A stretch of 64,000 nt of DNA, from the NCBI RefSeq assembly GCF_900044015.1, contig NZ_LN999835.1, positions 274,365-338,364 on the forward strand, read 5' to 3'. Each line of letters begins with the position of its first letter. Within the stretch, counting starts at the first letter, position 1. A program made the position numbers and the translations under genes. The notes below the pieces were generated by a model. The model made no database searches and was not told the DNA's origin. It saw nothing but the letters and a program-made list of their open reading frames with translations. Positions 1-64,000 of the stretch are shown here, piece by piece. The DNA comes from Candidatus Hoaglandella endobia (lineage in GTDB: Bacteria; Pseudomonadota; Gammaproteobacteria; Enterobacterales; Enterobacteriaceae).

Positions 1-2439
1 CGCGTGCTGTTCGCGATGAAAATACTTGGTAATGATTGGAATAAACCTTATAAAAAATCAGCGCGGGTAGTCGGTGACGTCATCGGTAAATATCACCCCC
101 ATGGGGATACCGCTGTTTATGACACTATTGTGCGGATGGCACAGCCGTTCTCACTTAGGTACATGCTAGTAGATGGTCAAGGCAATTTTGGGTCCGTTGA
201 TGGTGACTCTGCCGCGGCGATGCGTTATACTGAAGTACGCATGACGAAGATAGCCCATGAACTGATGGCAGATCTGGAACAAGAAACTGTAAATTATGTG
301 CCGAACTATGATAGTACCGAGCAAATTCCCGATGTGATGCCCACCAGGATCCCTAATTTATTGGTAAACGGTGCTTCTGGTATCGCGGTGGGTATGGCCA
401 CCAATATTCCGCCGCACAATCTAGCGGAAGTCATTGACGGGTGTCTAGTCTATATCGACGATGAGAATATCAGCGTTAAAAGTTTAATGAACTATATTCC
501 AGGGCCTGATTTTCCTACTGCAGCCATTATAAATGGCCAGAGAGGTATCGAGGAGGCTTATTGCACCGGACGGGGTAAAATTTACCTACGCGCACGTGCC
601 AAGATAGAAACTAATGGTAAGACCGGCCATGAAAATATTATCGTGCATGAAATTCCATATCAGGTCAATAAAGCACGACTGATTGAAAAAATTGCTGAGT
701 TGGTAAAAGAAAAACGCATCGAAGGCATTAGTGGTCTGCGTGACGAGTCCGATAAAGACGGTATGCGCATTGTTATTGCAGTCAAACGCGACGCGGTAGG
801 TGAGGTGGTGCTCAATAACCTCTATTCTCAAACCCAACTGCAGGTATCGTTCGGTATCAATATGGTTGCTCTACATCAGGGACAGCCGAAAATCCTGCCG
901 TTGAAGGATATTTTATCCGCCTTTATAAGCCATCGACGCGAGGTAGTCACACGTCGCACTATTTTCGAATTACGCAAAAAACGCGAGCGCGCTCACATTC
1001 TGGAAGCGCTGGCGGTAGCTCTGGTAAATATTGCCCCGATGATCGAATTGATTCGGCAGGCACTGACCCCAGCAGAAGCCAAAGCTGCACTGGTGGAGCG
1101 CTCCTGGGCGCTTAGCAACGTTGCTGCCATGCTAGAGCGCACTGATAACGATATCGCGCGTCCGGAATGGCTAGAGCTGAAGTTTGGCATCCGAGAAGGC
1201 TATTACTATCTGACTGAACAGCAGGCCCAGGCAATTTTGGATTTGCGCCTGCAAAAGCTCACTGGTCTGGAGCACGAAAAGCTGTTTGATGAATATAAAG
1301 ATTTGCTGATCCAGATAGCCAAACTGATTCAAATTTTGCAGGATCCAGACCGCTTGATGGAAGTTATTCGCGCAGAGCTCATAGCCATCAAAGAACAGTA
1401 CAGAGATCCGCGTCGCACCGAGATTACCGCCAATAGTTCGGATATCAGTATCGAGGCTTTAATTAATCAGGAAGATGTGGTGGTCACTCTGTCGCATCAG
1501 GGCTATATCAAATACCAGCCGCTAACAGATTACGAGGCGCAACGCCGCGGCGGTAAAGGGAAATCAGCAGCTAGTATTAAAGAAGAGGACTTTATCAATC
1601 GTCTGCTGGTGGCTAATACCCATGATACCATCCTGCTGTTCTCTAGTCGTGGGAGGATATACTGGATGAAAGTATATCAACTACCGGAAGCCAGTCGCAG
1701 TTCTCGCGGTCGGCCGATAGTTAACTTGTTACCCCTTGAGCAGAACGAGCGCATTACCGCTATTCTGCCGGTACGTGAACAAGATAAAAAAGAAGATCGC
1801 CATATCTTTATGGCGACTGCCAGCGGCACCGTGAAGAAAACTGCCTTGAGTGAGTTCAGCCGGCCGCGTAACACTGGCATTATCGCTGTTAACCTCGATG
1901 AAGGCAATGAACTAATCGGCGTGGATCTAACCGACGGCAGCCATGATGTGATGCTGTTTTCTGCATACGGTAAAGTTGTGCGTTTCTCGGAAACGCAAGT
2001 GCGCAGTATGGGACGTACCGCGACCGGCGTGCGTGGTATCAATCTGGTAGAAGGGGACCGGGTTGTTTCACTTATCGTTCCGCGCGGCGAGGGACCAATT
2101 TTAACGGTGACCCAGCACGGCTACGGCAAGCGTACCGCACAATCAGAATACCTTACCAAATCTCGTGCTACCCAGGGGGTTATTTCTATTAAGGTGAGTG
2201 AACGCAATGGCGAGGTAGTGGGTGCGATACAGGTTGAAGACTGTGATCAGGTGATGATAATCACCGACGCTGGCAAGTTGGTGCGTACCAGGGTTTCCGA
2301 GGTGAGCATCGTGGGCCGTAATACTCAGGGCGTGACGCTCATCCGCACCGCGCAGGATGAGCATGTTGTAGGGCTGCAGCGCATCGCCGAACCGGTAGAC
2401 GATGAAGAGTTCAATGTAGTAGTGAAAGAGGCGTCCTAA
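1..2439 (+). CDS. gyrA: DNA gyrase subunit A, 5' end cut by the window edge
   Basis: GyrA is the DNA breakage-reunion subunit of the A2B2 type II topoisomerase that introduces negative supercoils. The first codon in the window (CGC) corresponds to E. coli Arg47, so about 46 residues lie upstream. With that offset the catalytic tyrosine falls at residue 122 (codon 226-228, context AAAMRYTE), exactly as in E. coli. The GyrA box QRRGGKG that drives DNA wrapping is present in the C-terminal beta-pinwheel. Residue 83 in the quinolone pocket is Thr (codon 109-111) and Asp87 is kept. The acidic C-terminal tail is shorter than in E. coli (about 858 residues in total against 875). The stop lies 2 bases from the end of convergent rplY. 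Identity is certain. Confidence 0.98.
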
Positions 2440-2441
2440 CT

Positions 2442-2729
2442 TTAGGAGCGCACGAAGTCGATATGCATTAGTTTTGGTTTAAACGGATGACGTTGCACTG
2501 CCTGTACCTTCACCTTGGTTTCTGTGCTATCGACAACCAGCGCCAGAACGTCACCACTATAAAAGCCTTCTTTGGTCTGAAGATTAAGGACAGTTTCATG
2601 ATCCAACTTGATAGCAAGCGGGGCTTCAATACCGCCGTATACAATAGCCGGTAACTTGTTCGCTAGACGTAGGCGACGACCTGCACCCTTACCTTGCTCT
2701 CTGCGAATTTCAGCATTGATAGTTAACAT
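2442..2729 (-). CDS. rplY: 50S ribosomal protein L25
   Basis: Ribosomal protein L25 binds 5S rRNA in the central protuberance of the large subunit. The 95-residue product is the short single-domain enterobacterial form (E. coli 94 residues), beginning [15 protein letters not shown] and ending HIDFVRS, both close to E. coli. It is a solitary gene on the minus strand and converges on gyrA with only 2 bases between the stop codons, so neither gene has room for a dedicated terminator. In E. coli gyrA and rplY are not adjacent, so this is a derived junction. Confidence 0.97.
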
Positions 2730-2925
2730 AAGTTTTCCAAAATATTAGAACGTAACCTGCGACAGGCATAACCTAGCAGCGGTTAGGAGAGAGAAAGATC
2801 AACGATCTGTTATTAGTAAGTAAAATTATAACTTAGTTTCTAGCTCAGAGCAAACAAAAACAAAACCTAATATTATTGTATTATATAAAGCTTTGCTTAG
2901 CGGTCATGTCATTAGTGAAAATCTT

Positions 2926-4026
2926 ATGTCAAATAATAGTCAAAAAAAAGTAATCATCAGTATGTCCGGCGGTGTAGACTCTTCTGTCGCCGCCTGGCTG
3001 ATACAAAGGCAGGGCTACCACGTAGAAGGGCTATTCATGAAAAACTGGGAGGAGGACGATACTGAAGAATATTGCACTTCAGTAAGAGATTTGGCTGATG
3101 CACAAGCAGTATGCAATAGGCTGGGTATAGTGCTGCATACTGTTAATTTTGCTTCTGAATATTGGGAGAATGTTTTTAAAAATTTTCTTAAAGAATATCA
3201 GGCTGGCCGCACGCCTAATCCCGATATATTATGCAACAAGGAAATAAAATTCAAAGCGTTCTACGACTTCACTCTAGAGGATCTAGGTGCCGACTATATC
3301 GCCACCGGGCACTATGTCAGACGTGCCGATATTGATGGTAAAAGTTGTCTATTGCGTGGCATAGATGATAACAAAGATCAAAGTTATTTCCTTTATACTC
3401 TAGCTTATGGAAAGCTCTCACGCTGCCTATTTCCGATTGGGGAACTAACCAAACCAGAGGTGCGGCGCATTGCTACCGAACTTAATCTGTCTACCGCCGG
3501 TAAAAAAGACTCGATGGGCATTTGCTTTATCGGCAAACGTAAATTTCGCGACTTTCTTGGTCGATACCTGCAAGCTAAGCCAGGGGCAATCGTCTCGGTA
3601 GACGGCCAAGAGATGGGATTCCACCAAGGGCTCATGTATTATACACTGGGACAGCGTAAAGGGCTAGGAATCGGTGGCACCCGCGACGGTAAGAAAGATC
3701 CTTGGTATGTAGTGGATAAAGATCTGCACAATAACCGCCTGATTGTAGCTCAAGGACATGCGCATCCTCGGCTTATGTCCACCGGACTTATCGCTAGCCA
3801 GCTACGCTGGGTAGCGCAGGAAAAACTTATGACCCCACTGTGCTGTACAGTGAAAACTAGGTATCGTCAACCGGACATTGCTTGCCAATTAAACCCTCAG
3901 CCGGACGGGCGTGTGCAGGTCATATTCGATAGGCCAGTGTCTGCCGTGACGCCGGGACAATCGGCGGTGTTCTATCTGGCAGAGCGCTGTTTAGGTGGCG
4001 GGATAATTGAGATGCGCCAGTCTTGA
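2926..4026 (+). CDS. mnmA: tRNA-specific 2-thiouridylase
   Basis: MnmA adenylates and then thiolates U34 of tRNA-Lys, tRNA-Glu and tRNA-Gln (s2U34), taking sulfur relayed through TusA and the other Tus proteins. The PP-loop motif SGGVDSS is at residues 14-20, and the two catalytic cysteines are at 103 (NPDILCNKE) and 200 (GICFIG). The ATG at 2926 gives 366 residues (E. coli 368). An upstream in-frame TTG at 2893 would add 11 residues with no family counterpart. In E. coli hflD sits between mnmA and purB; here only 67 bases separate them and hflD is gone. tusA is retained elsewhere in the window, consistent with a working thiolation pathway. Confidence 0.97.
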
Positions 4027-4048
4027 GCCGATACAGGCGACAGTTTAA

Positions 4049-5464
<1,416 letters not shown>

Positions 5465-5701
5465 AAGTTAAAATACGCAGACGCAGAGTTAAATTAATCT
5501 ATGGGATACTAATTTATATCTATTATTGCCTATATAGATTATTGCTGTTTGCCGCACAACAACGTTTTCTCTAGTATCATATCCGTACTGGCGACCTCTA
5601 TCTGTTCCAGAACAGATAATCACAAATGCTGATAATGATGAACTTACGTCATCTCTGCTAGAGATTACTTCCTGTAACAACTAGTAAACAATAGAGAATT
5701 A

Positions 5702-6943
5702 TTAACCTCTCAACACCTTGGCAGGATCGATGCAGCTTGCCCGCCACGCGGGATACCCGCTTGCCAGTAAACTCAGGAGCAGCGCCATTGCCAACAAGCT
5801 TGCAGCATCTAACCAATGCAGCTCTATCGGCAGAAAATTAATAAAATAAATATCGCTGGACAAGAGTTGATGGCCAAGTACCTTCTCTAAAAATTTAATT
5901 AGCGCGGTCAAGTTGAGCGCCACCAGCACACCGACTACTATGCCGATGACACTGCCAGTAATACCCGCCAGCAGGCCATACCAGATAAAAATAGTACGGA
6001 TCAGTCCGTCTTGAGCTCCTAAAGTACGTAAAATAGCGATGTCAACGCTTTTATCTTTTACCGCCATTACTAACGTAGACATAATATTGAAACAGGCGAC
6101 ACAAATAACTAGTACCATAGCTAAATACATAATGGTGCGGATCATTTGAATATCGCGGTACATATACCCATAGGTCCCTATCCAACTACGGATTTTGACG
6201 TAGGCGTTGGTAACTTCGCCCGCATCGCGCACTAGTTTATTAGCGTTAAATACATCAACTACCTTAATGGCAATACCGTCCACGTCTTCATACCGTTGAA
6301 GATATTGCTGGGCGTCCGCCAGCGGTACAAGCGCTATGTTATGATCAAGCTGGCCGTTCAATGCCAAAATCCCGCTTACCTGCAAGCGGATACGTTTTGG
6401 CTGCAACAGTTTCATATGCATATCGCTATTTGGGATCATGATAGTTAGCCAGTCTCCAGGTTTCACCTTGATCGTGTTGGCCACACCATTGCCGACGATG
6501 ATTTGCTTGTTGCCGGCGTGAAAAAGCTGCAAGGCATTGTTTCTGATGTAGCGCGATAGCGCGCTCAACCGTATCTCCTGTGAAGGGATGCCGCGCACCT
6601 GAATTGCCTGAAGCTTGTTGTAACACTCCACTAATCCGGTAAAGTTCAAATAAGGGACGGCGGCGATAATCCCCGGAACGTGATCAATCCGCTTCATGAC
6701 TGTCTGCCAATCGGTAAATGGTAATTTGACCGGTTCTATTTCTCCGTGGGGTACCACCGCTAAAATACGGTTGTTAAATTCTCGCTCAAACCCGTTCATG
6801 GCGCTTAGTCCAATAAACAAAACCGCCACCCCTAATGCGATACCAATAATAGAGATAATCGAAATCATCGATACCATATTACCCCGCCGTCCCCGGCTCA
6901 AGCGCAGCACAATCTGCAACGACAGCGGCATCTTAAGTGTCAT
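5702..6943 (-). CDS. lolE: Lipoprotein-releasing ABC transporter permease LolE
   Basis: LolE is one of two inner-membrane permeases of the LolCDE complex, which extracts mature outer-membrane lipoproteins from the inner membrane and hands them to LolA. The 413-residue product has the expected N-terminal transmembrane helix (about 22-45), a large periplasmic domain, and three C-terminal helices, with the family motif [11 protein letters not shown] near residue 45. It is the last gene of lolC-lolD-lolE, and its ATG overlaps the lolD stop by one base (TAATG), implying translational coupling. It is distinguished from LolC by its closer match to E. coli LolE ([12 protein letters not shown]-type C-terminal segment). 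Confidence 0.96.
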
Positions 6944-7629
6944 TACTCGGCTACCAATAACGCACCATCGCGCATTTCCAGCTGATAGTGCATCCGTTTT
7001 GCCAGTTGTAAATCATGGGTAACTACCAAGAAGGCAGTACCTTGATGCATATTTATTTTGCTTAATAAATCGAATATACTGTCAGTATTTTGCTGGTCCA
7101 AGTTGCCTGTTGGCTCATCCGCCAAGACCAGCGCTGGATGATTTACTAGCGCACGGGAGATAGCCACCCGCTGCCGTTCGCCGCCTGATAGTTCCTCAGT
7201 ACGATGGTTGCTCCATCTCTCTAGCCCCACTGACGCCAGCATTTCCCTCGCCTTTTCCTGCGCCTGAGCCGGGTGTAGGCCTCCTATTAGGAGCGGCATC
7301 GCCACATTTTCCAACGCGGTAAAATCCAGCAGCAGATGGTGAAATTGGTAGATAAAGCCCAGCCACTGGTTGCGCCACAAAGCGCGCGCTGCAGATGATA
7401 ATTTATACAGCGACTTCCCTTCAAAAAGTACCTCACCGCCGGTGGGCTCATCTAGCCCGCCAAGTAGATGTAGCAAGGTACTTTTGCCGGATCCAGAACT
7501 GCCGACAATCGCCATCATTTCGCCCCGCTGCATAGTAAAACTTACTTGACGCAATACGTCGGTGTACAGCTTTCCTACTTGATAACGTTTACTGAGTTGG
7601 GAACAATGTAATAAAGGTGTATCATTCAT
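6943..7629 (-). CDS. lolD: Lipoprotein-releasing ABC transporter ATPase LolD
   Basis: LolD is the cytoplasmic ATPase of LolCDE, powering lipoprotein release. The Walker A motif GSSGSGKST, the LolD-type sequence [17 protein letters not shown], the ABC signature [10 protein letters not shown] and Walker [13 protein letters not shown] are all present. The ATG at 7629 gives 228 residues (E. coli 233) and overlaps the end of lolC by 8 bases. A longer in-frame reading starting at 7719 would add 30 residues that lie inside lolC and do not resemble any LolD N-terminus. The next gene, lolE, overlaps the stop by one base, so the three genes form a tightly coupled operon. Confidence 0.97.
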
Positions 7630-8824
7630 AGCGTAACGCCTTAGCTGGATTAATGGTAGCGGCGCACCATGAGGGATAAATTGTTGACAGCAGCGCCACT
7701 GCAATCGACGACAATGCAATCATCATCACTTGTAACGGTTCGATAGCTACCGGTAACACCACGCCATCTAGCAGCGCTCCGATGGCAGTAATAAGACGGT
7801 TTAATTGACTAGCTAGCAAGATCCCAAAGCCAGTCCCTAGTAACGCACCGACAATGCCAGCACTGGCTCCTTGGGCGATAAATACCAGCATCACCTGACA
7901 GCGGGTCAAGCCCTGAGTTTGCAAAATAGCTACCTCGGCCTGTTTCTCCATCACCTGCAGACCAAGAGAAGTCATGATATTGAATGCCGCTATAATAACT
8001 AGCAAACTTAATAACAAGCCCATCATATTTTTTTCCATGCTCACAGCCTGGAATAATTCTCCTTTGCGTTCGCGCCAGTCATGCCATACTAGAGCATCCG
8101 GTAGTGACTGAGTACTCGTTCGTGCCACCGCCAGTGGTTGTTGTAGCCACAGGCGCCAACCTGTGATATATCCAGCTGGATAGCGCATGAGGCGCGACGC
8201 ATCTTGCTGATTAACTAATAATTGATAACCGTCGATCTCGCTGTTAGTGATAAATGTGCCGGCAACGGTAAAAAGCCGTTGGCTGGGCATTCTGCCCATC
8301 GGGGTAAATTGGCTGGCGTTTGGCACCATCAGCCGTAGCGAATCGCCGCGCTTAACCCCTAGTTTAGTCAACAGTGCATCGCCTAAAAGCACCCGGTATT
8401 GGCCAGCGATTAAGTCGGCTGGACTAGACTGCGACAAATAATTAAACAATGGTTCCGGATCATCTGGATTAACACCAAGCATGAGGCCTACCGCGACACT
8501 ATGCATGCTTTGTATCACCACCTCACCGGTGGTCAGCGGTACCACGTGAGAGACGCCTGCAAGCGCACCTGGCACTGAAGCCGGAATACGGTTAGGATCA
8601 ATAAATCCATCATGGCTAGTCACGAGCGCCTGGGGCATCAAGCCAAGAATATTGTGTTCTAACTTTCGTTCGAAGCCATTCATCACCGAAAGCACGGTCA
8701 CTAAAGCCATCACTCCTAGGGTGATGCCAATCGTTGAGAGCCAAGAGACGAAACGGCCGAAGCGGTCAGATGCCTGGCCGTGCATATAACGTAAGCCAAT
8801 ATATAATACGACAGGTTGATACAT
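7622..8824 (-). CDS. lolC: Lipoprotein-releasing ABC transporter permease LolC
   Basis: LolC is the permease subunit of LolCDE that recruits the periplasmic carrier LolA. The 400-residue product (E. coli 399) begins [16 protein letters not shown], has an N-terminal transmembrane helix near residues 25-50, a periplasmic domain containing the [17 protein letters not shown] segment, and three C-terminal helices. It is first in the lolCDE operon and divergent from mfd, the same arrangement as in E. coli. Its promoter should lie in the 199-base mfd-lolC interval. The outer-membrane receptor lolB is also in the window (55618). Confidence 0.97.
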
Positions 8825-9023
8825 TGATTTCCGTTTAGATACAGTTGCGAAAGCAAAGTAATCAAGGATAATAAATGGTCATGTGGCACTATGAAACAAC
8901 TAAGTACCCTCACAGCATGCTTTTCTTTCTTAAAGCGCGTATATTTTAGCTATCGTGCCATCTGCGCCGGCTTATGGCAAGCCGCGCTACAATGGCCTAT
9001 AAAAAAGAGATATATCATTAGCC

Positions 9024-12000
9024 ATGTCAGAACGCGATCATTATACCTTACCTATCAAAGCCGGCAAGAAACTAACTTTAGGTCAGCTGACCAACTCCGC
9101 TAGCGCGGTAGAATGCGCCACCATTGTTGATCGCTATCCAGGACCGGTGCTACTTATTACCACTGATACGCAAAGCTTGCTAAGGATTAATGACGAGGTA
9201 CGCCAGTTAACTTCCCATCCGGTTTTAGCCATGCCTAATTGGGGAAATATTCTGTACGAGAGTTTTACAACTCATAAAACAATAATCTCTAACCGCCTTT
9301 CTACGCTGTACCGACTACCGTCGATGACGAGAGGTGTCATAGTTATGCTGATCAATACCTTGATGCAGCGCGTTTGCCCGCAAGCTTTTTTGCACCGTCA
9401 TACTCTAATATTGACCAAGGGTCAACGCCTTTCTCAAGATAGGCTTCTCGCTCAACTAGAGCAGGCCGGTTATCGCAGCGTCGATCAAGTAATGGAACAC
9501 GGCGAATTCACCAACCGCGGGACACTATTGGACTGCTACCCCATGGGCAGTGAAGAGTCTTATAGGGTCAATTTCTGCGATGAAGAAATCAAAAGTCTGC
9601 GTATTTTTGATGTCGATACACAGTGCGCCCTTCAGGAAGTAAATACTCTCAATTTGCTGCCGGCCTATGAATTTCCCACCGATAAATCTGCTATTGAGCT
9701 GTTTTGTAGGAAATGGCGCGAGCAATTCGACGTTAGGCACGACGCCAAACATATATACCAACAGGTCAGCAAAGGCACCTTGCCGACGGGAATAGAGTAT
9801 TGGCAGCCGCTGTTCTTCAGCGAACCGCTAGTACCATTATTTAGCTATCTTCCCGCGAGCACGCTGATTATCAATACCGGTGATCTTAGTGCTAGCGCTA
9901 TGCGCTTTTGGGAAGAAGCCTGTACGCGTTATGATAATCGCCGTGTTGATCCAATGCGTCCGCTGTTACCGCCGGAAGCACTATGGCTACCAGTTGATGT
10001 GCTATTTACTGAGCTCAAACGTTGGCCACGCGTACAGTTTAGCGCACATACGCTGGAGGCGAAAGCTGATCACTATAACATGGATTACCGACCGCTGCCG
10101 GATCTAGCGTTGGAGGCACAAAATCAATCACCCCTGGATATGCTACACCATTTTTGTGAGCAGTTTGAAGGAGCTGTCATTTTATCGGTAGCAAACGAAA
10201 GTAGAAGAAAAATTCTAAGCAAACTTCTTGAACGGGGAAAAATAGCGCCTAAGCTCATAAGCCGGCTGAAAGACGCCCAAGCTACGGGCGCTTATCTCAT
10301 CATCGGCGATAGTGAATACAGCTTTATAGATGAGATTCGCAGGCGAGCACTAATTTGCGAGAGCGATCTGCTCCGCGTTAGCGGACTGCCACAGAACAAC
10401 AACCGTACTACTATAAACGCCGATACCTTAATCCGCAATCTTGCCGAATTGCACGAAGGTCAGCCAGTAGTGCATTTGGAACATGGGGTTGGCCGCTACG
10501 CCGGTATGACCACACTAGAAACTAGCGGCATCAAAGCAGAGTATTTGATACTCACCTATGCCGGTACTGATAAACTTTATGTGCCGATATCCTCATTACG
10601 TCTTATTAGCCGTTACGCTGGTGGCGCCGATGAAAATGCGCCGCTACATAAATTAGGCGGCGAAGCTTGGACACGGGCACGCCAAAAAGCAACTGAGCGT
10701 GTACGCGACGTTGCAGCTGAATTACTGGATAGTTATGCTCAGCGTTCAGCGCAAATCGGCTTCGCCTTCCGCCAAAACTTGGAAAATTATCAGCTTTTTT
10801 GCGAAGAATTTCCTTTCGAGCCTACCGTTGATCAATACCAGGCTATCAATGCAGTACTAAGCGACATGTGTCAGCCGCTAACCATGAATCGCCTCATTTG
10901 CGGTGATGTTGGTTTCGGAAAAACTGAAGTCGCGATGCGTGCCGCATTCCTGGCGATTGAAAATCACAAACAGGTTGCTGTTCTAGTGCCTACTACCCTA
11001 CTAGCGCAGCAGCATTTCGATAATTTTCTTGATAGGTTCGCCAACTGGCCAGTGCATATCGAGATAATTTCGCGTTTTCGTAGCTACCGGGATCAGAACA
11101 AGGTGCTAGAGCAAACAGCAGCAGGAAAAGTTGATATATTGATAGGGACCCATAAACTACTGCAAAGAGACGTCAAATGGCGCGATCTCGGCTTGTTGAT
11201 TGTTGATGAAGAGCACCGTTTCGGCGTGCGCGACAAAGAACGCATAAAAGTGATACGTTCCAATGTTGATATTCTTACTTTAACCGCTACCCCTATTCCG
11301 CGCACGCTTAATATGGCAATAAGTGGCATGAGAGATTTATCGATTATCGCCACACCGCCGGCTCGCCGGCGGGCAGTAAAAACTTTTGTTCAAGAATACG
11401 ACAACCAGGTAGTTAAAGAGGCCATCCTACATGAGGTGCTACGCGGTGGTCAGGTATATTATCTGTATAACGATGTAGAAAATATCGAAAAAGCTGCCCG
11501 TCGTTTAGAAATTCTGGTACCAGAAGCGCGTATTGCCGTAGGCCATGGCCAGATGCGCGAGCGCGATTTAGAACGAGTCATGAACGATTTCTACCACCAG
11601 CATTTTAATGTCTTGGTGTGTACGACTATAATTGAAACAGGCATAGATATCGCTAACACTAATACTATTATCATTGAACGCGCCGATCATTTCGGGTTGG
11701 CGCAGCTTCACCAGCTGCGCGGTCGCGTCGGACGCTCCCATCATCAAGCTTATGCTTATTTGCTAACACCACCGCTTAAAGCGCTAAGTCAGGATGCGCA
11801 AAAACGGCTCGAGGCTATCACCTCACTAGAAGATTTAGGAGCTGGCTTCGCCCTGGCAACGCACGATTTAGAAATACGCGGTGCTGGTGAATTACTAGGA
11901 AAAGATCAAAGTGGGCAGATAGAAACTATCGGCTTTTCGCTTTATATGGATCTTTTAGAAAACGCGGTAGAATCGCTAAAAGCTGGGCAAGAACCATCTC

Positions 12001-12470
12001 TTGAAAATCTCACTAGCCAGTTAACAGAGGTGGAGTTACGTATGCCAGTGCTGCTACCAGAAGAGTATATTCCAGATGTCAACACCCGCCTATCGTTCTA
12101 TAAACGTATTGCTAGCGTCGCAACTGATTACGACATAGAAGAACTGAAGATTGAGCTTATCGATCGCTTCGGGCTGCTGCCTGATCCGGCGTATTACCTG
12201 TTAACTATAGCCGGATTAAAACTACGCGCCCAACATCTGGGTATCCGGCGTATTGAATGTAGCGAAAGAGGAGGCTTCATTGAATTTAGAGAAAATAATC
12301 GAGTTGATCCTAACTACATTATCGGCCTGCTGCAAAGCAAGCCCGGCACTTACCGGTTGGATGGGACTACAAGATTAAAATTTATGGGTGATTTAGCTGA
12401 ACGTCCAGCGCGCTTAAACTTTGTCGACAAGCTTTTGGGGAAACTAAAGAAGCATAAGCTAAGCACCTGA
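9024..12470 (+). CDS. mfd: Transcription-repair coupling factor
   Basis: Mfd is an ATP-dependent translocase that removes RNA polymerase stalled at DNA lesions and recruits UvrA. The 1148-residue product is exactly the E. coli length and collinear with it: an N-terminal UvrB-like region, the RNA-polymerase-interacting domain (VVHLEHGVGRYAGM), then RecG-like motor domains with Walker A GDVGFGKTE and a DEEH box (IVDEEHRFG), and the TRG/RAD26 region GLAQLHQLRGRVGRS. The ATG at 9024 has only a weak purine-rich sequence upstream. Retention is notable in a reduced genome because it implies at least partial nucleotide-excision repair or a stand-alone role at stalled polymerase. Confidence 0.98.
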   Translation: MSERDHYTLPIKAGKKLTLGQLTNSASAVECATIVDRYPGPVLLITTDTQSLLRINDEVRQLTSHPVLAMPNWGNILYESFTTHKTIISNRLSTLYRLPSMTRGVIVMLINTLMQRVCPQAFLHRHTLILTKGQRLSQDRLLAQLEQAGYRSVDQVMEHGEFTNRGTLLDCYPMGSEESYRVNFCDEEIKSLRIFDVDTQCALQEVNTLNLLPAYEFPTDKSAIELFCRKWREQFDVRHDAKHIYQQVSKGTLPTGIEYWQPLFFSEPLVPLFSYLPASTLIINTGDLSASAMRFWEEACTRYDNRRVDPMRPLLPPEALWLPVDVLFTELKRWPRVQFSAHTLEAKADHYNMDYRPLPDLALEAQNQSPLDMLHHFCEQFEGAVILSVANESRRKILSKLLERGKIAPKLISRLKDAQATGAYLIIGDSEYSFIDEIRRRALICESDLLRVSGLPQNNNRTTINADTLIRNLAELHEGQPVVHLEHGVGRYAGMTTLETSGIKAEYLILTYAGTDKLYVPISSLRLISRYAGGADENAPLHKLGGEAWTRARQKATERVRDVAAELLDSYAQRSAQIGFAFRQNLENYQLFCEEFPFEPTVDQYQAINAVLSDMCQPLTMNRLICGDVGFGKTEVAMRAAFLAIENHKQVAVLVPTTLLAQQHFDNFLDRFANWPVHIEIISRFRSYRDQNKVLEQTAAGKVDILIGTHKLLQRDVKWRDLGLLIVDEEHRFGVRDKERIKVIRSNVDILTLTATPIPRTLNMAISGMRDLSIIATPPARRRAVKTFVQEYDNQVVKEAILHEVLRGGQVYYLYNDVENIEKAARRLEILVPEARIAVGHGQMRERDLERVMNDFYHQHFNVLVCTTIIETGIDIANTNTIIIERADHFGLAQLHQLRGRVGRSHHQAYAYLLTPPLKALSQDAQKRLEAITSLEDLGAGFALATHDLEIRGAGELLGKDQSGQIETIGFSLYMDLLENAVESLKAGQEPSLENLTSQLTEVELRMPVLLPEEYIPDVNTRLSFYKRIASVATDYDIEELKIELIDRFGLLPDPAYYLLTIAGLKLRAQHLGIRRIECSERGGFIEFRENNRVDPNYIIGLLQSKPGTYRLDGTTRLKFMGDLAERPARLNFVDKLLGKLKKHKLST

Positions 12471-12518
12471 AGCTTAGCAAACATTTAGCACGTCTGTTAT
12501 TTATTAACAAGCGATGCT

Positions 12519-12547
12519 CTGCCTCTTTTTTTCTTCTTAAGAGGCAG
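12519..12547. repeat. Inverted repeat between convergent mfd and ndh
   Basis: CTGCCTCTT at 12519-12527 is the exact reverse complement of AAGAGGCAG at 12539-12547, with an 11-base pyrimidine-rich loop. It lies between the ends of two convergent genes (mfd and ndh), where a bidirectional terminator is expected, but no T-run follows on either strand. It may be a decayed terminator or simply an RNA 3'-end stabilising hairpin. Confidence 0.5.
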
Positions 12548-12567
12548 TATATATAAAATATAACTGC

Positions 12568-13872
12568 TTAATAAAGTTTAAGGTGCGGCCGTATTACACG
12601 ATTGATTCTTCCAACTAACATAATTAAACCGGTTTTAATATAACCGTGCAGCGAGATTTGATGCATACGGTAAAGGGCAGTGTAAACCATGCGTGCAATA
12701 CGCCCCTTTATCATCATCGAACTACACATCTGATTACCCATCATTAGGCTACCAACAGTGTTAAAGCATGATAGAGAAATCAGCGAACCGTGATCCTTAT
12801 AAAGGTATGCTTTCAGCGGTCGATCGCGTAGCATAGCTATAATATTGCCGTGGACATGAGAGGCCATTTGATGCGCGGCCTGCGCACGTGGCGGTACCAC
12901 ACTCCCGTCGGGCATCGAGCACGATGCACAGTCACCAATGGCAAAAATCACAGGATCGAGGGTCGATTGCAGCGTGGGTTTGACCACGAGCTGATTAATA
13001 TGATTAACTTCCAGTCCGAAGTTGTTATGCATAAAATCCGGCGCTTTGATGCCGGCAGCCCACACCATTAGCTCGGCCTGAATATATTTACCATCCTTAG
13101 TATGCAATCCGCCAGCATCGGCACTAGTCACAATGGTCTTCGTTATCACTCGCACACCGAGCTTGGTAAGTTCCTGATGCACTGCAACCGAAATGCGTGA
13201 CGACATAGCTGGAAGAATACGTTCTCCAGCCTCAATCAGGGTCACATTTAGCGCTTGATTATCTAGCCCAAAGCCATAACTATGCAACTGCTGTACCGCG
13301 TTATGCAGCTCAGCCGATAATTCTACTCCGGTTGCCCCCCCGCCGACTATCACTATATTAACTTTAGCGCCGATTTTGCCCTGTGTGGAAAACTTCAAAA
13401 ACAAATTAAGCATTTCTTTATGGAAATGCTGTGCCTGACGCAGGTTATCAAGAAAAATACAATATTCTTTAACGCCCTCGGTACCAAAATCATTTGACAT
13501 GCTGCCGAGTGCTACGACTAAAATGTCGTAGTATAATCGACGCGCAGGAACCAACAATTCACCCCGGCTATCTAGGATTTTATCCAGCAAGATATTTTTG
13601 TTTTCACGATCAATATCGTGCATTGTACCAAGTTGAAATTGGTAATTATGGCTACGAGCATGCGCCATATAGCTAAGAGCATCAATACTTTCATCGAGCG
13701 AACCGACAGCTACTTCATGCAGTAGTGGTTTCCAAAGATGACTGTGATTGCGATCCACCAAGGTGATATCGGCCTGTTGACGACGGCCCAATTTATGTCC
13801 CAGACTGGTTGCTAACTCCAAACCTCCGGCACCACCGCCTATAATAACAATTTTTTTTAGTGTTATACCCAA
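12568..13872 (-). CDS. ndh: Type II NADH dehydrogenase (NDH-2)
   Basis: Ndh is a single-subunit, non-proton-pumping NADH:quinone oxidoreductase bound peripherally to the inner membrane. The 434-residue product matches E. coli in length, with the FAD-binding motif GGGAGGLE near residue 11, the NADH-binding motif [14 protein letters not shown] near residue 175, and the second FAD contact AIGDCAS. The C-terminal amphipathic membrane region ends VIRPHLKLY. The start is a TTG at 13872: there is no in-frame ATG near it, an AGGTGA sequence sits 5 bases upstream, and the next residues (GITLKKIV) align with the E. coli start. The intervening E. coli genes between hinT and ndh (ycfL, lpoB, thiK, nagZ, ycfP) are absent. 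Confidence 0.96.
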
Positions 13873-14002
13873 AATATCACCTAACTAAATATAAACTAGC
13901 TATTTTTTAGCGTATAAATAAAAAGATATATTTAATACGTTTGTGAAGAACAAACAATGTGAAGAAAAAACAAGATGTTCATTAAGTTGATTATTACCAA
14001 AA

Positions 14003-14164
14003 TTAATCTAATACAGGTTTCAATCTACAAATACAGCAAAAATCTTCTTCAAGATCGAAGCTATCCGCTTTAGGCTTTATCAGCAGCTTCATAAAAAGCG
14101 TGCCGCAGACTAGCCTATGATCGATAATTAAACCGGAGCTACCGCCGCATGCTTTTCCAATTTT
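14003..14164 (-). other. Unidentified open frame in the ndh-hinT gap
   Basis: A 53-codon open frame starts right behind the hinT stop and ends at a TAA at 14003-14005. It contains no convincing start until an internal ATG about 24 codons in (MKLLIKPKAD), and it has a Cys-rich end (DFCCICRLK). I do not recognise it. It lies where E. coli has ycfL and neighbours, so it may be a gene fossil, but I cannot match it to any of them. Nothing else is visible in the 294-base gap between hinT and ndh. Confidence 0.2.
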
Positions 14165-14166
14165 TG

Positions 14167-14514
14167 TTAACAGAAAAACTGGCCAAGCGGTTTACCACCT
14201 AAAAGATGCATGTGTAGATGAAACACTTCCTGACCTGCATGGCGATTGCAATTAACTATTAACCGGTAACCTTCCTCGCTGAAGCCTTCCTGACAAGCAA
14301 TTTTCGCCGCAACGGTAAATAAGCGACCAAGCGCCGCCTCGTGTTCAGCAGTAACATCATTTATGGTGTGAATAGGCAAATTGGTAACAATCAAAATATG
14401 GATAGGCGCCTTTGGTTTAATATCGCGAAATGCAGTAACCAAATTATCTTGATAAAGAATATCTGCGGGAATTTCTCTACGTATAATTTTACTGAATAGT
14501 GTTTCTTCTGCCAT
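14167..14514 (-). CDS. hinT: Purine nucleoside phosphoramidase (HIT family)
   Basis: HinT hydrolyses adenosine 5'-phosphoramidate and other AMP-N bonds, including aminoacyl-adenylates. The 115-residue product starts [16 protein letters not shown] as in E. coli, and the histidine triad is intact ([10 protein letters not shown]). The C-terminus (KPLGQFFC) is a few residues shorter than in E. coli (119) and diverges after GGKPLG. The start ATG is preceded by AAGGAA. It is a single gene in a depleted neighbourhood between tatD and ndh. Confidence 0.95.
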
Positions 14515-14744
14515 GACGGAGTTCCTTATGTTTTTTGATTAATTGTTTTTGAACAGGACAAACTGTCACCCTTTGACAAAAGGGTACCCCCCGCTCTGCC
14601 GAGCAGAATTTAGTCAGGAAATAGACTAATAAATACCTAATACTTCAGCCATGTTATATGGGGCAGTAATCTTAACACTACCGTCAAGAAAATAATCAAA
14701 GCAGCACCGCTAGTTATATTACTGTCTACTGGTACGATTAATGT

Positions 14745-15551
14745 TTATCTAAGTCGATCAGTATCGAAACGATACTGCATATCTACATGAAACAGTTGAC
14801 CAAAATTAGTGCTAGTAGTCACCGCTAACTCTTCTAGCGAGACGTCTTTTAATGTCGCCATGTACTCCGCGATATTCCGAACATAAGCTGGCTGATTTTC
14901 TTTACCGCGAAAGGGAACCGGCGCCAAATAAGGAGAATCTGTTTCTACTAGCAGCCGGTCAAGCGGAACATAACGTACCGCTTGGCGCAGAGCCTCTGCA
15001 TTACGGAAGGTCACAATGCCAGAAAACGAGATATAAAAACCAAAATCTAAGAGCGTTTTAGCCGTGGTTAGATCCTCAGTAAAGCAATGCAAAACGCCGC
15101 CGCATTTATCGGCTTGTTCCGCGCGCAGCACAGCCAGCGTGTCTTCACGCGCGCTACGGGTATGCACAATAACTGGCTTATTTAGTTCTCTGCCGACACG
15201 AATATGTTCGCAGAATACCCCCTGCTGCTGCACCTTATTATCTTGCTGGTAATAATAATCTAAACCGGTTTCACCAAGCGCTACTACGTTATCTCCAGAA
15301 GCCAACCGCCGTAATTCTTTAAAATCGTAAGGTTCGTTAAGATTAAGAGGATGGATCCCACAAGAAAATAGTACATTGTCACAACGGCTGATTAGCTCGG
15401 TCATCGAATTAAAACCAGACAATGTAGTACAAACCGAGAGCAATAGCTTGACCTCGCGCGTACGAGCTTTAGCTACTACATCAGACACATCTTGATGCAG
15501 CTGCTGATAATCTAGTTTATCTAGATGGCAATGAGAATCGACTAAAAACAT
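14745..15551 (-). CDS. ycfH: TatD-family metal-dependent hydrolase YcfH
   Basis: YcfH belongs to the TatD family of metal-dependent hydrolases, with reported 3'-5' exonuclease and D-aminoacyl-tRNA deacylase activities among paralogues; its physiological substrate is less clear. The 268-residue product starts MFLVDSHCHLDKLDY and carries the metal ligands of the family: HxH in DSHCHLD, Glu in GETGLDYYY, His in VIVHTR and VLHCFTE, and Asp in VETDSPYLAP. It follows holB after 21 bases in the conserved tmk-holB-ycfH order, so cotranscription is likely. ptsG, which follows in E. coli, is absent; the 230 bases downstream hold no gene. Confidence 0.95.
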   Translation of the reverse strand: MFLVDSHCHLDKLDYQQLHQDVSDVVAKARTREVKLLLSVCTTLSGFNSMTELISRCDNVLFSCGIHPLNLNEPYDFKELRRLASGDNVVALGETGLDYYYQQDNKVQQQGVFCEHIRVGRELNKPVIVHTRSAREDTLAVLRAEQADKCGGVLHCFTEDLTTAKTLLDFGFYISFSGIVTFRNAEALRQAVRYVPLDRLLVETDSPYLAPVPFRGKENQPAYVRNIAEYMATLKDVSLEELAVTTSTNFGQLFHVDMQYRFDTDRLR

Positions 15552-15572
15552 GATTCATCATCATAATCCTAA

Positions 15573-16571
15573 TCAAAACTGAGCGCAAGCGTTAACCAAT
15601 CCCTGCTCCCAATTTAGTAATTGATGGATGATGAATAATTCATTATTAATACTGCTCACCTCTTGCCGCTGCCACAGATAATGGAGCCATTGTTGCCATT
15701 GTGTATGCAGGACACTAGCAGTCCAGCGTATCGCCAAGGCGCTTACTAACAGAGGTTTGTCATCGTTGATCAAAAACGCCTGCGCACCCTGTTGCCATTT
15801 TAGCGCATCGGTAATCAGCGTAAGCAGCCAGTGTAGCGGCCCATCATCCTCATCGTGGTTTAGCGCCGGTAACAGCGATAACATATCGCCGCTGGTAATA
15901 GCGGCTGAAAGTGACGCGCACAGAGCTAACCGCTGGTGCCAACGTGCCGGCTGTAACAAAAACTCTGCCGTCAATGGCGCACCACTGCACAGCCGCAGTG
16001 CAGTACGGGCTGTGTCAGCATTATGATTCACTATCTTCTTTAGCCAGGGCACTACCAGCGCTTCGTCTGGGACCAACAGCGGCCAGTAAAGACACCTACT
16101 CTTAATGGTTGGCAGTAAACGCAACGGCTCTTGGCAAACTAATAAAAAATAGGTATCGTCAGGTGGTTCTTCCAGAATTTTTAGCAGAGCATTGGCCGCC
16201 TGCTCAGTGAGTAATTCGCTATGGAGCAACAATACAACCTTCACTCCGCCCTGGTTAGCACGAAAGTATAAGCTATCTATGATAGCTCTAATGCTGTCGA
16301 CTCCCAGACTTCGGAGCCCTTTTTCTGGCTCAGGTTGATAAAAATCGGGATGATTGCCTGCCATCATCAGCCGGCAGCTATGGCAAAAACCGCAGCTTTT
16401 GATCCCGTCCAACTGACGGCATATCAGCCAACGACTAAGAGCATAGCATAGCGAAGCTTCGCCGTTTCCCTCCTGGCTAGACAACAACAGGGCATGAGGG
16501 CCTCGCTCCTGCTGATAGCGAGTTAAGATTTGGCGATAGGGCGTTGTTAGCCATGGATACCATTTCTTCAT
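15573..16571 (-). CDS. holB: DNA polymerase III delta-prime subunit
   Basis: HolB (delta') is the rigid stator of the clamp loader that places the beta clamp on primed DNA. The ATG at 16571 gives 332 residues (E. coli 334), starting MKKWYPWL. The zinc-binding cysteines are visible (CGFCHSC with an upstream Cys), and the sensor-like SRC motif is in IKSRCLYWP. The P-loop region reads [10 protein letters not shown], lacking the GKT lysine, as expected for the non-hydrolysing delta' subunit. The start overlaps the tmk stop by four bases (ATGA), so translation is coupled. The longer in-frame reading from 16601 has no homologous N-terminus. Confidence 0.94.
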
Positions 16572-17212
16572 GGCGTAGTGGGCACCTGCGCGCGCAGCCA
16601 TTGTGTCAGCCGCTCACGTATTGCAGAGCTGACTATCGATTGAGGCTTGTTAGCGTCAATGGTGATAATGCGTTCGTCTACAGCCGCCAGTGCCTGATAA
16701 CGCTCGCGGGTGCGGTCGAAAAAAGCTATAGATTCCAACTCAAGACGATCTAGTTTGCCTCTTTCGCAGGCACGGGCTAGTCCGACGGCTGGGGGAATAT
16801 CTAGATACAGCGTCAAGTCAGGATAAAAATTCCCCAAAACAGCATCGCGGAGCGATGTTATCAGGTGCTTATCTATACCTCTGCCGCCTCCCTGATAGGC
16901 CTGGGAAGAGAGATCATGGCGATCACTTATTACCCAGGCACCGCGTGCAAGCGCCGGCTTAATGACTAACTCAACTAGTTGAACCCGTGCGGCGTAAAGT
17001 AGCAATAATTCAGCGCAGTCAGTGACTGGTTCATCGATCAACTTTGTTTTTATCAGACGGCGTAATACTTCTGCTAACGGCGTACCTCCAGGTTCACGGG
17101 TAAAAACTATATCTCTCACGCCCTGATAGTGCAGCACATCTACTACTTGCGCGATAGCACTAGTCTTGCCAGCACCCTCTAGTCCCTCGATAACAATAAA
17201 TTTATTGTTCAT
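16568..17212 (-). CDS. tmk: Thymidylate kinase
   Basis: Tmk phosphorylates dTMP to dTDP. The ATG at 17212 gives 214 residues (E. coli 213) beginning [17 protein letters not shown], which contains the P-loop; the DRH motif is in [19 protein letters not shown], which also carries the catalytic-arginine LID region of the E. coli-type enzyme. An alternative in-frame ATG at 17236, only one base after the mltG stop, would add eight residues; neither start has a strong ribosome-binding site, and I prefer the one matching the family length. It lies in mltG-tmk-holB-ycfH, the E. coli order. Confidence 0.95.
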
Positions 17213-17237
17213 AGTTAGTTCATAGTTGTTTTTCATT

Positions 17238-18239
17238 TTATAGCTGACGGTACTGCAATACCGCCTGATTATGGCTCACCAGATTGGTAGTAAATACATG
17301 GCCACCGCTCCCGTCGGCGACAAAATAAAGATAGTCACTTTTTTCAGGGTGAGCGGCAGCTATAAGCGATGCCTGGCCTGGCATCGCGATAGGCGTAGGG
17401 GGCAGCCCGCTAATGATATAGGTATTATACGGTGTCAGTTTAGTTAAATCATGTCTGGTGATAATGCCACGATAATCATCACCCAAGCCATAAATCACTG
17501 TTGGATCGGTCTGCAATTTCATCCCGATGCGAAGACGGTTGATAAACACCGAGGCTACCCGCGCCCGCTCCTTATTAATTCCGGTTTCTTTTTCTATGAT
17601 CGATGCCATGGTTAATAGCGCTTGCGGGTCTTTATACGGCAATCCATCGGCCCGTCCCTGCCAAATACTCGCTAGAATTTTAGCCATACACTGGCGCGTC
17701 CGTTTAAGAATCATACTATCCAGTGTATTAGCAGTATAGAGATAAGTATCGGGATAAAAGTACCCTTCTAATACGCTATCAGCTGGTACACCCAGTTTTG
17801 CTGCTAGCATTTGCTGCGTCACTCCCTGCAAATCATGCTGCAAATAAGGCGCATGCGATAGTACAGATAACCATTCCTTCAGCGTTGATCCCTCAATAAA
17901 ACGGATATAAAACTGCGTCTCTTTACCGCTTACTAGCAGCGCTAGTAAACCTCTAACAGTAAGCCCCGGCTTCAGTAGGTAAGTGCCAGCCTTGATTTTT
18001 ACCAGCTTTGGCTCAAACGCCATAAGCCACGGCAACCAGCCGGTATGCTGCATCAAATGCTGTTCATACAACAGCTGCTGTAAATCAGCACCGCCAGTAC
18101 CGACTGGTAAGGTAAAAATCGTGGCTTGCTTAAGATGAAGCGTTTCAGCTGCGAAATGCTTCATCTTAAGCAAGCATACCAGCACAGTTATTATCAGTGC
18201 TCCGATGAGTAATAAGATCAATAAGCGGTTTTTGTTCAT
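17238..18239 (-). CDS. mltG: Endolytic murein transglycosylase
   Basis: MltG (YceG) is an inner-membrane lytic transglycosylase that cuts nascent glycan strands and is thought to set their length. The 333-residue product (E. coli 340) has an N-terminal membrane anchor at about residues 7-25, then the periplasmic YceG domain with the catalytic glutamate in [10 protein letters not shown], and the conserved [19 protein letters not shown] block. Its first 40 codons contain a very long inverted repeat (18124-18175). In E. coli fabF and pabC lie upstream; here only their remnants remain and mltG is the first intact gene after acpP in that direction. Confidence 0.95.
18124..18175. repeat. 52-base near-perfect inverted repeat inside mltG
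   Basis: The 18 bases at 18124-18141 (GCTTGCTTAAGATGAAGC) are exactly reverse-complementary to 18158-18175. The 16-base centre can continue pairing (one G-U pair, then TTTC with GAAA), giving a stem of about 23 pairs around a 6-base loop AGCTGC. It falls in codons for the segment just after the membrane anchor of MltG ([19 protein letters not shown]), a poorly conserved part of the protein. Confidence 0.9.
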
Positions 18240-18273
18240 CTAACATGTCACTTTCCGGCTAATTAACATACCG

Positions 18274-18297
18274 AGCAACCGACCAAGCAACCGACCA
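18274..18297. repeat. 12-bp tandem duplication upstream of mltG
   Basis: AGCAACCGACCA occurs twice head to tail (18274-18285 and 18286-18297), 35 bases upstream of the mltG start. The copies are identical, which suggests a recent slippage event in the non-coding scar of pabC. Confidence 0.9.
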
Positions 18298-18344
18298 AGA
18301 TAAATAATTCTTATTTCACACTGTCAATCCTGCTAGCTAAGAAG

Positions 18345-18415
18345 CTAGCTATACAAAGTTCTTTCTTGATAAAGCCGTTGAGCCATTACTGCCATTAGGG
18401 CATCTGGTCCGCCGC
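18345..18415 (-). pseudogene. pabC: Remnant of pabC (aminodeoxychorismate lyase), C-terminal piece
   Basis: Reading the minus strand from 18401 gives ALMAVMAQRLYQERTLYS, which resembles the C-terminal NALMPVMPV...TLY region of PabC. It sits at the position pabC holds in E. coli, between fabF and mltG. Only this short piece is recognisable; the rest is gone. The identification rests on position plus a short match, so it is tentative. Confidence 0.4.
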
Positions 18416-18504
18416 TGGAACTAATTGTATATCTATCTATATCCTATATATCCTATCCTGACTTACGATCTTAGCATCGTAGTCTTAAAATAAGGGATGG
18501 CTTA

Positions 18505-18752
18505 AATAATGGCGCCTGCGGCGCCTAGACCGGTCATCGATTTTGTAGAACTGATCATGAACATCTACCTGCAGCCAGCCCTGCTTTATTTAACTAACTA
18601 CGATTTCACTGCCTGACTTTTTGATCTATTTTTAAATAAACCGGTAACCAGGGATATGCAGTAATCAAGCGCGCTGCCCGGAAATGAGCGTGCTCCACGT
18701 AGATTATCTGTTATTGCAGACAGGAGATAACCTGCCCAGGTAGACATGTTTT
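18505..18752 (-). pseudogene. fabF: Remnant of fabF (beta-ketoacyl-ACP synthase II)
   Basis: Two pieces of FabF survive in order downstream of acpP. Around 18680-18720 the minus strand reads GYLLSAITDN, then after a one-base frameshift TWSTLISGQRA, matching the FabF N-terminal [21 protein letters not shown]. At 18510-18552 it reads SSTKSMTGLGAAGA, matching the active-site histidine segment STKSMTGHLLGAAGA, with the His-Leu pair lost and a stop codon (TAA) two codons later. Roughly 300 codons between the pieces are deleted. The gene is therefore dead, and elongation must rely on another ketoacyl synthase outside this window. Confidence 0.8.
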
Positions 18753-18797
18753 CCCCTTATGAGGAGAAAGAAATAAAAGAAATAGTTGATATAGGCC

Positions 18798-18824
18798 TAA
18801 AACTTAGGCGGTCGATTGACCGCC
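18798..18824 (-). terminator. Probable terminator downstream of acpP
   Basis: On the minus strand GGCGGTC and GACCGCC form a 7-bp GC-rich stem with an AATC loop (18824 to 18807), followed by TAAGTTTTA. It begins 19 bases after the acpP stop. The U-tract is short, so termination may be partial. Confidence 0.55.
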
Positions 18825-18842
18825 AGAGATCTTTCCTTCCTA

Positions 18843-19079
18843 CTACTGTTGGCTTGCCTGAATAAAATCAATTGCTGCCTGAACAGTAGTTATTTTTTCA
18901 GCTTCTTCGTCAGGAATTTCGGTATCAAACTCTTCTTCCAGCGCCATTACCAGCTCAACGGTGTCAAGAGAGTCAGCACCTAGGTCATCAACAAAAGAAG
19001 CATTATTTACTACTTCTTCTTTCTTAACTCCAAGTTGTTCAGCGATAATTGCCTTCACACTTTCTTCGATAGTGCTCAT
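18843..19079 (-). CDS. acpP: Acyl carrier protein
   Basis: AcpP carries growing acyl chains on a 4'-phosphopantetheine arm during fatty-acid and lipid A synthesis. The 78-residue acidic product has the attachment site GADSLDTVE with Ser37 and is nearly identical to E. coli ACP. It follows fabG after 156 bases, as in E. coli, and is followed by a hairpin and then the fabF scar. ACP is also needed for lipoylation and as a donor in LPS acylation. Confidence 0.98.
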
Positions 19080-19235
19080 ACTCTTAAATTTCCTATCAAA
19101 ACTTACTTACGCGATGTGTCTGTTGAAAAAAGATGTAACTCAAGCAAAAATATAATTCACGCATGGCTAATTAAACCACGATTTCATGCTATTTTGCGGT
19201 TATTACTATAAATAACGCAAATAATTTTCTGCTTT

Positions 19236-19970
19236 TTACGGCATATACATGCCTCCATTAACATGGATTGTTTCGCCAGTAATGTATGATGCCTCATCAG
19301 AGGCAAAAAAGACTACAGCACTAGCTATTTCTTTCGGATAGCCAAGTCTATTAGCCGGAATTTGAGACAAAATGCCTAGATAATGTTCATCTATCAATGT
19401 TTCGGTCATATCAGTGGCAATAAATCCTGGCGCCACAACGTTGACTGTAATACCACGCGAAGCAACTTCACGCGCTAGCGATTTACTAAAGCCTATTAAG
19501 CCCGCCTTAGCCGCAGCATAATTCGCTTGTCCAGCATTACCTATAGAACCTACAATAGAACCAATAGTGATAATTCTACCGTAACGCTTACTTATCATAG
19601 AGCGCATTACTGCTTTCGACATACGGAATACAGACGTCAGATTCGTATTAATAATAGATTGCCATTCTTCTTCTTTCATGCGTATTAGAAGATTATCATT
19701 ATTAGTGCCTGCATTATTTACTAAAATATCTGCGTCACAATATGCTGTACGCATTTGTTCTACAAAGTTGTCAATAGATAAGTTATTAGAAACATCCAGC
19801 TCCATACCTTTACCAGCATCGCCTAAATAAGCATTTATGACAGCTACACCAGTTTTACTGGTAGCGGTTCCAATTACTGTGGCTCCACGAGCCGCAAGCA
19901 TTTCCGCTATCGCTCGGCCAATGCCTCGGCTTGCTCCAGTTACCAGCGCAATTTTACCTTCAAAACTCAT
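19236..19970 (-). CDS. fabG: 3-oxoacyl-ACP reductase
   Basis: FabG is the NADPH-dependent short-chain dehydrogenase that reduces beta-ketoacyl-ACP. The ATG at 19970 gives 244 residues, the E. coli length, with the cofactor motif TGASRGIG at 11-18, NNAG near residue 86, catalytic Ser near 138, and YAAAK around 151-155. A TTG 12 bases upstream would add four residues and is rejected. The start overlaps the fabD stop by four bases (ATGA), so the genes are coupled. Confidence 0.97.
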   Translation of the reverse strand: MSFEGKIALVTGASRGIGRAIAEMLAARGATVIGTATSKTGVAVINAYLGDAGKGMELDVSNNLSIDNFVEQMRTAYCDADILVNNAGTNNDNLLIRMKEEEWQSIINTNLTSVFRMSKAVMRSMISKRYGRIITIGSIVGSIGNAGQANYAAAKAGLIGFSKSLAREVASRGITVNVVAPGFIATDMTETLIDEHYLGILSQIPANRLGYPKEIASAVVFFASDEASYITGETIHVNGGMYMP

Positions 19971-20914
19971 CTTAAATTCCAATGTAATTGTTTAATCGCT
20001 GCGGCCAGAGAAGCAGAATCGTTCACCGCAGCGCTCGATAACGTGCCGACAATACGTTGAGTCAGACCAGTAAGCACTTTTCTAGGCCCTATTTCTAGCA
20101 ACACTTCTACACCCTGTGCCGCAAGTAACTCTACTGTTTCGGTCCAGCGCACCGGACTATAGAGTTGTCGCACTAACGCCTGGCGAATAGCCTTTGGGTC
20201 ATGTTCAGCGCACACATCCACGTTATTGATGACCGGAATTTGTGGCGTGGTAAATGTTATCACATCCAGCGCCAGAGCTAATTTTTTCGCAGCTGATTTC
20301 ATCAGGGCACAATGGGAAGGAACGCTCACTGGCAACGGCAAGGCATGTTTAGCTCCGACTTGTTTACAAGCGATACTAGCTCGCTCAACCGCTTCTTTGT
20401 GCCCCGCAATTATTATTTGGCTTGGTGAATTGAAATTTACCGGCGACACGACTTGCCCCTGCATTGCTTGTGCACAAACGGCTGCTATAGTGTCACTATC
20501 CAAGCCAATAATAGCCGACATGGCACCGATTCCAGCCGGTACCGCTTTCTGCATAAGTTTACCGCGCAACGCAACAAGCTCAATAGCCGCCGTGAAGTTT
20601 AGGCTACCGGCACACACCAGCGCCGAATACTCACCTAAACTATGGCCAGCCAGTAGCGTAGGGGTTTGTCCGCCCTGCTGCCGCCAGACGCGCCATATCG
20701 CCACTGAGGTAGCTAATAATGCTGGTTGGGTCTGCCAGGTTTTATTAAGCTCTTCAGTTGGCCCTTGCTGCACTAGCTGCCATAAATTATAGCCCAGGAC
20801 GGCGGAGGCTTCAGCGAAGGTCTCTTTCACCACCGCATAGTCTGCAGATAGTTCCGCCAACATCCCTACTATTTGGGAGCCTTGTCCGGGAAATATCATG
20901 GCATAAACGGTCAT
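19967..20914 (-). CDS. fabD: Malonyl-CoA:ACP transacylase
   Basis: FabD transfers malonyl from CoA to ACP, supplying the extender for fatty-acid synthesis. The 315-residue product (E. coli 309) has FPGQGSQ at the N-terminus, the nucleophile elbow GHSLGEYSALVC, and the catalytic His in VPSHCALM. In E. coli plsX and fabH lie upstream; here the 286 bases to rpmF contain neither intact gene. The missing plsX means acyl-phosphate supply for phospholipid synthesis must come from elsewhere (plsB) or from the host. Confidence 0.97.
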   Translation of the reverse strand: MTVYAMIFPGQGSQIVGMLAELSADYAVVKETFAEASAVLGYNLWQLVQQGPTEELNKTWQTQPALLATSVAIWRVWRQQGGQTPTLLAGHSLGEYSALVCAGSLNFTAAIELVALRGKLMQKAVPAGIGAMSAIIGLDSDTIAAVCAQAMQGQVVSPVNFNSPSQIIIAGHKEAVERASIACKQVGAKHALPLPVSVPSHCALMKSAAKKLALALDVITFTTPQIPVINNVDVCAEHDPKAIRQALVRQLYSPVRWTETVELLAAQGVEVLLEIGPRKVLTGLTQRIVGTLSSAAVNDSASLAAAIKQLHWNLR

Positions 20915-21109
20915 TATAATTATTCCTAAATATAATAGATAGAAGGAAGTGTAACGGCTTGCCCGTATGCCCTAGGAGGGAGATTTGGCATTATTGATAA
21001 TAACCAATTCAGCGACTATAGATAGTCGTCGCATGTTCAAGAGAAATTAAATCTTCTTAAGTGGGATTACCGATCATCTACAGTTTAAGATGCAGTCTAC
21101 CAGACTGCA

Positions 21110-21160
21110 CTCCCATAGGCATAGTTTCATAGTTATGAATGAACCGTAATCACCGCTCCT
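21110..21160 (-). pseudogene. plsX: Possible remnant of plsX
   Basis: In the rpmF-fabD gap, where E. coli has plsX and fabH, the minus strand from 21159 reads GAVITVHS followed by stops, resembling the PlsX motif GTVIKSHG, and a loosely similar stretch follows. The match is only about six residues, so this is suggestive. I saw no clear fabH sequence in the rest of the 286-base gap. Confidence 0.25.
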
Positions 21161-21200
21161 TACATCTCACGTAAAGATTAGACATTGCCACCATTAGAAA

Positions 21201-21374
21201 TTACTTAGTAATAAATTTACGACCACGATAGAAACCTTCAGCAGTGATGTGATGACGTAGGTGAGTTTCACCGGAAACTGTGTCTATTGAAACAGTAGTA
21301 GAGGTATTCAGCGCATCGTGTGAACGGCGCATTCCCCGTTTGGAACGGGTAGGTTTGTTTTTTGGTACAGCCAT
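21201..21374 (-). CDS. rpmF: 50S ribosomal protein L32
   Basis: L32 is a small large-subunit ribosomal protein. The 57-residue product starts [20 protein letters not shown] and ends RGRKFITK, collinear with E. coli L32 (57 residues). A good ribosome-binding site (AAGGAG) lies about 7 bases before the ATG. As in most Enterobacterales the zinc ligands of other L32 types are absent. In E. coli it heads the yceD-rpmF-plsX-fabHDG operon; here both yceD and plsX are reduced to scars, leaving rpmF alone with its own intact signals. Confidence 0.96.
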
Positions 21375-21455
21375 AGATTACTCTCCTTAATTTAAAGGTC
21401 TGCATCAATAACTTTATAAATAAAGTCATATTATAGCGGTATGTTACGTTAGGAG

Positions 21456-21515
21456 TTATTTTTGCTTATTGCAAATAACCACTGAGGGTCAAGGTAATTT
21501 GCCCTTCTAGGGCTC
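21456..21515 (-). pseudogene. yceD: Possible 3' remnant of yceD
   Basis: The minus strand ending in TAA at 21456-21458 reads KLP*PSVVICNKQK, which can be aligned with the YceD C-terminus KPNPFAVLASLKRK. It is 82 bases upstream of rpmF, the expected position. The match is degraded and includes a stop codon. The remaining part of the 493-base rpmF-rluC gap holds an 18-bp tandem repeat and otherwise AT-rich sequence in which I see no gene; yceF (maf-2) is absent. Confidence 0.3.
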
Positions 21516-21526
21516 AAAATAATAAT

Positions 21527-21562
21527 ATATAATATATCTTTCTTATATAATATATCTTTCTA
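21527..21562. repeat. 18-bp tandem duplication in the rpmF-rluC gap
   Basis: ATATAATATATCTTTCTT at 21527-21544 is followed directly by a copy at 21545-21562 that differs only in its last base. The unit is AT-rich and non-coding. Confidence 0.85.
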
Positions 21563-21867
21563 AGGTGTAATAGAAGATAGTTAAATTAGTACTACTATTA
21601 AAATTAGGACCAATATTACTTGACGTAACCAGCAGCTGTTAATAAACAGAACCTTTCTCATTCTTACTTATTCTACATGCCCTGCTATTAGCTTTTGACA
21701 AGCAGCGGCGCAGAGTTAAGAAAGAATATGGCAATTGTAAAATTGCTAATAACTGATTATCGGCTCCTATCATCAGAACTTTGTAGTCCTAACAAATTAA
21801 GAAACGGTTAAATTACTCATGCAAACGCAATAGCTAGGCGGCTTAAGGATAGAACTTAATATAAAAC

Positions 21868-22830
21868 TTATTTATGATATTCACGTAAGTAATTGAGAAA
21901 AAGAAGCAGCGCCGCATCCAACGGCGCTTCTATATGTAACGTTTCACCACTAGCTGGATGTTTAAAAGTTAGAGCTGCGGCATGTAAAAATAAACGATGC
22001 AGGCCACAAGTTTTTAACTGCTGATTGAAAGCGCTATCGCCGTAGCGGTTATCAAAAGCAATTGGGTGGCCAGCATATTGCGTGTGTACCCGAATCTGAT
22101 GAGTACGCCCGGTTACAGGACTAGCCCTGACTAGGGTAGCAAGCTTAGTAAAGCGCTCCTCTACTTTAAAATGGGTCTCCGACGGTTTACCTCTGGATCC
22201 TGTCCGTACGATACGCTCGCTACTTGAAAAAATATTTTTAATAAGCGGTACAGAAACTACTTTAATAGAGGATTTCCACCGGCCATGTACTAGTGCAAGA
22301 TAATTTTTTTGCACTTTTTTTTCGCGTAATTGCTCGTGTAGCGCACATAGCACTGAACGCTTTTTAGCAACTAAAAGCGCGCCTGAGGTGTCTTTATCAA
22401 GACGATGAACCAGCTCTAAAAAGCTGGCATCTGGACGTAGCGCTCGTAGCCCCTCTATAACACCAAAACTTAGCCCACTTCCCCCATGTACTGCCATCTC
22501 GGCGGGCTTATTTAGGACGAGTAAATGATCGTCCTCATAGAGGACCGCGTCGCTGAGCGCCGCAACTTGTTTATTAAAACCAGTGTAGAAAGAAGCCGAC
22601 GTCGTATCACCTTGGCGCAGCGGTGGAATACGCACTGCATCTTTATTTTGCAGTTTATATTTTGGTTTGATCCTCTTCTTATTTACGCGCACTTCGCCTT
22701 TACGTATCATACGATAAATCATACTTTTAGGCACTCCTTTCAACTGAGTGCGTAAAAAATTATCGATCCGTTGACCTGTTTCATCCTCAGAGATAATTAT
22801 AACTTGTAAGTTAATATTATTGTCTTTCAT
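21868..22830 (-). CDS. rluC: 23S rRNA pseudouridine synthase (955/2504/2580)
   Basis: RluC isomerises U955, U2504 and U2580 of 23S rRNA near the peptidyl-transferase centre. The 320-residue product (E. coli 319) has an N-terminal S4 RNA-binding domain (IDNFLRTQLKGVPKSMIYR) and the catalytic aspartate in HRLDKDTSG, followed by GRTHQIRVH. It is divergent from rne, as in E. coli. Confidence 0.96.
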   Translation of the reverse strand: MKDNNINLQVIIISEDETGQRIDNFLRTQLKGVPKSMIYRMIRKGEVRVNKKRIKPKYKLQNKDAVRIPPLRQGDTTSASFYTGFNKQVAALSDAVLYEDDHLLVLNKPAEMAVHGGSGLSFGVIEGLRALRPDASFLELVHRLDKDTSGALLVAKKRSVLCALHEQLREKKVQKNYLALVHGRWKSSIKVVSVPLIKNIFSSSERIVRTGSRGKPSETHFKVEERFTKLATLVRASPVTGRTHQIRVHTQYAGHPIAFDNRYGDSAFNQQLKTCGLHRLFLHAAALTFKHPASGETLHIEAPLDAALLLFLNYLREYHK

Positions 22831-23413
22831 ATAACCATTCTGAATGTTACCTATCCCGCTATTATAGCGGCACTTAATTTTGTCTGTTTAACTGTGATTA
22901 CTTCAAAAGAATATTTTTTATGTTATAGCGAACTTATTCGCATGCTCTTCTATAAAAAAATATCAGTTTTATTATGAAACTTATTATCAGTAGTAAGCAG
23001 TAAAGTCATCTTGCTATATGCATGTCAATAGTGGAATAATACATTTACTGCTTTCTACTTTTTTTGATGATAAGTCGATTGATTTTAACTTAATCTAAGT
23101 TAGCCTAAAGGCCGCAATTGCGTAAGAAATGATAGCTAATCAGTTAGTTAGTGGGCTGTTACTTGCCAAGCAACAAGCAACAGTAATTTGTGCTAGTAAT
23201 CACCATTATACGTTATATTCTCTATTATACTTACTATATGATTAATATAATGTTTTTTATGAGAAAAAAAGCTAATATAATTAAGATATTGACGGCTTTG
23301 TGCAACAAAAATTACAAAGCAGTCGGTGATAACTTAATGATCAGGGTTTTTGCCCGCAACGCAACTCTGATGCCAATGCATAAAATCAAGAATTAAAGAA
23401 TGAGTAAGTTACG
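22831..23413 (+). promoter_or_regulatory. Divergent rluC-rne upstream region
   Basis: This 583-base AT-rich interval contains no gene I can support. In E. coli the rne transcript has a long 5' untranslated region with hairpins through which RNase E represses its own mRNA, and the length kept here would allow the same. I could not identify the E. coli hairpins by eye. A 68-codon reading frame at 23190-23396 has no recognisable family and no ribosome-binding site. Confidence 0.35.
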
Positions 23414-25945
23414 ATGAAAAGAATGTTAATTAACGCAACTCAACAGGAAGAGTTGCGCGTAGCTCTAGTAGATGGCCAGCGGTTGTATGATCTAGATATT
23501 GAAATCCCCGGCCATGAACAGAAAAAAGCAAATATCTACAAAGGTAAAATTACCCGTATAGAACCTAGTTTGGAGGCAGCGTTTGTGGATTATGGCGCAG
23601 ATCGCCACGCCTTTCTTCCTCTTAAAGAAATTGCTCGCGAATATTTTTCTCCGCAATATGCGGACTATAGTAGACCAAATATAAAAGATGTACTCAGAGA
23701 AGGTCAAGAGGTCATCGTCCAGATTGATAAAGAAGAACGGGGTAACAAAGGTGCTGCTCTGACTACTTTTATTAGTCTAGCAGGCAGCTATTTGGTATTA
23801 ATGCCGAATAACCCGCGTGCAGGTGGTATTTCGCGCCGTATTGAAGGTGACGACCGTACCGAATTGAAAGAAGTGTTATCCTCTCTAGATCTTCCCGACG
23901 GGATGGGGATTATTATCCGCACTGCCGGCGTTGGAAAATCGGCTGAGGCGCTGCAGTGGGACCTGTCTTTTCGCTTGCAACACTGGCAGGCTATTAAAAA
24001 AGCCGCAGAAGGTCGGCCTGCACCTTTTTTGATCTATCAGGAAAGCAACGTTATCGTACGCGCTTTTCGCGATTATCTGCGGCCTGATATTGGTGAAATA
24101 CTGATCGATAATCCGAAAGTGCTAGATCTAGCGAAAGAGCATATTTCCTCTCTTGGCCGACCAGATTTCACCAGCAAAATAAAACTTTACAGCGGTGACA
24201 TTCCACTCTTCAGTCATTACCAGATTGAATCACAAATTGAATCAGCCTTTCAGCGTGAAGTGCGCTTGCCTTCCGGCGGCTCTATCATCATTGATACCAC
24301 TGAGGCGCTGACAGCCATCGATATCAACTCAGCACGCTCCACCCGCGGCGTCGATATTGAGGAAACTGCCTTCAATACCAATCTAGAGGCTGCGGATGAA
24401 ATTGCTCGGCAGCTGCGCTTACGTGATCTAGGTGGATTAATAGTTATAGACTTTATTGATATGACGCCGTTACGCCACCAGCGTGAAGTAGAAAATTGCC
24501 TACGTGAAGCAGTTCGCCAGGACCGTGCCCGCATTCAAATAGGTCGTATCTCGCGTTTTGGTCTATTGGAACTTTCGCGTCAGCGATTAAGCCCGTCTTT
24601 AGGAGAATCTAGCCACCATGTTTGTTCTCGTTGTGGGGGCACCGGCACGATCCGCGATAACGAATCGCTATCGCTCTCCATACTGCGTCTCATTGAAGAA
24701 GAAGCGCTGAAAGATAATACACATGAAGTTCACGCTATTGTGCCGGTACCTATTGCCTCTTATCTGCTAAACGAGAAACGTGAAGCAGTTAATGCTATTG
24801 AGAAACACCAAGGCGGCGTACGCACGATTATCGTCCCGAACGTTCAAATGCAGACCCCGCATTATGCGGTTTTGCGAGTACGTAAAGGAGACGAATCTCC
24901 TACCCTTAGCTACCTGTTACCGCAACTGCACGAAGCAGAAATAACACAACCTTCGGAAGAGCCAAGTGCCGAACGAAAGCGTACCGATCAGCCAGCACTA
25001 GCGGCCGGCATCATACCCGAACAACCCATGGTCAGGGACAAGCCTACTGACGTTGAGCGTGCAGTTACGCCGCAGCACAGCATTATTGCAGCAGCTACAG
25101 CGAGAGCGCAAGACTCCCACGGTCTTTTTGGCCGCCTGATAGCTGGCTTTAAGTTATTTATGGGCGTACCGCACCAGCAAGATGTCACCTCTTCCAACAT
25201 CGTAGATAGGAACAATAATAGCCGTCGCGATAGTAACAGCGATACGACCAGAAAACCAGATATATACCAAGAAAGTCGTCAGCAGCTCTTAAACGAGAAA
25301 GAAAAAGAGCAAAAGCCGCCGCTCCATGAACTACGTCAAGACCGCCCATGCTGTCATCAAGAGTTGAACACTAACGCCAAGCAAGATAAAGCTCGGCTTG
25401 TTACGGAGACCCTTAGTAATGAAGATGAGAAACCGATTCAGGCACAATCTAGCCGTCAGCAGCGCCGCTCGCTAAATCGAAAAATAAACCGAGACAGTGC
25501 GGGGGCCCCTGCTACTCCTGATGCTGCAATGAAAAGTACTACCGCCACATGCAATAATACGGACAGCTCTATCGACGAACTGAACGAACCGATAGAAGAC
25601 AACAGTGCTACCAGCATACCAATCCGGTCACGCCGTTATCCACGGTTGCGAGTTAGCGGACAGCGCCGCCGCCGCTACCGATATGAGCGATATCCACTGC
25701 AGGCGCTGGTACCGCTTACCGCCGCGGTGGTATCGCCTGAAATGGCATCAGGTAAAGTTTGGGTAAGCTATCCTGTCTCCCCGGTCCGGCAACAGACCAA
25801 GAAAGTCACGACTGAAATCACTGCTATCCCGTTAGGAGAAGCTGCTAGCATGATGAGCGTCAGCGAGGCAATGACCCACAATAAATTGCCTTCGGCGACG
25901 CTGAAGTTCAAGAGGTCATTATGCTCGCAGATCGGCAGCAGTTAG
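23414..25945 (+). CDS. rne: Ribonuclease E, C-terminally shortened
   Basis: RNase E is the endonuclease that starts most mRNA decay and processes rRNA and tRNA. The catalytic half is intact: S1 domain near residues 35-125, RNase H-like and 5'-sensor regions, the metal-binding aspartates in AIDINSARS and IVIDFIDM, and the Zn-link CSRCGG. The membrane-targeting amphipathic helix survives ([15 protein letters not shown], near residue 570), as does an Arg-rich stretch. The 843-residue product is about 220 residues shorter than E. coli (1061). It ends soon after [11 protein letters not shown], so the PNPase-binding tail is missing and the degradosome scaffold is reduced. A fragment of rraB, the gene for an RNase E inhibitor, is at 49516. 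Confidence 0.96.
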
Positions 25946-26013
25946 ATTGGGTGCACGATCATGAAGTAATATTGTTGTTCGCGGGTAATGTAATCTATGC
26001 AGACTCAAAATGA
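25885..26013 (+). other. Unidentified open frame overlapping the rne 3' end
   Basis: A 42-codon frame runs from 25885 to a TGA at 26011-26013, out of frame with and beyond the rne stop. It reads like real protein ([19 protein letters not shown], then ILLFAGNVIYADSK). It has an internal ATG at 25921 but no ribosome-binding site I would trust. It could be the tail of a lost gene between rne and pyrC, or the original reading frame of the rne end after a frameshift. I do not recognise the family. Confidence 0.25.
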
Positions 26014-26104
26014 GTATAATGCCAGCACCACTGGCTCGTATTCCGGCTTTTGCTGCTTTGCAAAAAGGACCCCTTTTCTGTTTTTTAAGCTGTAGAAACT
26101 ACCC

Positions 26105-27157
26105 ATGACTGCACAGCCAGCAGTACTGAAAATTCGCAGACCAGATGACTGGCATGTTCATTTACGAGATGATAAAATGCTACGTCTGGTGCTACCTTAT
26201 ACCAGTCGCTATTTTTGCCGGGCGATTATCATGCCTAACCTCACGCCGCCCATCACAACCTTAGTACAGGCCATTTACTACCGTGAGCGTATTTTAGCAG
26301 CAGTACCTTCTGGTCATAGTTTTATACCCTTAATGACTTGTTGTTTAACAGATTTTTTAGATAAGCAAACGCTCATTACTGGCCATAAACAGGGTATTTT
26401 TACTGCAGCAAAACTCTATTTAGCCAATGCTACAACTAATTCTAGTCACGGTGTAATCAACATTGCCGCTATCTATCCACTGTTTGCCGTGATGCAAGAT
26501 ATTGGTATGCCGCTGTTAATTCATGGCGAAGTAACAGACGCTGATATCGATATATTCGACCGCGAAGCTTGCTTTATTGAACAGGTTATGGAACCAATCC
26601 GCCAGCAGTTTCCTGCGTTGAAAATTGTGTTTGAACATATTACTACGAAAGAAGCCACTGATTATGTGCTAGCCGGAGATCGTTATTTAGCTGCTACTAT
26701 TACCCCACAACATCTGATGTTTAATCGCAACCACATGTTAGTAGGTAACTTACGGCCACATCTGTACTGTCTACCGCTTCTTAAGCGTAACGTGCATCAG
26801 CAAGCATTGCGCGCGGCGGTGGCAAGTGGCTGCGATCGGATGTTTCTTGGCACCGATACTGCACCGCACGCTAGACAGCGCAAAGAATCAGCCTGCGGTA
26901 GTGCCGGGGTATTTAACGCTCCCGTCGCATTGCCGGCTTATGCTACAGTTTTTGAGGAGATCGGTGCGCTAGCAAATTTTGAAGCTTTTTGTTCATTAAA
27001 CGGACCTCGTTTCTATGATTTATCCCTTAACGAAGGGTTCATAGAACTACGCCGTGAAGAAAATTTTCCACCAACAACTATGTTGGACGAGTCTGAGGAG
27101 GAGGTAGTCCCATTCCTAGCTGGTGCTCCGCTAAAATGGACCGTCGTGGATGACTAA
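26105..27157 (+). CDS. pyrC: Dihydroorotase
   Basis: PyrC cyclises N-carbamoyl-aspartate to dihydroorotate, the third pyrimidine step. The 350-residue product (E. coli 348) carries the binuclear zinc site: HxH in WHVHLRDD, the carboxylated lysine in AAKLYLAN, histidines in HGEVTD and FEHITT, and aspartate in FLGTDTAPH. It complements pyrB in this window; other steps (carAB, pyrD, pyrE, pyrF) are outside it. In E. coli dinI and bssS lie upstream; both are missing. Confidence 0.97.
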
Positions 27158-27213
27158 ACTGAAAGTTAGTAGGGTAGGTACGTTGACCGGTCAGCTGCTA
27201 TTACTATTATTTT

Positions 27214-28194
27214 TTACTGAATTAATTCTTGTTTTACGCTCAGTGCCGCTGGCCTGTTTTTCTGGCATATCATGCTGCAGCAGTTTTGGTATCTCCTGGC
27301 GCACTCAGGACACTGAATAAATAGCAAATGGCATCTTTGATTGCGGCAATTAGTGTGGCTATCACAAGAAACGCCACATTGATGGCAATGTGCGATCACA
27401 TCAGGCGTAATGCGCTCCACTAAACGTTCATCGAAGACGAAGTTTTTACCGATAAATTTCAGTGGCAGCCCATGCTTACGTCCGCGGCGGACGTATTCTA
27501 TTATACCACCCTCAACTTGATAAACATGATTAAATCCTTTATGAAGCAACCAGGCGCTGGCTTTCTCACAGCGTATGCCGCCTGTACAGTACAGAATAAT
27601 TTTCTTGTCTTTGTAATGCTGTAACAGCTCTACCGCCATTGGTAACTGCTCGCGGAATGTATCAGAGGGGATCTCTATAGCTTTATCGAAATGCCCGACT
27701 TCGTACTCATAATGATTACGCATATCTACAAACAGTGCGTTCTGATCGTCTACCAGGATGTTAACTTCCTCCGCCTTCAAATAAGGCCCAATGTTGGCCA
27801 TATTTAATGTGGGATCATCAATACCATCGGCAACAATACGCGGGCGCACCTTTATGCGCAGAACCCAGAAAGATTTGCCATCATCGTCGAGCGCGACATT
27901 TAATCTCACCTTGTCTAATTGGGGATGAGTATAAAGTGTCGCGCGCAGAGCATCAAAGTGCTTTTGCGGTACGCTGATTTGCGCATTGATGCCTTCTGTA
28001 GCAATATAGATACGACCGAAAACATGCAGCGTGGTGAGTTCCTGGTAAAGCAGGTCACGAAAACCCTGCGGGTCACTTAGCAAAAAATAACGATAAAACG
28101 ATACGGTTGTACGCTGTTCGCTTTCAGCTAACATGCGTGCACGTAATTCCTGATTAGATATCCGATTATATAACACTGGCTGTTTATATAACAC
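27214..28194 (-). CDS. trhO: tRNA uridine(34) hydroxylase
   Basis: TrhO (YceA) hydroxylates U34 of several tRNAs as the first step to cmo5U and mo5U. The 326-residue product contains an N-terminal ferredoxin-like domain, a rhodanese domain with the active cysteine in [11 protein letters not shown], and a Cys-rich C-terminal part ([14 protein letters not shown]). It lacks about 25 residues of the E. coli C-terminus (350). The start is uncertain: an 18-bp tandem duplication covers it, so GTG codons occur at 28194 and 28176 and the ATG expected from E. coli (MPVLHNRIS) is replaced by CAG. I give the outer GTG, which has AGGA 11 bases upstream. Confidence 0.92.
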
Positions 28195-28201
28195 TGGCTG
28201 T
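28166..28201. repeat. 18-bp tandem duplication spanning the trhO start
   Basis: TTATATAACACTGGCTGT occurs as two identical adjacent copies (28166-28183 and 28184-28201). On the minus strand each copy carries CAGCCAGTGTTATAT, so the GTG start candidate is duplicated in frame (six codons). Confidence 0.95.
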
Positions 28202-28386
28202 ACGTTCCTGTAGATGGTGATAGCAGATAAAAACGTCCCTCATAATTTGCTTATGATTTTTGTCACGATAGTCAACTACTGCGCGGTGCTTATAGGATGA
28301 TAAGTTATACCTTCACCGCTAGCCATTTGAAGGGTATCTCTTCTAGTATATGTCATCACAACTGTTGTTCTAAACAGACATAAACT

Positions 28387-28462
28387 TGGCTCCTCTGACT
28401 GGACTCGAACCAGTGACATACGGATTAACAGTCCGCCGTTCTACCAACTGAACTACAGAGGA
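28387..28462 (-). tRNA. asnT: tRNA-Asn (anticodon GTT)
   Basis: The 76-base minus-strand sequence folds as a tRNA: acceptor TCCTCTG pairs with CAGAGGA before GCCA, the D-arm contains AGTTCAGTTGGTAGAAC, the anticodon loop CTGTTAA carries GTT, and the T-loop is GTTCGAGTC. The 3' CCA is encoded (TGG at 28387-28389 on the plus strand). It reads AAC and AAU codons. The flanks of this 491-base trhO-ppiD interval contain nothing else I can identify. The choice among asnT-type symbols is arbitrary. Confidence 0.97.
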
Positions 28463-28685
28463 ATTATAAAATCAGTCGGAATGATAGCAGATAATTCAAT
28501 GGTTGTCAAAGATAAAAACGATAAATAACCCTACCTGGGTTAGCAACTAACTAACATCGGACACCTAATATTCTTTTAGGTTTTATAATTTTCAGTTCAG
28601 TATGTTAATTATATAAATAACAATTAAGTATCTATTAACTATCTGTAATCTTCATCACCTAGATCGATTATCTATCTCGCCTAAT

Positions 28686-30119
28686 CTAGGATGCAATCGT
28701 ACCGATTTTAATCTTTCCCGTACTGCGAAGATTTTTCAGTAGTGCCTCAAAGGTTAGGCTAATCATGCCTTGATTCAATTGTTCCACAAACAGCTTGTGC
28801 TGTTGATCGTTTAACTGTCTAGGCTTCACGCTATCAAGCGCTATAAGCACTAAATTTCCCTGTTTATCGTTGGCTAGACCATAACTGCTTTGACCCTGTA
28901 CCGGTTTCGGTAGCATAAATACGGCTTGCGCCAGCGAACTTTCTTGATCGAAGGAATCGAAATGCTGCGGTAAACTGAAGCTCATACCGGCTTCTCTCAC
29001 GTTAAGAGCAGCTGCATCAACTTTTCCCTTATTAAGCGCGACCAACATTTTACTAGCATCTACCTGGGCTTGCTCAAAGGCTTTCTGTCGCTTCAATTCT
29101 TGCTCCAACTGCGCGCGTACCGCGTCTAGTGGCTGAAAGCTTTCTTGTTTATGCTCGGCGATGCAGATAATAAAAGCACGATTGCCTTCGACGGTTATAA
29201 TGGTAGAATTGCTACCTATCCAGTTTTTTTTCCACAGAGAGCCATCGAAGAGCACCTTTTTTACTGTATCGTAGTTCAACTCAACTGGCACGTTGTCACG
29301 ACTGAACCACCCAGTTTGATTGAGCTTAATACCACCAGCAGCAGCGATTTTCTCTGACGCTAGCATCTTTTTGCTGACAGTATTGATATCGCTCAACTTA
29401 TCCTTCGCATCCATAAGTATATAGCTTACCCTGAAAACTTCAGGAGACAGGTACTGATTTTTATGCAGATTATAGCTAGTCTGAATTTCAGCTTGGCTTG
29501 TACTTTGCTTTGCCGCGAGCAACGCAATATTAAACGTAGCGAGCCGCACATCGCGGGTCTGCACGACGATCGCTAGTAGGCGGTTTATTTCGTCTGGTAG
29601 TAGAAAACCGGTCCTACCGATGCCTTGTATCAATTGCTGAGTAAGTAATTGCTTACCTATTAAGGTGGCATATTGAGCTGGGGTTAACCCCAGCTTATTA
29701 AGCTGGGCCTGAAATTTCTTGTTGTCAAATTTATTATTAGTTATAAAAGCAGGAAGAGCGAATATTGCCTGTTTAATTTGCTCATCGCTGATAGTTAGCC
29801 CAAGTTTCTCCGCGTATTGATCCAGTAGTGTTTCATTAATCAAATTTGATAGCACCTGTTGACGCATTTGGTGCATATAGCCTTCAGCAGCTAGTTTAAC
29901 TTGCTCACCCATAGAATTCTGCTGAAGGTTAAGTACATTCTGCACCGCCTGGTCAAGCTGTGCGTGGCTTATCTGCTGCCCATTTATCTTAGCGGCATAG
30001 TCTTCATTACTGCCAATAAAATAATATCTAGCTTCAGTTAGTACTAATGAAATAGCAATCAGCCCTAAAATAATTTTTATCACGACGTGATTAGCGGCCG
30101 CACATAAATTGTCCATCAT
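28686..30119 (-). CDS. ppiD: Periplasmic chaperone PpiD lacking its PPIase domain
   Basis: PpiD is an inner-membrane-anchored periplasmic chaperone near the SecYEG exit. The 477-residue product has the N-terminal transmembrane anchor (about 12-30) and the SurA-like N-terminal chaperone region (EGYMHQMRQQVLSNLINETL). E. coli PpiD has 623 residues. Here sequence matching E. coli up to MTPEQFRVSYIKLDA (FRVSYILMDA) jumps within about 25 residues to the segment KATQTGWFSKDN (KLNQTGWFSRDN). The central parvulin domain of roughly 140 residues is therefore deleted in frame. The C-terminal part continues to the end. The position next to lon, with hupB missing, follows the E. coli clpP-clpX-lon-hupB-ppiD order. 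Confidence 0.93.
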   Translation of the reverse strand: MMDNLCAAANHVVIKIILGLIAISLVLTEARYYFIGSNEDYAAKINGQQISHAQLDQAVQNVLNLQQNSMGEQVKLAAEGYMHQMRQQVLSNLINETLLDQYAEKLGLTISDEQIKQAIFALPAFITNNKFDNKKFQAQLNKLGLTPAQYATLIGKQLLTQQLIQGIGRTGFLLPDEINRLLAIVVQTRDVRLATFNIALLAAKQSTSQAEIQTSYNLHKNQYLSPEVFRVSYILMDAKDKLSDINTVSKKMLASEKIAAAGGIKLNQTGWFSRDNVPVELNYDTVKKVLFDGSLWKKNWIGSNSTIITVEGNRAFIICIAEHKQESFQPLDAVRAQLEQELKRQKAFEQAQVDASKMLVALNKGKVDAAALNVREAGMSFSLPQHFDSFDQESSLAQAVFMLPKPVQGQSSYGLANDKQGNLVLIALDSVKPRQLNDQQHKLFVEQLNQGMISLTFEALLKNLRSTGKIKIGTIAS

Positions 30120-30226
30120 GATATGATCAACACTCCACTGTACTATATTAATAGTAGTATAAATAGTACTATTGTTAATAGTAATAGATAATATAGTGTG
30201 TACTAATTAATAGTGCGGCTGAACAT

Positions 30227-30266
30227 AAAAAAAGCTACTCCTCTCATTAAAATGAGAACTATTAGC
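30227..30266 (-). terminator. Intrinsic terminator between lon and ppiD
   Basis: On the minus strand GCTA...TCTCAT-TTTA-ATGAGA...TAGC forms an imperfect hairpin (30266 to 30234) followed directly by TTTTTTT (30233-30227). It stands where the terminator after hupB would be, although hupB itself is gone; it would now end lon transcripts about 100 bases after the lon stop. The rest of the 248-base interval is AT-rich, without a convincing hupB fragment. Confidence 0.55.
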
Positions 30267-30367
30267 AAAATAAGCACATTATCCATTCTCTTTCTTCGTC
30301 ATATAACAACACTAATCGTTATGATTCATTTTTTTTACTAGTGATTAGTGATTTTTATATAAACTGC

Positions 30368-32728
30368 TTATCTTACTGTTTCTGGAGTAACTGTAATGAC
30401 GAATGGAGAGTTTTGCAGAGCAAAATTTAGTACCTTGTCGATGCGCTGTACTGGATGAATATTTAAGTCATTTATCACTTTAGCCGGCATATCTTCCAAA
30501 TCTCTTTTATTTTCATAAGGAATTAGCACAGTTTTGATGCCGCCGCGGTGTGCTGCTAGGAGTTTTTCCTTCAGTCCGCCTATTGGTAGAACCTGCCCGC
30601 GCAGGGTTATTTCGCCGGTCATCGCTACATCGGCCTTTACTGGGTTACCGGTAAGGCAGGAAACCAGTGCAGTGCACATAGCAATACCGGCACTTGGTCC
30701 ATCCTTGGGGGTGGCGCCTTCAGGCACGTGCACATGTATATCCCACTTTTCGTAAAAATCTGGATTGATGCTAAGCTTAGCTGCACGTGCCCGAACTACT
30801 GTTAGAGCAGCCTGGATTGATTCCTGCATAACTTCCCCCAGCGAGCCAGTATAAGTTAGTTTGCCTTTGCCTGGTACGCATACAGTTTCAATAGTCAACA
30901 GGTCGCCACCTACTTCGGTCCAAGCCAATCCAGTAACCTGCCCAATTCGGTTTTCTAACTCTGCACTTCCGTAATTAAACCGCTGCACACCAAGGAAGTC
31001 CTTCAGGTTATTGCAGCTAATCGTGACGTGTTTGGTGTGCTTATCTATCAGTAGAGTCTTTACTGCCTTGCGGCATAGCTTAGATATTTCTCGTTCTAGA
31101 CTACGCACCCCGGCTTCTCGAGTATAATAACGGATTATACTCACCAGCACGTTATCTTCAACAGTCAACTCGCCTTCTTTCAGCGCGTTGCGTTCTAGCT
31201 GCTTCGGTAACAGGTGCTGGCGAGCGATGTTTAACTTCTCATCTTCGGTGTAGCCCGAAAGGCGTATGATCTCCATACGGTCGAGTAACGGTGCAGGGAT
31301 ATTCATCGAATTAGATGTAGCAACAAACATTACATCCGATAGATCGTAATCTACTTCCAGGTAATGATCGTTAAATGCCACATTCTGTTCGGGATCAAGC
31401 ACCTCTAGCAGCGCCGAAGCTGGATCACCACGCATATCTGAGGACATTTTATCAATTTCATCTAGCAGAAACAGCGGGTTTTTAACACCAACTTTTGACA
31501 TTTTTTGAATAAGCTTACCTGGCATGGAGCCAATATATGTACGGCGGTGACCGCGTATTTCCGCCTCGTCTCGCACGCCCCCTAGAGCCATACGCACGTA
31601 CTGGCGACCGGTAGCTTTGGCGATAGATTTTCCAAGTGATGTTTTGCCCACACCTGGCGGTCCTACTAGACACAAGATTGGCCCTTTAATTTTACTGATG
31701 CGGCTTTGTACTGCTAGATATTCTAAAATTCGATCTTTAACACGTTCCAAGCCATAGTGATCCTTATCAAGAATATCTTGAGCCTTAACTAGGTTTTTTT
31801 TAACTTTGCTGCGGGTATGCCAGGGCATTGACAACATCCATTCGATATAGCTACGCACCACAGTTGCCTCAGCGGATATTGGTGACATCATTTTCAATTT
31901 TTGCAGTTCAGCCTCGGTCTTTTCCCGAGCTTCTTGAGACATTTTAGCTGCTTCTATCTTGCGCTTGAGAGCTTCGTTTTCATCAAGTGAATCATCTATT
32001 TCGCCCAATTCTTTCTGAATTGCCTTCATTTGCTCATTTAGATAATATTCACGCTGGCTTTTTTCCATCTGCTTTTTAACACGATTGCGGATACGTTTTT
32101 CTACCTGCAGCAAATCAATCTCGGACTCCAGTATAGACATCAGATATTCCAATCGTTCGGTCACTGAGATCATTTCCAACAATAACTGCTTATCGTTTAA
32201 ATTCAGCGGCATATGGGCTGCAATGGTATCAGCTAGACGCGCGGCATCATCAATACTATTGAGTGATGTCAGCACTTCAGGTGGGATTTTTTTATTGAGT
32301 TTAATATAGCCTTCGAACTGATTGATTGCGGTGCGCATTAAAACTTCCTGCTCGCGTTCATCTAGTTCTGACTTATTAAAATAAGCTACCTCAGCGATAA
32401 AATGATCGCCGCTGTCCGCTAATTGCTCGATGCGGGCGCGGGTCAAACCTTCCACCAGCACTTTTACCGTGCCGTCTGGCAGTTTAAGCATTTGCAGAAT
32501 GGACGATACCGTTCCGACTGAAAAAAGATCGTTTATACCAGGCTCGTCGGTTGACGCTTCTTTTTGGGCCACTAACATGATTTTTTTATCACTATCCATG
32601 GCTGCTTCAAGACACCTAATTGATTTTTCTCGGCCGACAAATAGCGGAATTACCATGTGCGGATAAACCACCACATCGCGCAGAGGCAATACGGGGATTT
32701 CTATGCGTTCGGAACGCTCAGCATTCAT
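30368..32728 (-). CDS. lon: ATP-dependent protease Lon
   Basis: Lon is the homo-hexameric AAA+ serine protease that degrades misfolded and regulatory proteins. The 786-residue product (E. coli 784) has the N-terminal substrate domain, coiled coil, Walker [10 protein letters not shown], Walker [10 protein letters not shown], and the Ser-Lys protease dyad (PKDGPSAG and [14 protein letters not shown]). It sits downstream of clpX with its own recognisable heat-shock promoter and an unusually well conserved leader (CTGGCGGAAGCTAAAC...GAGAGAGCTCT just before the ATG). Confidence 0.98.
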
Positions 32729-32816
32729 AGAGCTCTCTCTTGGTTTAGCTTCCGCCAGGTTTGTAGGTTGTTTAACACCTCGGTTATTACCTATTTTAAC
32801 AATTAACCACTTGATT

Positions 32817-32846
32817 ATATGGGGGTATAATCGCTTCCATTCAATG
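32817..32846 (-). promoter_or_regulatory. Sigma-32 heat-shock promoter of lon
   Basis: On the minus strand CATTGAA (32846-32840) is followed after 15 bases by CCCCATAT (32824-32817). This matches the sigma-32 pattern and, from memory, the E. coli lon promoter (GTTGAAT ... CCCCATAT) at the same place ahead of lon. rpoH is retained in this window, so the circuit is likely live. Confidence 0.8.
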
Positions 32847-32851
32847 GAAGC
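32833..32851. repeat. 19-base perfect inverted repeat overlapping the lon -35 element
   Basis: GCTTCCATT (32833-32841) and AATGGAAGC (32843-32851) are exact reverse complements around one central base. The -35 element of the lon promoter lies inside it. The E. coli promoter, from memory, does not show this palindrome. Confidence 0.85.
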
Positions 32852-32924
32852 TAATCATAAAAATAGGTTAAAAAATACCCCGTTTATACACTGAATAAAT
32901 GATATAAACACCGAAAGTATTGCC

Positions 32925-34199
32925 TTATTCGCTGGATGTCTGCTGTGCTTCTTGCTTACCGTATATAATCAACGGCTTAGAATGACCAGCGATTACTGCT
33001 TCATCAATTACTACTTTTTCCACTCTATCTTGAGAAGGCAATGAATACATAACTTCCAGTAGTGCACTTTCAACTATAGAACGTAAACCGCGGGCGCCAG
33101 TTTTACGCGCCATTGCCTTTTTAGCTATAGCCGTGAGCGCTTTATCATGAAATTCTAGTTCGACGCCTTCTAGCTTAAAAAGCGCCTGATACTGTTTAGT
33201 AAGGGCATTTTTCGGTTCATGTAGGATCTTAATTAACGTTTCTTCATTTAATTCATTAAGTGTAGCTACCACTGGCAATCGGCCAATAAATTCTGGAATC
33301 AGACCAAATTTAATCAAATCTTCTGGCTCTACCTGTGCCAGAAGCTCTCCTTCGCTCATCTTCTCTGATCTGCCCTTTACGGCAGCGCTAAAACCGATAC
33401 CACGCTTTGTTTCTGTACGCTGTTCAATCAATTTATCAAGTCCGGCGAAAGCACCACCGCAAATAAATAAAATATTGGAAGTGTCTACTTGTAAGAATTC
33501 TTGTTGCGGATGTTTCCTCCCACCCTGTGGTGGTACCGCAGCTATAGTACCCTCGATCAGTTTAAGTAACGCCTGCTGCACTCCTTCTCCGGAGACGTCG
33601 CGAGTGATGGAAGGGTGATCTGATTTACGAGAAATTTTATCAATTTCATCAATGTACACTATACCACGCTGGGCCTGTTGTACATCGTAATCGCATTTTT
33701 GCAGGAGTCTCTGAATGATGTTTTCCACATCTTCTCCTACATATCCGGCTTCTGTTAGAGTTGTAGCGTCAGCCATGATAAAAGGTACGTCTAGGAATCG
33801 AGCCAAAGTTTCTGCCAACAGTGTTTTACCGCTGCCAGTAGGTCCTATTAGTAAAATATTGCTTTTGCCTAACTCAATGGCATTATTGATATAATAATTT
33901 TTTAAGCGCTTGTAGTGATTATATACCGCGACCGCAAGCACTTTTTTAGCTTTTTCCTGACCGATGACATAACCGTCAAGGTGATAGCGGATTTTATGGG
34001 GAGCTGGTAGCGCGCTGCGTTCGCGGTATGAAGTTACTTCTGTGACTTCTTCACGGATAATATTGTTACATAAATTAACACATTCATCGCAGATATACAC
34101 CGACAGCCCAGCAATTAATTTACGCACTTCATGCTGGCTTTTACCGCAGAAAGAGCAATACATAAGTTTATCTGAACCGTCTTTGTGTTTATCTGTCAT
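32925..34199 (-). CDS. clpX: ClpX, unfoldase subunit of ClpXP
   Basis: ClpX is the hexameric AAA+ unfoldase that feeds substrates to ClpP. The 424-residue product equals E. coli in length. The N-terminal zinc-binding domain has its four cysteines (CSFCGKS and ICDECVNLC), Walker A is GPTGSGKT, Walker B is VYIDEIDKI, and the pore loop GYVGEDVE and the ClpP-contacting IGF loop (RGIGFSA) are present. It follows clpP by 130 bases, as in E. coli. Confidence 0.98.
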
Positions 34200-34329
34200 C
34201 AGTAAACCTCATTATTATTTTATTTTTATCCTGTTTATTAGGCAGGCTAATCAGGGCGGAAACTTGACGGCTGAACTCAATATCGCCGGAAAAGCAGATA
34301 GCTACTAAGAGACGCACTAAATTAAATTA

Positions 34330-34974
34330 TTAATTGCTGCCGTTAGGCAATGACTCACGCTGGCTCAAGATGGCATCTACTAATCCATAGTCTACGGCCT
34401 CCGCTGCTGAGAGAAAACGATCGCGTTCGGTATCATGCTCTACAACTTGTAGAAGTTGTTCCGTATGTTTTGCAATTAATTCATTCATTCGTGCCTTGAC
34501 CTTGAGAATTTCTCGGGCGTGGATTTCAATATCGGTGGCCTGACCTTGGAAGCTACCCAACGGCTGATGGATCATCACCCGTGAATTAGGTAGGCAAAAA
34601 CGTTTACCCTTAGTACCAGCTGACAGCAAAAATGCTCCCATAGAAGCGGCTTGCCCCATACAAAAAGTGCTTATATCTGGTTTAATGAATTGCATAGTAT
34701 CATAAATTGACATGCCAGCGGTAATAACCCCGCCTGGAGAGTTTATATACAGATAAATATCTTTTTCTGGGTTTTCTGCTTCTAAAAATATCAGCTGCGC
34801 AGTGATTAAATTAGCCATATAATCTTCGATTATGCCGGTCATAAAGATGATTCTCTCTTTTAACAAACGTGAAAAGATATCATATGAACGCTCACCGCGT
34901 GAAGTTTGTTCAACTACCATGGGCACAAGACCCATATGCGGTGCAATGTTATCTTGTTTGCCATTATACGACAT
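34330..34974 (-). CDS. clpP: ClpP protease subunit
   Basis: ClpP is the tetradecameric serine peptidase of ClpXP. The 214-residue product shows the catalytic triad at E. coli numbering: Ser111 (GQAASMGA), His136 (VMIHQPLG) and an Asp near 185 (ERDTERDRF region). AGGAG stands 5 bases before the ATG. tig, the usual upstream neighbour, is missing, and mrcA lies there instead. clpX and lon follow. Confidence 0.98.
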
Positions 34975-34995
34975 GATTATCTCCTAGAAATCAAT

Positions 34996-35021
34996 CTATC
35001 GGCGCTTACTATCGGCGCTTA
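34996..35021. repeat. 13-bp tandem duplication in the clpP leader
   Basis: CTATCGGCGCTTA occurs as two identical adjacent copies (34996-35008 and 35009-35021), about 20 bases ahead of the clpP start. It lies in the presumed 5' leader, just upstream of the ribosome-binding site. Confidence 0.95.
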
Positions 35022-35365
35022 ATTATTATAAAATTGTAAGTAGGAATAAGCCCTCTAGCCATATCTTAATAGCTGTGATCATCAGTTTAGTCTTAACAAT
35101 TATTTTGTATTTTGTAATATGTGTTCTATGGCAGACTTGTATTTATTGAAGCTTTGGTCAATCGTCGTCAGTATCTATTTTCGGTACAGAAGAGGAAGAG
35201 CTCGTTATCCAGTATAATATACTATAAAATAATTCAATATATAATGGAAAATAATTAAGTTTTAGTAAGTCGCTACTTACAAGGTAAAAGTTGGCATAGT
35301 GCAACTAATTTGGCACCGGCGAAGAATAAAAATTATGATTTTTGCAGGCATCCTACTTTCTTTGA
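35022..35365. other. Gene-free interval between mrcA and clpP
   Basis: This AT-rich 344-base stretch separates mrcA from the clpP leader. E. coli has tig upstream of clpP; I looked for the trigger factor C-terminus here and could not find it. The clpP promoter should lie in this interval, but I cannot place it with confidence. Confidence 0.4.
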
Positions 35366-37903
35366 TTAAAAGAGTTCCTTCTGATTACCGTTATCCATAA
35401 CGGTCATTTTAATTTCATGCAAGATCCACTCTTTAGGCTGGGTACCAGCAATAAAGTATTCTTGCCGGCTGTTATCGTTTTCTATTGATAGTTTACCGCT
35501 GTTTTTATCAATAATAACGGTGACGATACCCAGTGGGGGCTCCTGTTTCTCCTCTGGTACACCTTCCAGCGCTATCTTCATATAATCGTCCCAAATTGGC
35601 TGGGCGCTCTTAGCTCCGCTTTCTATACCGGCAATTTGATCAATAGTGTCGTAAGCCGTAGTCCTGCCTAAATTACGGCGGTGATCATCGAAGCCTATCC
35701 ATACTGTTGTTACAGTACCTGGACCATAGCCTGAAAACCAGGCATCTTTAGAATCATTGGTGGTGCTGGTTTTGCCGCCGATATCATGGCGCTTGAGATC
35801 ATAGGCAGCGCGCCAACCTGTACCCAGCCAGCCTGGTTCACCGAAAATATTACTGTTGAGCGCGTCACGCATTAAAAATGATAGCGGTGTACTTATCACG
35901 TGTGGGGCATAGAGCTGTGCATCAGCTGCCAGAGATATGCGTTCCAGTCGCGGTACCGTACTGCTATTAAGTTGGTGGGAAACTATCATTTTTTCCATGC
36001 TGTTATCAGAAAAAATAGCAGATTTTTGCACACTACTATAGATGACCGGAAAGTCATAATTGTTGCCGACAACTTTTGGCTTAGCCTCAAACAGTATATG
36101 ATCTTTTTCATCAGTAACTTTGGTTATCAAGTAAGGGTCTACTAAATAGCCACCATTAGCCAGCACCGCATAACCCCGAACCAGCTGCATAGGCGTAAAT
36201 GAGGCGGAACCAAGCGCCAATGATTCAGTATGGACGATATTCTGCACTGGGAAACCGAACCGCTGCAAATATTGTGCAGCGTAATCCACCCCCATAGCGC
36301 GCATAGCGCGTACCATCACTACGTTTTTTGACTGACCTAATCCCTGACGCAGACGAATCGGACCTAAATAAGTTGGCGGCGAGTTACGTGGGCGCCAGGC
36401 GGAGCTGGATCCTGCGTCCCAGCGGGAGATAGGCGCATCATTTAAAATAGTCGCCAAAGTCAATCCCTTATCTAGCGCGGCGGTATATAGAAACGGCTTA
36501 ATATTCGAACCAACCTGGCGCAATGCTTGAGTAACTCGGTTAAATTTACTTTGATTAAAATCAAAGCCTCCAACTAATGCTTTGATTGCACCATCATGCG
36601 GATCAAGCGAGACCAGAGCAGCATTGACGTCCGGTACTTGACTTAGCCACCAGCAGCCATCATTAACCTGACGTATCCAGACCTGCTGACCTACCTGTAT
36701 TACGTCAGTTGCCTTCTTTGGTGTCTGCCCCTGCTGAGTATCACTCTTAAATTTCCGCGCCCAACGTATACCGGCCATGTCCAAAAATACACTGCTGCCG
36801 TCGACCATCATGGCTACAGCACCTTCAGTATCAACCTCAGTAATGACTGCCGCGTGCAGCGGGCCATATACAGGCAAGGTTTTTAGAATTGTGCAGATAC
36901 GCTGCGCATCCCATGGCGTTTCGTCTACTTTCCATAATATCTTGTGCGGACCATGATAACCATGGCGCCTATCGTAGGCTAAGACATTGTTGCGTACTAC
37001 GGTCTGCGCTGCCTGTTGTAGCGTTTTATTAATGGTGGTGTAAACCTTCAGACCTTTGGTATAGGCATTGTCACCGTAGCGTTTCAACATATCCTGTCGC
37101 ACCATTTCCGATACATAGGGCGCAGAAAAGTCTATTTCTGGTAAATGATAATGCACTATTAGTGCAGATTCATGCGCTTTTTGGTATGCAGATTGAGTGA
37201 TGTAATTCCTATCACGCATCTGAGCTAAAACGGTATTACGCCGCGCTAGCGCCCGTTCTGGAGAGTAAAGAGGGTTGAACGTGGAGGGAGCCTTTGGCAA
37301 ACCGGCAATCATCGCCATTTCACTTAATGTTAGCTTACTAACCTCTTTACCAAAATATACTTGCGCCGCCGCTCCTACCCCATAAGCGCGGTAACCCATG
37401 TAAATTTTGTTCAGATAAAGTTTTAAAATTTCATCTTTACTGAGCATTTGCTCTATCCGCACCGCTAAAATAGCCTCTTTAATCTTGCGAATAATCGTTC
37501 GTTCTGGACTAAGAAAAAAGTTGCGCGCCAACTGCTGCGTAATGGTACTTGCTCCCTGAGAAGCGTGTCCTGAAAGGAAGGCTATGGATGCAGCACGCAA
37601 GATACCTACAGGATCTAAGCCGTGATGCTCGTAAAACCGGTTGTCTTCAGTAGCGACAAATGCGAGCACTAATTCGTGTGGTATTTGATCTAGTCTGAGC
37701 GGTATGCGGCGTTTTTCACCGTATTGGGCGATAAGCTTGGCATCTGCTGAAAAAACTTGCATGGGAGTCTGTAAACGGATGTCTTTCAGTGCTGCCACGT
37801 CTGGTAATTGAGGTCTGAGATAGTAATACATACCAAATATCAAAGTAGCTGCCAACACAATACAACACATTGCAAAGATAAATAAATATTTTACTAACTT
37901 CAC
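35366..37903 (-). CDS. mrcA: Penicillin-binding protein 1A with an altered KTG motif
   Basis: PBP1A is a bifunctional class A enzyme that polymerises glycan strands and crosslinks peptides. The 845-residue product (E. coli 850) has an N-terminal membrane anchor, a transglycosylase domain with the catalytic Glu in ATEDNRFYEHHG, an OB-like domain, and a transpeptidase domain with the nucleophile in GSNIKPF (Ser466). The third transpeptidase motif reads K711-T-S (GGKTSTTND) rather than the near-universal KTG. Everything around it is conserved. Its neighbours here (clpP and rpoH) are not those of E. coli, so the gene lies at a rearrangement junction. Confidence 0.96.
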   Translation of the reverse strand: MKLVKYLFIFAMCCIVLAATLIFGMYYYLRPQLPDVAALKDIRLQTPMQVFSADAKLIAQYGEKRRIPLRLDQIPHELVLAFVATEDNRFYEHHGLDPVGILRAASIAFLSGHASQGASTITQQLARNFFLSPERTIIRKIKEAILAVRIEQMLSKDEILKLYLNKIYMGYRAYGVGAAAQVYFGKEVSKLTLSEMAMIAGLPKAPSTFNPLYSPERALARRNTVLAQMRDRNYITQSAYQKAHESALIVHYHLPEIDFSAPYVSEMVRQDMLKRYGDNAYTKGLKVYTTINKTLQQAAQTVVRNNVLAYDRRHGYHGPHKILWKVDETPWDAQRICTILKTLPVYGPLHAAVITEVDTEGAVAMMVDGSSVFLDMAGIRWARKFKSDTQQGQTPKKATDVIQVGQQVWIRQVNDGCWWLSQVPDVNAALVSLDPHDGAIKALVGGFDFNQSKFNRVTQALRQVGSNIKPFLYTAALDKGLTLATILNDAPISRWDAGSSSAWRPRNSPPTYLGPIRLRQGLGQSKNVVMVRAMRAMGVDYAAQYLQRFGFPVQNIVHTESLALGSASFTPMQLVRGYAVLANGGYLVDPYLITKVTDEKDHILFEAKPKVVGNNYDFPVIYSSVQKSAIFSDNSMEKMIVSHQLNSSTVPRLERISLAADAQLYAPHVISTPLSFLMRDALNSNIFGEPGWLGTGWRAAYDLKRHDIGGKTSTTNDSKDAWFSGYGPGTVTTVWIGFDDHRRNLGRTTAYDTIDQIAGIESGAKSAQPIWDDYMKIALEGVPEEKQEPPLGIVTVIIDKNSGKLSIENDNSRQEYFIAGTQPKEWILHEIKMTVMDNGNQKELF

Positions 37904-38404
37904 TAAGAAATTCCCATTTTGTAGTTTATGCAGTAGTTTATTTATCAGATCACCAAGATATTATAAAATTTTTGTCTTGAGATTTGGATATATAATTTAA
38001 TTACAGCGTCTAAAAAAAGAGAAATGATGGAGCTGAATTTCATTTTATTATAGAAGTACAGAAACCTGATTTCTTGATCAGGCTGAATTATATAATCAAT
38101 ATACATTGATACTACTGCTGCTGGTAGCTCATGTTATTTAATGGTTCATGAGACTTCTTCTGTAAGAAGTCTCATGAACACTAAAAGATATACTAATTTT
38201 AGTAAAATTTCAAATAGATCTCAAATAGAGATTCGTTACTTAACTTAATAGATAAGTAGTTTTTATACAGCAGATCCTCCATTCATCAATAGCTAAATTA
38301 TACATTTACGCGGCACGAATTAAAAATAATAAATAATTAAACATAATTAAGACCGGCGTTGAGCTATCAGCGATTACCTTAATTAAAGCAAGGTAATATT
38401 AAAA
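37904..38404. other. Gene-free interval between rpoH and mrcA
   Basis: This AT-rich 501-base interval has no reading frame I can assign. It contains one long perfect hairpin (38144-38179, listed separately) and should hold the mrcA promoter. It is at a junction not present in E. coli. Confidence 0.4.
38144..38179. repeat. Perfect 16-bp hairpin downstream of rpoH
   Basis: GTTCATGAGACTTCTT (38144-38159) pairs perfectly with AAGAAGTCTCATGAAC (38164-38179) around the loop CTGT. No T-run follows on either strand, so it is not a standard intrinsic terminator. It lies 226 bases beyond the rpoH stop and 241 bases before the mrcA start. Confidence 0.92.
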
Positions 38405-39265
38405 TCAAGCGTCTTCTATTGTTAAACGTATTTTTCTCATAGCGTTTTTTTCTAACTGGCGTATCCGCTCTGCGGAAACACCGTAGCGATCAGCCAGCTC
38501 CTGCAAAGTACTCTTGTCGTCTTCAACCAGCCAGCGTGCACGGATAATATCCTGACTGCGCTCATCCAGCTCTTTTAGGGCTGCACTTAACTTATCGGCA
38601 GCGTGATCGTCCCAGTTATTCTCTTCAATAACATTGGCGAAATCAGATGCTTTATCCTGAAGATAAAGCATCGGCGCTATAAACTGCCCTTCGCGAACAT
38701 CCTCTTCTGGTGCGGGATCGAAAGTCATATCCTGTGCTGCCATACGGGACTCCATTTCGCGGACATCTTTGCTGGTTACGCCTAGTTCTTTGGCGACCAT
38801 TTCTACCTCATCTTGATTAAACCAACCGAGACGCTGCTTGGTTCTACGCAAGTTGAAAAATAATTTGCGCTGTGCCTTGGTCGTCGCTACCTTAACAATA
38901 CGCCAGTTACGTAGCACATATTCATGTATTTCCGCTTTTATCCAATGAACGGCAAATGATACTAGACGTACACCAACTTCAGGATTAAAACGTCGTACAG
39001 CTTTCATTAAACCAATATTGCCTTCCTGAATCAGGTCAGCCTGGGGTAGGCCGTAACCAGAATAGTTACGCGTAATATGAATTACAAAACGTAGATGAGA
39101 CAGAATCAGCTGCTTGGCCGCTTCCAAATCGCCCTGATAATGCAGCAGTTCAGCTAGTGCCCACTCTTCCTCAGCAGTAAGCATCGGATAGGCATTGGCG
39201 ACCCTCATATAGGCTTCCAAACTACCTTGGGGTACATAAGCTAACACTTGCATATCTTTGACCAT
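38405..39265 (-). CDS. rpoH: RNA polymerase sigma-32 factor
   Basis: RpoH directs RNA polymerase to heat-shock promoters. The 286-residue product (E. coli 284) has region 2 ([28 protein letters not shown]), the RpoH box QRKLFFNLR used for core binding and control, and region 4 with the helix-turn-helix ([19 protein letters not shown]). AGAGG precedes the ATG. In E. coli ftsY-ftsE-ftsX lie upstream; here ftsE and ftsX are deleted, and 162 bases separate rpoH from ftsY. The sigma-32 promoter at lon shows a likely target in this window. Confidence 0.97.
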
Positions 39266-39427
39266 TTATAACCTCTCGTTAAACATTTACGACGGTGTTA
39301 GATTTTACACCGTCTTCTTACTTAAGAAAGATAATCTTAATATTTAAGATTGATTATACATAAAAATATTAGTGGGTTAACTAGTTAAAACTTCATGGTC
39401 GCATCATCTTCTAGCACTTTAGCGCCT

Positions 39428-40771
39428 TTAATTCTCTCGAGCAAAAAGTGCTTCAATAAAATCGTGAGCTTTAAAGGGCTGCAAATCATCTATACCTTCT
39501 CCAACACCGATATAGCGAATCGGAATGTTGAAACGTTCAGCAATAGAAAAAATAACTCCGCCTTTGGCGGTACCATCCAATTTGGTCAATGCAATGCCCG
39601 TCAAACCTACTGCGTTATGGAATAAATTGGTCTGGATCACGGAATTTTGCCCAGTGCAAGCGTCAATAATCAGCATGATCTCATAAGAGGCATTGACGTC
39701 CTGTTTTTTTATTACCCGGACTATTTTCTTTAATTCTTCCATTAAAGGTGTTTTATTTTGCAGTCGTCCGGCTGTATCAGCTATTAGTATATCAATTCCG
39801 TGCGCTTTAGCGGCCTGAATGGCATCGAAGATAACCGAAGCAGCATCGGCGCCAGTATGTTGTGCAATCACCGGTATATTGTTTCTTTCTCCCCACACTT
39901 GCAATTGTTCTATTGCAGCCGCCCGAAAGGTATCTCCTGCCGCCAACATTAGACTTTTTCCTTCTGATTGATATTGATGTGCTAACTTGCCGATGGTAGT
40001 AGTTTTCCCTACACCATTAACACCGACCATCAATATGATAAACGGCAATTTTCCTGTAATGACTAGCGGCCTTTCAACCGTCGTAAGGATAGCCGCCATT
40101 TCTTCGCGTAATTTACTGTAGAGTACTTCGGTATCCTTTATATGACGATGATTGGCATACTCTATCAAGCTATTAATAATTTTTCGCGTAGTATTGACGT
40201 CCACATCAGCAACGAGTAATTGTTCTTCTAATGCTTCAAAAAGATCATTATCGATTTTTTTACTGCTGAACAATTTGATAAATCCAGATCCCAGATTCTG
40301 CCTAGTTTTCATCAAACTGTTTTTTAACCTGGTAAAAAAACCGGAGCGTATTTCTGGCAGCTCAGTATCTAAAGCTCGACTATTAGTGGAATCTAAGTTA
40401 CCTACTGCGGCTAAAGTTTCGTATGCAGTGAGCGTCTTTTCAGCTGCTAAACTTTGATTACTAAAGACAGTATAATCCTGCAACGAAGCTTTTAATTCTG
40501 GAATGTAAACATTTTTTTTGGAGATGTACTGCACATCATCATGCTTACGCACAAAATCAACCGGAGCAATTTCCGCCCGAAGGTTTTTATCCGGCGTTCT
40601 AGTCCTAGGAACAGCAGTTGATTTAGCTGTGGCAATATCTACAGAGTTCTTCATCGCCACGTTAATAGATGATGGTTGATCACTTAAAGTGGCTTCTATC
40701 TGGCTTATGCTATCATTGCTATAGCTAAAACCAAACCTAGAAAAGAAACCTAGCTTTTTCTTTTTTGCCAT
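39428..40771 (-). CDS. ftsY: Signal recognition particle receptor FtsY
   Basis: FtsY is the membrane-associated GTPase receptor that docks SRP-ribosome complexes at SecYEG. The 447-residue product (E. coli 497) has a shortened acidic A domain and a full NG domain: the amphipathic start of the N domain, G1 GVNGVGKTTTIGKLA, the DTAGRL motif, and TKLDGTAKGG. The conserved NG core of about 300 residues is intact. It is divergent from rsmD, as in E. coli; downstream ftsE and ftsX have been lost. Confidence 0.97.
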   Translation of the reverse strand: MAKKKKLGFFSRFGFSYSNDSISQIEATLSDQPSSINVAMKNSVDIATAKSTAVPRTRTPDKNLRAEIAPVDFVRKHDDVQYISKKNVYIPELKASLQDYTVFSNQSLAAEKTLTAYETLAAVGNLDSTNSRALDTELPEIRSGFFTRLKNSLMKTRQNLGSGFIKLFSSKKIDNDLFEALEEQLLVADVDVNTTRKIINSLIEYANHRHIKDTEVLYSKLREEMAAILTTVERPLVITGKLPFIILMVGVNGVGKTTTIGKLAHQYQSEGKSLMLAAGDTFRAAAIEQLQVWGERNNIPVIAQHTGADAASVIFDAIQAAKAHGIDILIADTAGRLQNKTPLMEELKKIVRVIKKQDVNASYEIMLIIDACTGQNSVIQTNLFHNAVGLTGIALTKLDGTAKGGVIFSIAERFNIPIRYIGVGEGIDDLQPFKAHDFIEALFAREN

Positions 40772-40866
40772 TTGTGACTTTAATCCTCGATTGAGTTTAT
40801 TTTTTTTATAAAAAAATAAGGTTAGTTTTTTACACTCGTTGACTCTTAATCAAGATATCAATATTT

Positions 40867-41451
40867 ATGAATAAAAATTTTTTGTTTAGACCTGCTGGTC
40901 AAATCCGCATTATTGGCGGCCGTTGGCGCGGTAGAAAACTACCGCTGCCGTACAGCCAGGATCTAAGACCAACCACTAACCGGGTGCGCGAAACGCTGTT
41001 TAATTGGCTGGCACCGGTAATTCATGGGAAACACTGTCTTGATTGTTTTGCCGGCAGCGGTGCGTTAGGATTGGAAGCGATCTCACGCGCCGCTGCCAGC
41101 GTAATTTTGCTGGAACAAGATTTAACAGTAAGTGCACAGCTCGCAAAAAATTTGAAATTGCTGCAGGCATATCAGGCCCAATTAATTACTGCTAATAGTC
41201 TACGGTGGCTAGAACAACCGAGCACAGCGTTTGATGTAGTATTTATCGATCCACCCTTTCGTCAGGGAATGATTGAACGCACAGTAGCATTACTGGAAAA
41301 GCATCGACATCTAGCTAATGAAGCCTGGATTTATATTGAACAAGCAATCGATAGTGCCGAAACTATAGTGCCAGCTAACTGGCAATTATATAAGAAAAAA
41401 GTAGCCGGGCAAGTAGCTTACCGCCTGTATATCAGGCAGAATATACTATAA
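40867..41451 (+). CDS. rsmD: 16S rRNA m2G966 methyltransferase
   Basis: RsmD methylates N2 of G966 of 16S rRNA in the assembled 30S subunit. The 194-residue product (E. coli 198) starts its conserved part GQIRIIGGRWRGRKLP, has the SAM-binding loop LDCFAGSGALGLEA, and the catalytic DPPF motif (VFIDPPFRQG). It is divergent from ftsY with 95 bases between, where both promoters must lie. Confidence 0.96.
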   Translation: MNKNFLFRPAGQIRIIGGRWRGRKLPLPYSQDLRPTTNRVRETLFNWLAPVIHGKHCLDCFAGSGALGLEAISRAAASVILLEQDLTVSAQLAKNLKLLQAYQAQLITANSLRWLEQPSTAFDVVFIDPPFRQGMIERTVALLEKHRHLANEAWIYIEQAIDSAETIVPANWQLYKKKVAGQVAYRLYIRQNIL

Positions 41452-41699
41452 ATTAAATATATTAATGTACTATTTTGATTTTTATCTAAAAGATAGATGC
41501 TATTTAATTTTTAGCTTACAATAATTAATTTAATGATTAATTAATTTATATTATTAATTAATTTATTTTAGTGCTGCTCGTGCAAATCAAGCCGACTGTT
41601 AATTTTCACCAACTATTTTATTATCTATATTATTAGCTTTTAGTTGCTATATCTGTGAGTCTTTCTATGGATGCATGCATATTGATTGTTGGACAAAAG

Positions 41700-41954
41700 T
41701 TAATTTATTATAAGACCCTTACGTAGTAAATAAAGATAAGGAAAATGTTCAGTAGACTGCGCTAATAGGGCATGCTCCATATATCGGCAAAAACTGGGAA
41801 TATCGCGAGTAGTGGCTAGATCATCGGTGATAATCACTAGTTTCTGCCCATCATTCATGTCACGAATGGTTTTACGCACGATCATCAATGGTTCTGGGCA
41901 TTGAAGACCACGTACGTCTAATATTTTATCAGCAATAGTAAATATATCAGACAT
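41700..41954 (-). CDS. tusA: Sulfur carrier protein TusA
   Basis: TusA accepts persulfide sulfur from IscS and starts the relay to MnmA for tRNA 2-thiolation. The 84-residue product (E. coli 81) has the active cysteine in the family motif LQCPEPLM (residue 19) and the TTRDIPSFC segment. mnmA is retained in this window; TusBCD and TusE would have to be elsewhere or bypassed. It is a solitary gene; the flanking intervals (248 and 192 bases) hold nothing I can identify. Confidence 0.96.
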
Positions 41955-42146
41955 AAATAAGCGCTATTTAGCTCATTGGAATTATGTAAAAATTATAGTT
42001 TACGCTAGTTAAACTAGTATCCTAATATTCTTTAGTTGTACGTTACAGTAGTAAACTATTATATTTATAGTTTTTAGCTTAACTCACTGGAGTTAAGCCT
42101 TATTAAAAATAATTAAATAGTTTAATAAAGTATTTATTATATCATA

Positions 42147-43214
42147 TTATCTATAATTTAATAATATAATACTAATTATCATAAACGCTAAACTGGGAAG
42201 TAATGCACCAAAAAATGGCTGTATATTATAAACTAAAATTAATAATCCGAAAATTTGATTAAGCACGTAAAATAAGAAACCAAAGCTGATGCCTATGACG
42301 ACAATCATCCCCATAGATCTACTATGTAGCGGCCCGAAGATAAAAGCTAACGCCATTAGCATCATCACCGAAATTGATAACGGCAAGAATATTTTACTCC
42401 ACATATTCAGCTGATAACGCTTAGATTCCTGTTTATTTTGTTTCAGATAATTGACGTAATTATATAGACCAGAAATAGATAGTGAACTTGGTTCTAGCGC
42501 CACTATACTTAGTTTATCCGGTGTAAGGTTAGTATCCCATTCTTCACTAAAAGTCTGCCGACCTGTTATCTGCTTGTCGTTGGTCAAATAGGATTCTTCC
42601 ACCTGCGACAACTTCCACCTACCATTGGAGTAGGTAGCTGTCGCAGCGTAGCGTAGTGATAGCAGACGTTCCGCTTTGTCAAAATGATAAATATTGATAC
42701 CAACTAGTTTATGGCTACCAACTATTTGTTCTATAAAAATATAATCGTTATTATCCTTAAACCATAACATATTTTGCCTGGAAAGTATCGAGCCACCGTA
42801 AATCATTTTATTGCGGTAATTATATGCCATTTTCTCCCCTAAAGGAGCTAACCATTCGCTGATAGCCATTGTTAACAGCACCAGTGGAATAGCAGTTTTC
42901 ATCACTGAGCTGGCAATCTGCGCACGGGTAAAACATGACGCCTGCATAACTACTAATTCGCTAGTAGTAGTAAGCTTCCCCAGCCCCCACAGCGCGCCTA
43001 ACAGAGCTGCCATAGGTAATAATAGCTCGATATCTTTTGGTAGACTACATAGAGTAAATATACCAGCTCCTAATGTTGAATATTCTCCCTGACCTACTTT
43101 ACGCAGCTGTTCTACGAATTTTATCATTCCAGATAGCGATACTAGAAAACATACGGTTATCATAATGGCATTAAAAATAATCTTACCAAGATAGCGATCT
43201 AAAACACCAAACAT
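42147..43214 (-). CDS. lptG: LPS export ABC permease LptG
   Basis: LptG is one of two permeases of the LptB2FG transporter that extracts LPS from the inner membrane. The ATG at 43214 gives 355 residues (E. coli 360), beginning MFGVLDRYLGK. It shows three N-terminal transmembrane helices, the periplasmic beta-jellyroll domain, and three C-terminal helices (ILLN end). The lptF stop overlaps the start by one base (TGATG). The longer in-frame start at 43238 lies within lptF and would add eight residues without a counterpart. Confidence 0.95.
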   Translation of the reverse strand: MFGVLDRYLGKIIFNAIMITVCFLVSLSGMIKFVEQLRKVGQGEYSTLGAGIFTLCSLPKDIELLLPMAALLGALWGLGKLTTTSELVVMQASCFTRAQIASSVMKTAIPLVLLTMAISEWLAPLGEKMAYNYRNKMIYGGSILSRQNMLWFKDNNDYIFIEQIVGSHKLVGINIYHFDKAERLLSLRYAATATYSNGRWKLSQVEESYLTNDKQITGRQTFSEEWDTNLTPDKLSIVALEPSSLSISGLYNYVNYLKQNKQESKRYQLNMWSKIFLPLSISVMMLMALAFIFGPLHSRSMGMIVVIGISFGFLFYVLNQIFGLLILVYNIQPFFGALLPSLAFMIISIILLNYR

Positions 43215-44317
43215 CAAACTGTTCCTTTCACATACCATAACCTCCTGCGCAGCCTGCGTGCCGGGAGGCTATCCCATAAATTTATAACTAGTGCCAGTAC
43301 TAGATACACCGTATTAGTTAACCATATCCAGAGCATCGGATCGTGTTTGCCTCTTGCACCATTAGAGTGCATCGAAGTTTGTAACAAGAAAAAAATCAAA
43401 TACAGCATCATGGCAGGCAACATGTTCAAAACCCGTCTTTTACGGGGATTCACTGAAGAAAGCGGAAAGCTTATCATCGCCATAATTAGTACAGATATTA
43501 CAAGCGTAATGCGCCAATGAAGTTCAGCGCGCGCTTCCGTATCAGACGATTGCCAGAGTTGATGCATATTCATCTGTTCCGCTTTGATGCGGTCTGCTGT
43601 TACGGTACGATGTCCAATAATTGTTTTATATTGGTTAAAATGGGTAATACGGAAATCGCGCAGTAACGCAGTACCCTCATAGCGGGTTCCTTTATCTAAA
43701 ATAATTAACTGCGAACCGTCAGGTCGATGAATTATATGGCCACGATCTGCCATAACCACAGATGGCCGCATCTTACCGCTATGGTTGAGCTGCGCTAGAA
43801 ATACATGCTCAAATATTTTTTCCTTAATCTTACCGATAAATAGTACCAAATTACCGTTTTCTAACGGTTTAAATTGCCTCTCTATCAGCACCGCTATGTT
43901 AGGATTGGCATGAGCTTCGGATATTACCTGGTTTTGATGCCGCGATGACCAGGGCGAAATCCAAATAACATTCACTGCTGCCAATAGGGCAGTGATGATA
44001 CTGAGTATCAACGTTGCACGAATTAGAACGTTTTTACCTAGGCCGCAGGCATACATAACCGTTATTTCGTTTTCTGTGTACATACGGCTCAAGGTCATCA
44101 ACAATCCCATAAACAAACTAAGAGGTAGGATCAATTGCGCCATTTCAGGCATACCCAGCCAGAGTAAAGATACCATCAGATTGATGGGGATATCTCCATC
44201 TACAGAAGCGCCTAAAATCCGCACGAGCTTTTGACAAAAAAAAATTAAAAACAGGACGAATAAAATAGCAAGCTGATTCTTAAATATTTCCCACACCAAA
44301 TATTTAGTGATTATCAC
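43214..44317 (-). CDS. lptF: LPS export ABC permease LptF
   Basis: LptF is the second permease of LptB2FG and, like LptG, has six transmembrane helices flanking a periplasmic jellyroll. I place the start at the GTG at 44317 (M/V-I-I-T-K-Y-L-V), which aligns with E. coli MIIIRYLV and gives 367 residues (E. coli 366). A reading from the ATG at 44398 adds 27 residues with no counterpart. The motif PEMAQLILPLSLFMGLLMTL is kept. It is divergent from pepA with the spacing seen in E. coli. Together with kdsA this argues that LPS is still made. Confidence 0.94.
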   Translation of the reverse strand: MIITKYLVWEIFKNQLAILFVLFLIFFCQKLVRILGASVDGDIPINLMVSLLWLGMPEMAQLILPLSLFMGLLMTLSRMYTENEITVMYACGLGKNVLIRATLILSIITALLAAVNVIWISPWSSRHQNQVISEAHANPNIAVLIERQFKPLENGNLVLFIGKIKEKIFEHVFLAQLNHSGKMRPSVVMADRGHIIHRPDGSQLIILDKGTRYEGTALLRDFRITHFNQYKTIIGHRTVTADRIKAEQMNMHQLWQSSDTEARAELHWRITLVISVLIMAMISFPLSSVNPRKRRVLNMLPAMMLYLIFFLLQTSMHSNGARGKHDPMLWIWLTNTVYLVLALVINLWDSLPARRLRRRLWYVKGTV

Positions 44318-44524
44318 ATTGTTGCCTATAACAACTTGTTTTGCTACAAAAAAATCAACCATCATATTCTGAATATAGCCTGTACTATAAACAATCAATG
44401 ATTGTAAAAAAATAGTTTTTCTTCATAAAATGTCTCTACTTACCTATAGAGCAAATAAATAATATACAGTAAACTATATTATATTTTAAGTTACCAACTT
44501 TGTCTTTAAGATTCAGGAGAACAC

Positions 44525-46039
44525 ATGGAGTTCAGCATAAAATGCGGTAGCCTAGAAAAACAATGTAGTGACTGTATTGTTGTTGGGGTATTTGAATTAA
44601 GGCGTTTGTCCTCAGCTGCCGAACAGCTAGATGAAATCAGTAAAGGCTATATTAGCGCGCTACTGCGTCGGGGAGAATTGGAGGGTCAAGTAGGGCAAAC
44701 ATTGCTGCTATACAATGTGCCCAATGTACTGTCTGAACGTATATTGCTTATTGGTTGCGGTAAAGAACAAGAACTAGATGAGCGCCAGTATAAAAAAATT
44801 ATCAATAAAATGATAACTAAGATAAAAAATATTGGCTCCTTGGAAGTAGTCTGCTTTTTGACTAAGCTGAACGTCAATGGTCGTAATACATACTGGAAAG
44901 TGCGCTATGCGGTAGAAACGGCACAAGATTCGCTTTATACATTTAATCAGCTAAAAAGTCAGACAATAGAACCTCACCGTACGCTGTGTAAGATGGTATT
45001 CAATGTTATGACACAAAGCGAATTAACCAACGGTGAATACGCAATTAAGCACGGTTTAGCGATTACCGCTGGCATTAAGTCGTCCAAAGATTTAGGCAAT
45101 ATGCCCCCTAATATTTGTAACTCCACTTATTTAGCCTTGCAAGCGAGGCAGTTGGCAGATAACTACAAAAAACATAATACTAAGACCTGTATTATCGGCG
45201 AGCAACAAATGAAAGAACTGGGAATGAACGCCTACTTAGCGGTCGGAAAAGGCTCTGATAACGAATCTTTAATGTCGGTAATTGAATATAAGGGCAGTAA
45301 TGACGCTAACGATCGACCCATCGTGCTGATAGGTAAAGGGATGACCTTCGATACTGGCGGTATCTCTATTAAACCTGCTGAAAGCCTGGAAGAAATGAAA
45401 TACGACATGTGCGGCGCCGCAACAGTGTACGGAGTACTGCATATGGCGATGGAGCTTAATCTGCCGCTAAATATCATTGGGGTGCTGGCAGGCTGTGAAA
45501 ATATGGTGGACGGCCGTGCATTTCGGCCTGGAGATGTGCTAACCACATTATCGGGCCAAACGGTGGAAGTGCTGAATACTGACGCCGAAGGCCGACTGGT
45601 GCTGTGCGATGCACTGACATATGTAGAACGTTTTAATCCGGAAGTAGTTATCGATATCGCCACACTGACCTATGCCTGCGTTATTGCACTGGGGCATCAT
45701 ATAACCGGCATAATGTCTAATCATAATCCACTGGCCCATGAACTCATTAGTGCGGCAGAGCAAGCAAGTGATCTCGCCTGGCGGTTACCGTTATTGGATG
45801 AATTTCAAGAACAGTTGGAGTCAAATTGTGCCGATATGGCAAATATCGGCGGTAAGTCTGGGGGTGCCATTACCGCCGGTTGCTTCTTGTCGCGTTTTAC
45901 GCGCCGATATAATTGGGCACACCTGGACATTGCAGGTACAGCTTGGCGTTCAGGCAAATCGAAGGGTGCTACGGGCCGTCCAGTAGCGATGCTGTCGCAA
46001 TTCCTGCTTAACCGTGCCGGACTGAACAAAAATTTCTAA
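44525..46039 (+). CDS. pepA: Leucyl aminopeptidase A
   Basis: PepA is a hexameric M17 zinc aminopeptidase; in E. coli it also binds DNA for Xer recombination at cer and in carAB control. The 504-residue product (E. coli 503) has the metal and catalytic residues in [15 protein letters not shown], the acidic metal ligand region MKYDMCGAA, and [10 protein letters not shown] with the catalytic Arg. One conserved-looking position in ATLTGACV is changed to Tyr (ATLTYACV). It is the first gene of pepA-holC-valS. Confidence 0.97.
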
Positions 46040-46099
46040 TTTTAGAAACAGCGCCAATTTGGCCATTTTTTCAAGCTCATTTGCTTCACAACACGGCAT

Positions 46100-46552
46100 A
46101 TGAAAAACGCGACTTTCTATTTGCTCAACAATAACCATAAATTCAGCGATGGTCTGACCGTCGTGGAGCAGCTTGCCTGCTATTTAGCAACTCAAAAATG
46201 GCGCGCAGGGAAACGAGTACTCATCGCCTGTGAGGACAATATCCAGGCGCTCAAGCTAGATGACGCCTTGTGGTCATTCGATTCTGAGGCTTTCGTACCC
46301 CATAACCTAGCAGGTGAGGGCCCGCGAGATGGCGCGCCAGTTGAAATTTGCTGGTCTCAACGCCACGGCAATACGCCAAGAGATCTTTTGATTAGCCTAC
46401 TGCCTGACTGTGCAGATTTTGCTTCTACTTACTATGAAGTGATAGACTTCGTTCCGGATGAAGATGCTTTAAAAAAGTTAGCGCGCAATCGTTATAAAGC
46501 TTATCGCAGTGTCGGCTTCTTGATTACGACGGCAACTCCGCCAACGCAGTGA
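46100..46552 (+). CDS. holC: DNA polymerase III chi subunit
   Basis: HolC (chi) links the clamp loader to SSB on the lagging strand. The 150-residue product (E. coli 147) begins [11 protein letters not shown] and contains [20 protein letters not shown] and [19 protein letters not shown]. Its partner HolD (psi) is not in this window. It lies 60 bases after pepA and 17 before valS in the E. coli order. Confidence 0.95.
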
Positions 46553-46569
46553 TTAACGAACGACGTATC

Positions 46570-49425
46570 ATGAAAAAAACATACAATCCAAAAGATATCG
46601 AACAGCCTTTATACGAACATTGGGAACAGCAGGGCTATTTTAAGCCGCACGGTGATCCCACGCGGGATAAATACTGCATCATAATTCCGCCACCTAACGT
46701 CACTGGAAGCTTGCATATGGGTCATGCCTTCCAGCAGACTATTATGGATACCCTGATCCGTTATCAGCGGATGCAGGGAAAAAATACCCTGTGGCAAGTT
46801 GGTACTGATCATGCTGGCATCGCCACCCAGATGGTGGTTGAACGTAAAATTGCCGCTGAAGAAGACAAGACCCGATATGATTACGGCCGCAATGCTTTTA
46901 TTACCAAAATTTGGCAATGGAAAGTGCAATCATGTGGTTCAATAACTAACCAGATGCGCCGTTTGGGCGACTCGGTAGATTGGGAACGTGAGCGATTCAC
47001 AATGGATGAAGGGTTGTCTAATGCTGTGAAAGAAGCGTTCGTTCGCCTGTATCAGGGCGGCCTGATTTACCGTGGTAAACGTCTGGTGAATTGGGATCCT
47101 AAATTACGCACCGCTATTTCAGACCTTGAGGTTGAAAATCGCGAGTTAAAAGGGTCCATATGGTATTTGCGCTATCCGTTAGCAGATAGCGTGCGAACTG
47201 CTAATGGACTAAATTATCTGGTGGTTGCCACAACACGGCCGGAAACCATGCTAGGAGATACTGGCGTTGCGGTAAACCCTAAAGATCCTCGATATAGCAA
47301 TTTAATAGGCTGTTTTGTCATTCTACCACTGGTAGGTCGCCGTATTCCTATTATAGAAGATGAACACGCCAATATGACAAAAGGGACCGGTTGTGTCAAA
47401 ATTACACCGGCCCACGACTTTAAAGACTACGACGTAGGCAAACGCCACGCACTTCCGATGGTTAATATTTTTACAGTTAACGGTGACATCCGTCAGGAAG
47501 CAGAAGTGTTTGACACTAATGGCAATGCCAGCGCTGCGCTATCCAGCGAGATACCGGTAGCTTTCCGTGGTCTAGAACGTTTTGCTGCGCGAAAGGCAAT
47601 TGTGGCTGCATTCGAAAGTCTCGGTCTACTAGAAGACATCAAAGACCATAATTTAACTGTGCCTTACAGCGATCGCGGCGATGTAGTTATTGAACCGATG
47701 CTGACTAATCAGTGGTACGTGCGTGCTACGCCACTAGCCAAGGTAGCGGTGGAAGCAGTGGAACAAGGTGAGATTCTGTTCGTGCCGAAACAGTACGAAA
47801 AAATGTATTTTAGCTGGATGCACGATATCCAGGACTGGTGTATTTCGCGGCAGCTATGGTGGGGGCATAGAATTCCAGCCTGGTACGATGCCGAGGGTCG
47901 GTTTTATGTAGGTCGTAACGAGGTGGAAGTACGTCAGCAGTATCAGTTAGCGGATGATGTCGCACTACAGCAAGATGCTGATGTGCTAGATACCTGGTTT
48001 TCTTCCGGCCTGTGGATCTTTTCCACCCTCGGCTGGCCTGAAGATACTAAAGCATTGCGCACATTTCACCCAACTAACGTGGTAGTGAGCGGCTTTGATA
48101 TCATCTTCTTCTGGATAGCACGCATGATCATGTTAACCATGTATTTTATTAAAGATGATAACGGTAAGCCGCAGGTGCCGTTTAAGACAGTATATATAAC
48201 TGGTTTGGTACGTGATGAAACAGGACAAAAAATGTCAAAGTCTAAAGGAAATGTTATAGATCCGCTAGACATGATAGACGGTATTTCGCTCGCCGATTTA
48301 CTAAAAAAACGTACTGAAAATATGATGCAACCGCAGTTATATAAAAAGATTATTAGGCTTACTGAGAAACAGTTTTCTACCGGTATCAAACCTTACGGCA
48401 CTGATGCCCTACGCTTTACTCTTGCTGCCCTAGCGTCTACTGGACGCGATATTAATTGGGATATGAAACGCCTAGAAGGATATCGAAATTTCTGTAACAA
48501 GCTTTGGAACGCTAGCCGATTTGTGTTGATGAATACCGAAGGTAAAGATTGCGGTTTCCAGGGTGGTAATAAAGTACTATCGCTTGCAGATCGCTGGATC
48601 ACAGTGGAATTTAACCATACAGTCAAGAAGTTTCGCGAAGCGCTAGATAACTACCGATTCGATTTAGCGGCTGGAATTATCTATGAATTCATCTGGAATC
48701 AATTCTGCGATTGGTATTTGGAGATGACCAAGCTCGTAATGAGCTGCGGTAGCGAGGCCGAGCTACGCGGCACACGCCATATCCTGGTGACGGTGCTGGA
48801 AGCTTTACTGCGTTTGGCGCACCCCATCATTCCTTTTATTACGGAAACTATTTGGCAACGCGTTAAAATACTCGCTGGTGTGAAAGATAAGACAATTATG
48901 CTCCAAACGTTTCCGACCTACGATGCGGCGATGAAGGATACTGGTGCTCTCACTGATTTAGAATGGATCAAGCAAGCTATTGTCGCTGTGCGTAATATAC
49001 GTGCAGACATAAAAATCACGCCAAGTAAGCCGCTTGAGGTATTACTACGCAATCCCACGCCGGAGGTAGTCCGCCGTGTAAATGAAAACCTTAGCTTTAT
49101 GCTTACTCTAGCGCGGCTAGAAAGTATCACTCTACTACCAGTAGATGATAAAGGGCCGGTCTCCATCACTAAAATCATCGACGGCGTAGAGCTGTTGATC
49201 CCGATGAAAGATCTGATAGATAAAGAGACTGAGCTGGCACGTCTAGCGAAAGAGGTAGCGTTCGTCGACAGTGAAATCAGCCGCATCGCCTGTAAACTGA
49301 GCAACCAAGAATTCATCTACCGCGCACTGGAAACGGTAGTAAATAAAGAGCGTAAAAAGCTGGAGTACTATCATCAAGCTAAAGCAAAATTACTGGAACA
49401 GCAGATCGCTATCTACGGCTTGTAA
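46570..49425 (+). CDS. valS: Valyl-tRNA synthetase
   Basis: ValS charges tRNA-Val and edits mischarged Thr. The ATG at 46570 gives 951 residues, the E. coli length, beginning [18 protein letters not shown]. The class I signatures are HMGH (GSLHMGHAF) and KMSKS ([10 protein letters not shown]); the CP1 editing domain contains [12 protein letters not shown]; the C-terminal coiled coil begins near [11 protein letters not shown]. An in-frame start at 46549 overlapping the holC stop would add seven residues. Confidence 0.98.
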
Positions 49426-49515
49426 TCACTTACATAACGCCGTAACCACACCTGATACTTTTTTAAAGTTTGTTGAGGCAGTTCTGGATAATAATCAACG
49501 ATATAATTATCGTTA

Positions 49516-49690
49516 TTAAATGTAATTTTTATTCAATGCTGCATGGGTTACTTCATAACCCAACCAAGTTTTAAAGTTTTCTAATGCTACTTTCTCTAGC
49601 GTTTTAGACTTATTTGTGGAGAAATAATGATGCTCGATGGTCCCAACTAAGCTTAGTCTCTTCGCATTTTTTCAAGAAATGTTCGTGCTA
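49516..49690 (-). pseudogene. rraB: Remnant of rraB (RNase E inhibitor)
   Basis: The minus strand from 49641 to the TAA at 49516 reads in one frame TIEHHYFSTNKSKTLEKVA then LENFKTWLGYEVTH, matching RraB [20 protein letters not shown] and AFKLGYEVTDPEE. Just upstream, in another frame, is LKKCEETKL, matching the RraB N-terminus LEEQREETRL, so the middle of the N-terminal part is deleted with a frameshift, and everything after GYEVT is gone. Its orientation (divergent from argI) is that of E. coli. The remaining parts of the 456-base valS-argI gap hold the argI promoter region, which I cannot place. Confidence 0.85.
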
Positions 49691-49881
49691 TGCTCCAATT
49701 ATTCACTACTGAATAGTCTAATAAGATGGTTATTGGCAAAGCGCAGTTCAGGATGCTACTGTCAGTAGACAGGTAGAATATTTAGTGTTAAAAATTACAA
49801 TTAAATATTATGTATAAGTTAATTAATAATGTAGCATAGACTTAAAATTAGCGAGTTTTATAGAATTTTAGGAAAGAGTAA

Positions 49882-50883
49882 ATGAGTAAATTATTACAAC
49901 GAAATTTGTTAAGGTTGATGGATTTAACATCTACTGAAATTAATCAGATTTTAGCTCTTGCTGCTAACTTAAAGCAGCAAAAACAGGACAGGAACGAGAT
50001 CCCTCGTCTTATAGGGAGAAATATTGCGCTAATTTTCGAAAAAGATTCAACCCGTACCCGCTGCTCTTTCGAAGTTGCAGCCTTTGATCAGGGGGCCCAT
50101 GTAACCTATTTAGGACCAAGCGGAAGCCAGATAGGCCATAAAGAATCTATCAAGGATACTGCTCGTGTGCTCAGCAGACTGTATGATGGTATTCAATATC
50201 GCGGCTATAGTCAGGAAATTGTCGAGACGCTGGCTTCTTATGCTAGCGTGCCAGTGTGGAACGGACTAACTACTGAATTTCACCCTACCCAGCTGTTGGC
50301 AGATCTGCTGACCATGCAGCAATGTCTGCCGGGAAAATCATTTAATCAAATGAAGCTCGTCTATATCGGCGATGCGCGTAACAATATAAGCAATACCTTA
50401 CTGGAAGCAGCAGCGCTAACCGGGCTTGATTTGCGCCTTACTGCACCACGGGCCTATTGGCCTAATCAAGCGCTGGTCACCGAATGTAATCAACTGGCAC
50501 ATAAAAACGGCGGAGCGATTACCTTAACAGAAGATATTGACGTTGGTATTAAAAATGTTGACTTTATATATACTGATGTATGGGTCTCAATGGGCGAAGA
50601 TAAGAATGTATGGGAAGAGCGCATCGTACTATTGCGCGCCTATCAGATTAACATGGAGATAATACGCCAAACTGGTAACCCGCAAGTTAAATTTCTGCAC
50701 TGTCTACCTGCCTTTCATGATGATCAAACCAAAATCGGAAAGCAAATAGCCAAACAATATAGACTTTATGGCGGATTAGAAGTAACTAATGAGGTATTTG
50801 AATCTCAGTATAGTGTTGTATTTAGACAAGCAGAGAACCGTCTCCATACCATTAAAGCAGTAATGGTAGCGATGCTGGCGTAG
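49882..50883 (+). CDS. argI: Ornithine carbamoyltransferase
   Basis: The enzyme makes citrulline from ornithine and carbamoyl phosphate in arginine synthesis. The 333-residue product (E. coli ArgI 334) has the carbamoyl-phosphate motif [18 protein letters not shown], the ornithine-binding DVWVSMG, and HCLPAFHD with the catalytic Cys. No other arginine gene is in the window. GGAAAGAG precedes the ATG. I saw no convincing ARG box pair upstream, so ArgR control may be lost. Confidence 0.97.
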
Positions 50884-50958
50884 CCTACCTAGCCTAGGCC
50901 TTACTACGGTAAGTAGCTTAGAAGTCGCGGTTTTGCTTAAGCTTAACTGAAAACTTTT

Positions 50959-51051
50959 TTGACTACTAACTATGTGGTCGTAGGTAAGTTTGCAACCAAT
51001 CGTAGTCTTGATAACTACTATTATAATCTAATGTTATATTATAGCCCCTAA
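50959..51051 (+). promoter_or_regulatory. Candidate leader reading frame for pyrB attenuation
   Basis: A continuous frame runs to a TAA at 51049-51051, whose bases fall at the end of the 5' arm of the attenuator stem. It can start at TTG 50959 (30 codons) or GTG 50974 (25 codons). The last codons are rich in U (YYYNLMLYYSP). In E. coli the pyrL leader peptide is translated through a U-rich tract into the attenuator, so this frame is in the right place. It has no ribosome-binding site I can see and no sequence similarity to PyrL, so translation is unproven. Confidence 0.3.
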
Positions 51052-51070
51052 TTGAGGGGCTATTTTTTTT
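51041..51070 (+). terminator. pyrB attenuator (intrinsic terminator)
   Basis: ATAGCCCCT and AGGGGCTAT form a 9-bp perfect stem around AATTG, followed by eight T. From memory, the E. coli pyrBI attenuator stem is AGCCCCTCAATCGAGGGGCT with a T-run, almost the same sequence at the same place ahead of pyrB. It also serves as the terminator of argI transcription. It is 69 bases before the pyrB start. Confidence 0.9.
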
Positions 51071-51139
51071 GAGCTTAAGGAGGGCTAACCCTGCATCAAA
51101 GACCGACAGGCTATTATCAAGAGGAAGGAAAAAGTAAAG

Positions 51140-52072
51140 ATGTTTAATTCCCTTTATCATAAGAATATCATTTCTATTAATGACCTTAGCCGCAAAGAAC
51201 TAGAACTGGTATTAACTACCGCTGCTATGCTCAAAGCCCGGCCACAGCCGGAATTGCTCAAATATCAGGTCATCGCCAGCTGTTTTTTTGAGGCTTCGAC
51301 CCGGACGCGTTTATCGTTTGAAACTGCTATCCACAGACTTGGTGCATCTGTAGTTGGCTTTTCTGATGCTGGCAATACATCTTTAGTTAAAAAAGGCGAG
51401 ACTTTAGTCGACACTATTTCGGTAATAAGCACTTATGTTGACGCCATCATCATGCGTCATCCGCAAGAAGGGGCTGCACAGCTCGCTACTAATTTCTCCG
51501 GTAGAGTGCCAATTTTGAATGCTGGCGATGGGGCGAATCAGCATCCCACTCAGACTCTATTAGATCTGTTCACTATCCAGGAAACGCAGGGTCGACTAGA
51601 TAATCTCAGTATTGCCATGGTAGGCGATTTAAAATATGGCCGTACCGTACATTCTCTAACGCAAGCGCTAGCAAAATTTAACGGTAATCGCTTTTATTTC
51701 ATATCGCTGCAAGCACTGGCGATGCCAACACATATCCTGCATATGCTAGAGGAGCAAGGCATAAGCTACAGCATCCATACTAATATGGATGAAGTAATAC
51801 CAGAACTGGATATTCTTTATATGACCAGGGTACAAAAAGAGCGGCTGGATCCGTTGGAGTATGCTAATATTAAAACACATTTTATACTACATGCCGGTAA
51901 TCTGTTTCAGGCACGTGATCATCTTAAAGTGTTGCATCCGCTACCGCGGATGAATGAAATTGCTCATGAAGTAGATAATACAAACTACGCTTATTATTTT
52001 CAACAGGCAGGTAATGGTATTTACGCTCGTCAGGCTCTGCTGGCGCTGGTATTGGGTTTTGATCCTGACTGA
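51140..52072 (+). CDS. pyrB: Aspartate carbamoyltransferase catalytic subunit
   Basis: PyrB condenses aspartate with carbamoyl phosphate in the first committed pyrimidine step. The 310-residue product (E. coli 311) has [21 protein letters not shown] and the HPLPRMNEI segment. A strong AGGAAGG lies ahead of the ATG. In E. coli it is followed by pyrI, the regulatory subunit; here the next 208 bases contain a terminator and no pyrI. The enzyme should therefore work as an unregulated catalytic trimer, insensitive to CTP and ATP. Confidence 0.97.
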
Positions 52073-52155
52073 AGGTTAACATCTAGAAGTTAATGTTCAA
52101 AAATTAGCAAAAATTACGCTAGTGAGATTAAAATCTGGCAGATAACCATCCCATA

Positions 52156-52183
52156 TGATCTAGTACTGCTAGATCAAATTTTT
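52156..52183 (+). terminator. Probable terminator downstream of pyrB
   Basis: TGATCTAG (52156-52163) and CTAGATCA (52169-52176) form a perfect 8-bp stem with a TACTG loop, followed by AATTTTT. It starts 84 bases after the pyrB stop, in the place where pyrI would be. Confidence 0.6.
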
Positions 52184-52280
52184 CTATTATGTTATCTAGT
52201 AATTCCAGTTTATCTGATTTCTGACAGCAGAAATGCAAGCTAAAAGTTAAGTATACAATTTCCTTGCTTGATGAAAATTA

Positions 52281-53147
<867 letters not shown>

Positions 53148-53267
53148 TTATCAATTAGTTTACGCACTTACTAGTTAGTAGAGTAGTCCAGTAAGCACAT
53201 TGAATCAATTACAGCATGAGCTGACAGATATATGGCCGTGGGGCTTAAAACAACCTAGTATCTTTGG

Positions 53268-54113
53268 TTAGGCCAACCATTGGCCCTGAGTAACGCGTTC
53301 ATGCTGACCATAATCGAGCAGGGTAGCGATATGGCTAAACCCAGCATCGGTAAGCAAAGTACGTACCGCCCCTCCTTGCTGCCATCCATGCTCCAAGAGC
53401 AGCCAACCGCCCAGCATTAGATGCGCTCCCACCTGTCGGCTTATCGCCGACAAGGACTGCATCCCATCCTCACCAGCAACCAATGCACTACGCGGTTCAT
53501 AACGCACATCACCTTGTGCAAGATGTGGATCGCCTGCCTCAAGATAGGGCGGATTACTCACAATAAGACTGTAGCGATGCATTTGCAATGGCGCAAACCA
53601 GTCTCCTTCGAGGAACTGTGTATTATTTAGTCCCAAGCTAGCGGCATTATCTTGCGCCAGAGACACCGCCTCTGGCAATCGATCGACACCAGTTATGCGC
53701 CACGCTGGACGTTCGGAGGCCAGCGCCAGAGCAATGGCACCGGTGCCGGTGCCTAAATCTAGCACATCGGCGTGCGCAGGCGGCAGTAGTTCCAGCGCTC
53801 GCTGGACTAAGCATTCTGTGTCGGGACGGGGAATCAGGGTAGCAGACGAGACTTGCAGCCGTAGGGACCAGAACTCGTGCTCACCAATAAGATAGGCTAC
53901 CGGCTCGCCCCGTTCACGACGCAGTAATAAAGCATCCAACATCAAGCACTGTGCGGCCGTCAGCGGTGTTTCGCCAAATGCCAATAATCTGGTACGTGCT
54001 ACGCCGGTCACCTGCCCAAGCATAATTTCTGCATCGCGTTTTGCGCTAGGACTGGCAGCAGCACGCAGCCTAGTGCTAGCTTTTATTAGCCATTGTTGCC
54101 AAGTTATTGGCAT
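53268..54113 (-). CDS. prmC: Peptide chain release factor N5-glutamine methyltransferase
   Basis: PrmC methylates the GGQ glutamine of RF1 and RF2. The 281-residue product (E. coli 277) has the SAM-binding motif VLDLGTGTGAIALALAS and the catalytic NPPY (IVSNPPYLEAGDPHL). Its ATG overlaps the prfA stop by one base (TAATG), coupling modifier to substrate. The gene looks GC-richer than most neighbours by eye, which I have not quantified. Confidence 0.96.
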   Translation of the reverse strand: MPITWQQWLIKASTRLRAAASPSAKRDAEIMLGQVTGVARTRLLAFGETPLTAAQCLMLDALLLRRERGEPVAYLIGEHEFWSLRLQVSSATLIPRPDTECLVQRALELLPPAHADVLDLGTGTGAIALALASERPAWRITGVDRLPEAVSLAQDNAASLGLNNTQFLEGDWFAPLQMHRYSLIVSNPPYLEAGDPHLAQGDVRYEPRSALVAGEDGMQSLSAISRQVGAHLMLGGWLLLEHGWQQGGAVRTLLTDAGFSHIATLLDYGQHERVTQGQWLA

Positions 54114-55195
54114 TATAGTATCTCGGACAATGCGGCGAGCTGATCAGCCTGATATTCTTGCATGATAGGCTGAATCAGCATATCTAGTTTACCTTCGATT
54201 ACTTCCTCCAGACGATATAATGTCAAGCCGATTCGGTGATCGGTCACTCGCCCCTGGGGAAAATTATAGGTGCGGATACGATCAGAGCGGTCTCCGCTGC
54301 CCAACAGGTTACGCCGCGTAGAGGATTCTTCCTGCTGGCGTCGCTGTATTTCGGCAGCGCGCAACCGCGTACCTAACACGGCTAAAGCTTTAGCTTTATT
54401 CTTATGCTGCGAGCGTTCGTCCTGACATTCTACCACTAGACCGGTAGGCAAATGGGTGATACGAATAGCTGAGTCGGTGGTATTGACGTGCTGACCTCCT
54501 GCCCCGGAGGAACGGAAGGTATCAATGCGTAGATCACAGGCATTTATTTTTGGCATCTCCGCCTCGCGAATTGCCGGCAGAACAGCAACGGTGCAGGACG
54601 AGGTATGAATGCGCCCCTGGCTTTCCGTTTCCGGGACCCGTTGCACGCGGTGGCCACCGGATTCGAATTTAAACTGGCCATAGGCACCTTCATGAGCAAC
54701 TTTAGCGATAATTTCTTTATAACCACCGTTCTCATTATAGCTGGCGTTTACTATTTCTACCTGCCAGCACCTAGTTTCAGCGAAACGGCTGTACATTCTA
54801 AACAACTCTCCAGCGAACAGTGCTGCCTCATTGCCGCCAGTGCCGGCGCGTACTTCTAAAAAGCAGCTTCGTTCATCGTCTGGATCTTTTGGGAGCAACA
54901 GCATTTGCAGTTGCTGCTCCAATTGCTCTTGAATGATTCGCGAGGCTTTTAATTCCTCTTGTGCAATCTCACGCATTTCTAGATCTTGCAGCAACAGCAG
55001 TGCTGTCTGGATATCTTTCTGCACCTGACACCAGCGCTGAAAGCAGCTGATTACAGCTGTTAGTTGAGCATATTCCTTTGATAAAGATCGAAAACGTTCT
55101 TGATCAAGAATAATGGCGAAATCGCCGAGTAGTACTCCCAATTCTTCGTAGCGTTTTTTTAACGATTCTAGTTTGGCGATGATCGAGGATTTCAT
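54113..55195 (-). CDS. prfA: Peptide chain release factor 1
   Basis: RF1 reads UAA and UAG. The 360-residue product equals E. coli in length and has the PxT codon-recognition motif ([13 protein letters not shown]) and the GGQ loop ([16 protein letters not shown]). It is the first surviving gene of hemA-prfA-prmC; hemA upstream is only a fragment. The retained prmC suggests the Gln is still methylated. Confidence 0.98.
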
Positions 55196-55257
55196 GCGTG
55201 GTTATCTACCTTATTATCTTTCGTCCAGTTAAGACCACAATGCAGTTTACTCAAATA

Positions 55258-55299
55258 GGCTAGCGTACATGCAGCAAACGCTATTGATAAAAAACATAC
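55258..55299 (-). pseudogene. hemA: Remnant of hemA (glutamyl-tRNA reductase)
   Basis: The minus strand from 55299 reads VCFLSIAFAACTLA, matching HemA residues SAVSVAFAACTLA including eight consecutive identical residues. It stands between prfA and lolB, where hemA lies in E. coli, and in the expected orientation. Nothing else of the gene is recognisable, and the remaining 422-base prfA-lolB interval is AT-rich without a gene. Loss of HemA removes the first committed step of the C5 heme pathway. Confidence 0.7.
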
Positions 55300-55617
55300 G
55301 CGCAGATATAATATTAGTTTTAGTACGCACTTATTTAGCAACTAATAACATTTTTTAGAAAAGTTTTTTAGCTATTAATTATATTAATAGCCTATGCTCA
55401 AAGCGAAAATCAGTAAAACTCTTCTCTTGCTTTACCTTATCTATTTTTCTCTACTGTATAATTTTAGCACTAGCTAAGTGTGCATATAATATTGTTTTAA
55501 TATAGTTATAAAACACTCTTACTATAAATTTATCTATAATAGCTATGTAGCTAGAATCTAATCTAGAAATAATTCTAAGATCTTAACTATCGATATGTTT
55601 ACTTAGGAAGCCCATGC

Positions 55618-56247
55618 ATGCTTGAGCATTATCGCGCTGTTTTCTATTTTCTGCCGTTGTCTAGCTTACTACTGCTAACGGCCTGTAGTGTTCATACTCC
55701 CTCCTGCACGGCTAAGAGCCAATTATATAACAATAAATGGCGTTCCCATCAGCAGTCAGTAGTGCAATTAACCAGATATCAAACTCGCGGCGCTTTTGCC
55801 TATCTATCTAGCCAGCAGAAAGTATATGCACGCTTTAACTTGCAACAGACAAGCACCGACCGCTATCGGTTACTGCTGATCAATCCGCTTGGTAGCACAG
55901 AGATAGATCTCAAGGTGCAGCTGGGAAGTGCCCAGCTTATTAATAAACAAGGTAAACATTATGTTAGCGATAATCCGGAAGTCATCATACAAAAGTTAAC
56001 CGGGATGATAATTCCGCTTAGCGAACTACGTCAGTGGTTAATTGGCCTACCTGGCGATACTACCGATTTTACTCTTAATTCTTGTGGCCACCTACGTACA
56101 TTAACTTATAATAGTAAGAACGGACAAAGCTGGCGCCTAATCTATTTAAGTTACCATAACGATACGTTGCCGCACCTGCCGGCAAATATTGAATTGTATC
56201 AGGGCGATAAACGCATTAAATTAAAAATAGATAACTGGATTCTTTAA
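55618..56247 (+). CDS. lolB: Outer-membrane lipoprotein receptor LolB
   Basis: LolB is itself an outer-membrane lipoprotein and receives lipoproteins from LolA. The 209-residue product (E. coli 207) has a signal peptide ending in the lipobox LLTAC with the lipidated Cys at residue 23, followed by the conserved YQTRGAFAYLSSQQKVYARF and RYRLLLINPLGSTE. AGGAAG precedes the ATG. In E. coli ispE and prs follow; ispE is missing, leaving a 267-base gap. It works with lolCDE (5702-8824). Confidence 0.95.
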   Translation: MLEHYRAVFYFLPLSSLLLLTACSVHTPSCTAKSQLYNNKWRSHQQSVVQLTRYQTRGAFAYLSSQQKVYARFNLQQTSTDRYRLLLINPLGSTEIDLKVQLGSAQLINKQGKHYVSDNPEVIIQKLTGMIIPLSELRQWLIGLPGDTTDFTLNSCGHLRTLTYNSKNGQSWRLIYLSYHNDTLPHLPANIELYQGDKRIKLKIDNWIL

Positions 56248-56433
56248 CTTTAATAAAGTGCCAATTTCTGTCAACATTGGTTTAATTTCTCTATTATTGT
56301 ATATTGCAAAAAGTTACCGCTTGGCGAACCGGTAGATAAGCTGCTATAATGTTGAGCAGCGTTACTGTAGTATTATAGCTGTGCCACAACTGCCTAGCGG
56401 CTCAGTAATTAATAAATTAATATGTTATATTAA

Positions 56434-57462
<1,029 letters not shown>

Positions 57463-57555
57463 ACAGGTGGATAGCTATGCTATATTGCTCCTTGTCCGAA
57501 GCTTTTTATGCTGCTGTCACTTGTTGCCATGTTAATTTTTAGATGACAGCACGAA

Positions 57556-58140
57556 GTGACGATCAAATTAATTGTTGGTCTGGCCAATCCAGACACCGAA
57601 TACGCCGCGACCCGCCATAATGCGGGCGCCTGGTACATAGAAGTGCTTGCAAAATACCATAGGCAGTCTTTAAATGAAGAAAAAAAATTTTACGGCTATA
57701 CTGCTAAGTTAACATTAGCAGGTAATAATGTTCGTTTGTTAGTGCCGACTACGTTCATGAACCTCAGCGGTAAAGCGGTAGCGTCGATGGCAAATTTTTA
57801 TCGTATCGTACCAGAAGAGATTTTGGTGGCGCATGATGAACTTGATCTTTTGCCAGGCTCCGCACGTTTAAAATTTGGCGGCAGCCACGGAGGTCATAAC
57901 GGCTTAAAAAATATTATTAACTGCCTAGGCAATAACCATTTCTACCGGCTGCGAATAGGTATCGGCCATCCGGGAGATAAAAAAAAAGTAGCCGACTTCG
58001 TGCTCAGTCAACCACCTATTGCCGAACAGCATCTGATTGATAGCACTATTAATGAAGCCGTGCACTACACTAGGAATATTTTCATCTACCAGGACGTTAT
58101 TAACGCGATGACTCAACTACACGCTTACCAGGCTAGTTGA
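57556..58140 (+). CDS. pth: Peptidyl-tRNA hydrolase
   Basis: Pth recycles peptidyl-tRNAs that drop off ribosomes. The 194-residue product equals E. coli in length and starts with GTG (57556), the codon I recall for E. coli as well. The active-site residues are present: Asn10, His20 (TRHNAGA), Asn68 (TFMNLSG), Asp93 (AHDELDL) and Asn114 (GHNGLKN). It is followed after 84 bases by ychF, the usual partner. Confidence 0.97.
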
Positions 58141-58224
58141 ATTATAAATATTGAGTAATTAGTCATAAGCAAATTTTATATATAACGGGCGTCTATATTA
58201 TGACTGGGAATAGGTGATATAATT

Positions 58225-59316
58225 ATGGGTTTTAAATGCGGTATTGTAGGATTGCCAAATGTAGGCAAATCTACCTTGTTTAATGCGCTGACTAAAGCAG
58301 GTATTGAAGCTGCGAATTTCCCGTTTTGTACTATTAAGCCTAATATTGGCGTAGTGCCGATGCCTGATCCTCGTATAGATCAGCTAGCGAATATTGTCAA
58401 ACCGCAGCGGATCGTTCCGACTACTATAGAATTTATTGATATCGCAGGCCTAATTAAAGGTGCCTACAAAGGTGAAGGGTTAGGTAATCAGTTTTTGACT
58501 AATATTCGCGAAACCGAAGCTATCGTTCACGTTGTGCGTTGTTTTGAAAATAACAACATCATCCATGTAGCAGGAAAAGTTTGCCCAGTAGAAGATATTA
58601 ATGTAGTTAATACCGAACTGGCTCTAGCCGATCTTGAGGTATGCGAACGTGCTATATATCGGGGGCATAAACGCATCAAAGGTGGCGATCACAATGCACA
58701 GCGGGAGCTGGCGTTGCTGGAAAAATGTTTATTTCATTTAAGCAATAACGGCATGCTACGCACGCTGGAGCTGAGTGAAAAAGAAAAAAGCGCCCTGCGC
58801 TATCTGAGGTTTTTGACTCTAAAACCCACTATGTATATTGCCAACGTGAATGAACATTGTATTGATAACAACCCTTATATAGATGAAGTGCGCGCTATCA
58901 CTGCCACCGAAGGTTCAGTGTTTGTTGCGGTATGTGCCGCGCTAGAGTCGGACATTGCAGAACTGGATGAAGAAGAACGTGATGAGTTTATGGCAGAGCT
59001 TAGTTTAGCTGAGTCAGGCCTAACTTGCGTTATTCAGGCTGGATATAAGTTATTAAATCTACATACTTTTTTTACTGTTGGGGTAAGAGAGGTGCGCGCC
59101 TGGACAATACCGGTAGGCGCTACTGCTCCGCAGGCAGCAGGGAAAATTCATACTGATTTTGATAAAGGATTTATCCGCGCCCAAACGATTTCCTTCACTG
59201 ATTTCATCACTTACAAAGGGGAGCAAGGTGCTAAAAAAGCGGGCAGAATGCGCTTAGAAGGAAAAGATTATCTTGTCCAAGATGGGGATATAATAAATTT
59301 TTTATTCAATATCTAA
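58225..59316 (+). CDS. ychF: Ribosome-binding ATPase YchF
   Basis: YchF (EngD) is an Obg-family protein that prefers ATP and binds ribosomes; it responds to stress. The 363-residue product equals E. coli in length and has the P-loop [14 protein letters not shown], switch [18 protein letters not shown], the NVNE motif that replaces NKxD, and the C-terminal TGS domain. It pairs with pth as in E. coli. Confidence 0.97.
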
Positions 59317-59357
59317 TTATATTTTTTATCTAACAGATATCTCCAGATAATTAATTA

Positions 59358-59387
59358 TTGACGTATAATGGCGTCAATAGGTAGTAT
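59358..59387 (+). promoter_or_regulatory. Promoter of tRNA-Pro with an internal inverted repeat
   Basis: TTGACG (59358-59363) and TAGTAT (59382-59387), 18 bases apart, form a sigma-70 promoter 12 bases ahead of the tRNA. The spacer carries CGTCAAT, the reverse complement of ATTGACG at the -35 element (7-bp arms, 8-base spacer). Confidence 0.5.
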
Positions 59388-59398
59388 GCACTTGCATC

Positions 59399-59472
59399 CG
59401 GTGAGTAGCGCAGTTTGGTAGCGCAATACGTTCGGGACGTATAGGTCGGAGGTTCAAATCCTCTCTCACCGA
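59399..59472 (+). tRNA. proK: tRNA-Pro (anticodon CGG), CCA not encoded
   Basis: The 74-base sequence folds as a tRNA: acceptor CGGTGAG/CTCACCG, D-arm GCGC...GCGC, anticodon stem ATACG/CGTAT with loop TTCGGGA (anticodon CGG), T-arm GGAGG TTCAAAT CCTCT, discriminator A. It reads CCG. The bases after the discriminator are CAAAAA, so the 3' CCA must be added by tRNA nucleotidyltransferase, unlike the tRNA-Asn at 28387. T54-A58 positions are normal but G57 is A (TTCAAAT), an allowed purine. Confidence 0.95.
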
Positions 59473-59591
59473 CAAAAATTATGTCTACTTCATTTAAGTT
59501 TTACGCCGCTATCGCTCGACCAGTCCGTGATATTATCGTTGCTGGCAGTCAGCCGGTCTAACACAACACTAGCAAAGCAAAAACTAAAAAC

Positions 59592-60611
59592 TCAGATGCT
59601 TAATGCTGGCAATGCCTCAAGTGGCCAGCGCGATCGTACCGATACCACTAGATCAGCTGGCGTACCACCCTGCAGCCTTAACATTCCAGCATAAGCAATC
59701 ATCGCGCCGTTATCGGTACAAAACTCAGGACGGGCATAAAAAACTTCACCTCCATGCTTACGCATCATGTTACTAAAGCTGGTGCGTAGGGTTTGGTTAG
59801 CACTGACACCTCCGGCAATTACCAGCCGCTCAAAACCAGTTAATTTCAACGCACGCTGACATTTGATCATCAGTGTCTCAACAACTGCTTCCTCAAAGGC
59901 CCGAGCCACGTCAGCGCGCGTCTGGGGATCATCAGCGCTGGCACGAATGGTATTGGCAGCGAAGGTTTTAAGCCCAGAAAAACTAAACGATAATCCCGGC
60001 TGGCTAGTCATCGGACGCGGAAACTTGTAACGCCCCGCCATGCCATGCTGCGCGAGGCGCGACAGCATCGGCCCACCAGGATAATCCAGCCCCAACAGCT
60101 TTGCGGTTTTATCGAATGCCTCACCAGCAGCGTCGTCAATAGACTCCCCCAGCAACTGATATTCACCGATGCCGGTCACTGCAATAAGCTGCGTATGGCC
60201 GCCGGAAACCAGCAGCGCCACAAATGGAAAAGCCGGCGGATGCTTCTCTAGCATTGGCGCTAGCAAATGCCCTTCCATGTGGTGAACAGCTATGGCTGGA
60301 ACCTGCCATGCATAAGCCAGAGCACGGCCGACGGTCGCACCTACCATCAGCATTCCTACTAATCCCGGTCCCGCAGTATAGGCAACTCCATCAATCTCTG
60401 CCGCCTGTAGCCCAGACTGGGCCAGAGCGGCTTGAATCAGCGGCACGGTTTTACGTATATGATCGCGCGAAGCTAGTTCAGGGACCACGCCACCATAATC
60501 GGAGTGCAGTTTTACCTGGCTATACAGCTGATTGGCCAGTAAACCCTGAGATTCATCGTAAATCGCAACGCCTGTTTCATCGCAGGAAGTCTCAATACCT
60601 AATATGCGCAT
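59592..60611 (-). CDS. tsaD: tRNA t6A37 threonylcarbamoyltransferase subunit TsaD
   Basis: TsaD transfers the threonylcarbamoyl group to A37 of ANN-reading tRNAs, with TsaB and TsaE. The ATG at 60611 gives 339 residues (E. coli 337) and is preceded by AAGGT; the reading from 60641 adds ten unsupported residues. The metal-binding HHMEGHL, the nucleotide loops LVSGGHTQL and [14 protein letters not shown], and [10 protein letters not shown] are present. It is divergent from rpsU, the E. coli arrangement. Confidence 0.97.
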
Positions 60612-61228
<617 letters not shown>

Positions 61229-61318
61229 TTTTTTTTTTGAAGTATTACTCATCTAACCCCAACCGAAGGATTAGACGGCTTGTTGTCGTTTAAATGCTTA
61301 TCTGACCTGACAGGGCTT

Positions 61319-63079
61319 ATGGCTGGAAGAATCCCACGTTTCTTTATCAAAGATTTGTTGGCGCGAACCGACATCATCGATCTAATTAATTCGCGGCTAA
61401 TGCTCAAAAAGCAGGGCAAAAATTTTTATGCTTGCTGTCCATTCCATCATGAAAAAACTCCATCGTTTACCATTAACGGAGAAAAGCAGTTTTATCATTG
61501 CTTCGGTTGCGGCGCTCATGGTAATGCCATCGACTTTCTGATGAATTATTATCATTTAGAGTTTATTGAATCAATTGAGGAGCTAGCGTCACAGTATGGC
61601 TTAGAAGTTCCCCACGAACAAGGTTCAGGACATAATCAGCAAGAGCGCCATCAGCGGAAAAATTTGTATCAGCTGATGGAAAAACTGAGCGGTTTCTATC
61701 AACGCCTGTTACAGGCGCCAACGGCTTCTTCCGCCCGTTACTATTTGCAAAAGCGCGGATTAAGCGAAACGGTCATTACAAACTTTGCCATCGGCTTCGC
61801 ACCGTCAGGCTGGTATAACGTCATTAAGCAGTTCGGACACACGGCGGAGAAACGCACCTTACTCAACAAGGTCGGCATGCTGGTTATTAACGACAATGGA
61901 CGCACGTATGACCGATTTCGCGAACGTATCATGTTTCCCATTCGAGACAAACTTGGGCGAGTTATTGCCTTTGGCGGGCGCATCATAGTAGGCAATGGCC
62001 AGCCGAAATATCTTAACTCGCCGGAAACTGAGATTTTCCATAAGGGTCGCCAGCTCTACGGGCTATACGAAGCTCAACAGCAGCACTCAAAATTATCTAG
62101 GCTGCTAGTAGTTGAAGGTTATATGGACGTTGTAGCCCTGGCACAATTTGGCATTGATTATGCGGTGGCATCGCTGGGCACCTCAACCACTGCTGATCAT
62201 ATACAATTTATTTACCGCGTTACCGATCGTATAATTTGCTGCTATGATGGCGATCGTGCAGGGCGCGAAGCAGCTTGGCGAACTCTGGAAAACGCGCTGC
62301 TTTACATGACAGACGGTCGGCAGTTGCATTTTATGTTTTTGCCAGAGGGGGAAGATCCCGATATATTAGTGCGTAAAATCGGTAAAAAAGAGTTTGAACA
62401 GCGTATTGAACGAGCGCAGCCGCTGTCAACGTTTTTATTTGAAACGCTGATGCCGAAGGTCGATTTAAGCAGCCCAGATGGGCGCGCCAAGCTAAGTGCG
62501 CTGGCGCTACCGCTGATAGATCGGGTGCCTGGAGAGACGTTACGCCTTTATCTACGTCAGCAATTAGGGATGAAACTTGGCATCCTCGACGACTCTCAAC
62601 TGGAGAAACTGCTGCCAAAGGCGACGATGAAGGCAAATATTTCACCTTTACCACAGATCAAACGCACAACTATGCGTATCCTGATAGGATTACTGATTCA
62701 ATACCCGTGGCTGTCCGCCTTTGTACCACCGATGTTGCAGGGTCTGGAGCAGGCAAACCTTCCTGGCGTACCGCTGTTTATTGAATTAGTGCAGGCCTGC
62801 CAGGCCCAGCCCGGTTTAACTACCGGCCAACTACTGGAGTATTACCGTGAGAATAAATCTCACCTCCAGCTTGAAACTCTAGCAACCTGGAACCACATGA
62901 TTGTTGATGAGATGATCAAACCAATGTTTATTGATGCCCTGGCAAGCCTTTACGACTCCTTACTTGAGCATCGCCAGGAAGGGCTTATTGCCCGCGATCG
63001 GACCCATGGATTGACGACTGCAGAGCGTCAAGAGCTTTGGTCGTTAAATCAAGCTTTAGCGAAAAAATCTACTAAATGA
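61319..63079 (+). CDS. dnaG: DNA primase
   Basis: DnaG makes RNA primers for replication. The ATG at 61319 gives 586 residues (E. coli 581), beginning MAGRIPRFFIKDLLARTD; the reading from 61280 adds 13 unsupported residues. The zinc-binding domain has Cys40, His43, Cys61 and Cys64; the TOPRIM domain shows VVEGYMDVVAL and CYDGDRAG; the C-terminal helicase-binding domain ends LNQALAKKS. Only a weak ribosome-binding site precedes the start, consistent with low primase levels in this operon. Confidence 0.97.
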   Translation: MAGRIPRFFIKDLLARTDIIDLINSRLMLKKQGKNFYACCPFHHEKTPSFTINGEKQFYHCFGCGAHGNAIDFLMNYYHLEFIESIEELASQYGLEVPHEQGSGHNQQERHQRKNLYQLMEKLSGFYQRLLQAPTASSARYYLQKRGLSETVITNFAIGFAPSGWYNVIKQFGHTAEKRTLLNKVGMLVINDNGRTYDRFRERIMFPIRDKLGRVIAFGGRIIVGNGQPKYLNSPETEIFHKGRQLYGLYEAQQQHSKLSRLLVVEGYMDVVALAQFGIDYAVASLGTSTTADHIQFIYRVTDRIICCYDGDRAGREAAWRTLENALLYMTDGRQLHFMFLPEGEDPDILVRKIGKKEFEQRIERAQPLSTFLFETLMPKVDLSSPDGRAKLSALALPLIDRVPGETLRLYLRQQLGMKLGILDDSQLEKLLPKATMKANISPLPQIKRTTMRILIGLLIQYPWLSAFVPPMLQGLEQANLPGVPLFIELVQACQAQPGLTTGQLLEYYRENKSHLQLETLATWNHMIVDEMIKPMFIDALASLYDSLLEHRQEGLIARDRTHGLTTAERQELWSLNQALAKKSTK

Positions 63080-63173
63080 CAAGGATTAAAGGCTCTGCGC
63101 AATGTGCAACAGTCCAATCTATTGGGTACTCTAACCAACACCGAATATTCTTCTGAAGTGTGGATACTGTCTT

Positions 63174-64000
63174 ATGGAGCAAAACTCGCAGTCACAGCTT
63201 AAGCTACTTATAACACGTGGTAAGGAGCAAGGCTATTTAACCTTTGCTGAGGTAAATGACCATCTGCCAGATGATATCGTCGACTCTGATCAGGTAGACG
63301 ATATAATCCAGATGATAAATGACATGGGTATCCAGGTGATGGAAGAAGCACCGGATGCCGATGATCTACTGCTAGCCGAAACCACTGCCGATGCAGACGA
63401 AGATGCTGCAGAAGCAGCCGTGCAGGTCCTGTCCAGTGTGGAAGCTGAAATTGGACGTACTACTGATCCAGTACGCATGTATATGCGAGAGATGGGCACT
63501 GTAGAGCTTCTTACCCGCGAAGGAGAAATTGATATTGCTAAACGTATCGAAGATGGTATCAACCAAGTGCAATGCTCGGTCGCTGAGTATCCTGAAGCTA
63601 TTACCTATTTATTGGAGCAGTACGACCGCGTCGAGTCTGGCGAGGCGCGTCTTTCCGACCTAATCACCGGATTTGTCGACCCTAATGCGGAAGAAGACAT
63701 TGTTTCTACTGTGCTCAACATTGGAGCAGAACTTGCCGCTGAAAAAATAGATGATAATAATGAAGATGATGAAGAGGATGGCGTTGAGGATAGTTCAGAT
63801 GACGATAACAGCATCGATCCTAAGCTAGCGCGCCAGAAATTCGTTGAATTACGTGAGCAGTACGAAATTACCCGCAACGTCATCAAAACTAACGGCCGTA
63901 GTCACGCTAAATCTGCTCACGAGATTAAGAATCTTTCTGATGTGTTCAAACAATTTCGCCTAGTGCCGAAACAGTTCGATTATTTAGTAAATAATATGCG
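63174..64000 (+). CDS. rpoD: RNA polymerase sigma-70 factor, 3' end cut by the window edge
   Basis: RpoD is the primary sigma factor. The window holds the first 275 codons, starting MEQNSQSQLKLLITRGKEQG. Visible are region 1.1, region 1.2 (TTDPVRMYMREMGTVELLTREGE as in E. coli), the start of the non-conserved region with an acidic stretch (NNEDDEEDGVEDSSDDDNSID), and the conserved KQFDYLVNNMR at the right edge. Regions 2-4 lie beyond position 64000. It follows dnaG by 94 bases in the conserved operon. Confidence 0.97.
   Translation, partial: MEQNSQSQLKLLITRGKEQGYLTFAEVNDHLPDDIVDSDQVDDIIQMINDMGIQVMEEAPDADDLLLAETTADADEDAAEAAVQVLSSVEAEIGRTTDPVRMYMREMGTVELLTREGEIDIAKRIEDGINQVQCSVAEYPEAITYLLEQYDRVESGEARLSDLITGFVDPNAEEDIVSTVLNIGAELAAEKIDDNNEDDEEDGVEDSSDDDNSIDPKLARQKFVELREQYEITRNVIKTNGRSHAKSAHEIKNLSDVFKQFRLVPKQFDYLVNNM

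Follow-up and report, generated by a model that had tools for sequence, protein, structure and literature searches.

Template switching during replication is an established mechanism in E. coli (PMC7202029, PMC6357072) and in the coding genes of yeast (PMC8604942). In the E. coli lacZ quasipalindrome (QP) reporters, a short inverted repeat is altered when one of its arms serves as the template for rewriting the other, over a tract of approximately 18 bp (PMC7202029, PMC6357072), and in Saccharomyces cerevisiae the homogenisation of coding arms has been described, in which clusters of substitutions produce perfect inverted repeats together with replacements of neighbouring amino acids (PMC8604942). 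Perfect inverted repeats are also found in functional genes of a reduced genome in the mitochondria of Nematomorpha, where template switching has been proposed (PMC6649704), and a single switching event can create a perfect stem in RNA hairpins (PMC8794818).

A long hairpin in the mltG gene, located in a 64,000-nucleotide stretch of DNA (the window), resembles these cases and, as judged from sequence comparison, very probably arose by quasipalindrome correction, a template switch in the course of replication. The E. coli reporters start from an existing quasipalindrome that carries a 4-bp insertion and score its reversion, whereas the change in mltG consists of many substitutions without an insertion or deletion and is deduced from comparison only; the yeast cases have strain-level ancestors, whereas mltG belongs to a reduced bacterial genome with distant relatives. 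The palindromes of Nematomorpha reach 284 bp and are numerous, while those of this genome measure 18-22 bp and are few, and the hairpins of PMC8794818 differ in lying within RNA genes under structural selection. The mltG hairpin is a known type of mutation in a reduced genome, and a good example of it rather than a new system.

The genome comprises 636,713 bases on 3 contigs and is reduced and allied to Sodalis-like bacteria; its size and gene content suggest a Sodalis-allied symbiont, probably of an insect and possibly of a mealybug. The mltG ORF is intact and still open despite the hairpin, and its product is 76% identical to the orthologue of G004, a relative with a free-living-sized genome. 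The nearest orthologues came from genomes of 3-5 Mb and from members of the same family whose genomes are likewise reduced, and an orthologue search gave no mltG match in many equally reduced relatives. Approximately 600 bases without a long ORF (18240-18850) separate mltG from an acpP-like ORF (about 18855-19079, minus strand); they contain two terminator-like sites and possibly remnants of the genes present at this locus in E. coli.

The hairpin begins approximately 64 nt inside the ORF, and its features are collected in Table 1. The two 18-nt arms are exact complements, as the preliminary description had stated, and the structure is real. Past the interruption at 18142/18157, pairing continues such that 18124-18146 and 18153-18175 form 22 of 23 possible Watson-Crick pairs around a 6-nt loop; the earlier figure of about 23 pairs holds for RNA of the plus strand, where 18142/18157 forms a G-U pair, but not for the real mRNA, which corresponds to the minus strand, has an A.C mismatch at this position and forms 22 pairs. 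When folded as RNA, as the preliminary description had proposed, the hairpin was approximately 7 standard deviations more stable than dinucleotide shuffles on both strands (z = -7.5 for plus, -7.0 for minus; 0 of 200 shuffles equally stable), with a stability of -41 kcal/mol on the mRNA, and single-stranded DNA of the region adopted the same fold.

Table 1. The mltG gene and the parts of its hairpin (window positions; arms named in the mRNA sense).
Feature	Position	Strand	Description
mltG/yceG ORF	17238-18239	-	333 aa, endolytic murein transglycosylase family; PF02618, E 2.3e-77
5' arm	18158-18175	-	GCTTGCTTAAGATGAAGC; codons 22-28 (C L L K M K H); probably the template
Spacer	18142-18157	-	16 nt; one A.C mismatch, four more pairs (TTTC/GAAA), 6-nt loop
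3' arm	18124-18141	-	GCTTCATCTTAAGCAAGC; codons 33-39 (T L H L K Q A); probably the derived arm, overwritten

When codons 15-48 were compared with the extant sequences of 134 aligned relatives, the longest hairpin arm among them was 10 bp, and most were 4-7 bp; the perfect inverted repeat of 18 bp has, in the relatives, either an imperfect counterpart or no counterpart. The alignment ran across the hairpin without gaps in the closer relatives. A shorter, imperfect stem was present at the same site in G004 and in G042, a second relative with a free-living-sized genome, and it is plausible that this stem represents a quasipalindrome substrate; no such stem folded at this site in L114-L116.

The preliminary description had suggested that related mltG genes might reveal which arm is ancestral, and in this comparison the start-proximal arm resembled the relatives while the distal arm was substituted. 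Against Sodalis-clade relatives the 5' arm showed 3-9 differences in 18 and the 3' arm 8-10. Compared with several of them, codon 35 is changed throughout; this codon is CAT here and ATC, CTC, CTA, ATT, CCT or AAC in those relatives, with three of three bases changed relative to L002, L117 and others. The residues of the distal arm are rare (H35 in 1% and A39 in 4% of the 134 relatives), and the alanine replaces a well-conserved E39. The asymmetry was clearest against L120 (3/18 differences in the 5' arm, 10/18 in the 3' arm) and L118 (4/18 and 9/18). Moreover, the 3' arm matched the reverse complement of the L120 5' arm at 15 of 18 positions versus 8 of 18 for the L120 3' arm itself, the corresponding values for L118 being 14/18 and 9/18, and the 5' arms of L120 and L118 were the best-matching 18-mers within their genes on either strand. 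The distal arm is better accounted for as a reverse complement of the proximal arm found in L120 and L118 than by descent from their distal arm. The contrast was weak against the closest large-genome relatives (7-8 versus 8-9 differences per 18), and the divergence of the 3' arm taken alone fell within the top 7-28% of windows among Sodalis-clade relatives, which is not extreme. In the mltG tree the sequence grouped with L118 and the large-genome clade, and L120, which also has AT-rich codons, lay outside, not on the nearest branch, so that the likeness to the L120 5' arm may be partly convergence. Taken together, the clear comparisons with L120 and L118 and the weak ones with large-genome relatives make copying of the 5' arm onto the 3' arm the likely, although not proven, direction.

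The same signature was found in other genes of this genome, whose names, besides mltG, were read off sequence resemblance. Compared with four relatives, the clearest rewriting of one arm occurred in an mlaA-like gene with a 12-bp hairpin (L146:9373-9400); relative to L223 its 3' arm is identical (12/12) and its 5' arm retains 7 of 12 bases, yet that 5' arm agrees at 12 of 12 with the reverse complement of the L223 3' arm. The accompanying replacements in the 5' arm are V to A, P to L and A to L. The pattern in priA mirrors that of mlaA, with an 11/12 cross match versus 8/12 for the same arm in L231; the signature was less clear or symmetric in the hairpins of cpxA, amiB, fabF and rpoC. With these sister cases and the comparison of relatives, the templated inversion put forward in the preliminary description is well supported.

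We propose that a short inverted match already existed and that, at this match or close to it, the growing strand turned back on itself and continued synthesis with its own arm as template. Such an event, presumably a single one, would have turned approximately 18 nt of codons 33-39, the second arm, into the precise reverse complement of codons 22-28 while changing neither length nor frame. The altered residues lie right behind an apparent single membrane anchor and outside the catalytic domain, so that fixation was probably by drift.

Independent substitutions, aided by AT drift and codon usage, might in principle have built the same symmetry, and the similar divergence of both arms from large-genome relatives, as well as the presence of some coding hairpins in G004, would fit such a history. 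In a coding background of 196 genes (228 kb), however, the mltG hairpin was the longest, and 20 synonymous-codon shuffles reached at most 12 bp against its 18 exact pairs, which rejects chance under codon constraint and bears out the earlier statement that the symmetry is unlikely to be fortuitous; we regard such a build-up as extremely unlikely. A broader sample of 304 kb, which combined the window with 12 stretches of 20 kb each and covered less than half of the genome, gave the same limit of 12 bp in 15 dinucleotide shuffles, and among its exact hairpins with loops of 3-20 the mltG hairpin ranked second to an intergenic one of 27 bp. A fold-back chimera arising in the library or assembly is very unlikely: the hairpin is known from the assembled sequence of one genome of the genus, but length and frame are preserved, the flanks continue normally, other genes of the genome carry the same directional pattern, and chimeras of this kind usually yield long inverted duplications. 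Insertion of a mobile palindromic element (a Rickettsia palindromic element, REP or MITE) has practically no probability. Elements of this kind can occur within genes (the Rickettsia elements are discussed in PMC6649704), but they add sequence and occur in multiple copies, whereas here the alignment over the hairpin is gap-free and the arm is single-copy; a search of the genome at up to 3 mismatches gave no further copy except one site with 3 mismatches.

The hairpin could instead be a selected mRNA element that regulates MltG as an RNase III or RNase E site, as an attenuator or by pausing translation once the membrane anchor has been made. The stability of the mRNA fold, its position just behind the apparent anchor, the presence of an RNase III gene in the genome and a U run (ATTTTTACC) approximately 6 nt past the stem agree with this reading. 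The U run, however, encodes a conserved I-F common to the relatives and so did not arise with the hairpin, and it does not follow the stem directly; a scan for intrinsic terminators gave no call on the stem. A conserved cis-regulatory RNA would be expected to recur in relatives, but none of the 134 has a hairpin above 10 bp here, and the distal arm was acquired at the expense of a well-conserved residue. Rfam gave no match at the gathering score, and the sub-threshold matches to miRNA models were taken as generic because such models fit any long hairpin. A regulatory role is accordingly unlikely, and the pause and the RNase E/III site suggested in the preliminary description found no positive support, although incidental pausing or, RNase III being encoded, accidental cleavage of the stem is possible.

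Hairpins are cut by SbcCD, and ExoVII trims away single-stranded ends. Model searches of the genome gave no match for SbcD or for XseA, the large subunit of ExoVII, both of which were found in G004, in G042 and in E. coli; their absence may be linked to the mltG event. In E. coli, loss of RecB increases template switching (PMC6357072). We consider it conceivable, but doubtful, that in symbionts without SbcCD and ExoVII the rate of template switching is raised, with perfect hairpins accumulating genome-wide and proteins being rewritten in multi-residue jumps; if true, proteins in degenerating genomes would change in a distinct way that can be measured. An intact ORF reading as MutS was also observed (L143:13289-15895), so that mismatch repair, in contrast to SbcD and XseA, may survive in part. 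One copying error can alter several neighbouring residues at once, and methods that proceed substitution by substitution would misread such events as positive selection or fast drift; the mltG hairpin offers a clean test site for the accumulation of these events in repair-poor symbionts.

Coding hairpins of at least 11 bp numbered 13 in the 228 kb sampled here, versus 0.5 expected from synonymous shuffles and 3 in 186 kb of the large-genome relative G004. The excess over G004 is only suggestive. Non-coding hairpins were far above shuffles in every genome compared, most strongly in G165, a 0.94-Mb genome in which the non-coding DNA of L178-L190 held 46 perfect hairpins of at least 14 bp versus 0.6 expected. 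Since the free-living-sized genome was among those with an excess, the process is a general one, and an increased rate in this genome is no more than suggested. The 27-bp intergenic hairpin, the longest in the sampled genome, is perfect and has a 3-nt loop (L146:8750-8806; G000:C1 about 258750-258806), and a perfect 16-bp hairpin with a 4-nt loop lies at 38144-38179 of the window, in an intergenic region with a minus-strand ORF on each side.
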